Assembly: GCA_035517655.1 (NCBI GenBank)
Contig: DATIYJ010000067.1
Coordinates: 1-41,510, forward strand
Direction: 5' to 3'
From: Nitrospiria bacterium
GTDB lineage: Bacteria > Nitrospirota > Nitrospiria > JACQBZ01
DNA: 41,510 nucleotides
The notes below the pieces were generated by a model, which was not told where the DNA came from, searched no databases, and saw nothing but the letters and a program-made list of their open reading frames with translations. The position numbers and the translations under genes are program-made. This document shows positions 1-41,510 of the stretch, one piece after another (position 1 is the first letter of the stretch; each line of letters opens with the position of its first letter).

Positions 1-470
1 AAAATAAATTCCCGTTCGGCGATGAGTACTTTGACCTTGCATGGGCGGACTATGTGATGGAGCACGTTGAAGATCCAAAGGGTTTTCTAAAAGAAGTGAA
101 CCGTGTTCTAAAGCCGGGTGCATCTTTCTTCTTTCGGACGCCGAATAAATACCATTACGTTTCGTTCGTCGGCCGAATGACGCCGCATTGGTTTCATGAG
201 CGCGTGGCCAACCGCGCGCGTGGATTGGCTTCCGATGCGCATGAACCGTATCCGACGTACTATCGTCTTAACAGCGGGAAACAGATATCGGACGGCGCGC
301 GCTCCGCGGGCTTCAGACTTGTCGAGATGAAGTTTGTCGAGGCCGAGCCGAGTTATCTGGTGTTTAATCCGGGCGCGTTCCGGATCGGTGTTGCGTATGA
401 AAGGATTGTAAATCGATATGACGGCTTGCAGGGTTTAAGGTCAAATATCTTCGGACGCTTTGAAAAATGA
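1..470 (+). CDS. Class I SAM-dependent methyltransferase, C-terminal part (5' end outside window)
   Basis: The reading frame is open from base 3, so the gene starts upstream of the window. The visible part opens with a segment reading FDLAWADYVMEHVEDP, which is the post-motif-II region of type-11/UbiE-like methyltransferases (acidic residue, then EH-x-DP). It continues with FLKEVNRVLKPGASFFFRTPN, the usual 'leader of the final strands' of that fold. The SAM-binding GxGxG loop would lie upstream and is not seen. The gene overlaps the PssD-like gene by 4 bases (ATGA), and its neighbours make surface polysaccharide, so it probably methylates a sugar or lipid-linked glycan. The substrate is unknown. 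Confidence 0.85.
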   Translation, partial: NKFPFGDEYFDLAWADYVMEHVEDPKGFLKEVNRVLKPGASFFFRTPNKYHYVSFVGRMTPHWFHERVANRARGLASDAHEPYPTYYRLNSGKQISDGARSAGFRLVEMKFVEAEPSYLVFNPGAFRIGVAYERIVNRYDGLQGLRSNIFGRFEK

Positions 471-931
471 GGAGCACAAATACTAAGTCGAATAAAATCT
501 GCATCGTCTCCTCATGTGGTGGTCATTTGACGGAAGTGCGGGCGCTCAAGCCGGTGTATGAGCGCTATGAGCATTTCTATGTGCTGAACGACCGTGTATT
601 GCTTCCGAAGGACATGGAGGGCAAAACATATTTCATCCGCCATTCGGAACGGGACTGGGGGTTATTGGTGAATTTATGGGAGGCCTGGCGGATTTTGAGG
701 AAGGAACGACCCGGTTTGATCTTAAGCGCCGGGGCCGGTCCTGCGGTTCCTTTTGCCATTTCCGGCAATATAATGGGGGTTGCATCATTATATATAGAGA
801 CCTTTGCAAGGGTGTCCAAACCCTCCCTGACGGGCCGGATCATGTACTATCTTGCGGCCCGCTTCTTCTACCAATGGAAGCCGCTCGAGCGCTACTTTCC
901 GAAGGCGACGTACGGAGGGCTTCTGCCGTGA
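467..931 (+). CDS. PssD/Alg14-like glycosyltransferase membrane-anchor subunit
   Basis: This 154-residue protein resembles the Alg14/PssD/EpsE family, the subunit that anchors and activates a separate catalytic subunit of a two-part GT28-type glycosyltransferase. The N-terminal ICIVSSCGGHLTEVRAL segment (residues about 11-27) is the family's SxGGH signature. ILSAGAGPAVPFAISG (about 85-100) and IETFARVSKPSLTGRI (about 110-125) are the other conserved blocks. The next gene, overlapping by GTGA at 928-931, is the matching Alg13/PssE-like half, which supports the assignment strongly. Together they would add a sugar to an undecaprenyl-linked intermediate at the inner face of the cytoplasmic membrane. 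The ATG at 467 has no clear ribosome-binding site and probably relies on coupling to the upstream gene. Confidence 0.88.
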   Translation: MRSTNTKSNKICIVSSCGGHLTEVRALKPVYERYEHFYVLNDRVLLPKDMEGKTYFIRHSERDWGLLVNLWEAWRILRKERPGLILSAGAGPAVPFAISGNIMGVASLYIETFARVSKPSLTGRIMYYLAARFFYQWKPLERYFPKATYGGLLP

Positions 932-1470
932 TCTTCGTGACGGTCGGAAACGCGACGCAGGGATTCCGGCGTCTCCTGGACGCGGTCGATCGCATGGCGG
1001 GAGATGGCGCATTCGGGAAGGAGACCGTCTTCATTCAGTCCGGAAACAATCCGGGCTTTCGTCCCTCCCACTGCAAGCACGAAGCCTTCCTCAGCATGGA
1101 TGCGTTTGAAACCAAAATCCATGAAGCCGATCTGATCATCTCCCACACCGGGGCGGGGACGCTGTGGCATGCGCTCCGGGCCGGGAAAATCCCGGTGGTC
1201 ATGCCCCGTCAAAAAAAATACGGCGAGGTTGTGGACGATCATCAGCTTGAAATCGTGAAGGCCCTGGCGGAGGAAGGGCGCGTCGTCCCGGCATATGAAC
1301 CGGAGGATTTGACGAGAGCGATTGAGGAGGCGATGAAGCGTCAGAGGTTGGAGGATGGAGGTTGGAGGCGGAATGAAGAGAAAGGAAAGTCGGAGGGCGA
1401 AGGCAGAAGACCGCAGAGTCCGATGCTGAAGTTGATAGAGCAGGCGATTGAGGAGTTAGTGAAGCGTTAG
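928..1470 (+). CDS. PssE/Alg13-like glycosyltransferase catalytic subunit
   Basis: The protein is 180 residues from GTG 928. That start is chosen because the protein then begins VIFVTVGNATQGFRRLLDA, the typical first strand of the Alg13/PssE (GT28 C-terminal) family, and because GGAGGG lies at 914-919. An earlier in-frame start at 676 would run antiparallel to family length and overlap pssD heavily. ADLIISHTGAGTLWHALR (about residues 68-85) and IPVVMPRQKKYGEVVDDHQ are the donor-binding loop of the family. The C-terminal stretch from about 1343 to 1425 encodes an arginine, glutamate and glycine-rich insertion made of the purine-rich repeat found elsewhere in this cluster. After it a normal helix resumes (LKLIEQAIEELVKR). 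Confidence 0.87.
   Translation: MIFVTVGNATQGFRRLLDAVDRMAGDGAFGKETVFIQSGNNPGFRPSHCKHEAFLSMDAFETKIHEADLIISHTGAGTLWHALRAGKIPVVMPRQKKYGEVVDDHQLEIVKALAEEGRVVPAYEPEDLTRAIEEAMKRQRLEDGGWRRNEEKGKSEGEGRRPQSPMLKLIEQAIEELVKR
1343..1371 (+). repeat. Purine-rich GGTTGGAGG repeat arm inside the pssE-like gene
   Basis: The segment is built from units of GAGGTTGGAGG and GGATGGAGGTTGGAGG, the same units that make up the palindromes at 3022, 5282 and 8139. It is read in frame in the glycosyltransferase and adds a low-complexity Arg/Glu/Gly stretch. No pyrimidine-rich partner arm lies inside the same gene. The closest complementary arm is at 1811-1844, beyond the four-helix-bundle gene. Confidence 0.7.
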
Positions 1471-1530
1471 AGGTCGGAGGGGGGAGGCGGGTGATGGAGG
1501 TCTGAGGCTAAAGGTTGGAGGGGAAGGAAG
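1471..1530 (+). repeat. Left purine-rich arm flanking the four-helix-bundle gene
   Basis: This 60-base run of AGGTCGGAGG, GGAGGCGG, TGATGGAGGTCTGAGGC and AGGTTGGAGG units ends just before ATG 1534. It supplies that gene's ribosome-binding sequence (GGAAGGAAGG at 1521-1530). Its complement, at lower fidelity, is the CCTCCAACC-rich arm at 1811-1844, so the two arms form an imperfect inverted repeat around the gene. Confidence 0.75.
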
Positions 1531-1533
1531 GAC

Positions 1534-1848
1534 ATGAACTCGTTTATTTTCCCGTTTGAAAAACTGGACGTCCGGCGGATGGCGGTTGATCATGCTGACA
1601 GGGTTTTTTCGTTAATAGAGCGGCTTCCTGCCGATAGACATCTGCGATTGGTTTCTCAATTGGAAGGGGCCGTGACATCCATATCGCAAAATATTGCCAG
1701 AAGAAGAAAATTGTTTCATGAAGAAGATTGCAAAGAGTTGAGAGGGCGTTGTGAAATGATTGATGGGAAGATCAACGGGCTCAGAAATTCTTTGCGAGGA
1801 GTTTCCAACGTAAGGCCTCCAACCTCCAACCTCGGACCTCCAACATGA
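1534..1848 (+). pseudogene. Degenerate four-helix-bundle (23S rRNA intervening-sequence type) protein
   Basis: The 104-residue product begins FPFEKLDVRRMAVDHADRV and continues with LVSQLEGAVTSISQNIA, the first two helices of the TIGR02436/S23 four-helix-bundle family (typical wording FEKLxVWQxA and QLRRAAxSIxxNIAEG). It then jumps to DCKELRGRCEMIDGKINGL, which looks like the last helix. About 30 residues that normally lie between (third helix) are missing, so I read it as an internally deleted copy. The last 17 residues are translated from the flanking pyrimidine-rich repeat arm, and the stop codon overlaps the carbamoyltransferase ATG (ATGA 1845-1848). Family members occur inside 23S rRNA introns and near repeats; their molecular role is poorly known. 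It may still be expressed. Confidence 0.72.
1811..1844 (+). repeat. Right pyrimidine-rich arm flanking the four-helix-bundle gene
   Basis: The arm reads as CCTCCAACC units (reverse complement GGTTGGAGG) and ends one base before ATG 1845 of the carbamoyltransferase. It is the inverse partner of the purine-rich arms upstream of the four-helix-bundle gene. Because it ends in CTCCAAC it provides no ribosome-binding site, so the carbamoyltransferase probably depends on translational coupling. Confidence 0.75.
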
Positions 1849-3686
1849 TTATTCTCGGCATCAACGCCTATCACGCCGACGCCGCCGCGGCGATCGTCGT
1901 GGACGGCAAGCTCGTCGCGGCCGCGGAGGAGGAGCGCTTCCGGCGGATCAAGCACTGGGCCGGGCATCCATCGGAGGCGATCCGCTATTGCCTGTCCGAG
2001 GCCGGCGTCACGATCCATGACGTGGACCATGTCGCGGTCTCGCGCGATCCGAAGGCGCATTTCTTTCGGAAGGCCCTCTTCGCGCTGGGCCACCGGCCGA
2101 AATGGGCCTATCTCGCGGACCGGATGAAAAATCGGTCGCGGGTGAAAGACGTCAAAGGGGTCTTGAGTGAGGCGTTAGGGGTGAAGGGTGAAGAGGGATT
2201 AGGGGATAAAGGGATAGGGATTAGGGCGAAGGTTCATTATATCGAACACCACCGCGCGCACATGGCGAGCGGCTTCCTGGTCTCGCCCTTCGACCGGGCC
2301 GCGGTGATTTCGATCGACGCCCTGGGGGACTATACCAGCGCGATGTGGGGGCTGGGGGAAGGCGGGAGATTGGAGGTCGGAGGCCAAATCTTATTCCCGC
2401 ATTCGCTCGGATTTTTCTACACCGCGGCGACGCAGTATCTGGGTTTTCCAAACTACGGCGACGAGTACAAGGTGATGGGCCTCGCGGCCTTCGGCGAGCC
2501 GGAGTTCGTGGATGCCCTCCGCAAAATCATCCGGCTTAAAAAAGACGGGACCTTCGAGCTTGACCTTGGCTACTTTCGCCATCCATCCGAAGGCGTTTCG
2601 ATGACCTGGGACGGCGGTTCGCCGGCGGTCGGGCCGCTCTATTCGGACCGCTGGGAGTGCCTGCTCGGCCCGGCGCGGAAGCCGGACGAGGCGATCACGA
2701 AGCGGCACGAGAACATCGCGTCCTCCCTGCAGGCCGTCTTCGAGGAGGTTTATTTCACCCTCCTCAACAAACTCCATGAAGTCCATAAGCTCCGGACGCT
2801 CTGTCTGTCCGGCGGCTGCGCGATGAACAGCGTCGCGAACGGGAAGATCACCGACCGGACGCCGTTTGAGAAAATCTACGTCCCGCCCGCCCCCGGGGAT
2901 GCCGGCACCGCGATCGGCGCGGCCTTTTATCTGTACCACCGGCTCTCGGACCGGCCGCGCTCCTTCGTGATGGACCACGCGTTTTGGGGGCCGTCTTTCG
3001 ACGGCGAAAGCTTACGAAGAGCGTTGGAGGCGGAAGCTTGGAGGTCGGAGAAGGAAGCGACGCCGGTCAAGTCCTTGCCTCAAGCCTCAAACCTCAAACC
3101 TACGGCGAGCAGGGTCGAAATTCCCGACGAGGACGAGCTTTGCCGAAGGACGGCGCAAGCGATCGCGGACGGGAAGGTCGTCGGATGGTTTCAGGGCCGC
3201 ATGGAGTGGGGCCCGAGGGCGCTGGGCCATCGAAGCATAGTGGCCGACCCGCGCCGCGCCGATATGAAGGACGTGTTAAACGCGCGGATCAAGCGGCGCG
3301 AGCCCTTCCGTCCCTTCGCGCCGTCGATCCTGCTCGAAGCCGTCGGCGACTGGTTCGAGAAGAGCGAGCCCGATCCCTTCATGCTGAAGGTCTTCCCGGT
3401 CAAAAAAGAGAAGCGCTCCCTCATCCCGGCCGTGACGCACGCGGACGGGACCGGCCGGCTCCAGACGGTGGACCGCGCGGCCGATCCGCGTTATTGGAAG
3501 CTGATCCGGGCCTTCGCAAGCCTCACCGGCGTGCCGCTCGTGCTGAACACCTCCTTCAACGAAAACGAGCCGATCGTCCGCGGCCCCTCGGAAGCGGTGG
3601 ATTGTTTCTTGAGGACGAAGATGGACGTTTTGGTCATGGGGAATTTTCTTGTAGAGAAGGTTGGAGGGAAGGAACCTCAAACATAA
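1845..3686 (+). CDS. NodU/CmcH-family O-carbamoyltransferase
   Basis: The 613-residue protein belongs to the carbamoyltransferase family that moves a carbamoyl group from carbamoyl phosphate, via carbamoyl-AMP, onto a hydroxyl of a sugar or antibiotic. The N-terminal ASKHA/Kae1-like domain shows LGINAYHADAAAAIVVDG at the start, the metal-binding HHRAH at about residues 136-140, LSGGCAMNSVANGK near 322 and PPAPGDAGTAIGAA near 345. The C-terminal YrdC-like domain shows GRMEWGPRALGHRSIVADP near 452 and VLNTSFNENEPIVRGP near 565. All key blocks are present, so it is probably active despite purine-rich insertions at 2164-2229, 2361-2385 and 3022-3102. The neighbours suggest that it decorates a surface glycan. 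Confidence 0.93.
   Translation: MIILGINAYHADAAAAIVVDGKLVAAAEEERFRRIKHWAGHPSEAIRYCLSEAGVTIHDVDHVAVSRDPKAHFFRKALFALGHRPKWAYLADRMKNRSRVKDVKGVLSEALGVKGEEGLGDKGIGIRAKVHYIEHHRAHMASGFLVSPFDRAAVISIDALGDYTSAMWGLGEGGRLEVGGQILFPHSLGFFYTAATQYLGFPNYGDEYKVMGLAAFGEPEFVDALRKIIRLKKDGTFELDLGYFRHPSEGVSMTWDGGSPAVGPLYSDRWECLLGPARKPDEAITKRHENIASSLQAVFEEVYFTLLNKLHEVHKLRTLCLSGGCAMNSVANGKITDRTPFEKIYVPPAPGDAGTAIGAAFYLYHRLSDRPRSFVMDHAFWGPSFDGESLRRALEAEAWRSEKEATPVKSLPQASNLKPTASRVEIPDEDELCRRTAQAIADGKVVGWFQGRMEWGPRALGHRSIVADPRRADMKDVLNARIKRREPFRPFAPSILLEAVGDWFEKSEPDPFMLKVFPVKKEKRSLIPAVTHADGTGRLQTVDRAADPRYWKLIRAFASLTGVPLVLNTSFNENEPIVRGPSEAVDCFLRTKMDVLVMGNFLVEKVGGKEPQT
2164..2229 (+). repeat. G-rich TTAGGG/GTGAAGGG low-complexity insertion in the carbamoyltransferase
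   Basis: The stretch consists of GTTAGGGGTGAAGGGTGAAGAGG-like units followed by GGGATAAAGGGATAGGGATTAGGG. It is translated as a Gly/Lys/Glu-rich loop just before the conserved HHRAH metal-binding block. The units differ from the GGTTGGAGG palindromes but share the purine strand bias, and no complementary arm follows. Confidence 0.6.
2361..2385 (+). repeat. Short purine-rich repeat remnant in the carbamoyltransferase
   Basis: The remnant reads GGCGGGAGATTGGAGGTCGG followed by AGGCC. It is an isolated purine arm of the GGTTGGAGG family, read in frame between the active-site block and the next conserved block (FPHSLGFFYTAATQYLGF). Confidence 0.6.
3022..3102 (+). repeat. Purine-rich palindrome inserted in frame in the carbamoyltransferase
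   Basis: The left arm 3022-3058 has GTTGGAGG, CTTGGAGGTCGGAG units. The right arm 3071-3102 has CCTTGCCTCAAGCCTC and AAACCTCAAACC units, and its reverse complement reads GGTTTGAGGTTTGAGGCTTG. The arms can fold back over a loop of about 12 bases. The insertion lies in the linker between the two enzyme domains and adds about 27 residues without breaking the frame. Confidence 0.8.
3659..3682 (+). repeat. Mini-palindrome at the 3' end of the carbamoyltransferase gene
   Basis: The bases GGTTGGAGGGAAGGAACC followed by TCAAAC form a shortened member of the same family (GGTT...AACC). It encodes the last residues before the stop codon, VGGKEPQT. Confidence 0.55.
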
Positions 3687-3689
3687 CCG

Positions 3690-5597
3690 ATGAAAATCCT
3701 TTTCATCAATCGTTATTACTCTCCCGACCCGTCGGGGACGAGCCGGATGCTGACGGACCTCGCGACCGATCTCGCGCGCTCAGGCCATCGCGTCACGGTG
3801 ATCGCGAGCGACGCCGACACGCGGGACGCGGCCGTCCGCTATCCCGGAAAGGAAACGCTTGACGGCGTCCGGGTCCGTCGCGTCCGGGCCCTGCGGTTCG
3901 ACCGCCGCGCCGTCCGGCGCTGGGTCTTGAACAGTTTGTCGTTTTATCCGCGGGTTCTGATCCGCGCCCTCCGGCTTCCGAGGCAGGACGCCGTCGTTTT
4001 CCTGAGCGATCCCCCGCTGGTTTTCGCGCTGGGCCCGGTGCTGCGCCGTCTGAAAGGCTCGCCCTACGTCTGCTGGTGCCAGGACGTCTATCCGGAGGTT
4101 GCGATCCGTCTGGGGATTCTCCGGGAGCGTTCCGCGTTCGCGTGGTTTTTGAAGATCCTTTCCGGCCGGGCCCTCCGGTCGTCCGACGGCGTGATCGCGG
4201 TCGGCGAGCGCATGTCCGATCTTATTCGAAGCCGCGGCGTCGATCCCGAAAGGATCCGCGTGCGGCCCAACTGGGCCGACGGGGAGCGCGTCCGTCCGGT
4301 CCTCCCCGAGGCCAACCGCTTCTTGGAGAAGCACGGCCTCCGGGACAAATTCATTATTCTTTATTCCGGCAACATGGGATTGGCCCATCCCTTCGAGACC
4401 GTCTTGGGCGCGGCCGCGCGCTTGAAAGCCTACGACGACATCGTCTTTGTCTTCATCGGCGGCGGAAAACAACGGCGGATGCTTGAGCAGCGCTCGTCGG
4501 GGCGGACGAACATCGTCCTCATGCCCTTTCAGGATGAAGCGGACCTCGCCCAAAGCCTTTGCGCGGGCGATCTCCATCTGGTGACGCTCCGGCCGGGCTT
4601 GGAGGGGGCGATCGTCCCGAGCAAGCTCTACGGCGCGCTCGCGGCCGGACGGCCCGTCCTTTATATCGGCCCCGCCGGGAGCGAGGCGGCCCGGGTCGTC
4701 GAGGAGGCGGAATGCGGCTATGTGATCGCGGAGGGGGACGTCGACGCTTTTTGCCGCGCAGTGCTGGATCTCTACCGTCAGCCGGAGCGGCGGCGGCTTT
4801 TCGGCGAGCGGGCGCGGAAAGTTTTCGAGTCGCGCTTCGACCGGCCGGACGCCACGCGGGGCTTCGGACTCGCGCTGGTCGGCCTGATCGAAAACGTCCG
4901 CCCGGCCTCGCGTCTGAAACGGGCCCTGGACCTCGGCCTGTCCGGCGTCGGACTTGTCGCCTCGGCGCCGCTCTGGGCGGTGATTGCATGTCTTGTGAAG
5001 GGACAGGACGGCGGGCCGGTCTTCCACCCCCAGGAGCGGGTCGGCCGCGACGGGCGGATCTTTACGGCGCTCAAGTTCCGCTCGATGATCCCCGACGCCG
5101 AGGCCGGAAGCGGCCCGGTCCAGGCGGCCTATAACGATCCGAGGGTGACGCGCGTCGGCCGTGTCCTTCGGGCCACCGCGATGGACGAGCTGCCGCAGCT
5201 CTGGAACATCTTCCGCGGGGACATGAGCTTCGTCGGGCCGAGGGCCTTGAGGCCGCTTGAAATCGAGGCGGGAGGGAAAACGTTGGAGGATCGAGGTTTG
5301 AGGTTGGAGGCAACAGACAAAAGAGGCGATACGCTTTTGCCTCGAGCCTCTAACCTCCGGCCTCAAGCCGGCATGTTTAATGATATTCCCAATTTTCACC
5401 TGCGGCATCGCGTCCGGCCGGGGCTGACGGGGCCGGCGCAGGTCTACGCGCCGAGGAACGCGACGCGCCGGCAAAAGCTGCGCTACGACCTTCTCTATGT
5501 CCGGTCCCGCTCGTTCGGACTCGATCTTAAACTCATCGCGCTCTCGTTCTTAATCACTTTCCGGGGCCGGTGGGAGGCGAAGGGGAAAAAAGTTTGA
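3690..5597 (+). CDS. Fusion of GT4 glycosyltransferase and initiating polyprenyl-phosphate sugar transferase
   Basis: This 635-residue protein has two complete modules. Residues 1 to about 405 are a WbuB-like GT4 glycosyltransferase, shown by [20 protein letters not shown] at the start, [10 protein letters not shown] near 130, [12 protein letters not shown] near 228 and the donor-binding [15 protein letters not shown] near 310. Residues about 407-635 are a WcaJ/PglC-like phosphoglycosyltransferase, shown by [17 protein letters not shown], the catalytic-pair motif [21 protein letters not shown] near 495, then [14 protein letters not shown]. These functions are usually encoded by separate adjacent genes. 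The initiating half would transfer a sugar phosphate to undecaprenyl phosphate and the GT4 half would add the next sugar. A purine-rich palindrome at 5269-5372 adds about 34 residues between FVGPRALRP and the [10 protein letters not shown] block. Confidence 0.92.
5269..5372 (+). repeat. Purine-rich palindrome inserted in frame in the sugar transferase
   Basis: The left arm 5282-5312 (GTTGGAGGATCGAGG, TTTGAGGTTGGAGGCAA) pairs imperfectly with the right arm 5335-5369 (TTGCCTCGAGCCTCTAACC, then CTCCGGCCTCAAGCC). The arms are separated by about 22 bases. In related sugar transferases the flanking blocks are only about 15-20 residues apart, so the palindrome is an added segment that keeps the frame open. 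Confidence 0.82.
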
Positions 5598-5604
5598 GGC
5601 CGTT

Positions 5605-5719
5605 GCTCGATGCACAAAAGCGGACGCGGCATCCCCGAACATCCGTAAACCGGTACAAGACTCAATCACCCGTGGACGCTTATGGTCGGCGAAAGAATCC
5701 ATCGGCAAGGGTCGGCGGC
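5605..5719 (-). repeat. Long intergenic repeat family, copy 1 (inverted, partial)
   Basis: Read on the minus strand, this segment begins GCCGCCGACCC and continues through GGATTCTTTCGCCGACCATA, AGCGT, GTCTT and TTCGGGGATGCCGC. It matches the first 100 bases or so of the copies at 6958 and 11090. It lies between the glycosyltransferase fusion and the reductase gene, in the opposite orientation to the copy at the reductase's 3' end. Confidence 0.75.
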
Positions 5720-5737
5720 CTGAGCGCCGTCGGCCGC

Positions 5738-5766
5738 TTGACGCCGCACATAGGGGCGGATAAGAT
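5738..5766 (+). promoter_or_regulatory. Sigma-70-type promoter for the reductase gene
   Basis: TTGACG at 5738-5743 and TAAGAT at 5761-5766 are separated by 17 bases. The predicted transcript would start near 5773, 20 bases before ATG 5794. Confidence 0.55.
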
Positions 5767-5793
5767 AGCGGCCCATTGGGTGGAGGAAGCGTG

Positions 5794-6996
5794 ATGCGCG
5801 ACGTCGTCATCGTGGGGGCGGGGCCGGCCGGCTCGTACATGGCCCGGTGCCTGGCCGAGGAGGGGCTGGATGTTCTGCTGCTGGAGGAGCACGCCGAGGC
5901 GGGCGAGGGCGTGATCTGCAGCGGCATCATCGGTCGCGAGGCCTACGAGCGCTTCGATCTTCCGGCCGAGGCGACGGTCGGCGCCCTGCAGCGCGTCCGT
6001 TTTCACTCGCCCTCCGGGAAGGTCGTCGATTACGACGCCGACGGCCCGCTGGCGACGATCGTCAGCCGCAAAAAATTCGACGCGGGGCTGGCCCGGCGGG
6101 CCGTCCGGGCGGGGGCCGAGCTTCGGACCGGAAGCCGGGTGAGGGACGTCCGGGCCGGGCCGGAGGGCGTGCGGCTGGAGTGGCGCCGCGACGGCGAGTC
6201 GCGCGAGCTCCGGGCGCGGCTCTGCGTGCTGGCGACCGGCTTCGGGTCCGGCCTCGTCCGGCGCTGCGGCTTCGGCGGCCCGCGCGAACGCATCCAGGCG
6301 GCGCAGGCGCTGATGCCGTTCCGGGATCAGGGCTCCGCCGGGATCTATCTCGGCTCGCGCTTCGCCCCGAGGGGTTTCGGCTGGTCGGTTCCGATCGGGG
6401 ACGGCCTCGCCCGCATCGGCGTCGTCACGGACCGGCAGGCCCCGGGCTATCTCCGGCGGATCCTGAACCGGCCCGACGTCCGCCCGCACCGGGCGGCGGC
6501 GGGCGAACCCGCGGCGATCGAGGCCTGCCCCATTCCGGTCGGGACGCTCGATGAAACGGTCGCGGACCGGCTGATGGTCGTCGGCGAGGCGGCCGGCCAG
6601 GTGAAGACGACGACGCAGGGCGGCATCTACTACGGCCTGCTCTGCGCCGAGACGGCGGCCCGTGTCGCGATCGGGGCCTTTCGCGCGGGGGACCTTTCGC
6701 GCGCGGCGCTCGCGCCCTACGACCGTCGATGGCGGGAGCGGCTCGGGGCCGAGCTCCGGCTGGGCCTGCTGTTGCGGGAGTTCTATTCGGAGCTTTCGGA
6801 CCGGCAGGTGGACCGTCTCTTCGACCTCGCGCGGATCGAGGGCGTGCTGCCGATGATCGAGCGGAAGGTCCGCTTCGACTGGCACGGCCCGGTCATCCGC
6901 TCGGTCCTGAACAAGGGTTTTCTCGGCGCGGCCGTCCGGTCGATGCTGGGACTGGCGCCGCCGACCCTCGCCGAAGGATTCATTCGCCGACCATAA
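5794..6996 (+). CDS. Geranylgeranyl-reductase-family FAD-dependent oxidoreductase
   Basis: The 400-residue flavoprotein starts MRDVVIVGAGPAGSYMARCL, a Rossmann GxGxxG FAD-binding motif. A GEGVICSGIIG segment follows near residue 40, typical of the ChlP/GGR family. The second FAD block reads VVGEAAGQVKTTTQGGIYYG near residue 265, again typical of this family. ATG 5794 is chosen because GGAGGA at 5782-5787 gives normal spacing; a TTG at 5776 is in frame but lies before this site. Family members reduce isoprenoid double bonds of geranylgeranyl chains or other prenyl lipids. No chlorophyll genes are nearby, so a prenyl lipid, quinone or polyprenyl carrier is a more likely substrate. The last 12 residues (PPTLAEGFIRRP) and the stop codon come from the repeat copy that starts at 6958. 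Confidence 0.85.
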   Translation: MRDVVIVGAGPAGSYMARCLAEEGLDVLLLEEHAEAGEGVICSGIIGREAYERFDLPAEATVGALQRVRFHSPSGKVVDYDADGPLATIVSRKKFDAGLARRAVRAGAELRTGSRVRDVRAGPEGVRLEWRRDGESRELRARLCVLATGFGSGLVRRCGFGGPRERIQAAQALMPFRDQGSAGIYLGSRFAPRGFGWSVPIGDGLARIGVVTDRQAPGYLRRILNRPDVRPHRAAAGEPAAIEACPIPVGTLDETVADRLMVVGEAAGQVKTTTQGGIYYGLLCAETAARVAIGAFRAGDLSRAALAPYDRRWRERLGAELRLGLLLREFYSELSDRQVDRLFDLARIEGVLPMIERKVRFDWHGPVIRSVLNKGFLGAAVRSMLGLAPPTLAEGFIRRP

Positions 6997-7134
6997 GCGT
7001 CGACAGGAGATCGTGTCTTTTATCGTTTTAGGTATGTCCGGGGACGCGGCCGTTACCGCATCCCCTTTGAGTAGTCGGGAATATCAGCGTGCTCGAGCGC
7101 ATGGTCGGCTCTCTCACCCTCCGGCTTCGGGCCT
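6958..7134 (+). repeat. Long intergenic repeat family, copy 2
   Basis: About 177 bases are shared with 11090-11264. Common landmarks are CCCTCGCCGAAGG, TTCGCCGACCATA, GTGTCTTTT, the hairpin GGGGACGCGG...CCGCATCCCC, AGTCGGG, GAGCGCATGGTC and CTCTCACCCTCCGGCTTCGG. The first 39 bases are coding and supply the end of the reductase gene. The two small hairpins suggest a structured, REP-like element. Confidence 0.8.
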
Positions 7135-7454
7135 CCGCCTGCCACGCCGGCGGTCCCCGCCCTGAGCGCAGAGGCACGCCGGAGCCTCCATAGAAAATCC
7201 ATTTCCAATCCAATCAACGGAAATCAAACGCAAGGTCGTTGAACGATCGGCTATTCAGAAAGGAGTATGATAGCTGCGACTCGTGCGTCAAGCGAAGGGC
7301 GGGGACCGCCGGCAGGGGACGGAATCAGTTGCTTTCGATTTTTCCGTCTATCATAGGGGCTTGCGTCGCCCCCTCCACCCGCCGAGCCGTATGGAGCGAC
7401 TCGACCGGGCTCGTCGAGGTCCTCCCCCTCTCGCTCGCCTTGCTCGCTGTGTAG
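7135..7454. other. Intergenic repeats, no gene recognised
   Basis: The 320 bases between the long repeat and lolD hold no convincing gene. At 7350-7375 there is a TATAGGGGCTTGCGTCGCCCC hairpin element, followed by CGACTCGACCGGGCTCGTCG and CCCTCTCGCTCGCC. Related elements occur at 10993 and 30586. The remainder has no recognised content. Confidence 0.6.
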
Positions 7455-8132
7455 CTATTCTTCCACGATTTTTCCGTCGACCATCCGGACGATGCGGTCG
7501 GCCTGGGCCGAGAGCTTTTCGTTGTGGGTGACGAGGACGAAGGTATGGCCGAGCTGTTTGTTGAGGCCCCGCATCAGCGCGAAGACCTCGTCGGAGGTGT
7601 GGCTGTCGAGGTTGCCGGTCGGCTCGTCGGCCAGGACGAGGCCGGGCTCCAAGATCAGCGCCCGCGCGACCGCGACGCGCTGCTGCTCGCCGCCGGACAG
7701 CTCCCCCGGCCGGTGCGAAAGCCGCCCGCCGAGGCCGACCGCGTCGAGGAGCGCGGCCGCCTCCTTCGCGGCCTGCGTCCGCTTCCGGCCCTGGATCAGG
7801 GCCGGCATCATCGTGTTCTCGAGCGCCGTGAATTCCGGAAGAAGATGATGGAACTGGAAGACGAAGCCGATCCGGCGGTTCCGGAAGGCGGCGAGCTGAT
7901 TGTCGTTGAACGCGAACAGGTTCTCCCCGTCGAACTCGACCGTTCCCGCCGTCGGCCGGTCCAGCCCGCCCAGCAGGTGAAGCAGGGTGCTCTTCCCGAC
8001 GCCCGACGCCCCGACGATGCAGAGCATCTCGCCCCGGGATACCTCCAGGTTGATCCCCTTGAGAATCTCGAGCGGCTGGGGCATGTGGAAGGTCTTGGTG
8101 AGGTTCGTGACTTTGATCATGGATTGTTTCAT
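7455..8132 (-). CDS. lolD: LolD-type lipoprotein-releasing ABC transporter ATPase
   Basis: The protein is 225 residues from ATG 8132. It powers release of outer-membrane-destined lipoproteins from the inner membrane together with LolC/E. Walker A reads GASGVGKST at about residues 41-49, the family-typical [14 protein letters not shown] lies near 87, the signature is [15 protein letters not shown] and Walker B is [13 protein letters not shown]. The [14 protein letters not shown] block is closer to LolD than to MacB or FtsE. lolC lies directly upstream, separated by a purine-rich palindrome. Neither ATG 8132 nor ATG 8120 has a normal ribosome-binding site. A TTG at 8201 inside the repeat does have purine-rich upstream sequence and would add 23 residues. 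The start is therefore uncertain. Confidence 0.9.
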
Positions 8133-8138
8133 GGGTCC

Positions 8139-8219
8139 GGTTGGAGGATTGAGGCCTGAGGTTTGAGGCAGAGACTTGAATGACGTATCGTTCTCCTCCA
8201 ACCTCCAACCTCCAACCTC
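8139..8219 (-). repeat. Purine-rich palindrome between lolC and lolD
   Basis: The plus-strand left arm 8139-8172 reads GGTTGGAGGATTGAGGCCTG and TTTGAGGCAGA. The right arm 8190-8219 is CTCCTCCAACC followed by two more CTCCAACC units. The arms are inverted and separated by about 17 bases. This is the same family as 3022-3102 and 5269-5372. It occupies the site where the lolD ribosome-binding site would be expected. Confidence 0.82.
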
Positions 8220-8222
8220 GCG

Positions 8223-9469
8223 CTACTCATACCTCAGCGCCTCCGACGGGTTCAGCCGCGCGGCCTGCCAGGACGGGTAGAGCGTCGCGACGAAGCTGAT
8301 CGTCACGGCCGAGAGCGAGACGAGCGTCACGTCGAGGGCGCGGATCGTGACCGGAAGGCGGCTGATGTAGTAGATGTCGCTCGGCAGCGTGTAGAAGGCG
8401 TGCAGGAGGTAGCAGACGAAATAGCCCAGCGGGATCCCGATCGCCGTCCCGACCCCGCCGATCACGAGCCCGTCCACCATGAAGATCCGCATCACCTCCC
8501 GCCGCGTCGCGCCCATGGCCTTGAGGATCGCGATCTCGCGGCTCTTCTCGACCACGATCATCGTGAGCGTGCCGACGATGTTGAACGAGGCGACGAGGAT
8601 GATCAGGATCAGGATGACGAACATCATCATCTTTTCGAGCTGGAGGGCCGAGAAGAGGTTCCGGTTCAGCTGCATCCAGTCGCGGGCCCAGTAGGGGAAG
8701 CCCAGCGCGTCCTCGATGCTCCGCGCGATCCGGTCGGCCCGGAAGATGTCGTCCACCTTGACCTCGACGCCCGTCACCGCGTCGCCCAGGTTGAAAAAGT
8801 CCTGGGCCGTCCCGATCGCGATGTAGGCCAGCGACGAGTCGTATTCGTACATGCCCGAGTCGAAGATCCCGACCACCTCGAACTTCCGGATCTTCGGGAT
8901 GATGCCGAGCGGCCCCGGCGTCCCGGTGGGCGAGACGACGTTGATCGAGTCGCCCAGGAAGGTCCCGAGGCGCGCGGCCAGCTCCTTGCCGATGATGATC
9001 CCGGGCGGGACCGGCCGGCCGTCGGGGGTCTTCCCCGCGGGCTTGGCGATGTCCGACAGCGAGCCCTGGACCATGTTCTTCCGGATGTCGGTGACGGTCG
9101 GCTCCAGCGCAGGATCGATCCCGCGCAGGACGACGCCGGAGACGCTGCCGCCGGCGGTCAGCAGGACCTGGTTGTAGATAAAGGGCGTGGCCGCGACGAC
9201 GTGCGGGATCTGTTTGACCCGCTCCAGCACGGCGCGGTAGTCCGTCATTGTTTCGCGCGTGCGGTCGGAGATCACGATGTGCGAATTCGTCCCGAGGATC
9301 TTGTCCCGGAGGTCCTCCTTGAAGCCGGTCATGACGGCCAGCGTCGCGATCAGCGCGGCCACGCCCAGCGTCACCCCGCCGATCGAGATGAAGGTGTTGA
9401 GCGAGATCGACCGGTTCCGCCGCTTGCCCTTGAGGTAGCGCAGGCCGATGAAAAATTCGTAGGGGGCGT

Positions 9470-9473
<4 letters not shown>
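8223..9473 (-). CDS. lolC: LolC/LolE-type lipoprotein-releasing permease
   Basis: The 416-residue FtsX-family permease starts with a cytoplasmic segment ending GLRYLKGKRRNRSISLNTF. A first membrane helix spans about residues 25-48 (ISIGGVTLGVAALIATLAVM). A large periplasmic domain follows, then three more helices at about 268-295, 318-345 and 375-400. The block MVVEKSREIAILKAMGATRREVM-like (positions about 305-325) is typical of LolC/E/MacB permeases. It ends LNPSEALRYE, the usual LolC/E terminus. It overlaps lysS by 4 bases, and lolD follows. Only one LolC/E gene is present here, which suggests the LolF-type homodimer arrangement; a second copy elsewhere cannot be excluded. Confidence 0.9.
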
Positions 9474-10990
<1,517 letters not shown>

Positions 10991-10992
10991 GT

Positions 10993-11019
10993 GTTATAGG
11001 GGCTCACGTCGCCCCCTTA
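10993..11019 (+). repeat. GGGGCTCRCGTCGCCCC hairpin element
   Basis: Plus-strand TATAGGGGCTCACGTCGCCC with further C residues forms a GGGGC/GCCCC hairpin. It matches 7350-7375 and 30586-30611 closely. It lies in the lysS leader, about 3 bases upstream of the start codon, and would sit at the end of the lysS 5' untranslated region. Confidence 0.55.
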
Positions 11020-11042
11020 CCCATTCATTTTAAATTTGTCGG

Positions 11043-11072
11043 ATTATACTGATTTTCCGACGGATACGTCAA
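11043..11072 (-). promoter_or_regulatory. Sigma-70 promoter of the lysS-lolC-lolD operon
   Basis: On the minus strand TTGACG (11072-11067) and a perfect TATAAT (11048-11043) are 18 bases apart. The predicted start near 11036 leaves a leader of about 45 bases before the lysS ATG at 10990. Confidence 0.7.
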
Positions 11073-11089
11073 CTGGCGCGGCCTCACGG

Positions 11090-11264
11090 CCGCCGGCCCT
11101 CGCCGAAGGGTTCTTTCGCTGACCATATGCGTTAATCGGAGTTCGTGTCTTTTTTCGTTTCAGGTATGACCGGGGACGCAGCCGTTACTGCATCCCCTTC
11201 TGTAGTCGGGTATAACAATGCCCTCAAGCGCATGGTCAGCTCTCTCACCCTCCGGCTTCGGGCC
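11090..11264 (+). repeat. Long intergenic repeat family, copy 3
   Basis: This copy is colinear with 6958-7134 over its full length, with scattered substitutions. It keeps the CGAAGG/TTCG stem, the GGGGACGCAGCCGTTACTGC hairpin and the CTCTCACCCTCCGGCTTCGG tail. It ends 12 bases from the prfB stop codon, so in transcript terms it lies directly downstream of prfB on the antisense side. Confidence 0.8.
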
Positions 11265-11276
11265 GACGGCCTGCGC

Positions 11277-12390
11277 TTACGTCGTTTTCGCCGCCTTCAT
11301 GGACTGGACGAGGTAGGCGTTGATGAAGACGTCGAGGTCGCCGTCCATCACGGCCGAGACGTTTCCGACCTCGGTGTTCGTCCGGTGGTCCTTGACCATC
11401 TGGTAGGGCTGGAAGACGTAGGAGCGGATCTGGCTGCCCCAGGCGATCTCTTTTTTTTCGCCCACGATCGAGCTCATCTCCTTTTTCTTCTTCTCCTGGT
11501 CCAGCTCGTACAGCTTCGCGCGCAGCAGCTTCATCGCCATCGAGCGGTTCTTGTGCTGCGACCGCTCGGTCTGGCAGGCCACGACGATCCCGGTGGGGAT
11601 GTGCGTCAGGCGGACGGCCGAGGAGACCTTGTTCACGTTCTGGCCGCCCGGTCCGCTCGACCGGAAGGCCTCCATCTTGATCTCCTTCTCGTCCAGCTCG
11701 AACTCGGCGTCGTCCTCGATGTCGGGATAGACGAAGACCGAGGCGAACGAGGTGTGGCGTCGCTTGTTGGCGTCGAAGGGGGAGATCCGGACCAGGCGGT
11801 GGACGCCGGCCTCGGCCTTCAGCCGGCCGTAGGCGTAATCGCCGATCACCGAGAACGAGGCGCTCTTGATCCCGGCCTCGTCGCCGGGCTGCAGGTCGAT
11901 CAGCTCGGTCTGGAAACCGTTCCGCTCGGCCCAGCGGGTGTACATCCGGAAGAGCATCTGGGCCCAGTCCTGCGATTCGGTCCCTCCCGCGCCGGGATGG
12001 ATCGTGACGATCGCGCTGTTCGGGTCCTTCTCGCCGGACAGGAGCAACTCGACCTCCCGGTGGCGGATCGTTTCCTGGAAGGTTTTGAGCGACTGCTGGA
12101 TTTCGGCGCGGAGCGAGGCGTCCGAGTGTTCCTCGGAGAGCTCGAGCAGCACCGAGAGGTCTTCCCGCGCCCGCTCCAGCTCGTCCCACTTCTTCAGCGT
12201 CTTCTCGAGACGGGTCTTCTCCTGGACGGTCTGGCGGGCGGACGCGGCGTCGTTCCAGAAATCGGACGCGCCCATCCGGGCCTCGATCTCCCCGAGCCGC
12301 TTCCGGATGCCCGGGAAGTCAAAGATGCCCCCGAAGTTCGCTCAGGCGGGCCGTGAGCAGGTTCAACTGGGCCTTTTCTTCTTCAAGCAT
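11277..12390 (-). CDS. prfB: Peptide chain release factor 2 with +1 programmed frameshift
   Basis: RF2 releases nascent peptides at UGA and UAA. Translation starts at ATG 12390 (MLEEEKAQLNLLTARLSELR). After 23 codons it meets CTT TGA C at 12324-12318, preceded by the internal Shine-Dalgarno-like CGGGGG. This is the classical autoregulatory site: a +1 shift reads GAC and continues DFPGIRKRLGEIEARMG. The joined product is about 370 residues, close to the usual length. The UGA-specificity tripeptide SPF occurs in RISPFDANKRRHTSF and the catalytic GGQ in SSGPGGQNVNKVSS. lnt overlaps the start by 8 bases. The frameshift site means an uncorrected open reading frame would begin falsely at 12275. Confidence 0.96.
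12318..12336 (-). promoter_or_regulatory. prfB programmed frameshift site
   Basis: On the minus strand the sequence CGGGGGCATCTTTGAC contains the slippery CUU codon, the in-frame UGA and the following C. A purine-rich Shine-Dalgarno-like stretch lies at the required short spacing. High RF2 favours termination; low RF2 favours the shift. Confidence 0.93.
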
Positions 12391-13939
12391 AGGAAAACTC
12401 CTCTCCTCGGGGCCGGGTTCGCACGGCCGTGTAGATCATAAACAGCGCCATTATAACACAGGCGTAGGCGAAAACGTCGCCGTAGCGCGTGTAGAACGTG
12501 GTCTGCGTCCGGAGCCTCAAGCCGTCGGCGATCGCGGCCTCGACGAAGATCGGGCTCGTCAGCCGGATCCGTCCGGTCCGCTCGATGAAGCCGGAGACGC
12601 CGGTGTTGGCCGCGCGCGCGAAGGGGACGCGGTTCTCGACGGCCCGGAAGACGACCATCGAGAAATGCTGGTAGGGCGCGGACGAGTCGCCGAACCAGGC
12701 GTCGTTGGTGATCGTGGTCATCAGCTGCGCGCCCTGCTTGACGAACTGCCGGACGAGGTCCGGGAAGATGACTTCGAAGCAGATGACCGCGGCGATCTTG
12801 GGGGGAGGGCCCGCTTGCGGATCATCGATCCGCGGAAGCGTCATCACGGTGTAATCGTTGCCCGGGAGGAAGTCGCCGATCCCCTCCGCCATTTTGTCGA
12901 CGAAGAACAGGACGCTCGAAAGCGGGACGTACTCGCCGAAGGGGACCAGGTGCATCTTGTCGTAGCGCCCCAGCACCCGTCCGTCCGCCGAAAGAAAATA
13001 GGCGCTGTTGAACATCCGGAGCCGGTTCCCGACGGTCGCGACGGCCGGGCTGCCGAAGAGGAGCGGGACGCCGTCGGCCCGCACCGTTTCGACCACCTGT
13101 TGACGGAAGGCCGGGTCCTCCTCGAAGAAAAACGGCATCGCCGCTTCCGGCCAGACGAGGAGTTGGACCGCTTGGGAGGCGAGCGCGCGGGAGAGCCGTT
13201 CGTAGCGGTCGATCGTCTCCTGGCGGAACGCGGCGTCCCATTTTTTGTCCTGGGGGATGTCGGCCTGGACCGCGCCCACCCGCAGGGTCGGCGCTTGTCC
13301 GAGCCGGTCCTGCGCCAGGCGCCAGGCCCCGTATCCCAGGACCAGCGCCACCGCGGCCAGGGCCGCGGCGACGGGGCGCCAGGCGCCCGTGCGGAAGCGC
13401 CGGGCGCGCAGCGCCAGCGTCCCCTCGGCGACGGCGACGTTGACGAGGACGATAAGGAAGGAGACGCCGTAGACGCCCGCGGTGTCCGCGATCTGGATCA
13501 CCGGCAGCGAGAGGTATTGGGAGTAGCCCAGCAATTCCCACGGAAAGCCGGTCAGCGCGTAGGTCCGGAGCAGCTCCAGCGCGACCCAGAGCGCGGGCGC
13601 GGCCAGAACGGGCGGGAAGGTCGTCCGCCGTTTCAGAAAAACGAAGAGCGCGGCGAAGGCCGCGACGTACAGTCCGAGGTAGAGGGCGAACAGCAGCAGG
13701 ATCGGATAGCTCACGACGGCCGGGAGCTTTCCGTAATGGATCATCGTGTTCGTGACCCAGTGGATCGTGCCGAGAAAATAGACCGTGCCGGCCGCCCAGC
13801 CCAGTCCGAAGGATTTTCGGACGCTCTGATTTTCGAGGGCGAGGAAGAGGGGAACGAGCGCGATCCATGCGAGGGACTCAAAATCATAGCGGGGAAAAAT
13901 AAGGAAGGAAAGAACGCCGCTCAGGAAGGCCAGAATCAA
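12383..13939 (-). CDS. lnt: Apolipoprotein N-acyltransferase
   Basis: The 518-residue inner-membrane enzyme adds the third acyl chain to lipoproteins. The N-terminal half (to about residue 200) holds six or more hydrophobic helices, starting MILAFLSGVLSFLIFPRYDF. The C-terminal half is a nitrilase-like domain with the Glu-Lys-Cys triad: VWPEAAMPFFFEE near 270, YDKMHLVPFGEYVPL near 330 and VICFEVIFPDLVRQF near 385. The Cys block is ICFE rather than the more common ICYE. The gene lies directly before prfB (8-base overlap) and after the DUF3105 gene. Its product feeds substrate to the Lol proteins encoded nearby. Confidence 0.94.
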   Translation of the reverse strand: MILAFLSGVLSFLIFPRYDFESLAWIALVPLFLALENQSVRKSFGLGWAAGTVYFLGTIHWVTNTMIHYGKLPAVVSYPILLLFALYLGLYVAAFAALFVFLKRRTTFPPVLAAPALWVALELLRTYALTGFPWELLGYSQYLSLPVIQIADTAGVYGVSFLIVLVNVAVAEGTLALRARRFRTGAWRPVAAALAAVALVLGYGAWRLAQDRLGQAPTLRVGAVQADIPQDKKWDAAFRQETIDRYERLSRALASQAVQLLVWPEAAMPFFFEEDPAFRQQVVETVRADGVPLLFGSPAVATVGNRLRMFNSAYFLSADGRVLGRYDKMHLVPFGEYVPLSSVLFFVDKMAEGIGDFLPGNDYTVMTLPRIDDPQAGPPPKIAAVICFEVIFPDLVRQFVKQGAQLMTTITNDAWFGDSSAPYQHFSMVVFRAVENRVPFARAANTGVSGFIERTGRIRLTSPIFVEAAIADGLRLRTQTTFYTRYGDVFAYACVIMALFMIYTAVRTRPRGEEFSYA

Positions 13940-13957
13940 GGGAGGTCTCTTCCCCTT

Positions 13958-14524
13958 CTATTCTCGGACGTGGTGATCGATGCCCATGTAGGCCTTGATG
14001 AACCGTTCGATGCGGGCCTCGTCCGGCTGGTCCATGGTGTCGATCCGCGTCCAGGCGGTCAGCGCGACGGGGGTTTTCATGTTGGGATAGGGCGCGACGA
14101 TCACCTTGTTGTACTTGACCGCGAAGGCTTCGAGCCGGCCGATCAGGGTGTCGCAGTCACGGCAGTTGTACTGGATCATCACGCCGCCGTCCTCCAGGTT
14201 GTGCACCTGCAGTTCGTCGGGAATCGGGGTCTTCGAGACGCCCCACTTGGCGATGTAGGGAAGGTGCGGTCCGGACGTGGGCGGGACGCTGTTGTAACGG
14301 ATATGCGGGTCGCCCGGGTTTTTGATATGCATGTTCCCAAGGTTCGGGACCTCGTGGCCCGGCGGGACAAAGCCCTTGGCCTCCTGGGCCCGGGCCGAGG
14401 ATGGGCCGGAGGGTCCCGCGATCATGCAGAGGATGAGGCAAGCGGCCGCGGCCGCCGGAGGCGATGGACGCATGGGCCGTATGAATACCACAACAGCGCG
14501 GAAAATGTAAAGCGGTTTTTGCAT
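13958..14524 (-). CDS. DUF3105-domain exported protein
   Basis: The 188-residue protein has an N-terminal hydrophobic segment (residues about 20-45, ending SARAQ) that could be a signal peptide or anchor. A DUF3105 domain follows: YNSVPPTSGPHLPYIAKWG near 78-96 and VHNLEDGGVMIQYNCRDCD near 106-124 are the family hallmarks. A CxxC pair lies in the latter block, replacing the usual tyrosine-containing sequence. The function of DUF3105 is not established. The start codon is one base past the rluB stop and AAAGGA lies 7 bases upstream, so it is co-transcribed and possibly coupled with rluB. Confidence 0.85.
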   Translation of the reverse strand: MQKPLYIFRAVVVFIRPMRPSPPAAAAACLILCMIAGPSGPSSARAQEAKGFVPPGHEVPNLGNMHIKNPGDPHIRYNSVPPTSGPHLPYIAKWGVSKTPIPDELQVHNLEDGGVMIQYNCRDCDTLIGRLEAFAVKYNKVIVAPYPNMKTPVALTAWTRIDTMDQPDEARIERFIKAYMGIDHHVRE

Positions 14525-14525
14525 T

Positions 14526-15299
14526 TTAGTCCTTTCGGCGGCGTTCGGCTTTTAAGGCGCGGATTTCTTCCGGCGTCAATGCGCGCACGTCACCTTCCCG
14601 AAGTCCCAACAACGAAACCGATCCGATCCGGGTCCGCAGGAGGTCCTTCACCTCGTAGCCGAGCGCGGACATCATCCGCCGCAGCTGGCGGTTCCGTCCC
14701 TCCGTGATCGCGGCCTCGACTAAGGGGCCGTCCGCGCGTTCCAAGCGCCGGATCTTCGCCGGGCGCGTCCGTCCGCCGTCGTCGAGCGTCACGCCGGATC
14801 GAAAGCGCTCCATGTCCGGGTCCGTTATCTCGCGGTCGAGCCGAAGCTCATAGACCTTCGGGAGCTTTGAAGCCGGGTCCGTCAGTGCGTTGGCCCATGG
14901 CGTGTCGTTCGTAAAAAGGAGCAGTCCCCGGCTGTCCCGATCGAGCCGGCCGACCGGGAAGAGCCGTCGGTCCCGGTCGTTGAGCAGGTCGTAAACGGTG
15001 GCGCGGCCGCGCTCGTCCGAGCGTGTCGTGACGTAACCCGCCGGTTTGTGCATCATTATATAAAGGCGCCGTCCGCGCGCGACGGTTTTCCCGTCCACCG
15101 CGATGCTCTCGCGCTCGGGATGGACGCGGACCTCCGGGTTCGTGAGCGCGCGGCCGTTGACCGTGACCCGGCCGGAGCGGATCAGTTCGCGAGCCTGCGA
15201 ACGGGACGCGACGCCCAGCTTCGACAGCGCCCGCGCCAGGCTGACGTTGGGAAGGGAGCGGCGTTGTTGTGAGGAATGTTGCGGTCCGTTCCCCATCAC
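14526..15299 (-). CDS. RluB/RsuA-family rRNA pseudouridine synthase
   Basis: The 257-residue enzyme isomerises uridine to pseudouridine in rRNA. An S4 RNA-binding domain covers about residues 19-65 (LARALSKLGVASRSQARELI). The catalytic domain shows MHKPAGYVTTRSDERGR near 85 and the active-site motif GRLDRDSRGLLLFTND near 117, with the conserved catalytic Asp. EGRNRQLRRMMSALGYEV near 205 is the usual RluB/RsuA C-terminal block. RluB targets 23S and RsuA 16S rRNA; the sequence favours RluB but does not settle it. GTG 15299 or ATG 15296 could start, both overlapping the propeller gene's stop. Confidence 0.92.
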   Translation of the reverse strand: MMGNGPQHSSQQRRSLPNVSLARALSKLGVASRSQARELIRSGRVTVNGRALTNPEVRVHPERESIAVDGKTVARGRRLYIMMHKPAGYVTTRSDERGRATVYDLLNDRDRRLFPVGRLDRDSRGLLLFTNDTPWANALTDPASKLPKVYELRLDREITDPDMERFRSGVTLDDGGRTRPAKIRRLERADGPLVEAAITEGRNRQLRRMMSALGYEVKDLLRTRIGSVSLLGLREGDVRALTPEEIRALKAERRRKD

Positions 15300-16495
15300 G
15301 AGGGAAGTTTACCGTGATGGCGGGAGAGGCCCTGCCAGGTCCCGAACCAGCGGTTGCCCTTGTCGTCGAACACGATCGAGAAGACGTTGTTGTCCACCAG
15401 GCCGTCGTCCTTCGAGAAGTTCCGCCACCGCTCGCCGTCGTACCAGCTCGCGCCGCCGTTCGTCCCGGCCCAGACGAAGCCGTCGGCGTCCACGGCCAGG
15501 GCATGGATGAAGTTTCCGCCGAGGCCGTCCTTCTTCGTGAAGGTCGTCCAGGTTTTTCCGTCGAAGCGCGAGAGGCCGGCCCCCCAGGTTCCGAACCATT
15601 TGGCGTTGTCGTGTCCCACCGCGGCCGCGATGACGAAGTTCGGGTTGGGCCCGGCGTTCCGCTTCCCGGGGCCCATATGATGGGGCATGGACGGCGATCC
15701 GGTCGAGCCGTAGTCGGTCTCCCCGGACGAGGGAGGCGGCGGGACGGCCGGGTCGGGGGACGCGGCCTTCTCCGGCGCGGCCGGGGCCGCCGGCTCCACG
15801 TCGGCCCCGAGTCCGTCCTTGTGCGTGTAGCCCGACCAGGTTTTTCCGTCGAAGCGGTTCACGCCCGACTCGGTCCCGAACCAGAAGACGCGGTCGTGGT
15901 CCAGCGCGATGGAGTAGACCCACTTGTCCATCAGGCCGTCCTTCTCGGTATAATTCCTGAACCGTTTTCCGTCGAAGACGCTGACGCCCTTCCAGGTGGC
16001 GATCCAGGTCCGGTCGCCGTCGAACACGATGTCGTAGACCCACTGGTCCCCGAGGCCGTCCGCGACGGTATAGGTCTTCCAGGTTTTTCCGTCGTACAGG
16101 GTCAGCCCGCCGCCGTAGGTCCCGATCCATTTGAGGCCGTTTCGGTCCACCTTGAGCGTGTAGATCCCCTTGCTTAAGAGCCCGCCCTGCGTGGAGGCGG
16201 GCGTGAAGACTTCGTGGCTGTCGACCGTGTCGGTGTCATAGCGGATGATCCCGTTGGGCAGGCCCATCCAGAGACGGTCCCCTTCCAGGGCCATCGCCTT
16301 CACGTTGGCGCCGGTCGTGAAATTCGCCCAGGCCTCGTCCGCGGGACGCGCCGCGCGGGACTCCGGAACGGGATTCTTCTGCGCGGTCGGCGGCGCCGGC
16401 GGTTTTTGGCCGCAGGCCGCGGGGCTCAAAACCGAAAGCATCAGAGCGACGATGAAAGCGGCCCGACGCGGATGAACCCTGCCGGTCTTTCTCAC
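15296..16495 (-). CDS. Beta-propeller lipoprotein with two-component-regulator-propeller repeats
   Basis: The 399-residue protein starts at GTG 16495, chosen because it gives a compact lipoprotein signal peptide: a basic n-region MRKTGRVHPRR, a hydrophobic core and the lipobox SPAAC near residue 29. Upstream in-frame ATGs would place the signal too far inside. Seven or so propeller blades follow with repeats such as FDGKTWxxYTxKDGLG, RNYTEKDGLMDKWVYS and WIGTYGGGL. Related blades form sensor domains of hybrid histidine kinases (for example in Bacteroidetes), but no kinase or membrane helix is attached here. A proline-rich insertion of about 55 residues, with a Met/His patch (PSMPHHMGPGK), separates two blades. 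Ligand unknown. Confidence 0.8.
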   Translation of the reverse strand: MRKTGRVHPRRAAFIVALMLSVLSPAACGQKPPAPPTAQKNPVPESRAARPADEAWANFTTGANVKAMALEGDRLWMGLPNGIIRYDTDTVDSHEVFTPASTQGGLLSKGIYTLKVDRNGLKWIGTYGGGLTLYDGKTWKTYTVADGLGDQWVYDIVFDGDRTWIATWKGVSVFDGKRFRNYTEKDGLMDKWVYSIALDHDRVFWFGTESGVNRFDGKTWSGYTHKDGLGADVEPAAPAAPEKAASPDPAVPPPPSSGETDYGSTGSPSMPHHMGPGKRNAGPNPNFVIAAAVGHDNAKWFGTWGAGLSRFDGKTWTTFTKKDGLGGNFIHALAVDADGFVWAGTNGGASWYDGERWRNFSKDDGLVDNNVFSIVFDDKGNRWFGTWQGLSRHHGKLPS

Positions 16496-16535
16496 GAAGT
16501 TCGTATCTCCGTCGATAAAAGGACGATCATTGGGG

Positions 16536-16564
16536 TTGACAAACAAACTCAAAGTTGTTAGTAT
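16536..16564 (+). promoter_or_regulatory. Strong sigma-70 promoter upstream of tRNA-Val and tRNA-Asp
   Basis: A perfect TTGACA at 16536-16541 is followed after exactly 17 bases by TAGTAT at 16559-16564. It points toward the tandem repeat and the two tRNA genes, which would give a leader of about 250 bases. Confidence 0.75.
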
Positions 16565-16623
16565 TTTACGCGACTTCATACGTGTTTGCAACAAATCGAA
16601 GGCGGCGCTCGGGGCCGCCAGTG

Positions 16624-16815
16624 ATAAGATAAGCCGGATCGCGGCTGTGCCGCGAGAGGCGCGGGGCTTGGGGGCATGTGAGGACCTTGTATCTTCTTTG
16701 CCGCAGCGGCCCCCCAATTATAAGATAAGCCGGATCGCGGCTGCGCCGCGAGAGGCGCGGGGTTTGGGGGCATGTGAGGACCTTGTATCTTCTTTGCCGC
16801 AGCGGCCCCCAATTA
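16624..16815 (+). repeat. 96-bp tandem direct repeat, two copies
   Basis: The two units (16624-16719 and 16720-16815) are nearly identical. Each contains ATAAGATAAGCCGGATCGCG, the perfect hairpin CGCGGCTGTGCCGCG (CGCGGCTGCGCCGCG in the second), GGGGGCATGTGAGGACC, TTGTATCTTC and GCAGCGGCCCCC. A partial unit end precedes the first copy (GGGGCCGCCAGTGATAAG). Both strands are open and encode repetitive peptides, but nothing suggests a real protein. The array sits between the promoter and tRNA-Val. Confidence 0.85.
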
Positions 16816-16822
16816 TAATAAA

Positions 16823-16898
16823 GGGCGGATAGCTCAGCTGGCAGAGCATCCCGCTTACACCGGGAAGGTCAGGCGTTCAAACCGCCTTCCGCCTACCA
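16823..16898 (+). tRNA. tRNA-Val (anticodon UAC)
   Basis: The 76-base cloverleaf has acceptor GGGCGGA/TCCGCCT with a G-U first pair. The D arm is GCTCAGCTGGCAGAGC. The anticodon arm is TCCCG-CTTACAC-CGGGA with anticodon TAC at 16856-16858. The T arm is AGGCG-TTCAAAC-CGCCT. The 3' ACCA is encoded. Confidence 0.95.
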
Positions 16899-16917
16899 GC
16901 TTCGCCGGAGGCGAAGC
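16899..16917 (+). repeat. GCTTCGCC hairpin directly after tRNA-Val
   Basis: GCTTCGCC-GGA-GGCGAAGC is a perfect 8-bp stem immediately after the encoded CCA. There is no U-run, so it is more likely a small palindromic element or processing hairpin than a terminator. Confidence 0.55.
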
Positions 16918-16929
16918 CGAGCGTTGGAA

Positions 16930-17000
16930 CAATAGAGCAGTGGAGCATTGGTTAAGCGTGATCCGTGTTCAAAGGCGGTCCAATGCTCTACTGCTCTATT
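16930..17000 (+). repeat. Palindromic element between tRNA-Val and tRNA-Asp
   Basis: AATAGAGCAGTGGAGCATTG at 16930 pairs with CAATGCTCTACTGCTCTATT ending at 17000. The arms are 21 bases with one mismatch, around a 28-base loop. The length and near-perfect arms resemble a miniature inverted-repeat element. Confidence 0.7.
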
Positions 17001-17026
17001 TGATATAAGTTTGATATAAGAATGTC

Positions 17027-17103
17027 GGGGCCGTAGTTCAGCTGGTTAGAACGCCGGCCTGTCACGCCGGAGGTCACGGGTTCGAGCCCCGCCGGCCCCG
17101 CCA
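17027..17103 (+). tRNA. tRNA-Asp (anticodon GUC)
   Basis: The 77-base cloverleaf has acceptor GGGGCCG/CGGCCCC and discriminator G. The anticodon loop is CTGTCAC with GTC at 17061-17063, the T loop is TTCGAGC, and the 3' CCA is encoded at 17101-17103. Confidence 0.96.
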
Positions 17104-17151
17104 TTTTTTATCTTGCGCCGCCCTCCGGGAGCGGCGGTCGTTGAGGAGCAT

Positions 17152-17904
17152 GTGCCCCTGATTGATACGTTCGACACCAGCGTCATCGACCTGATTCTTT
17201 CCGCCAGCATCGTCACCCAGGCCGTTCTGATCGTCCTCCTGGTTTTCTCGCTCGTGTCGTGGGCCATCATTTTCCAAAAATTCTTTTTGTTCCGCAAGGC
17301 CGCGGCCGAGGACAAGCGGTTCTTCTCCCTCTACTGGAAGGTGCAGAGCCTGATCGAGCTTCGGAAGGCCGCCATGCGCATGCAGCGGTCCCCGGTGGCC
17401 CGCATCTTCCTGGCCGGCATGGAGCGCATGGACCCGGGCTTCTCGTTGAAGTCGGAGGACGATCTGCGGCGCATCGAGGATTCGGGACGGACGACCGGGC
17501 TTAAAATACTGGAGCGGACCTTGAAGCGCGCGGTGGACGAGCAGATCGGGGCGCTCGAGTCCTACCTTTCCTTTCTGGCCACCACCGGGAACGTCTCGCC
17601 CTTCATCGGCCTCTTCGGAACGGTGCTGGGGATCATCTCGGCCTTTCAGGGCATCAGCCGCCAGGGAACGGCCAGCATCACGGCCGTGGCCCCGGGCGTG
17701 TCGGAGGCCCTGGTGGCCACCGCCGCCGGCCTCCTCGCGGCCATCCCGGCCGTCGTCGCCTACAATTATTACGTCAGCCGCATCCGGGTCATGGCCTCCG
17801 ACATGGAAACGTTTTCGGCCGAGTTCCTGAGCCTCGTGGAGGAGCGGGTCGTTTCGCCCGGGGCCCAAAGCCGCGCGGCCGCGGCGAAGGTGGGCGCCGA
17901 ATGA
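17152..17904 (+). CDS. tolQ: TolQ, Tol-Pal energising channel subunit
   Basis: The 250-residue inner-membrane protein belongs to the TolQ/ExbB/MotA family and uses proton-motive force, with TolR, to drive the Tol-Pal system. GTG 17152 is preferred because GAGGAG lies just upstream and the protein then starts next to the family's N-terminal DTFDTSVIDLILSAS segment. Membrane helices lie at about 12-40, 135-160 and 170-195. GNVSPFIGLFGTVLGIISAF and APGVSEALVATAAGLLAAIP are the two conserved ExbB/TolQ blocks. tolR overlaps by 4 bases, and the rest of the Tol-Pal genes follow on the same strand, which fixes TolQ rather than ExbB or MotA. Confidence 0.93.
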   Translation: MPLIDTFDTSVIDLILSASIVTQAVLIVLLVFSLVSWAIIFQKFFLFRKAAAEDKRFFSLYWKVQSLIELRKAAMRMQRSPVARIFLAGMERMDPGFSLKSEDDLRRIEDSGRTTGLKILERTLKRAVDEQIGALESYLSFLATTGNVSPFIGLFGTVLGIISAFQGISRQGTASITAVAPGVSEALVATAAGLLAAIPAVVAYNYYVSRIRVMASDMETFSAEFLSLVEERVVSPGAQSRAAAAKVGAE

Positions 17905-18326
17905 TCAACGGGGCGCAGAACCGGAGGCTGATGTCGGAGATCAACGTGGTCCCGCTGGTGGACGTGGTCCTGGTGCTGCTGGTCATCTTCATGGTCACCG
18001 CGCCGCTCCTGTACCGGGGCCTCGACGTCGATCTTCCCCGGACGGCCACGAACACGATCGCCCCGGAGGAGCGGGCGGTCCTGACCGTGAACCGGCAGCG
18101 GGAGATCTATCTGGATAAGGACGCGGTTTCCGCCGACCGGCTTCTCGGCGCGCTGGAGCAGCTGAAGGGGCGGTCTCCGGACGTGTCGCTGTATCTTCGC
18201 GCGGACCGCGAGGTGCCGTACGGCGTGGTGGTCCAGGTTATGGATACGGTCAAACGCGCGGGCATCGAGCGGCTGGGCATGGTGACCGAGCCCGCCGCGG
18301 AATCCCGTCGCGACGAAAGAAAGTAG
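17901..18326 (+). CDS. tolR: TolR, Tol-Pal channel partner
   Basis: The 141-residue ExbD/TolR-family protein has a short cytoplasmic N-terminus, one membrane helix at about 14-38 and a periplasmic domain. The helix reads INVVPLVDVVLVLLVIFMV and contains the conserved proton-carrying Asp. ATG 17901 overlaps the tolQ stop. The periplasmic part ends VMDTVKRAGIERLGMVTEP, as in other members. Confidence 0.93.
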   Translation: MINGAQNRRLMSEINVVPLVDVVLVLLVIFMVTAPLLYRGLDVDLPRTATNTIAPEERAVLTVNRQREIYLDKDAVSADRLLGALEQLKGRSPDVSLYLRADREVPYGVVVQVMDTVKRAGIERLGMVTEPAAESRRDERK

Positions 18327-18362
18327 GCCTTTCCCCGATGACCTCCGGAGAACGACGGCGCA

Positions 18363-19094
18363 ATGAACGCGGGACCCGTTATGACGATCAGGGGCGCGGA
18401 CTTCGGGCTCAAGAAGATGCTGGCCCTTTCGGTCCTGTTTCACGTCGGCGCGGCGGCGCTGATTTTGGCGGTCGCCCTCAGCCGGTCGACGCATCGCTTG
18501 GGCGCGCACGTGTATCAAGTGGACCTGGTGACGCTGCCGCCGGCTCCGGCCGCGCCGCCGGCTCCGGTCCGGGAGACGTCGCCGCCGGCCGCGCCGCCCC
18601 GGGTCGAGGTCAAGAAGCCGGCGATTACGCCGCCGCCGAAAACGATCCGGCCGTCGGCCAAGATTCCGCCCCCGGCGAAACCGAAACAGGCGCCTCCGCC
18701 GAAGGAGGCCGCGCCGACGCCGCCGTCCGGCGCGAAGCCTTCCGACAACGTTTCGGCGGTCGCCCCGGCGACGAAGCTCGAGACGGGAATCGAGGTTCCG
18801 GATTTCAAGTTTCCATATTACACGGAAAACATCCGCCGGAAGATCGAGATGTCCTGGTCGCCGCCGCCGATGGAGTCGACGGCCCAGCTCAAGGAGGCCG
18901 TCGTGGGTTTTGTCCTGTACCCGAACGGGAAGATCGGGGATCCCCGAATTGAAAAGAGCTCCGGGAACGCGTTCTTCGACCAGGCCGCCCTTCGGGCGGT
19001 CTACCAGGCCAACCCTTTGCCGCCCTTTCCCCAGGGACTCCGCGAGGTTTCTCTCACGATCCATTTCAGTTTCACGCTGATGAAAAAGAGCTGA
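18363..19094 (+). CDS. tolA: TolA/TonB-family periplasm-spanning protein
   Basis: The 243-residue protein has one N-terminal helix at about 20-40 (LALSVLFHVGAAALILAVAL). A proline and alanine-rich spanning region of about 100 residues follows (APAAPPAPVRETSPPAAPP and similar). The TolA/TonB C-terminal domain starts near 150 (YTENIRRKIEMSWSPPPM) and ends NPLPPFPQGLREVSLTIHF. It is shorter than enterobacterial TolA and its linker is TonB-like. Position between tolR and tolB makes TolA the better call. ATG 18381 is a possible later start. Confidence 0.87.
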   Translation: MNAGPVMTIRGADFGLKKMLALSVLFHVGAAALILAVALSRSTHRLGAHVYQVDLVTLPPAPAAPPAPVRETSPPAAPPRVEVKKPAITPPPKTIRPSAKIPPPAKPKQAPPPKEAAPTPPSGAKPSDNVSAVAPATKLETGIEVPDFKFPYYTENIRRKIEMSWSPPPMESTAQLKEAVVGFVLYPNGKIGDPRIEKSSGNAFFDQAALRAVYQANPLPPFPQGLREVSLTIHFSFTLMKKS

Positions 19095-19099
19095 CCGAT

Positions 19100-20410
19100 A
19101 TGCTTCATGGGAATCGCTTCCGGGTTCGACGAGGGGTCTGGCCGCTTCTGCTCGTTCTTCTGTGCGCCTTTGCCCGTCCGGCCCCGGGCGCCGAGGTCTT
19201 CCTGAGCGCGACCCGGTCGGAGGCCGAAAAAATTCCGCTGGGCATTCTTCAGGTGGCCGCGCCGCCGACGCTGGTCCAGCGTTCGAGCGAGATCCAGACC
19301 GTCCTGGAAAGCGACCTCCGCCGCTCGCAGGTTTTCCGCGTGGTCCATCCGACGCCGTTTCCGGAATTGGCCAACGGGGAGGAGCCCACGACCGAGGTGA
19401 TTCAAAAGGCCGGGAAGCAGGATGTCCAGGCCGCCGTCTGGATCGCGCTCTCCCAGAAGGGGGAGGACCTGGTGTTGGAAGGGCGGGTGTACGACGGCAA
19501 GGGCGGTCAGATGGTGATGGGCAAGCGGTACCTGGGCCAGGCGGCCTACCTCCGGTCCATAATCCACCGGTTTTCGGATGAAATTGTTTTTCAGTATACC
19601 GGCGAGCGGGGCATCGCCGAAACCCGCGTGGCCTTCGGTTCCCTGGTGACCGGGAACAAGGAGTTGTATTTGATGGACTATGACGGGTATAATGTCCGGA
19701 AAATTACCAACGACCGGAATCTGGACCTGTCGCCCAGATGGTCGCCCGACGGGAACTGGATCACCTACACCTCCTATCGCGGCGGCGGGCCCGCGATCTA
19801 CACCCTGGACTTGATGAGCGGCCGGCTCTGGAAGGTGGTCGGATACGCCGGCTTGAATATTTCGCCGGCGTGGTCGCCGTCGGGACAGGGCCTGTTGTTT
19901 GCCGGGACGATGGACGGGCCGGCGCAGATCTACTGGGTCGACAAGGAAGGCAAGGGGCTGAAGCGGCTGACGGTGGATGAAAGCGACAACCTGTCCCCGA
20001 GCTGGTCCCCCCCGGGCACCGAGATCGCGTTCACGTCCAATCGCGGGGGCAGCCCGCAGATTTACGTGATGAACGCGGACGGGAGCAACGTCCGGCGCTT
20101 GACCTTCGCGGGCGACTACAACACCACGCCGGCCTGGTCGCCGAAGGGAACGGCGATCGCGTACACCTGCCGCGTCGACGGGCGGCTGCGGATCTGCGCG
20201 ATCTCGCCGGACGGGTCGAAGACGGCCCAGCTGACCGACGGCCCCGGCGAGGATGAAGCGCCCACCTGGTCTCCCGACGGGAAGCATCTGATCTTCAGCT
20301 CGACCCGGATGAGCGAAGGGGATCTCTTCATGGTGAACGCGGACGGGATGGACCTGGAACGGCTGACCTTCAGCGGGGCCAAAAACAACAATCCGGCCTG
20401 GTCGCCCTGA
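19100..20410 (+). CDS. tolB: TolB, Tol-Pal periplasmic beta-propeller
   Basis: The 436-residue protein has a signal peptide (residues 1 to about 31, ending PAPGA). An N-terminal TolB domain covers about 35-170, and a six-bladed propeller of PD40/WD40-like repeats follows. Blade motifs recur: [61 protein letters not shown] and [15 protein letters not shown]. Each ends with a conserved Trp-Ser-Pro turn. TolB links TolA to Pal. The gene follows tolA after 5 bases, and the length matches the family (about 430). Confidence 0.96.
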
Positions 20411-20510
20411 GGGCGTCGATGAGAAAGGCCGACCGGACCCGGCGCGCGGGCCGACCGACCATCAATCCCTGAATTCGATGAGCACACTCAACAACGAAAG
20501 GAGAGGAAGC

Positions 20511-21056
20511 ATGCGAAATCATCATTCCATCTATCTTGCGCTCATGGGCGGACTCGGAACCGTCCTGTTATTGTCGGGCTGTCCGAAGAAGGTCGAGACG
20601 ACCAAGGCCGCGGCGCCGGTCCAGGAACAGGCGCCGGCGCCCGCGCCGGAACCGAGCAACCCCGAGCCCGCGCCCCCTCCGAAAGTCGAGGAGACGCCGG
20701 TCGCCAAACCGGCCGAGATGCCTTCGCAGGGCCTGGCCGACGCCTATTTCGATTTCGACAAATACAACATCCGCGACGACGCGCGCGCCGCGCTGGAAAA
20801 CGACGCCCGCTGGCTGAAGGAAAACCCCAAGGTTCGGGTGAAGATCGAGGGGCATTGCGATGAACGGGGAACCAACGAGTACAACCTGGCCCTGGGCGAG
20901 CGGCGGGCGAAGGCCGTGAGGCAGGTCCTGACCACGCTCGGCGTGGAGGCGGCCCGCTTGTCCACCATCAGCTACGGCGAGGAACGGCCGGTCTGCACGC
21001 AGCATGACGAAACCTGCTACGCCAAGAACCGACGGGCCCATTTCACGGTTCAATAG
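20511..21056 (+). CDS. pal: Pal, peptidoglycan-associated outer-membrane lipoprotein
   Basis: The 181-residue lipoprotein has a signal peptide with lipobox LLSGC (Cys near residue 23). A proline and alanine-rich linker follows, then an OmpA-like peptidoglycan-binding domain: YFDFDKYNIRDDARAAL near 80, VRVKIEGHCDERGTNEYN near 113 and ALGERRAKAVRQVLTTLG near 132, with SYGEERPVC after it. ATG 20511 is chosen over 20478 because AGGAGAGG precedes it at normal spacing and it gives a proper signal peptide. Confidence 0.95.
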   Translation: MRNHHSIYLALMGGLGTVLLLSGCPKKVETTKAAAPVQEQAPAPAPEPSNPEPAPPPKVEETPVAKPAEMPSQGLADAYFDFDKYNIRDDARAALENDARWLKENPKVRVKIEGHCDERGTNEYNLALGERRAKAVRQVLTTLGVEAARLSTISYGEERPVCTQHDETCYAKNRRAHFTVQ

Positions 21057-21078
21057 GGAAGGGGTCCGGAGAGAGGAT

Positions 21079-22062
21079 ATGAGAAGGGGTGGGATCGGGA
21101 AAGGGATGTTTGTCCGTCGGGCGGGGGCGCGCGACCGCGCGCCCCTGCGCCGCACGGTTTGGACGGCCGTCGCCGTCCTCGGGTGCCTCGTCCTCGGCGT
21201 CGCCGGTTGCGCGACCCAGGCGGACGTGGTCGACCTGCAAACCGAGATGGAAAAAAACCGGGCGGAACGGGACGAGATCCAAAACCGGCTCCGGGTCGTG
21301 GAAAGCTATTTCAAGGAGCGTTCCACGACGGTCCAGCGCAGCCAGGCCGACATCGTCATCAAGCTGGACCAGGTCGCGACCGACCTCCAGACCGCGCAGG
21401 GGAAGCTGGAGGAGAACAGCCATCTCCTGGCCGATCTCTCCCAGCGGATGGACGACCAGACCTTCCATTCGAAGGAACTCACCGATCGTCTGGACGTGCT
21501 GGACGGCCAGATCGCGGCGCTCGGAAAATCGGTGGCCGATCTCGAAAAAGCCGCCGGGGGCCCCGCGGCGGGCGCGGCCCCGGACCAGAAGCCGCCCGGG
21601 ACCGGCGAGGCGAAACCGCCGGCGGCCCCGGCCGATCAAACGATCGTCCTTCCCGGACGGCCGACCGAAAGGGACAAGACGACCGGAATGTCCCCGTCGG
21701 AGGCGTACGGGCTGGCCTACAACGACTACCTCAAGGGTAACTACGATCTTTCGCTGATGGGGTTCCAGAGCTTTTTGACGCAGTTCAAGACGACCAGCCT
21801 CGCCCCGAACGCCCAGTACTGGATCGGCGAGTCGTTCTACGGAAAGAAGGATTACGTCAAAGCGATCGACGCGTTCGACAAGGTGGTCGCCGATTTTCCC
21901 AAGAGCGACAAGGTTCCCGGGGCGCTCCTGAAAGCGGGCTACGCCAGCATCGAACTCGGCGACCGGGTCAAGGCCAAAACCTATCTTAAGAAAGTGGTCG
22001 AGAACTATCCGCTCACCAACGAGGGAAAACTGGCGAAGAACAAGCTGGCCGAATTGAAATAA
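21079..22062 (+). CDS. cpoB: CpoB/YbgF Tol-Pal accessory protein
   Basis: The 327-residue protein begins with a basic N-terminus and a hydrophobic segment with a lipobox (VAGC), so it may be lipid-anchored. A coiled-coil region follows (about residues 55-165, rich in Leu/Gln/Asp heptads), then a proline-rich linker. C-terminal TPR-like repeats begin AYGLAYNDYLKGNYDLSLMG near 210 and include AQYWIGESFYGKKDYVKAID. CpoB coordinates Tol-Pal with peptidoglycan synthesis at division. ATG 21079 is preferred because GGAGAG lies 5 bases upstream; an in-frame ATG at 21004 would overlap pal. Confidence 0.9.
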   Translation: MRRGGIGKGMFVRRAGARDRAPLRRTVWTAVAVLGCLVLGVAGCATQADVVDLQTEMEKNRAERDEIQNRLRVVESYFKERSTTVQRSQADIVIKLDQVATDLQTAQGKLEENSHLLADLSQRMDDQTFHSKELTDRLDVLDGQIAALGKSVADLEKAAGGPAAGAAPDQKPPGTGEAKPPAAPADQTIVLPGRPTERDKTTGMSPSEAYGLAYNDYLKGNYDLSLMGFQSFLTQFKTTSLAPNAQYWIGESFYGKKDYVKAIDAFDKVVADFPKSDKVPGALLKAGYASIELGDRVKAKTYLKKVVENYPLTNEGKLAKNKLAELK

Positions 22063-22107
22063 ATCAACCTGGCGGGGGCGCGGTCGCCGCGCCCGCCGCG
22101 AATCCTC

Positions 22108-23925
22108 ATGCCGAAGATCCATATTCTTTCCGAAAATTTATCCAACAAAATCGCCGCGGGCGAGATCGTGGAGCGTCCCGCCTCCGTCGTCAAGGAGCTG
22201 GTCGAGAACGCGATCGACGCCGGGGCGACGCGGGTCTTCATCGAGGTGGAGGACAGCGGGCGGAGGCTGATCCGCGTTTCGGACGACGGCGAGGGGATGG
22301 AGGCGGAGGACGCCCGCCGGTCCTTCGAGCGGCACGCCACCAGCAAACTGCGGTCCGAGTCGGATCTCTCGGCCATACGGACGATGGGGTTTCGCGGGGA
22401 GGCGCTCCCGAGCATCGGAGCCGTCGCGCGGGTGAGAATGGTCACGGCGCCGAGGGGGGAGACGCTCGGAACCGAGGTCCGGGTGCACGGGGGGAACCGG
22501 GTCGGCGTCCGGGAAGCGGCGGCCCCGGCCGGAACGCTCGTGGAGGTGGAGGAGCTTTTTTACAATACCCCGGCGCGGAAGAAGTTTTTGAAGTCCAACC
22601 CGACCGAGCTGGCCCATATCGTCCATGCCGTTCAACAACAGGCGCTTCCCCATTTCTGGATCCATTTCCGCCTGACCCACAACGGCGAGGTCCTTCTGGA
22701 TCTTCCGCTCGTCCGGGACGAGATGGAGCGGGCGACGCAGATGATCGGGTCGGACGGCGGCCGCGATTTTCTGGAGGTGTCGGCCGGGTCGGACCGTCTC
22801 AAGCTCAAGGGGCTGGTTTCGCGGCCGGGCCATTTCCGGGCCACGCGGGAGCGGCAGGAGTTCTTTTTAAACCGCCGGGCGATCCGGAACGCGTCGCTGT
22901 CGCACGCCGTGAGCGAGGCCTACGGAACGCTCCTGGCGAAGGGGCGGCATCCGGTCACCTGCCTGTTCGTCGAGATCGATCCCGCGGCGGTGGACGTCAA
23001 CGTCCATCCCGCCAAGCGCGAGGTCCGGTTCCGGGACAACCCGACGGTCCATGAATTCGTCAAGACCGCGCTTAGGGAGCGGCTCCGGCGGGAGGGCCTG
23101 CCGGTCTCCCGCCTGCCGGACGGGCAGGGGCAGCCCGAACGGTCCGCGGGCGAGGCCGGGATATCGGGAGTCGGCCGGGAGTCCGGCGCGGGGACGAGAG
23201 TCGTCTACACGGTGTCGTCGCACGCCGGACGGCCCGCGGCGGAGGTCCGCGAGGCGCTGGAGGTCTACCGGCCGCCGGATTCCGCCGCCGCGCGCGGCGG
23301 GGAGACCGGGCCGGAACATTCCGGACCGGAGTTGCTTCCGGTCCGCGTCCAGCCCTTCGGCCAGGTGGACCAGACCTACATCGTGGCGGTCGTCGGGCGG
23401 GACGCCTCCGCGGAACTGCATCTGATCGACCAGCACGCGGCGCACGAACGGCTGCTGTACGAGCGCCTGCTGTCCCAGCAGCGGGCCGCCCGCGTGGCGG
23501 TCCAGCCGCTCCTGATTCCCGAGGTCGTGGAATTCCCGCCGGCCGAGGCCGTGAGGGTCCGCGAAATCCTTCCGCTGTTCGAGCGGATCGGGCTGGAGGC
23601 GGAGGCGTTCGGCGAGCGGAGTTTCCGGATCCGCGCGGTGCCGGCGCTCCTTGGCGCGGTGGACGGCGGCACGCTGATGCGGGATATCCTGGACGACGTC
23701 GACGCCGGCGCGACGCCGGGCGCGGAGGACACGCTCCGGGCGGTCGTCGCGTCGATGGCCTGCCACGCGGCGATCAAGGCCCATCAGCCGCTCCAGCCGG
23801 AGCAGATGACGCGCCTGCTGGAGGACCTTTACCGGCAGGAGATTCCGCCGACCTGTCCCCACGGCCGTCCGATCCGCGTCCGGTTTGGGTTGGCGGAGTT
23901 GGAAAAATTGTTCCAACGGCGGTGA
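22108..23925 (+). CDS. mutL: DNA mismatch repair protein MutL
   Basis: The 605-residue protein couples mismatch recognition by MutS to strand removal. The N-terminal GHKL ATPase shows KIAAGEIVERPASVVKELVE, NAIDAGAT, DDGEGM and TMGFRGEALPSI. The C-terminal domain carries DQHAAHERLLYE (near residue 440), matching the DQHA-X2-E-X4-E endonuclease motif, and also ACHAAIKAHQPL and CPHGRP zinc/endonuclease-associated blocks. It is therefore the latent-endonuclease type found where MutH is absent. It follows cpoB after 45 bases containing a GGGCGCGG/CCGCGCCC hairpin. Confidence 0.96.
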   Translation: MPKIHILSENLSNKIAAGEIVERPASVVKELVENAIDAGATRVFIEVEDSGRRLIRVSDDGEGMEAEDARRSFERHATSKLRSESDLSAIRTMGFRGEALPSIGAVARVRMVTAPRGETLGTEVRVHGGNRVGVREAAAPAGTLVEVEELFYNTPARKKFLKSNPTELAHIVHAVQQQALPHFWIHFRLTHNGEVLLDLPLVRDEMERATQMIGSDGGRDFLEVSAGSDRLKLKGLVSRPGHFRATRERQEFFLNRRAIRNASLSHAVSEAYGTLLAKGRHPVTCLFVEIDPAAVDVNVHPAKREVRFRDNPTVHEFVKTALRERLRREGLPVSRLPDGQGQPERSAGEAGISGVGRESGAGTRVVYTVSSHAGRPAAEVREALEVYRPPDSAAARGGETGPEHSGPELLPVRVQPFGQVDQTYIVAVVGRDASAELHLIDQHAAHERLLYERLLSQQRAARVAVQPLLIPEVVEFPPAEAVRVREILPLFERIGLEAEAFGERSFRIRAVPALLGAVDGGTLMRDILDDVDAGATPGAEDTLRAVVASMACHAAIKAHQPLQPEQMTRLLEDLYRQEIPPTCPHGRPIRVRFGLAELEKLFQRR

Positions 23926-23927
23926 CG

Positions 23928-23985
23928 GTAGGGGCGAGGCGGCGCCTCGCCCTTCATTCGGGCGACCCACCGGGTCGCCCCTACA
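23928..23985 (+). repeat. Double-hairpin GTAGGGGCGA repeat between mutL and miaA
   Basis: GTAGGGGCGAGGCGGCGCCT leads into a first hairpin (GGGCGAGGC/GCCTCGCCC). A second hairpin follows (GGGCGACCC/GGGTCGCCC), and the element ends CGCCCCTAC, so the outer ends are also inverted. It ends at the base before the miaA ATG and leaves miaA without a ribosome-binding site. Confidence 0.75.
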
Positions 23986-24981
23986 ATGTCCATGGATCAA
24001 TCTGAATCCAAAAAACCATTAATCGTGCTCGTCGGGCCGACGGCCGTCGGAAAGAGCGCCGCGGCGATCCGGCTGGCGCTCAAACTCCGTTCCGAGATCG
24101 TCAGCGCCGATTCCCGGATGGTTTACCGGGGCATGGACATCGGGACGGCCAAGCCTGCCGCGGCAGGCAAGCCCGGGCCGGAGGAACGGTCCGGCGTCGT
24201 CCATCACCTGATCGACATCGTCGATCCGGACGAGCCCTTCAGCGCGGGACGGTTTAAGCACCTGGCCGCGGCCGTGATCGAGCGGATGCACCGGGAGGGA
24301 AAAATCCCGATCGTCGTGGGCGGGACCGGGCTTTACGTGAAACTGCTCTTGCACGGTTTGTGGGAGGGTCCCGGGGCGGACCGGGCGCTGCGGGAGCGCT
24401 TGTATGAAGCCGAGCGGCGGGAGGGCGCCGGCCACCTCCACCGGCGCTTGAATGAAATCGACCCGGAGTCGGCCCGGGCGATCCGGCCGCAGGACCGCTC
24501 CAAGATCGTGCGGGCCATCGAGGTGTACGAGACGACGGGCCGGCCGCTGTCCGATTTTCATCGCGAGCACCGGTTTTCCGAATCGCCGTACCGGGCGGTC
24601 CAGATCGGATTGAGACGTTCGCGCGCCGATCTCTACCGCAGGATCGAGGAGCGCGTGGATCGAATGATGGACGGGGGCTTGGTCGAGGAGGTCCGGCGCC
24701 TCATCGGGCGGGGCTATGCCCCGGAGCTTCCGTCCATGAAAGGGCTGGGCTACCGCCAGATCGCGGGCTGTCTCAACGGGGAATATGACCGGGCCGAGGC
24801 GGTGCGCCGCCTCAAGCGCGACACCAAACGCTACGCGAAGCGGCAGTTCACCTGGTTCAACCGCGACCCGTCCATCCGCTGGATCGACCTGTCCGAAGCG
24901 GAGGGCGACGGGGAGGCCTTTAAATCGGCGGAAGGCGCCGTCGGGGAACAACTCCGGGTGCATGACATTGTCGGGGCGTGA
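23986..24981 (+). CDS. miaA: tRNA dimethylallyltransferase
   Basis: The 331-residue enzyme transfers a dimethylallyl group to A37 of tRNAs reading codons that start with U. It shows the P-loop VGPTAVGKSAAAIRLAL at about residues 12-28, SADSRMVYRGMDIGTAKP near 42-59, HHLIDIVDPDEPFSAGRF near 74-91, VVGGTGLYVKLLLHGLW near 108-124 and MKGLGYRQIAGCLNGEYD near 250. An insertion AAAGKPG after GTAKP comes from a palindrome at 24154-24169 with a flanking direct repeat. ATG 23986 or ATG 23992 could start; neither has a ribosome-binding site. Confidence 0.95.
   Translation: MSMDQSESKKPLIVLVGPTAVGKSAAAIRLALKLRSEIVSADSRMVYRGMDIGTAKPAAAGKPGPEERSGVVHHLIDIVDPDEPFSAGRFKHLAAAVIERMHREGKIPIVVGGTGLYVKLLLHGLWEGPGADRALRERLYEAERREGAGHLHRRLNEIDPESARAIRPQDRSKIVRAIEVYETTGRPLSDFHREHRFSESPYRAVQIGLRRSRADLYRRIEERVDRMMDGGLVEEVRRLIGRGYAPELPSMKGLGYRQIAGCLNGEYDRAEAVRRLKRDTKRYAKRQFTWFNRDPSIRWIDLSEAEGDGEAFKSAEGAVGEQLRVHDIVGA
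24148..24171 (+). repeat. Small in-frame palindrome with target duplication in miaA
   Basis: The 12 bases TGCCGCGGCAGG are flanked on both sides by CAAGCC, and the centre is the perfect palindrome GCCTGCCGCGGCAGGC. The 18 added bases encode six residues after the conserved GTAKP. Confidence 0.65.
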
Positions 24982-25014
24982 TTTCTCACGCCCGAAGGAA
25001 GAGCAAGGAAGAAG

Positions 25015-25908
25015 ATGATGCGGGATATCGAAATCGGAATCATCGGCGGAAGCGGGCTGTACGAGATGGAGGGCCTGACCCAAAAGAAGGAGGTCCGGCT
25101 CAAGACGCCCTTCGGTCCGCCGTCGGATGCCTTCGTCACCGGAACCCTGGAGGGCCGCCGCGTGGCCTTTCTGACGCGGCACGGCCGCGGCCATCGCATC
25201 CTTCCGGGCGAGATCAATTTCCGGGCCAACATCTGGGGGATGAAGAAGCTGGGCGTCCGGCGGATCATCTCGGTCAGCGCCGTCGGGAGCATGAAGGAGT
25301 CGATCGCGCCGGGCCAGGTCGTGCTCCCGGACCAGTTCTACGACCACACCCGGCGGCGGGTCAGCACCTTCTTCGGGAACGGGGTGGTGGCCCATGTCGC
25401 GTTCGCCGATCCGGTCTGCTCCGAGCTGCGATCCGTCCTCGGCCGGGCCGGACACCATCGGGGGGCCGTCCTGCACGACGGCGGCGTCTACTTCTGCATC
25501 GAGGGCCCGCAGTTCTCGGCGCGCGGGGAGTCGTTGCTCTACCGGCGCTGGGGCGTGGACGTGATCGGGATGACGAACGTGACCGAGGCCAAGCTTGCGC
25601 GCGAGGCCGAAATCTGTTATGCTACGCTCGCGTTGGTGACGGATTACGACTGCTGGCATGAAAGCATGGAATCCGTCACGGTCGAGGCCGTGATCGAGAC
25701 CTTGAAGAAAAATGTAATCCTGTCCCAGCAGATCATCCGCGCGGCGCTTCCCGGCATCCCCGGCGCGCGACGCTGCCCCTGCGGCTCCGCGCTCAGGAAC
25801 GCCGTGATGACGCCGCCGTCGTTGATTCCGAAAAAAACCCGAGAAAACCTGAAGCTGATTCTGGGCGATTATCTCAAACCCTCCGTGAAAAAAAAGGGTT
25901 CGACATGA
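25015..25908 (+). CDS. mtnP: S-methyl-5'-thioadenosine phosphorylase
   Basis: The 297-residue enzyme splits 5'-methylthioadenosine, a by-product of polyamine synthesis and SAM use, into adenine and methylthioribose-1-phosphate. It shows IGIIGGSGLYEMEG at about residues 7-20, LTRHGRGHRILPGEINFRAN near 55-75, FCIEGPQFSARGES near 160 and VIGMTNVTEAKLAREAEICY near 182-200, followed by the DYDCW substrate-specificity region. These match the MtnP/PNP-II family. AAGGAAGAAG precedes ATG 25015. The pfkB gene overlaps by 4 bases, so the two are co-expressed. Confidence 0.94.
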   Translation: MMRDIEIGIIGGSGLYEMEGLTQKKEVRLKTPFGPPSDAFVTGTLEGRRVAFLTRHGRGHRILPGEINFRANIWGMKKLGVRRIISVSAVGSMKESIAPGQVVLPDQFYDHTRRRVSTFFGNGVVAHVAFADPVCSELRSVLGRAGHHRGAVLHDGGVYFCIEGPQFSARGESLLYRRWGVDVIGMTNVTEAKLAREAEICYATLALVTDYDCWHESMESVTVEAVIETLKKNVILSQQIIRAALPGIPGARRCPCGSALRNAVMTPPSLIPKKTRENLKLILGDYLKPSVKKKGST

Positions 25909-26822
25909 GCTTGCTGGTGGTGGGGACGGTCGCGCTCGATTCCGTGAAGACGCCCTTCGGCGAGGCCCGGGACGTCCTGGGCGGCTCGGCCACCTATTTC
26001 GCGACGGCGGCCAGTTATTTCACCCGGGTCCGGCTGGTCGCGGTCGTCGGCCGGGACTTTCCGGAGGAGCATCTCCGCTTTCTCCAATCGAAGGAGATCG
26101 ACTTGGCCGGGCTCCAGACACTCGACGGCGAAACCTTCCGCTGGCGGGGGGAGTATGGATTTCAGCTCAACGAGGCCCGCACGCTGGAAACCCGCTTGAA
26201 CGTGCTGGAGCGCTTCCGGCCCGTCCTCCCGCCGTCCCACCGGGCGTCCGAGATGGTCTTCCTGGGAAATATCGACCCGGTCTTGCAGCAGGAGGTGCTG
26301 GGCCAAATCGAAAAACCCCGCCTCGTCGCCTGCGACACCATGAATTTCTGGATCGACGGAAAACGGGACGAATTGAAGCGGACGCTCAAGCGGGTCGACA
26401 TCGTGATCATCAACGACGGGGAGGCCCGGGAGCTGGCCGGCGAGGCGAACCTGGTCCGGGCGGCGCGGGCGATTCTGTCCGGCGGCCCGAAGACGCTGAT
26501 CATCAAGCGGGGGGAGTACGGCGTGCTGATGTTCAGCGAAAAAACGGTGTTCGCGGCCCCGGCCTATCCCCTGGAGGCGGTTTTCGATCCGACCGGGGCG
26601 GGAGACAGCTTTGCCGGGGGCTTCATGGGATATCTGACCCAGAGCGGCGACCTGAGCGAGGCCGGAATCCGGCGGGCGGTCATCTTCGGCAGCGTGATGG
26701 CGTCGTTCAACGTCGAGTCCTTCAGCCTGGACCGGCTCCGCGGACTGACCCGGCCGGAGATCGACGACCGGTACCGGGAATTCGCGCGGCTGACGTTTTT
26801 TCAGAACCCGAAGGAGCTCTGA
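25905..26822 (+). CDS. PfkB-family carbohydrate or nucleoside kinase
   Basis: The 305-residue ribokinase-like protein shows the first PfkB signature region VLGGSATYFATAASYFTRVR near 25-44. The second, DPTGAGDSFAGGFMGYL near 228, contains the anion-hole GAGD with the catalytic Asp. Substrate is not determined by sequence. The overlap with mtnP raises the possibility of a role in ribose or nucleoside salvage from methylthioadenosine, such as an adenosine or ribose kinase. The same gene pair occurs in related orders known to me, but this function is inference. Confidence 0.85.
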   Translation: MSLLVVGTVALDSVKTPFGEARDVLGGSATYFATAASYFTRVRLVAVVGRDFPEEHLRFLQSKEIDLAGLQTLDGETFRWRGEYGFQLNEARTLETRLNVLERFRPVLPPSHRASEMVFLGNIDPVLQQEVLGQIEKPRLVACDTMNFWIDGKRDELKRTLKRVDIVIINDGEARELAGEANLVRAARAILSGGPKTLIIKRGEYGVLMFSEKTVFAAPAYPLEAVFDPTGAGDSFAGGFMGYLTQSGDLSEAGIRRAVIFGSVMASFNVESFSLDRLRGLTRPEIDDRYREFARLTFFQNPKEL

Positions 26823-26838
26823 GCCTCCGGGATCGTTT

Positions 26839-26847
26839 TGCTATAAT
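26839..26847 (+). promoter_or_regulatory. Extended -10 promoter for the TPR-rodZ genes
   Basis: TGCTATAAT combines a perfect TATAAT with the TGn extension. No recognisable -35 box is needed for such promoters. Transcription would start near 26854. The same TGCTAT core appears at 31581, 33227 and 38436. Confidence 0.55.
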
Positions 26848-26930
26848 TAAGGCGGTATGATAAACGTGGTATTATAGAGGAGTAACATAACGGCGTGAGG
26901 CATGCATCGATGGAAGTCCTGAGGCCAATC

Positions 26931-27710
26931 ATGAGCGCTCGAACACGATGGATCGTGACGGGGGTCGTCCTGGCCGGCCTGTCCCTGTCCGGCTGCTCCG
27001 GGATGTCCAAGTCCCAGCGGGAGAAAAACGGGGAGGCCCATTACAAGCTGGGCCTGTCCTATTTGAACGACAACCAGACGCAACTGGCCTTCGTCGAGTT
27101 TCAGAAGGCGATCGAGATCAACCCGAACGACCGGGATTCCTACTACGGCCTGGGGCATATCTATTTCGGCCAGGGCAAATTCAACGAGGCCGAGAAAAAC
27201 TTCGAGCAGGCGATCCGGATCGATCCGAAATTTTCCGAGGCCCATAACTATCTCGGGACGGTGTACGAGCGGCTGTCCGATCGGGACCGCGCGGTCGCCG
27301 AGTATAAAATGGCCCTGCAAAATCCGCAATACCTGACGCCGCAATACCCCCACCGCAACCTGGCCATGGTCTATCTCAACACGAACGAGTACAAGAGCGC
27401 CATCCTGGAGTTCAAGGAGGCGCTTCGACTGCCGCCGCCACCGGACGATCCGCTCTTCAACGCGCTGGTCTACAACGGTCTGGGGCAGGCCTATTATAAA
27501 GACGGGCAGTACCGGGAGGCCGTGGACGCCTTCAACGGGGCGTTGAAGATCGCGCCGGACTATACCGAAGTCCACTACTTCCTTGGACAGACCTACTTCA
27601 AAACCGGCTCCGGCCCGTTGGCCAAGGAGGAGTTTCAGCGTGTGATCCGCCTCGCGCCGGAAAGCGATCTGGCGAAAAAAGCCAAAGAGAGCCTTGGGCT
27701 TCTCCAGTGA
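26931..27710 (+). CDS. TPR-repeat lipoprotein, PilF-like
   Basis: The 259-residue lipoprotein has signal peptide MSARTRWIVTGVVLAGLSLS with lipobox LSGC (Cys at 22). Six or so TPR units follow: AHYKLGLSYLNDNQTQLAFV, SYYGLGHIYFGQGKFNEAEK, AHNYLGTVYERLSDRDRAVA, PHRNLAMVYLNTNEYKSAIL and VYNGLGQAYYKDGQYREAVD. It resembles PilF/PilW, which helps assemble type IV pilus secretin, but no pilus genes are in the window. ATG 26931 has GAGG upstream and gives a proper signal peptide; GTG 26895 and ATG 26910 are in-frame alternatives. rodZ follows after 15 bases. Confidence 0.85.
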   Translation: MSARTRWIVTGVVLAGLSLSGCSGMSKSQREKNGEAHYKLGLSYLNDNQTQLAFVEFQKAIEINPNDRDSYYGLGHIYFGQGKFNEAEKNFEQAIRIDPKFSEAHNYLGTVYERLSDRDRAVAEYKMALQNPQYLTPQYPHRNLAMVYLNTNEYKSAILEFKEALRLPPPPDDPLFNALVYNGLGQAYYKDGQYREAVDAFNGALKIAPDYTEVHYFLGQTYFKTGSGPLAKEEFQRVIRLAPESDLAKKAKESLGLLQ

Positions 27711-27725
27711 GCTGAGGGAAGCGTC

Positions 27726-28733
27726 GTGGAATCCATCGGGGAATACCTGAAAAGAATACGCGAGGAGCACGGTCTCTCGATCGGCGAGGTCGCCCGGAGG
27801 ACCCGGATCAACCCGGGCTACATCGAGGCGCTGGAGGAGAACCGGATGGAAAAATTCCCGGGCGAGGTGTTCGCCCGGGGCTTCGTCCGGGCCTACGGAC
27901 GCTGTCTGGGTCTGGACGACGAGGACACGACGACCCGCTTCGCCCAATCGTCCCGGGCCTTCTTCCAGAAACGGGACGAGAGCCAACAGCACACCGAGCA
28001 GGCGCGCGAATCCCAGCAAAGCCGGAGGAAGGTCCAAAGCCGCGTTATCCAGGCGGTGGTCGTGGCCGCGGTGGGCCTGGGCGTCCTGATGGTATACAAT
28101 ATGAACGCCCGGCGTTCGACGGAAACGGGGGGAGGCTCCGAATCCGCCCCTTCGTCCGTGTCCGCGCCGGAGGCGCCGGCCTCCTCGGAACCGCCGCTTG
28201 AGCTGGCCGGGCCGGCCGTCAACAAACCCGCCGTCAAGGAGGCCGGGACCCCACAGGCCAACGTTCCGGCGCCCCCCAAGTCTCCGACGCTTCCCATGCC
28301 TCCGGTGGCTTCCCAGACCCCGGCGGTTTCCAAAGCCCCGGCCTCGCCCTTGCCGAAACCCCCGGTTGAAAAAATGCCGCTCGTCGTGAACCCGCCCGGT
28401 GAGCCCGCCGGGCCTCCGGTCCCCGCCCTTCCGGCGGGGCGCCCCGCGCCTCCCGTCCCATCCGCGCCGGCCGCGTCCCCGTCGCCGTTCGGAGACATGG
28501 TCCTGGTGATCGAGGCGGTGGAGTCGAGCTGGGTCTCGGCCCGGATCGACGGCGGGGATACCAAGGAAGTCTTCCTCCAGCCCGGACAGAAGGTCACTTG
28601 GAAGGCGTCGGACCATTTTCTGGTGAGCTTCGGGAACGCGGGCGGGGTGAAGATCCAGTTCAACGGCAAGTCGCTTCCGCCCTTCGGCCCGAAAGGCGCC
28701 GTCGTCAAGGACGTCAAGATCAGCCGGCAGTAG
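27726..28733 (+). CDS. rodZ: RodZ-like cell-shape protein
   Basis: The 335-residue protein has an N-terminal helix-turn-helix domain of the RodZ type (residues about 3-70, including LKRIREEHGLSIGEVARRT and GYIEALEENRMEKFPGEVF, then FARGFVRAYGR). One membrane helix lies at about 108-126 (VIQAVVVAAVGLGVLMVYNM). A long Pro/Ala/Ser-rich linker of about 125 residues follows, then a C-terminal DUF4115 domain (about 258-335, starting MVLVIEAVESSWVSARIDGG). RodZ links MreB filaments to the elongation complex. The start is GTG with GAGGGAAG upstream. Confidence 0.9.
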   Translation: MESIGEYLKRIREEHGLSIGEVARRTRINPGYIEALEENRMEKFPGEVFARGFVRAYGRCLGLDDEDTTTRFAQSSRAFFQKRDESQQHTEQARESQQSRRKVQSRVIQAVVVAAVGLGVLMVYNMNARRSTETGGGSESAPSSVSAPEAPASSEPPLELAGPAVNKPAVKEAGTPQANVPAPPKSPTLPMPPVASQTPAVSKAPASPLPKPPVEKMPLVVNPPGEPAGPPVPALPAGRPAPPVPSAPAASPSPFGDMVLVIEAVESSWVSARIDGGDTKEVFLQPGQKVTWKASDHFLVSFGNAGGVKIQFNGKSLPPFGPKGAVVKDVKISRQ

Positions 28734-28795
28734 CGCGGTTTCATCTTCCCCCTTTTCCCGCCGCAAATTTTATGATACACTTCACAACCTGTCGC

Positions 28796-28870
28796 GCCGG
28801 CGTAGCTCAGTGGTAGAGCAGCTGATTCGTAATCAGCAGGTCGGTGGTTCAATCCCACTCGCCGGCTCCA
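28796..28870 (+). tRNA. tRNA-Thr (anticodon CGU), island attachment site
   Basis: The 75-base cloverleaf has acceptor GCCGGCG/CGCCGGC and discriminator T. The D arm is GCTCAGTGGTAGAGC. The anticodon arm is GCTGA-TTCGTAA-TCAGC with CGT at 28828-28830. The T arm has the loop TTCAATC, and the 3' CCA is encoded. Its last 44 bases before the final A are repeated exactly at 30540-30583, which marks it as an integration site. Confidence 0.96.
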
Positions 28871-29395
28871 TTTATTTTCAAGCAGTTGTGAGTCTCCGAT
28901 ATTCTCAAAAGGTATTTTGCTACCACCGTTTGCTACCATGAGTTTTTTCTTGCCTTCCTCAATCAGCTTTTTCTGAGCCTCCGAATAGATCGAATCCAGC
29001 CGGTTGACGTTCGCTTTATTGCCTTTAGGGAGCCATCGGCCGTACAAATTGACCGTCAGCCGGATATCCGAGTGGCCGAGCATATCCGAGACGTAGGCCA
29101 CGGACACCCCTTCGGCCAGGAGTTGAGACGCAAAAGTATGGCGTAGGCTGTAGGGGATGAAGTGGCCCGGCAATTCTGCCCATTTCAGGACACGCTTAAA
29201 CACCTTTCGGACCTTGGATTCGTCCAGATAGCCGCCGACCTCGTTCGTGAACACGATCGAAGGGATCTCGCGGTCCTTCCCCATCGCTTCCAATTCACAT
29301 TTGACACGCCATTCTTTCAGACCCTCCGAAACCATGTCCGACATATCCACCACGCGGGGGCGGTTGGTCTTGGTGGCTTTCACCACCTGACCCAC
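28871..29395 (-). pseudogene. Tyrosine recombinase (phage-type integrase), C-terminal remnant
   Basis: About 175 residues match the catalytic half of a tyrosine recombinase: IPYSLRHTFASQLLAEGV, then VSDMLGHSDIRLTVNLYGRW, giving the box II Arg, the LGH His and the nucleophile Tyr. The preceding KTNRPRVVDMSDM block is also typical. The first catalytic Arg and the whole N-terminal DNA-binding domain are absent; similarity stops near 29395 where a GGGTCAGGTCTTTAC repeat begins. The frame has no stop before tRNA-Thr and runs on through the antisense of the tRNA and rodZ. It lies next to the tRNA end, as expected for an integrase that used this site. Confidence 0.85.
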
Positions 29396-29732
29396 AAATT
29401 GAGAGGGTCAGGTCTTTACTTTTGCATAGAACTTGAAAAATCTTATGCGCTGCTGAGCATGGCCGTTTAAAACACGTCTTCGTGCTCGCCCACATTTGTG
29501 ACAATCATATCCTTTCCCAAAATCCGATAGGTTACGAAACAGATTTCTTTCCGAAATGATTAAATTTCCAAATCCAATAAAATCTTGCTTCGTAGGTGAA
29601 ACAAATATCCATGGGGACCTGATCTTGATCTGAGGCCTACTTCCACAATCCCTTCCCGGTGTCCCTCGCCTTGCGCTCAAGCCGCCTGAAGTCATCCATG
29701 GCTCCATTTAACCCATATTAATAGCCATACTT
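29396..29732. other. Intergenic stretch of the island, no gene recognised
   Basis: This AT-richer region follows the integrase breakpoint. It begins with GAGGGTCAGGTCTTTACTTT (29402-29421), a REP-type sequence. A minus-strand open frame of 99 codons (29408-29707) has no recognisable domain and ends within the repeat. I see no supported gene. Confidence 0.5.
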
Positions 29733-29761
29733 TTGTATTGCTTTTTTCACGCGTCTATGGT
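29733..29761 (+). promoter_or_regulatory. Candidate promoter of the BrnT-BrnA operon
   Basis: TTGTAT at 29733-29738 and TATGGT at 29756-29761 are 17 bases apart. The predicted start lies about 5 bases before ATG 29773, giving almost no leader. Confidence 0.5.
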
Positions 29762-29772
29762 AGGTTATCTCC

Positions 29773-30060
29773 ATGGGGAAAACCCGCTTTGAATGGGATG
29801 AGGAGAAAGACAAGGAAAATCAAGCCAAACACAACGTCTCCTTTTCAGAGGCCCAGCAGGCGTTCCTTGACCCTCAACGTGTCATTGCCGAGGATGTTGA
29901 CCATAGCAAGGAAGAAGAGCGATTTTACTGTCTCGGCCGTGTGGGTAACGGCATCATGACTGTGAGGTTCACCTATCGCGGTGATGTCATCCGCATTTAT
30001 GGTGCGGGATATTGGAGAAAAGGGAGGAAGATATATGAAGAGGAAAATAAAATATTCTGA
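29773..30060 (+). CDS. brnT: BrnT-family toxin
   Basis: The 95-residue protein matches the BrnT (DUF497) family of RNase toxins. KTRFEWDEEKDKENQAKHN at residues 3-21 is the family opening (FEWDxxKxxxNxxKH), VSFSEAQQAFLDPQ follows, and HSKEEERFYCLGRV with RGDVIRIYGAGY make up the core strands. No ribosome-binding site is visible, in keeping with the very short leader predicted. The antitoxin gene overlaps the last 26 bases. It sits in the first segment of the tRNA-Thr island. Confidence 0.9.
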   Translation: MGKTRFEWDEEKDKENQAKHNVSFSEAQQAFLDPQRVIAEDVDHSKEEERFYCLGRVGNGIMTVRFTYRGDVIRIYGAGYWRKGRKIYEEENKIF

Positions 30061-30274
30061 AGAACCGATGGGTAAACTGAGGGTCATCAAGGATTTTCTT
30101 CCTCCGCCGGATCAGTTGGTCTTGAAGGAGGAAAACGTCAAGGTGACGATCTCTTTGAAAAAATCGAGCATTGAGTTTTTCAAGAAACAGGCCAAAAAAC
30201 AGCATACGTCGTATCAAAGAATGATCAGGCAGGTTATCGACTGGTACACGTCACATTATCAAAAGAGCGCCTAA
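30035..30274 (+). CDS. brnA: BrnA-like ribbon-helix-helix antitoxin
   Basis: The 79-residue protein starts at ATG 30035, with GGGAGGAAG just upstream. The C-terminal half reads NVKVTISLKKSSIEFFKKQA, then KKQHTSYQRMIRQVIDWY, a CopG/BrnA-type ribbon-helix-helix. Such antitoxins bind the toxin through the N-terminal part and autoregulate the operon. The overlap with brnT and toxin-first order match known BrnTA pairs. Confidence 0.87.
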   Translation: MKRKIKYSEEPMGKLRVIKDFLPPPDQLVLKEENVKVTISLKKSSIEFFKKQAKKQHTSYQRMIRQVIDWYTSHYQKSA

Positions 30275-30539
30275 CCATTGGACAGGGGAAACGGTCCCCG
30301 GATCGGGCCGTCCCTCGGTCTTAGGTTAGGCCTATTTCCATAAAGGGGTCAAGTCTGCTCTTGACTCATGTTGATGATTCTGCAAATGTCCGCCCATATC
30401 GCGAGACATTTTCGGCTACCTCTTAGCTACCACAGTGCCCATACTTAGGCATACTTGCCCAATTCATGGGTTACTCTACATCCTTCTTTTCTCATCAGGG
30501 AAGTTCCGGAAAGGTATTCTTGGAAATATCGGCGGGCTT
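30275..30539. other. Island spacer with REP-type element before the second tRNA-end copy
   Basis: No gene is recognisable. At 30335-30366 TATTTCCATAAAGGGGTCAA leads to GTCAAGTCTGCTCTTGAC, an inverted pair (GTCAAG/CTTGAC). A related element (ATTTCCATAAA, then GGTCTTGACTCC) lies at 35775-35805, again before a tRNA-end copy. Confidence 0.5.
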
Positions 30540-30583
30540 TTCGTAATCAGCAGGTCGGTGGTTCAATCCCACTCGCCGGCTCC
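30540..30583 (+). repeat. Attachment-site copy: 44-bp exact repeat of tRNA-Thr 3' end
   Basis: The bases TTCGTAATCAGCAGGTCGGT and the following 24 are identical to 28826-28869 of tRNA-Thr, covering the anticodon loop to the discriminator plus CC. Sequence diverges on both sides. This is the expected downstream att site of an element integrated in the tRNA gene. Confidence 0.92.
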
Positions 30584-30797
30584 GTATTATAGGGACTCGC
30601 GTCGCCCCCAAACCAAAGGGACCGGATACCGGATGAAGGATGCTGGCAATGGAAATATTTTTCACTCGCATTGATCATCCCGCATCTTGCATCTGATCCG
30701 CCTTCCCCTCTCGCTCGCCTTCTCGCTGGATAAATAATTTATAGGTCTTGCGTCGCCGGTGACGGGAGAGTATCCATTCAGTATGAACGGGTAAGAT
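30584..30797. repeat. Island spacer with GGGACTCGCGTCGCCCC elements
   Basis: TATAGGGACTCGCGTCGCCC at 30586 and TTTATAGGTCTTGCGTCGCC at 30738 are two more members of the hairpin family at 7350 and 10993. CCCTCTCGCTCGCCTTCTCG at 30708 matches the sequence after the copy at 7350. There is no gene in this stretch. Confidence 0.6.
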
Positions 30798-30826
30798 TTG
30801 ACTCCCGGCGAATAGTCTGTTAATGT
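30798..30826 (+). promoter_or_regulatory. Candidate promoter of the RelE-type toxin-antitoxin operon
   Basis: TTGACT at 30798-30803 and TAATGT at 30821-30826 are 17 bases apart. The predicted start coincides within a base or two with ATG 30834, which has no ribosome-binding site, so the message may be leaderless. Confidence 0.5.
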
Positions 30827-30833
30827 TGAACCT

Positions 30834-31043
30834 ATGAAAACAAATCTTAAACCGCAATTTATCACGGATGAAAAGGGGAGAAAAACCTCGGTCGTGATCG
30901 ACCTTCGGGATTACAAGAACCTCATGGAGTATCTCGAAGACTTGGAAGACGCCAATGATCTGCTGAAGGCCGAGCGGGAAGCGGCGGGGTTTATCCCCTA
31001 TGAGCGTATTCGGAAGAAACTGCGCGCCGGACGTCGGTCTTGA
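30834..31043 (+). CDS. Phd/RelB-type antitoxin
   Basis: The 69-residue protein starts MKTNLKPQFITDEKGRKTSV and continues VVIDLRDYKNLMEYLEDLED, the pattern of Phd/YefM- and RelB-related antitoxins (IxDEKGxxxxVVIxxxDYxxLxExLEDL). Its stop codon overlaps the toxin start (TTGA at 31040-31043), so the pair is translationally coupled. Confidence 0.87.
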   Translation: MKTNLKPQFITDEKGRKTSVVIDLRDYKNLMEYLEDLEDANDLLKAEREAAGFIPYERIRKKLRAGRRS

Positions 31044-31297
31044 CCTATCGCATCCTGGTCGAAAAACGGATCGAAAAGGAGTTCCGGCGCATCCCGGCAC
31101 ATGACCGGCAACGAATCGATCGGGCCATCCTCGAATTAGCCTCCAATCCTCGCCCTCACGGTTGTAAAAAACTGACGGATAAAGAAGGTTATCGTGTTCG
31201 AGTAGGGGACTATCGTGTCCTTTATGCAGTTGATGACCAGAGCAGGACGGTTGTGATTTATCGTGTCAAGATCCGCAATGAGAAGACCTACAAATAA
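31040..31297 (+). CDS. RelE/ParE-family toxin
   Basis: The 85-residue protein begins at TTG 31040. YRILVEKRIEKEFRRIPAHD, RIDRAILELASNPRPHGCKK and YRVRVGDYRVLYAVDDQSRT form the complete RelE mRNA-interferase fold. The GDYRVLY block and final basic VYRVKIRNEKTY are typical. RelE proteins cleave ribosome-bound mRNA. The stop codon at 31295-31297 is also the first three bases of the next tRNA-end copy, so the element ends exactly with this gene. Confidence 0.9.
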   Translation: MTYRILVEKRIEKEFRRIPAHDRQRIDRAILELASNPRPHGCKKLTDKEGYRVRVGDYRVLYAVDDQSRTVVIYRVKIRNEKTYK

Positions 31298-31354
31298 TCA
31301 GCGGGTCGGCGGTTCAATCCGCCTAAGGCGGATCAATCCCACTCGCCGGCTCCA
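31295..31354 (+). repeat. Attachment-site copy 3, tRNA-Thr 3' end interrupted by a palindrome
   Basis: TAATCAGCGGGTCGGCGGTT at 31295 and ATCCCACTCGCCGGCTCCA ending at 31354 correspond to the tRNA-Thr 3' end. Between them 12 bases, GCCTAAGGCGGA, are flanked on both sides by TCAATCC, as if a small palindrome (TCCGCCTAAGGCGGA) had inserted with a 7-base duplication. The following CATTTAT also matches the sequence after tRNA-Thr. Confidence 0.8.
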
Positions 31355-31360
31355 TTTATA

Positions 31361-31403
31361 ATCTGCGGTTTTGTCACTGAACCACTGATTAATTATTTCT
31401 CTT
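31361..31403 (+). repeat. Direct repeat left of the phosphoesterase gene
   Basis: AATCTGCGGTTTTGTCACTG and ATTAATTATTTCTCTT match 33026-33069 at about 84% over some 43 bases. The two copies flank the phosphoesterase gene in the same orientation. Confidence 0.65.
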
Positions 31404-31580
31404 TTTAATCCTTGTTGCGTCTGCTTGCGGAGTTTCCTCGCCATCCCGGATTTTTCATCGGTTTCTCTAATTCCTCTCAAAGGCCGTCTTCCGGTGTGAA
31501 AGCGCAAGGGCGTCGTCCGGAATCCGCCGCGAGTTTTAACCTATTGTTAATATCGCATTGAGGAAGTTGTAACAGTGCGC

Positions 31581-31589
31581 TGCTATGAT
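31581..31589 (+). promoter_or_regulatory. Extended -10 promoter of the phosphoesterase gene
   Basis: TGCTATGAT has the TGn extension and a TATGAT -10 box. Transcription would start near 31596, giving a 30-base leader with AAAAGGAGG before ATG 31628. Confidence 0.55.
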
Positions 31590-31627
31590 CGACGCGATTC
31601 AAGATTTTTAAAAAAGGAGGATCACCC

Positions 31628-32941
31628 ATGCAGGAGATGAGCATCGACGACACGTTGTTCCGGAAAAGAAAGTTCATGGATCTAAAAACAAGGGCGGCAA
31701 CACTGGGTCTGTTGCTTACGGCCTTGGCGGGCACGGCGTCCGCCCACGAAGCTTCCGTTCCCAAAGGCATTCCGAACCTGGACCACGTTTTTGTGATCAT
31801 GATGGAGAATCACGCGTACGGCCAGATTGTGGACAACCCGAACGCGCCGTTCACCAACAGCCTGGCGAAGTCCGCCAATTCCGCGACGAATTACTTCGCG
31901 ATCGCCCACCCCAGTCTGACCAACTATTTGGAAGTGGTGGGCGGATCGAACTTCGGCGTTCAAACCGACAATGCTCCGGACTGGCACAACGCCGACTGCA
32001 CCACGAACCTCGCCTCCGGGGTCGTCGCGACGGACACGCCGCCGAGTCCCGCTATTTGTCCCATCGGGGGCAGCGGAACGGACGCGGAAACGCCGGCCGT
32101 CGACTTTACGAACGAGACCTCGGGCCCTCCGGGGGAGATCAACATCGACGGCGTTCGGTCCATTCCGGCGGACAGGCATATTCTCGGCAAGACCATCGCG
32201 GACCAGTTGGTCGCCGCTGGGCTCGACTGGAAGAGCTATCAAGAAAGCCTTCCGCCGTCCGGCCCCGATACGGTCAACAACAGCGACGGCTTCTTCACCA
32301 ACAACAGCGATCTGGGCGCGGCCCTGCCGGGAGAGGGGCAGACGCAGGACAACCTGGTCGCGCTCTACGCGGTGAAACACAACCCCTTCGCCTACTTTCG
32401 CAGCGTTCAGGAAGGCGCCGACCCGCAAAACAGCTTGAAGAATGTCGCCGATTTTGAAGGCTCGCACGGCCTCTTTGCAGATCTCAGTTCCGGCGACGTG
32501 CCGGCCTTTTCCTTCGTCGCTCCGAACCAGTGCAACGACCAGCATGGACGCGGCAACGCCGGCCCCGTCTGCGAGTTCGATCCGAACGACAACGGCACGC
32601 AGGATGGGCTGAATCCCGGTTTGATCTACCGCGGCGACGTGACGTTGCAGTTGCTTGTGACCGCCATCCACAACTCGCCCGTGTGGCATGACGGCCGAAG
32701 CGCCATCGTGGTGCTGTGGGATGAGAACGATTACAGCATCGCCCCGACCAAAAACCAAGTGTTGCTGATCGTGGACACGAACTACGGCACCCGTGGGGTG
32801 CAGAGCGCGAAGTTCTACACGCACTTCTCCTTGCTCAAGTCCATCGAAGCCGGATTCGGTTTGCCGTGCCTGAACCACGCGTGCGATTCAAACGTACAGA
32901 TGATGTCGGACCTTTTTCAGATCGGAAACGGGGGACGGTGA
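31628..32941 (+). CDS. Secreted phosphoesterase (AcpA/phospholipase C-like family)
   Basis: The 437-residue protein belongs to the phosphoesterase family of acid phosphatases and phospholipases C. LDHVFVIMMENHAYGQIVDN (about residues 51-70) is the metal-binding opening with MMENH. SLTNYLEVVGGSNFGV near 97 and VLWDENDYSIAP near 365 are further core blocks. The signal peptide is RAATLGLLLTALAGTASA; the ATG at 31676 inside the same frame would give a more usual N-terminus, but AAGGAGG favours 31628. The enzyme probably removes phosphate from organic esters outside the cytoplasm. Flanking direct repeats suggest it arrived as a cassette. Confidence 0.88.
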   Translation: MQEMSIDDTLFRKRKFMDLKTRAATLGLLLTALAGTASAHEASVPKGIPNLDHVFVIMMENHAYGQIVDNPNAPFTNSLAKSANSATNYFAIAHPSLTNYLEVVGGSNFGVQTDNAPDWHNADCTTNLASGVVATDTPPSPAICPIGGSGTDAETPAVDFTNETSGPPGEINIDGVRSIPADRHILGKTIADQLVAAGLDWKSYQESLPPSGPDTVNNSDGFFTNNSDLGAALPGEGQTQDNLVALYAVKHNPFAYFRSVQEGADPQNSLKNVADFEGSHGLFADLSSGDVPAFSFVAPNQCNDQHGRGNAGPVCEFDPNDNGTQDGLNPGLIYRGDVTLQLLVTAIHNSPVWHDGRSAIVVLWDENDYSIAPTKNQVLLIVDTNYGTRGVQSAKFYTHFSLLKSIEAGFGLPCLNHACDSNVQMMSDLFQIGNGGR

Positions 32942-33206
32942 TCATGTCCACGACGGAGGCGGCCTATAGGAGGGAAGACGGAGTGCCGTCAACCTCCTGT
33001 TGTCGAGCCGGTCCCGTCCTCTAAAATCAGCGGCTTAGTTTCTGAACGACTGATTATTTATTTCTCTTGCCTCAAATGAGGCATCGATCGCCTCAAATGA
33101 GTGATTTTTGCGCCGATCATCTGTGCAGTTGTCTTGATCGATCGATCGGATCAAACGTCATAATTGTATTATAAACATTGGGAATTGTGACCTGGCCGTT
33201 TTTCGG
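32942..33206. other. Intergenic region with direct and inverted repeats
   Basis: This holds the second direct repeat (33026-33069). Next come two copies of GCCTCAAATGAG at 33069 and 33090, with the first forming TGCCTCAAATGAGGCA. TTGATCGATCGATCGGATCA follows at about 33131. The arrangement resembles operator sites upstream of the small exported protein gene. No gene is recognisable. Confidence 0.5.
33026..33069 (+). repeat. Direct repeat right of the phosphoesterase gene
   Basis: AATCAGCGGCTTAGTTTCTG and ATTATTTATTTCTCTTGCC match 31361-31403, as described there. The first bases AATCAGCGG are also similar to the start of the tRNA-end copy at 31296. Confidence 0.65.
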
Positions 33207-33235
33207 TTCAAAAATGGCATACTTTGTGCTATAGT
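33207..33235 (+). promoter_or_regulatory. Promoter of the small exported protein
   Basis: TTCAAA at 33207-33212, 17 bases, then TATAGT at 33230-33235, with the extended TGC just before. A sigma-54-like TGGCATACTTTGTGCT also overlaps at 33215-33230 (GG and GC ten bases apart). The extended -10 is the better supported reading because the same TGCTATAGT occurs at 38436. Confidence 0.55.
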
Positions 33236-33279
33236 ATCTGCGGACGTATTTGTCCACAACCATAAGGGGGGTTAGACAC

Positions 33280-33645
33280 ATGAAGAAACTCTTGATGTTG
33301 GCAGTATCCATCCTGACCGCGGCGGCATTGGCCGGTGTCAGCGTGGCGGCTGATGCGCCGGCGGCACCGGAGAAGCCAGCCAAGAAAACGGCGACTGCGC
33401 CCACGATGACCTCGGGTGAAGTGACGGCCGTGACGGCGGGGAAGAGCGTCGCCGTGAAGGACGAGAAGGGAAAGACCCACAAGTTCAGCATCTCCAAGAA
33501 GACCAAGATCGAGGGCGACCTGAAGGTGGGCGCGAAGGTGGATGTGACTTCGAGCGGTCATTGGGCGAAAGAAATCAAGGTGGCCGGCGGTGCGGAAGCT
33601 CCGGCGGCTCCGGCAGCTCCTGCTCCTGAGGCTCCGAAGATGTAA
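33280..33645 (+). CDS. Small exported protein with a DUF5666-like beta domain
   Basis: The 121-residue product has a clear signal peptide (MKKLLMLAVSILTAAALAG, cleavage near AGVSVAA). An Ala/Pro/Lys-rich segment follows, then a small beta domain reading GEVTAVTAGKSVAVKDEKGK, TKIEGDLKVGAKVDVTSSG. This resembles the DUF5666/OB-like modules of exported proteins, but I have not confirmed the family. It ends in an Ala/Pro repeat tail. AAGGGGGG precedes ATG 33280 by 8 bases; an in-frame start at 33250 has no such site. It is a single-gene unit with a promoter and a strong terminator, which suggests high expression. Confidence 0.8.
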   Translation: MKKLLMLAVSILTAAALAGVSVAADAPAAPEKPAKKTATAPTMTSGEVTAVTAGKSVAVKDEKGKTHKFSISKKTKIEGDLKVGAKVDVTSSGHWAKEIKVAGGAEAPAAPAAPAPEAPKM

Positions 33646-33674
33646 GCGGCGCTTCATCAGCGCTTCTTGATGAC

Positions 33675-33712
33675 GGCGCACCCTGGGTTGTTCCCGGGGT
33701 GCGCTTTTTTTA
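33675..33712 (+). terminator. Rho-independent terminator
   Basis: GCGCACCC pairs with GGGTGCGC around a loop containing GGGTTGTTCCCG, and TTTTTTT follows. It lies 30 bases past the stop codon of the small exported protein. It may also protect the convergent permease gene from read-through. Confidence 0.88.
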
Positions 33713-33791
33713 TGGGGGAAGGGGGGGTATTTTTTCGGAGGAGTGATTTTCGAATCGACCATTCCATGGGGACGCGGCCGGCGTGTCAACG

Positions 33792-35033
33792 TTACTCGTT
33801 ACGCAGCGCCGTGATCGGGTCGAGCCGCGAGGCCTTCCACGCCGGATAGTAGCCGAAGGAGACGCCCACGGAAACGGCGAACAGAACGGCCAGCAGGGCC
33901 GCCAGCGGAGACGTGGACAAGGGCCAGCCGAGCATCCTCTCGATGAAGAAATCGCCGACGAGGCTGAGAAGGACGCCCGTGACGCCGCCGAAGAGGCTCA
34001 GCATCACGGCCTCGCCGAGGAACTGAAGCTGGACGGCCCGCGGCGTCGCGCCCACGGCGATGCGCACGCCGATCTCCGTGGTCCGCTGCGCCACGGAGGC
34101 CAGCATCACGTTCATGATCCCGATGCCGCCCACGAGCAGCGAAATCGAACCCACGCTGATCAGCAGCAGCTGCAGCGTCCGGCTCTGCCGGATCTGCGCG
34201 TTGATCACTTCATCCGGGCGGCGGATGTTGAAATCATCCGCCTCGCCGGGGCGAATGTGGTGCCGTTGGCGGATCAACGCCGTAACGGCCCCGATCGCCG
34301 GGACGACGTCTTCCCGGGAGGCCGCGGAGCACAGAATATCGTCGAGCCACGTGAAGCCCCGGCCCTCGATCTTCTTTTGCGCGGTCGTCCAGGGCAGGAT
34401 GACGGCGTCGTCCTGGTCATAGCCCCAGGCCGTCGCGCCCTTCGGCGCCAGAACGCCGATGACCTTGAACAAGGAGCCCTGCATGCGGATGATTCGTCCG
34501 ATCGGATCCGACGCGCCGAACAGCTCCCGGCGCACGGTCTCGCCGATCACCACGACGCTTTCGATATGCTTCACCTGGTCGTGCGTGAAGAACGAGCCTT
34601 CCGCGACCGGCCAGCGCTTGACGTCCACATACTCGGGGGAGACGCCGCGATAGCGGGTGTTCCAGTTGCGGTTGCCGTAGACGACCTGCAGGCTGCCGTC
34701 GACGTTCTCGGACACGCCCGTGATGAGCGGCATCTCGCGTCGGATGGCTTCCGCGTCCTCGGGCGTGAGGGTGTTTGTTCCGTGGGTGCCGTTGCGCACC
34801 CCGTTGATGTTGCGGGAGCCCGCCTCGACCCAGACCAGGTTGTTGCCGAGCGTTTGCAACTCCGCTTCCGTGCGCTCCGTGCCGGCCCGGCCGATGGCCA
34901 CCACCCAGATCACGGCGGACACGCCGACCATCACGCCGAGCGCGGTCAGCCCCGTCCGCATTTTGTGGCGGGCGAGCGCCCGAACGGCCTCCGCGCAGAA
35001 GAGACTGAACCAAAGTCGCAAGTTTACTTTCAT
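33792..35033 (-). CDS. MacB-like ABC transporter permease, orphan
   Basis: The 413-residue permease has the MacB architecture: an N-terminal helix near 28-50 (MRTGLTALGVMVGVSAVIWV), a large periplasmic MacB_PCD domain (about 55-260, with ASDPIGRIIRMQGSLFKVIG) and a C-terminal FtsX block of three helices. SLLVGGIGIMNVMLASVAQR with TTEIGVRIAVGATPRAV is the diagnostic MacB motif. It ends RLDPITALRNE as usual. No ATPase or MacA-like membrane-fusion gene is adjacent, so it either lost its partners or uses ones elsewhere. Gene lies on the island between two attachment-site remnants. Confidence 0.9.
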   Translation of the reverse strand: MKVNLRLWFSLFCAEAVRALARHKMRTGLTALGVMVGVSAVIWVVAIGRAGTERTEAELQTLGNNLVWVEAGSRNINGVRNGTHGTNTLTPEDAEAIRREMPLITGVSENVDGSLQVVYGNRNWNTRYRGVSPEYVDVKRWPVAEGSFFTHDQVKHIESVVVIGETVRRELFGASDPIGRIIRMQGSLFKVIGVLAPKGATAWGYDQDDAVILPWTTAQKKIEGRGFTWLDDILCSAASREDVVPAIGAVTALIRQRHHIRPGEADDFNIRRPDEVINAQIRQSRTLQLLLISVGSISLLVGGIGIMNVMLASVAQRTTEIGVRIAVGATPRAVQLQFLGEAVMLSLFGGVTGVLLSLVGDFFIERMLGWPLSTSPLAALLAVLFAVSVGVSFGYYPAWKASRLDPITALRNE

Positions 35034-35189
35034 GGGAGGTCTGTCATTCTATTCTCCCGCCGTCCGACTGTCAATACGCCCGGCGCGTCTTTCCCGCTTG
35101 TCCCTTTGTCCTGTCGAGCCCAACGGTCTTCCTCCGTTCTGATCGATGCCCAACGCGTTCGGTCCGGGTATTTTTAAACCGGAGAAATT

Positions 35190-35606
35190 CTAAGAGGGAG
35201 GGAATTCCACCTTGGTGACGTACGAACGGAGGGCGAAGAGTTTGATGTTGTTGGATTGAGAATCATACGGATAGAGAAAAAAGCCAGGCCGGTCGTGCGC
35301 GTAATTTTGAGTGAAACCGTATAGAATCTCGCCGTCCTTGAAATGGACGACGGTTTTTTTTCCGTAAAAAGTCTTTCCGGGCTTTGAAAACCCCTTGTCT
35401 TCCTGGTATTCCTTCTTGCCCGTAAAATCCTTCACGAAAAAAATTCCCTTGAGCTCTCCGAGGGAAACGACGACGGCCGGATTCGTCGCCGGCCGATTGA
35501 TCAAGGCCAGGTGAAAACTGTCCTTGTTCGTGGAAAAATCCTTGGAGATCCCCTTAAGGACCCGGCCGTTCTGGAAACGAACGACCAATTTTTCATTCAA
35601 GGCCAT
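35190..35606 (-). CDS. DUF6982-like conserved protein
   Basis: The 138-residue cytoplasmic protein (no signal or membrane helix) has two similar halves: VVRFQNGRVLKGISKDFST at 8-26 and VVHFKDGEILYGFTQNYAH at 83-101. The middle reads SLGELKGIFFVKDFTGKKEY. This pattern is familiar from DUF6982-type proteins in sulfur- and iron-metabolising bacteria. Their role is unknown; the duplicated RFxDGxxLxG fold suggests an SH3-like or PilZ-like small beta domain. I have not verified the family assignment. Confidence 0.72.
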   Translation of the reverse strand: MALNEKLVVRFQNGRVLKGISKDFSTNKDSFHLALINRPATNPAVVVSLGELKGIFFVKDFTGKKEYQEDKGFSKPGKTFYGKKTVVHFKDGEILYGFTQNYAHDRPGFFLYPYDSQSNNIKLFALRSYVTKVEFPPS

Positions 35607-35798
35607 CGGCCATCACCCTGACTTTTTTCCCCGGAAGACGGGGAGCTCATTCTCGTTTGGAAAAAGCGAATGGGACTACGATTTGCCGCACCCCCCTATA
35701 AGAATAGCCGACAAAATTGTCTCCTGTCAAACCCGATCCTAAGCGTTTTTTGCGGCTCCGTCGGCCGGGCCGGATTTCCATAAAAAAATAAAATGGTC

Positions 35799-35826
35799 TT
35801 GACTCCGCCGGGGGTTCCGGTAATAC
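35799..35826 (+). promoter_or_regulatory. Candidate promoter upstream of the patatin gene
   Basis: TTGACT at 35799-35804 and TAATAC at 35821-35826 are 16 bases apart. Transcription would start near 35833 and run through the tRNA-end remnant into the patatin gene. Confidence 0.5.
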
Positions 35827-35842
35827 TACGGATCGTCTTCGT

Positions 35843-35881
35843 CAGCCGCCGGCCAGCGGTTTGATTCCACCGCCGGCTCCA
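35843..35881 (+). repeat. Degenerate tRNA-Thr 3'-end copy (outer island boundary)
   Basis: CAGCCGCCGGCCAGCGGTTT followed by GATTCCACCGCCGGCTCCA keeps the T-arm/acceptor pattern, with CGCCGGCTCCA identical to the tRNA-Thr end. TTCGT precedes it as in the tRNA. It is weaker than the other copies and could be the 3' end of a different tRNA remnant. Confidence 0.55.
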
Positions 35882-35895
35882 TTGGGAAAATCGAT

Positions 35896-37014
35896 ATGCC
35901 GTTCGGGAGTGAAGGTGTCGAAGCGGGGATCGGCCTGGCTCTTTCGGGAGGAGGCTTTCGCGCGGCCCTTTTTCACTGCGGGGCGCTCTGGCGCCTGAAC
36001 GAACTGGGCTATCTGCCGAAGCTGAACCGGGTCTCGAGCGTATCGGGGGGCTCGATCACGTCCGGCGTGCTGGCCTGTCAATGGACCGCGCTGCGCTTTG
36101 CCGGCGGCGTCGCCGACAACTTCGTCAGGGAGGTGGCGAATCCTCTACGGCAGTTTTGCGGCCGTTCCATCGACGGCCCTTCCATTGTGAAAGGGATGCT
36201 AAGGCCCGGGAAGCGTGTGAGCGACGCGGTCGAGGCAAAGTATCGGAGGTATCTTTTCGGGGATAAAACACTGCAGGATCTTCCCGCGAAAGATGCCCCG
36301 TTGTTTATATTCAATGCCACGAACCTGGCCACGGGCGTGGACTTCCGGTTCTCCCGATTCTACGCGGGGGACTACCGGATCGGACTGATCAAAAATCCCT
36401 CCTTCCGCGTCTCGCTCGCGGTGGCCGCCTCGAGCGCCTTCCCGCCCTATCTCTCGCCCGTGGTCGTGGATGCGGATCCCGCAAGCTTCACAAAGACCGA
36501 GGGGGCCGACCTCTACGACGAGGCCGCCTACCGGCGGCGTCTCGTTCTCACCGACGGCGGGGTCTACGACAACCTCGGTCTTGAAACCGTCTGGAACCGT
36601 TGCCAGACGCTTCTCGTGAGCGATGCGGGCATGCCTTTTGAGACCGGCGCCGGTCCGAGGACGAACTGGTACGGTCAAACCCTTCGGACCTTCGATATCA
36701 CGGCCAACCAGGCCCGATCGCTCCGGAAGCGCGCGCTGGCCTATGAATACCAGTTCGGCTACCGCAACGGCGCCTATTGGGGGATCCATACGGAATTCAA
36801 GGGATACAACTTTCCGGGCGGTCTCCTCGTCTCCGCGGAAGTCATGAAGGAACTGGCGAAGATTCGCACCCGGCTGAACCCCTTCACCGAGGAGGAGCAA
36901 TGCCGCCTCATCAATTGGGGGTATGCGGTTTGCGACCTCCGAATGAGACGCTATCTTGTCAAAGACTCGCCCCACCTGCCGAAATGGCCCTATCCCAAAC
37001 AGGCCATGGGATGA
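35896..37014 (+). CDS. Patatin-like phospholipase
   Basis: The 372-residue protein belongs to the patatin family of lipid acyl hydrolases. The oxyanion-hole stretch LALSGGGFRAALFHCGALW is at about residues 14-32. The nucleophile Ser lies in SSVSGGSITSG near 47-57 (a variant of GxSxG). The catalytic Asp lies in LTDGGVYDNLGLETVW near 215. No signal peptide is present. GGGA lies 8 bases before ATG 35896. Neighbouring genes do not reveal the substrate. Confidence 0.93.
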   Translation: MPFGSEGVEAGIGLALSGGGFRAALFHCGALWRLNELGYLPKLNRVSSVSGGSITSGVLACQWTALRFAGGVADNFVREVANPLRQFCGRSIDGPSIVKGMLRPGKRVSDAVEAKYRRYLFGDKTLQDLPAKDAPLFIFNATNLATGVDFRFSRFYAGDYRIGLIKNPSFRVSLAVAASSAFPPYLSPVVVDADPASFTKTEGADLYDEAAYRRRLVLTDGGVYDNLGLETVWNRCQTLLVSDAGMPFETGAGPRTNWYGQTLRTFDITANQARSLRKRALAYEYQFGYRNGAYWGIHTEFKGYNFPGGLLVSAEVMKELAKIRTRLNPFTEEEQCRLINWGYAVCDLRMRRYLVKDSPHLPKWPYPKQAMG

Positions 37015-37058
37015 TCCCGGCGGGCCTTTTCCCCGGGTCGGGGACGGCCCGACGCCCC

Positions 37059-37087
37059 TTGAGATTCCCAACGGTTTTCGTTATACT
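37059..37087 (+). promoter_or_regulatory. Sigma-70 promoter of glgC
   Basis: TTGAGA at 37059-37064 and TATACT at 37082-37087 are 17 bases apart. Transcription would start near 37094, 37 bases before ATG 37131. Confidence 0.6.
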
Positions 37088-37130
37088 TCCGTTTCTAAAC
37101 CTCCGTACAAGAATGGATTGAGAGAGCGTT

Positions 37131-38390
37131 ATGCCTCGCGGGAAGAAAAACAGCGACCGGCCGGTTTCGGGCTACGCGTTGAGCCGTCCGAGAATCCTGG
37201 CCATGGTGATGGCCGGCGGGGAAGGACGCCGCCTCTACCCCTTGACGGCCGAGCGCTCCAAGCCCGCCGTCCCGTTCGGCGGGCGCTACCGGATCGTCGA
37301 CTTCGTCCTGAGCAATCTGGTCAATTCCGGAATTCACGCCGTTTATCTGCTGGTCCAGTATAAATCCCAGTCGCTGATCGAGCACGTCCGCCGGTCATGG
37401 ATCCTCTCGCCCATGCTGCCCGATCATTTCGTCACGGTGGTGCCGCCCCAGATGCGGACCGGGCCGGAATGGTTTCAGGGAACGGCCGACGCGGTCTACC
37501 AGAACATCAACCTCTTCGACCGGCACCATCCCGACTTCGTGGCCGTTTTCGGGGCGGACCATATATACCGGATGGACGTCCGTCAGATGGCCGAGTTTCA
37601 CCTCGAGCGGAACGCCGACGTGACCGTGGCCGCCTTGCCCGTTCCGCTCGGGCAGGCCTCCTCGTTCGGGATCATTTCGGCCGATGAGGACGGCCGGATC
37701 CGGGGCTTCGACGAAAAGCCGGAGCATCCCGCGGCCATGCCGGGCGACCCGACGCGCGCGTACGCGTCCATGGGAAATTACCTGTTCACCACGAACATGC
37801 TCACCGCCGCGTTGAATGAGGCCCACAGGCAGGGCGAGCGCGATTTCGGACGGCACGTCATCCCGCGTCTGAGCAAAACCCACCGGGTGTTTGCCTATGA
37901 TTTTTTCAGCAACCAAATTCCCGGCCTCTATCCCTACGAGGAAAAGGGGTACTGGCGCGACGTGGGGAGCATCGGGGCCTATTACGCCGCCCACCGGGAC
38001 CTCCTGGGGACCCAGGCCAAGTTTGAAACCTTCAATACCCAGTGGCCCATTTATTCCAGCAATTATCAAGGACCGGTGGCCAAGGTCATCCGGGGCGAGA
38101 TCGAGAACAGCAGTCTGGGGGCCGGAACGGTGGTGAACGGCGCCACCGTGCGCAATTCGATCGTCCGACGGGAGGTGTGGCTTGAGGAGGACGTGGTGGT
38201 CGAGGATTCGATCGTCATGGACTACGTCAGCATTCGACGGGGGGCCCGCCTGCGCCGGGCGATCGTCGACCGTTACAACGTCCTCGATGCCGGCATGCGT
38301 CTGGGATACGACCCGGAGGAGGACCGCTCACGGCACCATCTCGATGCTTCCGGCATCGTGGTCGTCCGCAGGGGGGTCGGCGGGGATTGA
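37131..38390 (+). CDS. glgC: Glucose-1-phosphate adenylyltransferase
   Basis: The 419-residue enzyme makes ADP-glucose for glycogen. The N-terminal nucleotidyltransferase shows [20 protein letters not shown] near 23-42, [20 protein letters not shown] near 42-61, [12 protein letters not shown] near 114 and [18 protein letters not shown] near 140. [20 protein letters not shown] near 278 is the family's substrate motif. A left-handed beta-helix domain follows to the end ([16 protein letters not shown]-like hexapeptides from about 330). Length matches family (400-430). No other glycogen genes are in the window. Confidence 0.96.
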
Positions 38391-38395
38391 TTTGA

Positions 38396-38407
38396 GAGTC
38401 GCGACTC
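38396..38407. promoter_or_regulatory. Perfect 12-base palindrome after glgC
   Basis: GAGTCGCGACTC lies 6 bases beyond the glgC stop codon and 29 bases before the extended -10 of the CBS gene. It could be an operator or a small palindromic repeat; no poly-T follows. Confidence 0.35.
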
Positions 38408-38414
38408 GCCCCCC

Positions 38415-38444
38415 TTGTTGACCGGTGTCGAATCGTGCTATAGT
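38415..38444 (+). promoter_or_regulatory. Promoter of the CBS-domain gene
   Basis: TTGTTG at 38415-38420 and TATAGT at 38439-38444 are 18 bases apart, with the TGC extension directly before the -10 (TGCTATAGT at 38436-38444). Transcription would start near 38451. Confidence 0.6.
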
Positions 38445-38496
38445 TCATGCGCGTTGGACCGCCGAAAAGATCCATCCATAATTTCGCGAGGCCGAG

Positions 38497-38931
38497 ATGA
38501 AGCGCATACCCGTCAGCGAATTAATGACGCCCAACCCCGTCACGATCGCGCATGATGAGACCGTGGGAAGGGCGATCGAGGTCATGTCCCGCTACGAAAT
38601 CCGCCGTCTGCCGATCACCCGGGACGGCAAGCTGGTCGGAATCCTCTCCGACCGCGACCTGCGGCAGCTGGGCGGCCGGCCCAGCCTCAAGCTACCCAAG
38701 GACGACCGGGATGACGCCTATCTCCGGTTGCCGGTCGAAGAGGCGATGACGTTGAACGTCATCACCATCCGCGAGAATCACACCGTGCAGGACGCGATCG
38801 CGTTGATGATGAAGCACAAGATCAGCGGCCTGCCGGTCGTGGATCGGGACGCGGCGCTGGTAGGCATCCTCTCCGAACAGGACGTGCTTAAATTTTGCCT
38901 CAGCCTTCTCGAACGGGAAACGGAACAATAA
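38497..38931 (+). CDS. CBS-domain-pair protein
   Basis: The 144-residue protein consists of two CBS domains. The first spans residues about 1-58 (MKRIPVSELMTPNPVTIAHD, then IRRLPITRDGKLVGILSDRD). The second spans about 72-135 (VEEAMTLNVITIRENHTVQD, then ISGLPVVDRDAALVGILSEQ). CBS pairs bind adenosine nucleotides and regulate partner proteins. No effector domain is attached. Adjacency to glgC suggests a possible energy-sensing role in storage metabolism, which is inference. Confidence 0.92.
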   Translation: MKRIPVSELMTPNPVTIAHDETVGRAIEVMSRYEIRRLPITRDGKLVGILSDRDLRQLGGRPSLKLPKDDRDDAYLRLPVEEAMTLNVITIRENHTVQDAIALMMKHKISGLPVVDRDAALVGILSEQDVLKFCLSLLERETEQ

Positions 38932-38965
38932 ACATCCCTGCCGGGGACGGGAATCGGGACGAGCG

Positions 38966-39367
38966 ATGAGCGCCGCAAAGGTCCGTGTCGGGGTTTTTCT
39001 GCTGGCGGTCGCCCTCCTGATCTGTTGCTCCTGCTCCAGCCGGTCCGGGCCGAGGCTGCCGGAGAGCCCGGCGGGCCGGATGGCGATTCCAGCGCCCGAG
39101 GGCTACGCGAACCGCTCGGCCGCGGCCCGAAACGAGGACGGGATGGATCACCTGCTTCGCGAGCATTGGGAAAAGGCGGCCGCCGATTTCCGTCGCGCGC
39201 TGGAGGCCGATCCGGATTTTGCCGCGGCCCATTTCAATCTCGCGCTGGCCCTGGACCGGGAAGGAAAACGGGAGGAGGCCGCGGAGCAGTTCAAGCAGGC
39301 GCTCCGGCTGGCCCCCGCCGATGCTCGAATCCGCGAAAATGAAGTTCTGAAGAAGGATCTCCAATAG
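38966..39367 (+). CDS. TPR-containing lipoprotein
   Basis: The 133-residue protein has a lipoprotein signal peptide (VFLLAVALLICCSCSS, lipid-attachment Cys near 21-23). One and a half TPR motifs follow a spacer: HWEKAAADFRRALEADPDFA near 66-85 and AHFNLALALDREGKREEAAE near 87-106, then QFKQALRLAPADARIRENE. The role is probably protein-protein contact at the periplasmic membrane face. The propeller gene follows after 14 bases. Confidence 0.85.
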   Translation: MSAAKVRVGVFLLAVALLICCSCSSRSGPRLPESPAGRMAIPAPEGYANRSAAARNEDGMDHLLREHWEKAAADFRRALEADPDFAAAHFNLALALDREGKREEAAEQFKQALRLAPADARIRENEVLKKDLQ

Positions 39368-39381
39368 GAAGAGCGTTCCCC

Positions 39382-40416
39382 ATGGGAATCCCGCGCCCCG
39401 TTTTCCCGTCGTCCCGCGGAATGGCCGCGGGGCTTGCCGTTGTTTTGTCGATCTTCTTCTCCCCGCCCCCCGGCGCTTTTTCATCACCCCTCCAACGCCT
39501 GTACGTCGCCAACGAAGGAGCGGACAGCGTTTCGGTCGTCGATCTCGCGACCTTCGAAACCGTGGCCGTGGTCCCGACCGGCATGCGTCCGCATTACGTG
39601 AACGTGGATCCGCGCGGGCGATATTTCTATGTGACCGTCCTTTTTACCAAAGAATCGGACGATTTGCTTCAGGTTTTTGACGTCCGCACCAACGCGCTCG
39701 TGGCGTCCGTGGTGACCGGACATCAGCCGGATCATATCGTTCCGGATTATACCGGAGCGAGACTCTACGTTTCGAACGAAGCCGCGTCGACGCTTTCCGT
39801 TGTTTCGGTCCCGGAGTTCAAGGTGGTCGAGACCGTGAAGCTGAAGGGGAGGGGATCGCGCGGGCATGCCCTCACGCCGGACGGCCGCTTCGTGCTGGTC
39901 CCCGACGGCCGCTCGGGGGACGTGTCGGTTGTGGATCTCGCCCGTGGCACGGTCGATCGCATCCGGCTGCCCGCGGGCGCGCAACCGACGGCCGCGGGAA
40001 TCGCGGCCGACGGAACGCTGGCCTACGTCGCCGACGCGGGCTTGAACCAGGTGCACAAGATCGACGTGGCGCGGAGAGCGGTCCTGGGAAGCCTGTCCGT
40101 GGGCCGGCGCCCGGCGGAGGCGCCGGTTCATCCCACCCGGCCGTATCTCTATGTTCCCTGCGCGGAGGAGGCGGCCGTCTACAAGGTCGATCTCGGCTCC
40201 TGGAAGGTGGAGAAAATCATCCCGGTCGGGCCAGGACCGGTCGGGATCGCGTACGGCGCCGACGGACGGTACGCGTATGTGACCCTGAGTCGGGAGCAGC
40301 CCACGGGACGGGTCGTCGTGATCGACACGGAAACCGACACGGTCCGGACCACCTTCCCGGTCGGCAAGTCCCCTCGCGGCCTCGCCGTGCTCTTCGGAAA
40401 AAACCAGGGATGGTAG
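39382..40416 (+). CDS. YncE-like periplasmic seven-bladed beta-propeller protein
   Basis: The 344-residue protein has a signal peptide (residues 1 to about 33, ending GAFSS). YVTN-type beta-propeller repeats follow: RLYVANEGADSVSVVDLATF near 37, ARLYVSNEAASTLSVVSVPE near 128 and LAYVADAGLNQVHKIDVARR near 213. Each blade ends with a VxxTVxVG-type segment. YncE-like proteins are abundant in Nitrospirota and archaea, often extracytoplasmic, with unknown ligands. AGGAAG lies 9 bases before ATG 39382. It forms an operon with the TPR lipoprotein and converges on hflX. Confidence 0.88.
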   Translation: MGIPRPVFPSSRGMAAGLAVVLSIFFSPPPGAFSSPLQRLYVANEGADSVSVVDLATFETVAVVPTGMRPHYVNVDPRGRYFYVTVLFTKESDDLLQVFDVRTNALVASVVTGHQPDHIVPDYTGARLYVSNEAASTLSVVSVPEFKVVETVKLKGRGSRGHALTPDGRFVLVPDGRSGDVSVVDLARGTVDRIRLPAGAQPTAAGIAADGTLAYVADAGLNQVHKIDVARRAVLGSLSVGRRPAEAPVHPTRPYLYVPCAEEAAVYKVDLGSWKVEKIIPVGPGPVGIAYGADGRYAYVTLSREQPTGRVVVIDTETDTVRTTFPVGKSPRGLAVLFGKNQGW

Positions 40417-40442
40417 AAGGCGCGGTTTGAACGGGGCGGCGG

Positions 40443-41510
40443 TCAGGGTCGTTTAGGCTCGACCGGCCGGAAGACCCGGTCTTCAAGAACCGCCAGGAGC
40501 TTGGGAAGCGTCTCGGGGTGAAGGGCCGAGATCGAGACGGCGTCATAGCGCCGGCAGACGTCCTTGACGATCTGCGGATCGACCCGGTCTTCCTTGTTGA
40601 ACACCACCAGACGGGGAATTTGATCCAGCGAAAGCTGCCTCAGCAGTTTGACCACGTCCTCGATCTGCTCCTCGAACCGGGGATTGCCGATGTCGACCAC
40701 ATGGAGCAGGAGATGGGCGTCCCGCAGCTCGTCCAACGTCGGCGCAAAGGCGCCCATCAGGTCCTCCGGCAGCTCGCGGATGAAGCCGACCGTGTCGGTG
40801 ATGATGACCTCCCGCTCCCGGGGAAAACGCAGGCGGCGGCTGGCGGTGTCGAGCGTGGCGAACAGGAGGTCGTCCGTCAGCACCTCGCTGCGGGTGAGCG
40901 CGTTCAGCAAGGTCGATTTCCCCGCGTTGGTATATCCCACGATCGAGACGATCGGGATCCCGCTCTTCACCCGGGACGACCGCCGTTCCGTCCTGGCCCG
41001 GCTGAGCATCTGGAGTTCCTTCTCCAGGCGGCTGATCCGATCCCGCGCGCGCCGTCGGTCGACCTCCAGCCTCGTTTCGCCCGGACCGCGTCCGCCGATC
41101 CCCCCGGTGAGCCTGGAGAGCGACGTGCTCCGCTCCGACAGGCGGGGCAGCCGGTATTTCAACTGGGCCAGCTCGACCTGGACCTTCCCGTCCCGGCTGT
41201 GCGCGCGCCGCGCGAAAATGTCCAGGATCAGCTGGGTCCGGTCGATCACCTTCATCTCGGTCATCTCGCCGATCGCCTTGTTTTGAAGCGGGGTGAGGTT
41301 CTGATCGAAAACGATCAACTCGGCCCCTTGCTGATAGGCCTTCATGATCAGCTCCTTTATTTTCCCCTCCCCCATGAGATATTTCGGATGCAGCGTCTTG
41401 GGTCGTTGGGTCACGGTATCCACCACGACGAGCTGATCGGTCCGCGCGAGCTCGGCCAGTTCCTCCATGGATTCCTCCTGATCGAGCCGGTTCCGGGTGG
41501 AGGCGCTGGC
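40443..41510 (-). CDS. hflX: GTPase HflX, N-terminus outside window
   Basis: HflX binds and splits stalled or idle 70S ribosomes. The frame stays open to the window edge, reading ASTRNRLDQEESMEELAELA before the internal ATG at 41468. HflX proteins have this EESxxELAxLA segment internally, so the true start is upstream of 41510. The N-terminal HflX domain shows KYLMGEGKIKEL and DQNLTPLQ. A helical linker with GGIGGRGPGETRLEVDRRR follows. The G domain shows G1 GYTNAGKST, G3 DTVGFI and G4 NKED. The gene ends 26 bases from the convergent propeller gene. Confidence 0.94.
   Translation of the reverse strand, partial: ASASTRNRLDQEESMEELAELARTDQLVVVDTVTQRPKTLHPKYLMGEGKIKELIMKAYQQGAELIVFDQNLTPLQNKAIGEMTEMKVIDRTQLILDIFARRAHSRDGKVQVELAQLKYRLPRLSERSTSLSRLTGGIGGRGPGETRLEVDRRRARDRISRLEKELQMLSRARTERRSSRVKSGIPIVSIVGYTNAGKSTLLNALTRSEVLTDDLLFATLDTASRRLRFPREREVIITDTVGFIRELPEDLMGAFAPTLDELRDAHLLLHVVDIGNPRFEEQIEDVVKLLRQLSLDQIPRLVVFNKEDRVDPQIVKDVCRRYDAVSISALHPETLPKLLAVLEDRVFRPVEPKRP

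Follow-up and report, generated by a model that had tools for sequence, protein, structure and literature searches.

Inverted arrays of a short repeat unit flank S23 genes and recur without them: a probable family of small palindromic elements

S23 genes (PF05635) are in most cases enclosed by two inverted arrays of a short repeated unit, and gene-less arrays carrying the unit of the resident S23 are dispersed in the same genome. We consider the anatomy and its association with S23 to be nearly certain. On genome comparisons, we find it fairly probable that these structures make up a family of small palindromic elements. In its full form, such an element would consist of one S23 gene between two inverted arrays of about four to five units of 7 nt (8 or 9 in some clades); in the derived form, the two arms and a short spacer would remain without the gene, and a genome can hold up to hundreds of such copies. 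S23 would read its own unit. Taken together, the co-variation of unit and protein, the framing of S23 genes and the dispersed gene-less copies point to a widespread and overlooked small mobile element.

The window analysed, 41,510 nucleotides of a Nitrospiria bacterium, is the entire contig C67 of a 2.65 Mb draft genome (G000, 99% complete). Its S23 ORF (1534-1848, + strand, 104 aa) lies in a polysaccharide cluster, between a glycosyltransferase gene (676-1470) and a carbamoyltransferase gene (1845-3686), and not within a 23S rRNA gene, the location of intervening sequences (IVS). A preliminary description of this DNA had proposed that the gene is framed by palindrome arms, and the heptad scan found arrays on both sides of it. 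On the left, a degenerate GAGGYYN array (1470-1524, + strand) stands directly 5' of the S23 start codon and gives the purine-rich sequence that had been noticed there. On the right, reverse-complement heptads (CCTCCAACC units; 1806-1847, - strand) encode the last residues of S23 and, as was also noticed, run into the start codon of the next gene (ATG at 1845, inside the S23 ORF end ...ACATGA). The two arms form an inverted repeat (I17) that matches at 83% over 30 nt. Its arm score was 23, whereas random pairs drawn from the window averaged 14.1, with a 95th percentile of 20; this single locus is therefore only moderately above chance.

An additional GAGGTTG array was detected by heptad scan inside the 3' end of the upstream glycosyltransferase ORF (1344-1371, + strand), and further GAGGYYN arrays occur on contig C55, within an asparagine-synthase-like gene (gene named by eye). 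A 26-nt repeat (1318-1343 and 1444-1469) was considered as a target duplication and rejected because both copies have counterparts in G001, a species of the same genus (by eye). An Rfam scan of window positions 1-9000 gave no family match.

The S23 ORF matched PF05635 (1.3e-7) over profile positions 1-47 only, with 32.2 bits; it falls just under the Pfam cut-off of 33.8 because of an internal deletion, and it passed the TIGR02436 cut-off (29.7 vs 24). Its match to a profile built here from relatives was split in two (positions 1-55 and 78-105); about 22-30 residues, corresponding to helix 3, are therefore missing, in agreement with the deletion of about 30 residues deduced in the preliminary description. 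Intact S23 relatives have a complete four-helix bundle with the invariant residues Q36, S43, N47, E50, S70 and E73. The window copy does not have this complete set: profile positions 56-77 are absent and, with them, S70 and E73 (L001 numbering), and NIAEG is changed to NIARR, so that R replaces E50. Owing to these losses the copy cannot be the active, autonomous parent that had been suggested; it is a decayed relic of a GAGGTTG-type element, of which the window arms and the nearby palindromes would be the remains. The same genome has an intact S23 gene, L001 (G000:C64:25816-26130), with arms made of a 9-nt, GTTTTAAAC-like unit that is also present in L038 (77% identical).

Three gene-less palindromes with the heptad of the window S23 lie nearby, as expected from the preliminary description. 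The first, found by heptad scan, is in frame in the carbamoyltransferase gene (3023-3105) and adds about 20 residues that are absent from the homologues L180-L185; at this site, G001 has an array of another heptad, GAGTGAG. The second, also found by heptad scan, is in frame in a sugar-transferase gene (5279-5371), where G001 has an unrelated insert. The third (8121-8226) separates the ATPase gene of an ABC transporter from the gene of its permease. Comparison with G001 further revealed a short GGTTGGAGG...CCTC remnant at the carbamoyltransferase stop (3651-3680), a junction occupied in G001 by a GAGTGAG palindrome.

Other features of the window were noted in passing. Within the carbamoyltransferase gene, a GGGATTA-like heptad run (2190-2225), thus a unit other than GAGGTTG, encodes an in-frame extra GLGDKGIG that is absent in G001; an array at 2359-2393, examined as an insertion, aligns gap-free to homologues and is probably not one. 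A second dispersed repeat of about 95-110 nt, unrelated to the heptads, is present in three copies that are 74-86% alike, one of them inverted (5626-5719, 6957-7067 and 11089-11199), and a 33-nt repeat with a GGGGC...GCCCC hairpin also has three copies (7342-7374, 10985-11017 and 30578-30610). A 96-nt unit is duplicated in tandem, with copies 94% alike, directly 5' of a tRNA-Val (16612-16803). Finally, the region 28796-31353 starts with a tRNA-Thr (28796-28870), followed by a minus-strand integrase-family ORF; with its two further partial copies of the tRNA-Thr 3' end (30540-30583 and 31310-31353), it resembles an island inserted at a tRNA, with attachment-like repeats in tandem, and it carries BrnT-type (29773-30060) and ParE-type (31040-31297) toxin genes.

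A PF05635 search in 58 related genomes gave matches in 32. When the flanks of those S23 genes were read, repeat arrays were found 5' of most start codons and their reverse complement 3' of the stop, with a unit that differs in nearly every copy, including among the 11 copies of genome G053. The general set comprised 80 loci from more than 15 phyla, one archaeon included; having been found with a five-sequence alignment, it is biased towards the RAA[VI]SIP[SA]N subfamily. From these loci, 144 S23 genes were compared with 139 control genes. Inverted arms with a score of at least 16 were present at 119 of the S23 genes (83%) and at 22 of the controls (16%; Fisher p=2e-31). It is this generality that is decisive for the arms, and the enrichment at other S23 genes that the preliminary description called for is thereby established. 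Similarly, 21-nt windows with at least 17/21 lag-7 matches were observed at 82 S23 and 9 control genes (p=3e-21); the period of 7 is specific, as other lags gave only 0-14%.

When the left arm of one element was paired with the right arm of another, the arm score was reached in only 9% of pairs. Arms thus match within a copy and not between copies, which indicates that they belong to the element. They contain mostly four to five units each, the median array being 31 nt long. Six S23 genes on cyanobacterial plasmids likewise lie between heptads, and at about 9% of S23 genes no trace of arms is seen. Over the 602 kb of loci, 139 lag-7 arrays were counted, against 0-28 at other lags; 23 of the inverted pairs enclose an S23 gene and six are gene-less, five of which match the local S23 unit. 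At L032 and L033, a complete AGCTGA palindrome is found on each side of the S23 gene, in a composite-like arrangement.

Orthologous sites with and without an element were then compared. The G001 locus is collinear with the window and lacks the 106-nt palindrome 8121-8226; the flanking genes overlap there at an ATGA junction, which makes this a clean empty site, and at this one site no clear target-site duplication was seen. At the atpD-atpC junction of genus g16, no element is seen in G044 and G046, a palindrome without the gene occupies the site in G036, and S23 elements built on another unit occupy it in G042 and G050 (the G023 junction was unclassifiable and stands outside this comparison). 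Two close MAGs, L098 and L100, carry S23 elements at the same junction, from the stop codon of one gene to the start codon of the next, and the flanks are about 93% alike (by eye); their S23 proteins are 60% identical and their arms are different. The presence or absence at orthologous sites by which transposable elements are recognized is therefore observed here, and we consider it likely that the elements are mobile.

A different view of the arrays is that they are not mobile DNA but operators in mRNA leaders, S23 being a host- or self-serving RNA-binding regulator similar to TRAP, a ring protein that binds spaced RNA triplets. The position of left arms directly 5' of the S23 start codon and of gene-less palindromes between stop and start codons fits this view, as do the ring-like pentamer and the repeated units, and the TAACTGA heptamers that precede start codons in Beggiatoaceae have been proposed to be translational regulators (PMC4679880). 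However, palindromes also lie in frame inside coding genes, the unit changes from each S23 gene to the next within one genome (G053), close relatives have empty sites, and inverted arms are unnecessary for an operator. A regulator of this kind is unlikely in our judgement, and we retain a mobile element as the preferred interpretation.

The unit is 7 nt long in 104 elements, 8 in 13 and 9 in 7, and 84 distinct units were counted among 97 elements. The S23 tree was made with FastTree from about 105 columns; its deep branches are unreliable and the tests lean on near neighbours. The period changes 12 times on this tree; in 2000 shuffles it changed 19.4 times on average and never fewer than 14 times. 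Among 7-nt elements at a tree distance below 0.7, 54% of pairs share at least 6/7 unit letters, versus 1-3% of distant pairs, and near S23 pairs from different phyla share at least 6/7 of the heptad in 28% of cases (permutation p=0.0002). Two same-site pairs (L085/L086 and L032/L033) have near-identical S23 proteins and different heptad calls, which in part reflects a limit of the consensus method. In conclusion, these comparisons show that both the sequence and the length of the unit go with the phylogeny of the S23 protein, and do so across phylum boundaries. The dN/dS values of close S23 pairs were 0.07-0.23 (0 for one pair, which has no non-synonymous change); the protein is therefore kept by purifying selection.

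Unit patterns taken three times (x3) were counted in 16 named genomes with the reversed patterns as control; overlapping matches in long arrays are counted repeatedly, and the figures are thus matches, not elements. GGGANTN x3 gave 443 matches in Xanthomonas cucurbitae, 292 in Dokdonella, 209 in Luteimonas and 81 in Solimonas, each of which has a single S23 gene with arms carrying that unit; where the repeat of a genome is an unrelated one, the count was 0. AGTGGNT x3 gave 16 matches in Thiohalocapsa, whose S23 arms have that unit, and none in the other 15 genomes. The reversed controls were mostly about 0. In Thiohalocapsa (G063, the genome of L137), the reversed control, an AGGGNTN-like heptad, had 127 matches, and a second heptad family is therefore abundant there. 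Among the relatives, AGCTGANN x3 gave 136 matches in S23-bearing and 8 in S23-lacking genomes (reversed control 0), and GAGGYYN x3 gave 43 and 3, respectively, both comparisons being uncorrected for relatedness. A first pattern, GAGGTTNGAGG, with 22 matches vs 14 for its reversed control, is too short to separate clearly.

The unit of gene-less arrays is thus that of the S23 resident in their genome. The idea that palindromes would be rarer where the gene is lacking is borne out by the counts in the relatives, but not in every genome: G030 has 33 AGCTGA matches, yet its three S23 genes have other units, and some S23-lacking genomes contain a few palindromes. Because of genomes such as G030, with many palindromes and no matching S23, the tie between S23 and palindromes is strong and not absolute. 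The more general proposal of a link between this protein family and a dispersing palindrome is supported, and the link is broader than was guessed; what did not hold is that the arms are the same everywhere, as the unit is element-specific and is common only to both arms and the gene-less copies in that genome.

Could the palindromes be a repeat family in their own right, dispersed by some other function of the host, with S23 as a cargo that settles in them? The mismatch in G030 suggests it, as do the gene-less copies, which far outnumber S23 genes, and the two complete palindromes that flank some S23 genes (L032). On the other hand, it would not be expected of a passive cargo that unit sequence and period follow the S23 tree, across phyla too, and the heptad counts are concentrated in S23-bearing genomes. 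In addition, PF01797 (Y1 transposase) was not found in the palindrome-rich G030, G036 and G046, and RAYT transposases are not required. We regard a cargo role of S23 as improbable, and keep to S23 as an integral part of the element.

The arms might act as RNA hairpins, pairing in the transcript so that RNase III excises the S23 message as in the 23S rRNA IVS, and be kept by selection for RNA pairing. In the Coxiella IVS, three tandem heptamers (GACAGAT) lie directly 5' of the S23 start codon and RNase III cuts at the first (PMC4990558). Two window palindromes fold well compared with shuffles (z -5.4, at 5279-5371, and z -2.9), but one folds no better than shuffles (z -0.8), and a hairpin does not need the repeat period itself. 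Furthermore, inter-arm mismatches that would be G.U pairs in S23-sense RNA were no more numerous than the wobble class of the opposite strand (264 vs 315; strict count, 48 vs 60). The role in RNA folding of the repeats advanced in the preliminary description is not supported, and we hold the hairpin explanation to be very improbable. Chance, or ordinary slippage during replication close to a rapidly evolving gene, which could appeal to the over-representation of heptanucleotide repeats among long simple bacterial repeats (PMC4679880, PMC4692102), is hardly credible, being contradicted by both control comparisons with genes of the same loci, by the inverted arrangement and by a genome-specific unit common to distant sites.

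We return to an element that S23 itself would mobilise. An AlphaFold model of an intact S23 (pLDDT 96.6) matches the S23 structures 2gsc and 2rld, which have five chains each as deposited, and S23 is stated to be a homopentamer (PMC4990558). The next structural matches were Avd proteins of diversity-generating retroelements, both by themselves and complexed with the reverse transcriptase (Z 15-16, vs 12.5 for the best unrelated structure row). No catalytic domain is recognised in S23, and the element does not encode a transposase. The evidence inclines us to see S23 as the putative reader of the unit: the protein would recognise its own unit, possibly as the crystal-type pentamer with about one unit per subunit, a match in number that is only suggestive because four units per arm are as common as five. 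The S23 ring may bring the element ends into a dispersal or copying complex that would also serve, in trans, the copies lacking the gene. As S23 has the Avd fold and the element is without a transposase gene, the enzyme that does the copying probably comes from the host or from another element. The 23S rRNA IVS would then be one member of the S23 element family.

Heptanucleotide repeats are reported as the most frequent class of long simple repeat in the genomes of many bacteria, with no accepted cause, and S23 proteins have so far been without an assigned function. If S23 reads heptads, both questions can be tested with one purified protein and one set of oligonucleotides. In that case, a single element family would link the fragmentation of rRNA by intervening sequences with the repeats of cyanobacteria and with peptides inserted in frame, and it would add a new example of a protein that changes in step with a repeat code. 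More tentatively, and with somewhat more doubt than confidence, we suggest bacteria-wide mobile palindromes whose sole gene would encode a non-enzymatic pentameric ring protein, reading a diverging 7-, 8- or 9-nt code and recruiting a borrowed polymerase or reverse transcriptase; this would unite the heptanucleotide excess, the cyanobacterial STRR and the rRNA intervening sequences as one family.

Several known systems share part of these properties. The 23S rRNA IVS of Coxiella and Leptospira likewise has an S23 gene within an inserted element; it has been described only inside rRNA genes, as a special case, whereas the elements reported here are found in operons, inside protein genes and on plasmids, and have gene-less derivatives. 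REP/REPIN sequences with their RAYT resemble them in that a genome has a single copy with the protein gene and numerous palindromes without it, the sequence being element-specific; however, S23 is not a Y1 transposase, and its arms are arrays of a 7-9 nt unit. TRAP offers, as an idea, an oligomeric ring reading a regularly spaced repeat, binding by S23 being putative, and differs from S23 in fold and period.

Units of 7 nt are shared with the heptanucleotide repeats, that is the GGGAATC-type G-quadruplex repeats of Xanthomonas and Nostoc (PMC4692102), the cyanobacterial STRR, TAACTGA of Beggiatoaceae (PMC4679880) and Gmet_H4 of Geobacter metallireducens (PMC2700814). Such elements lie both within and between genes (PMC2700814), and in Xanthomonas they have mostly about four copies of the heptad; a count of about 70 inverted pairs per genome has been given (PMC4692102). 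The difference is that here such units flank S23 genes; a term search of these three papers (PMC2700814, PMC4679880, PMC4692102) found no mention of S23, and no general link between S23 and heptad arms was found in the literature searched, which excluded preprints and most subscription journals. Avd of diversity-generating retroelements has the same fold and provides the nearest non-S23 structures, but its sequence identity with S23 is about 8%, and none of the S23 elements read in this analysis includes a reverse transcriptase. Homing of these retroelements needs a hairpin or cruciform, the stem sequence of which is free (PMC3240598).
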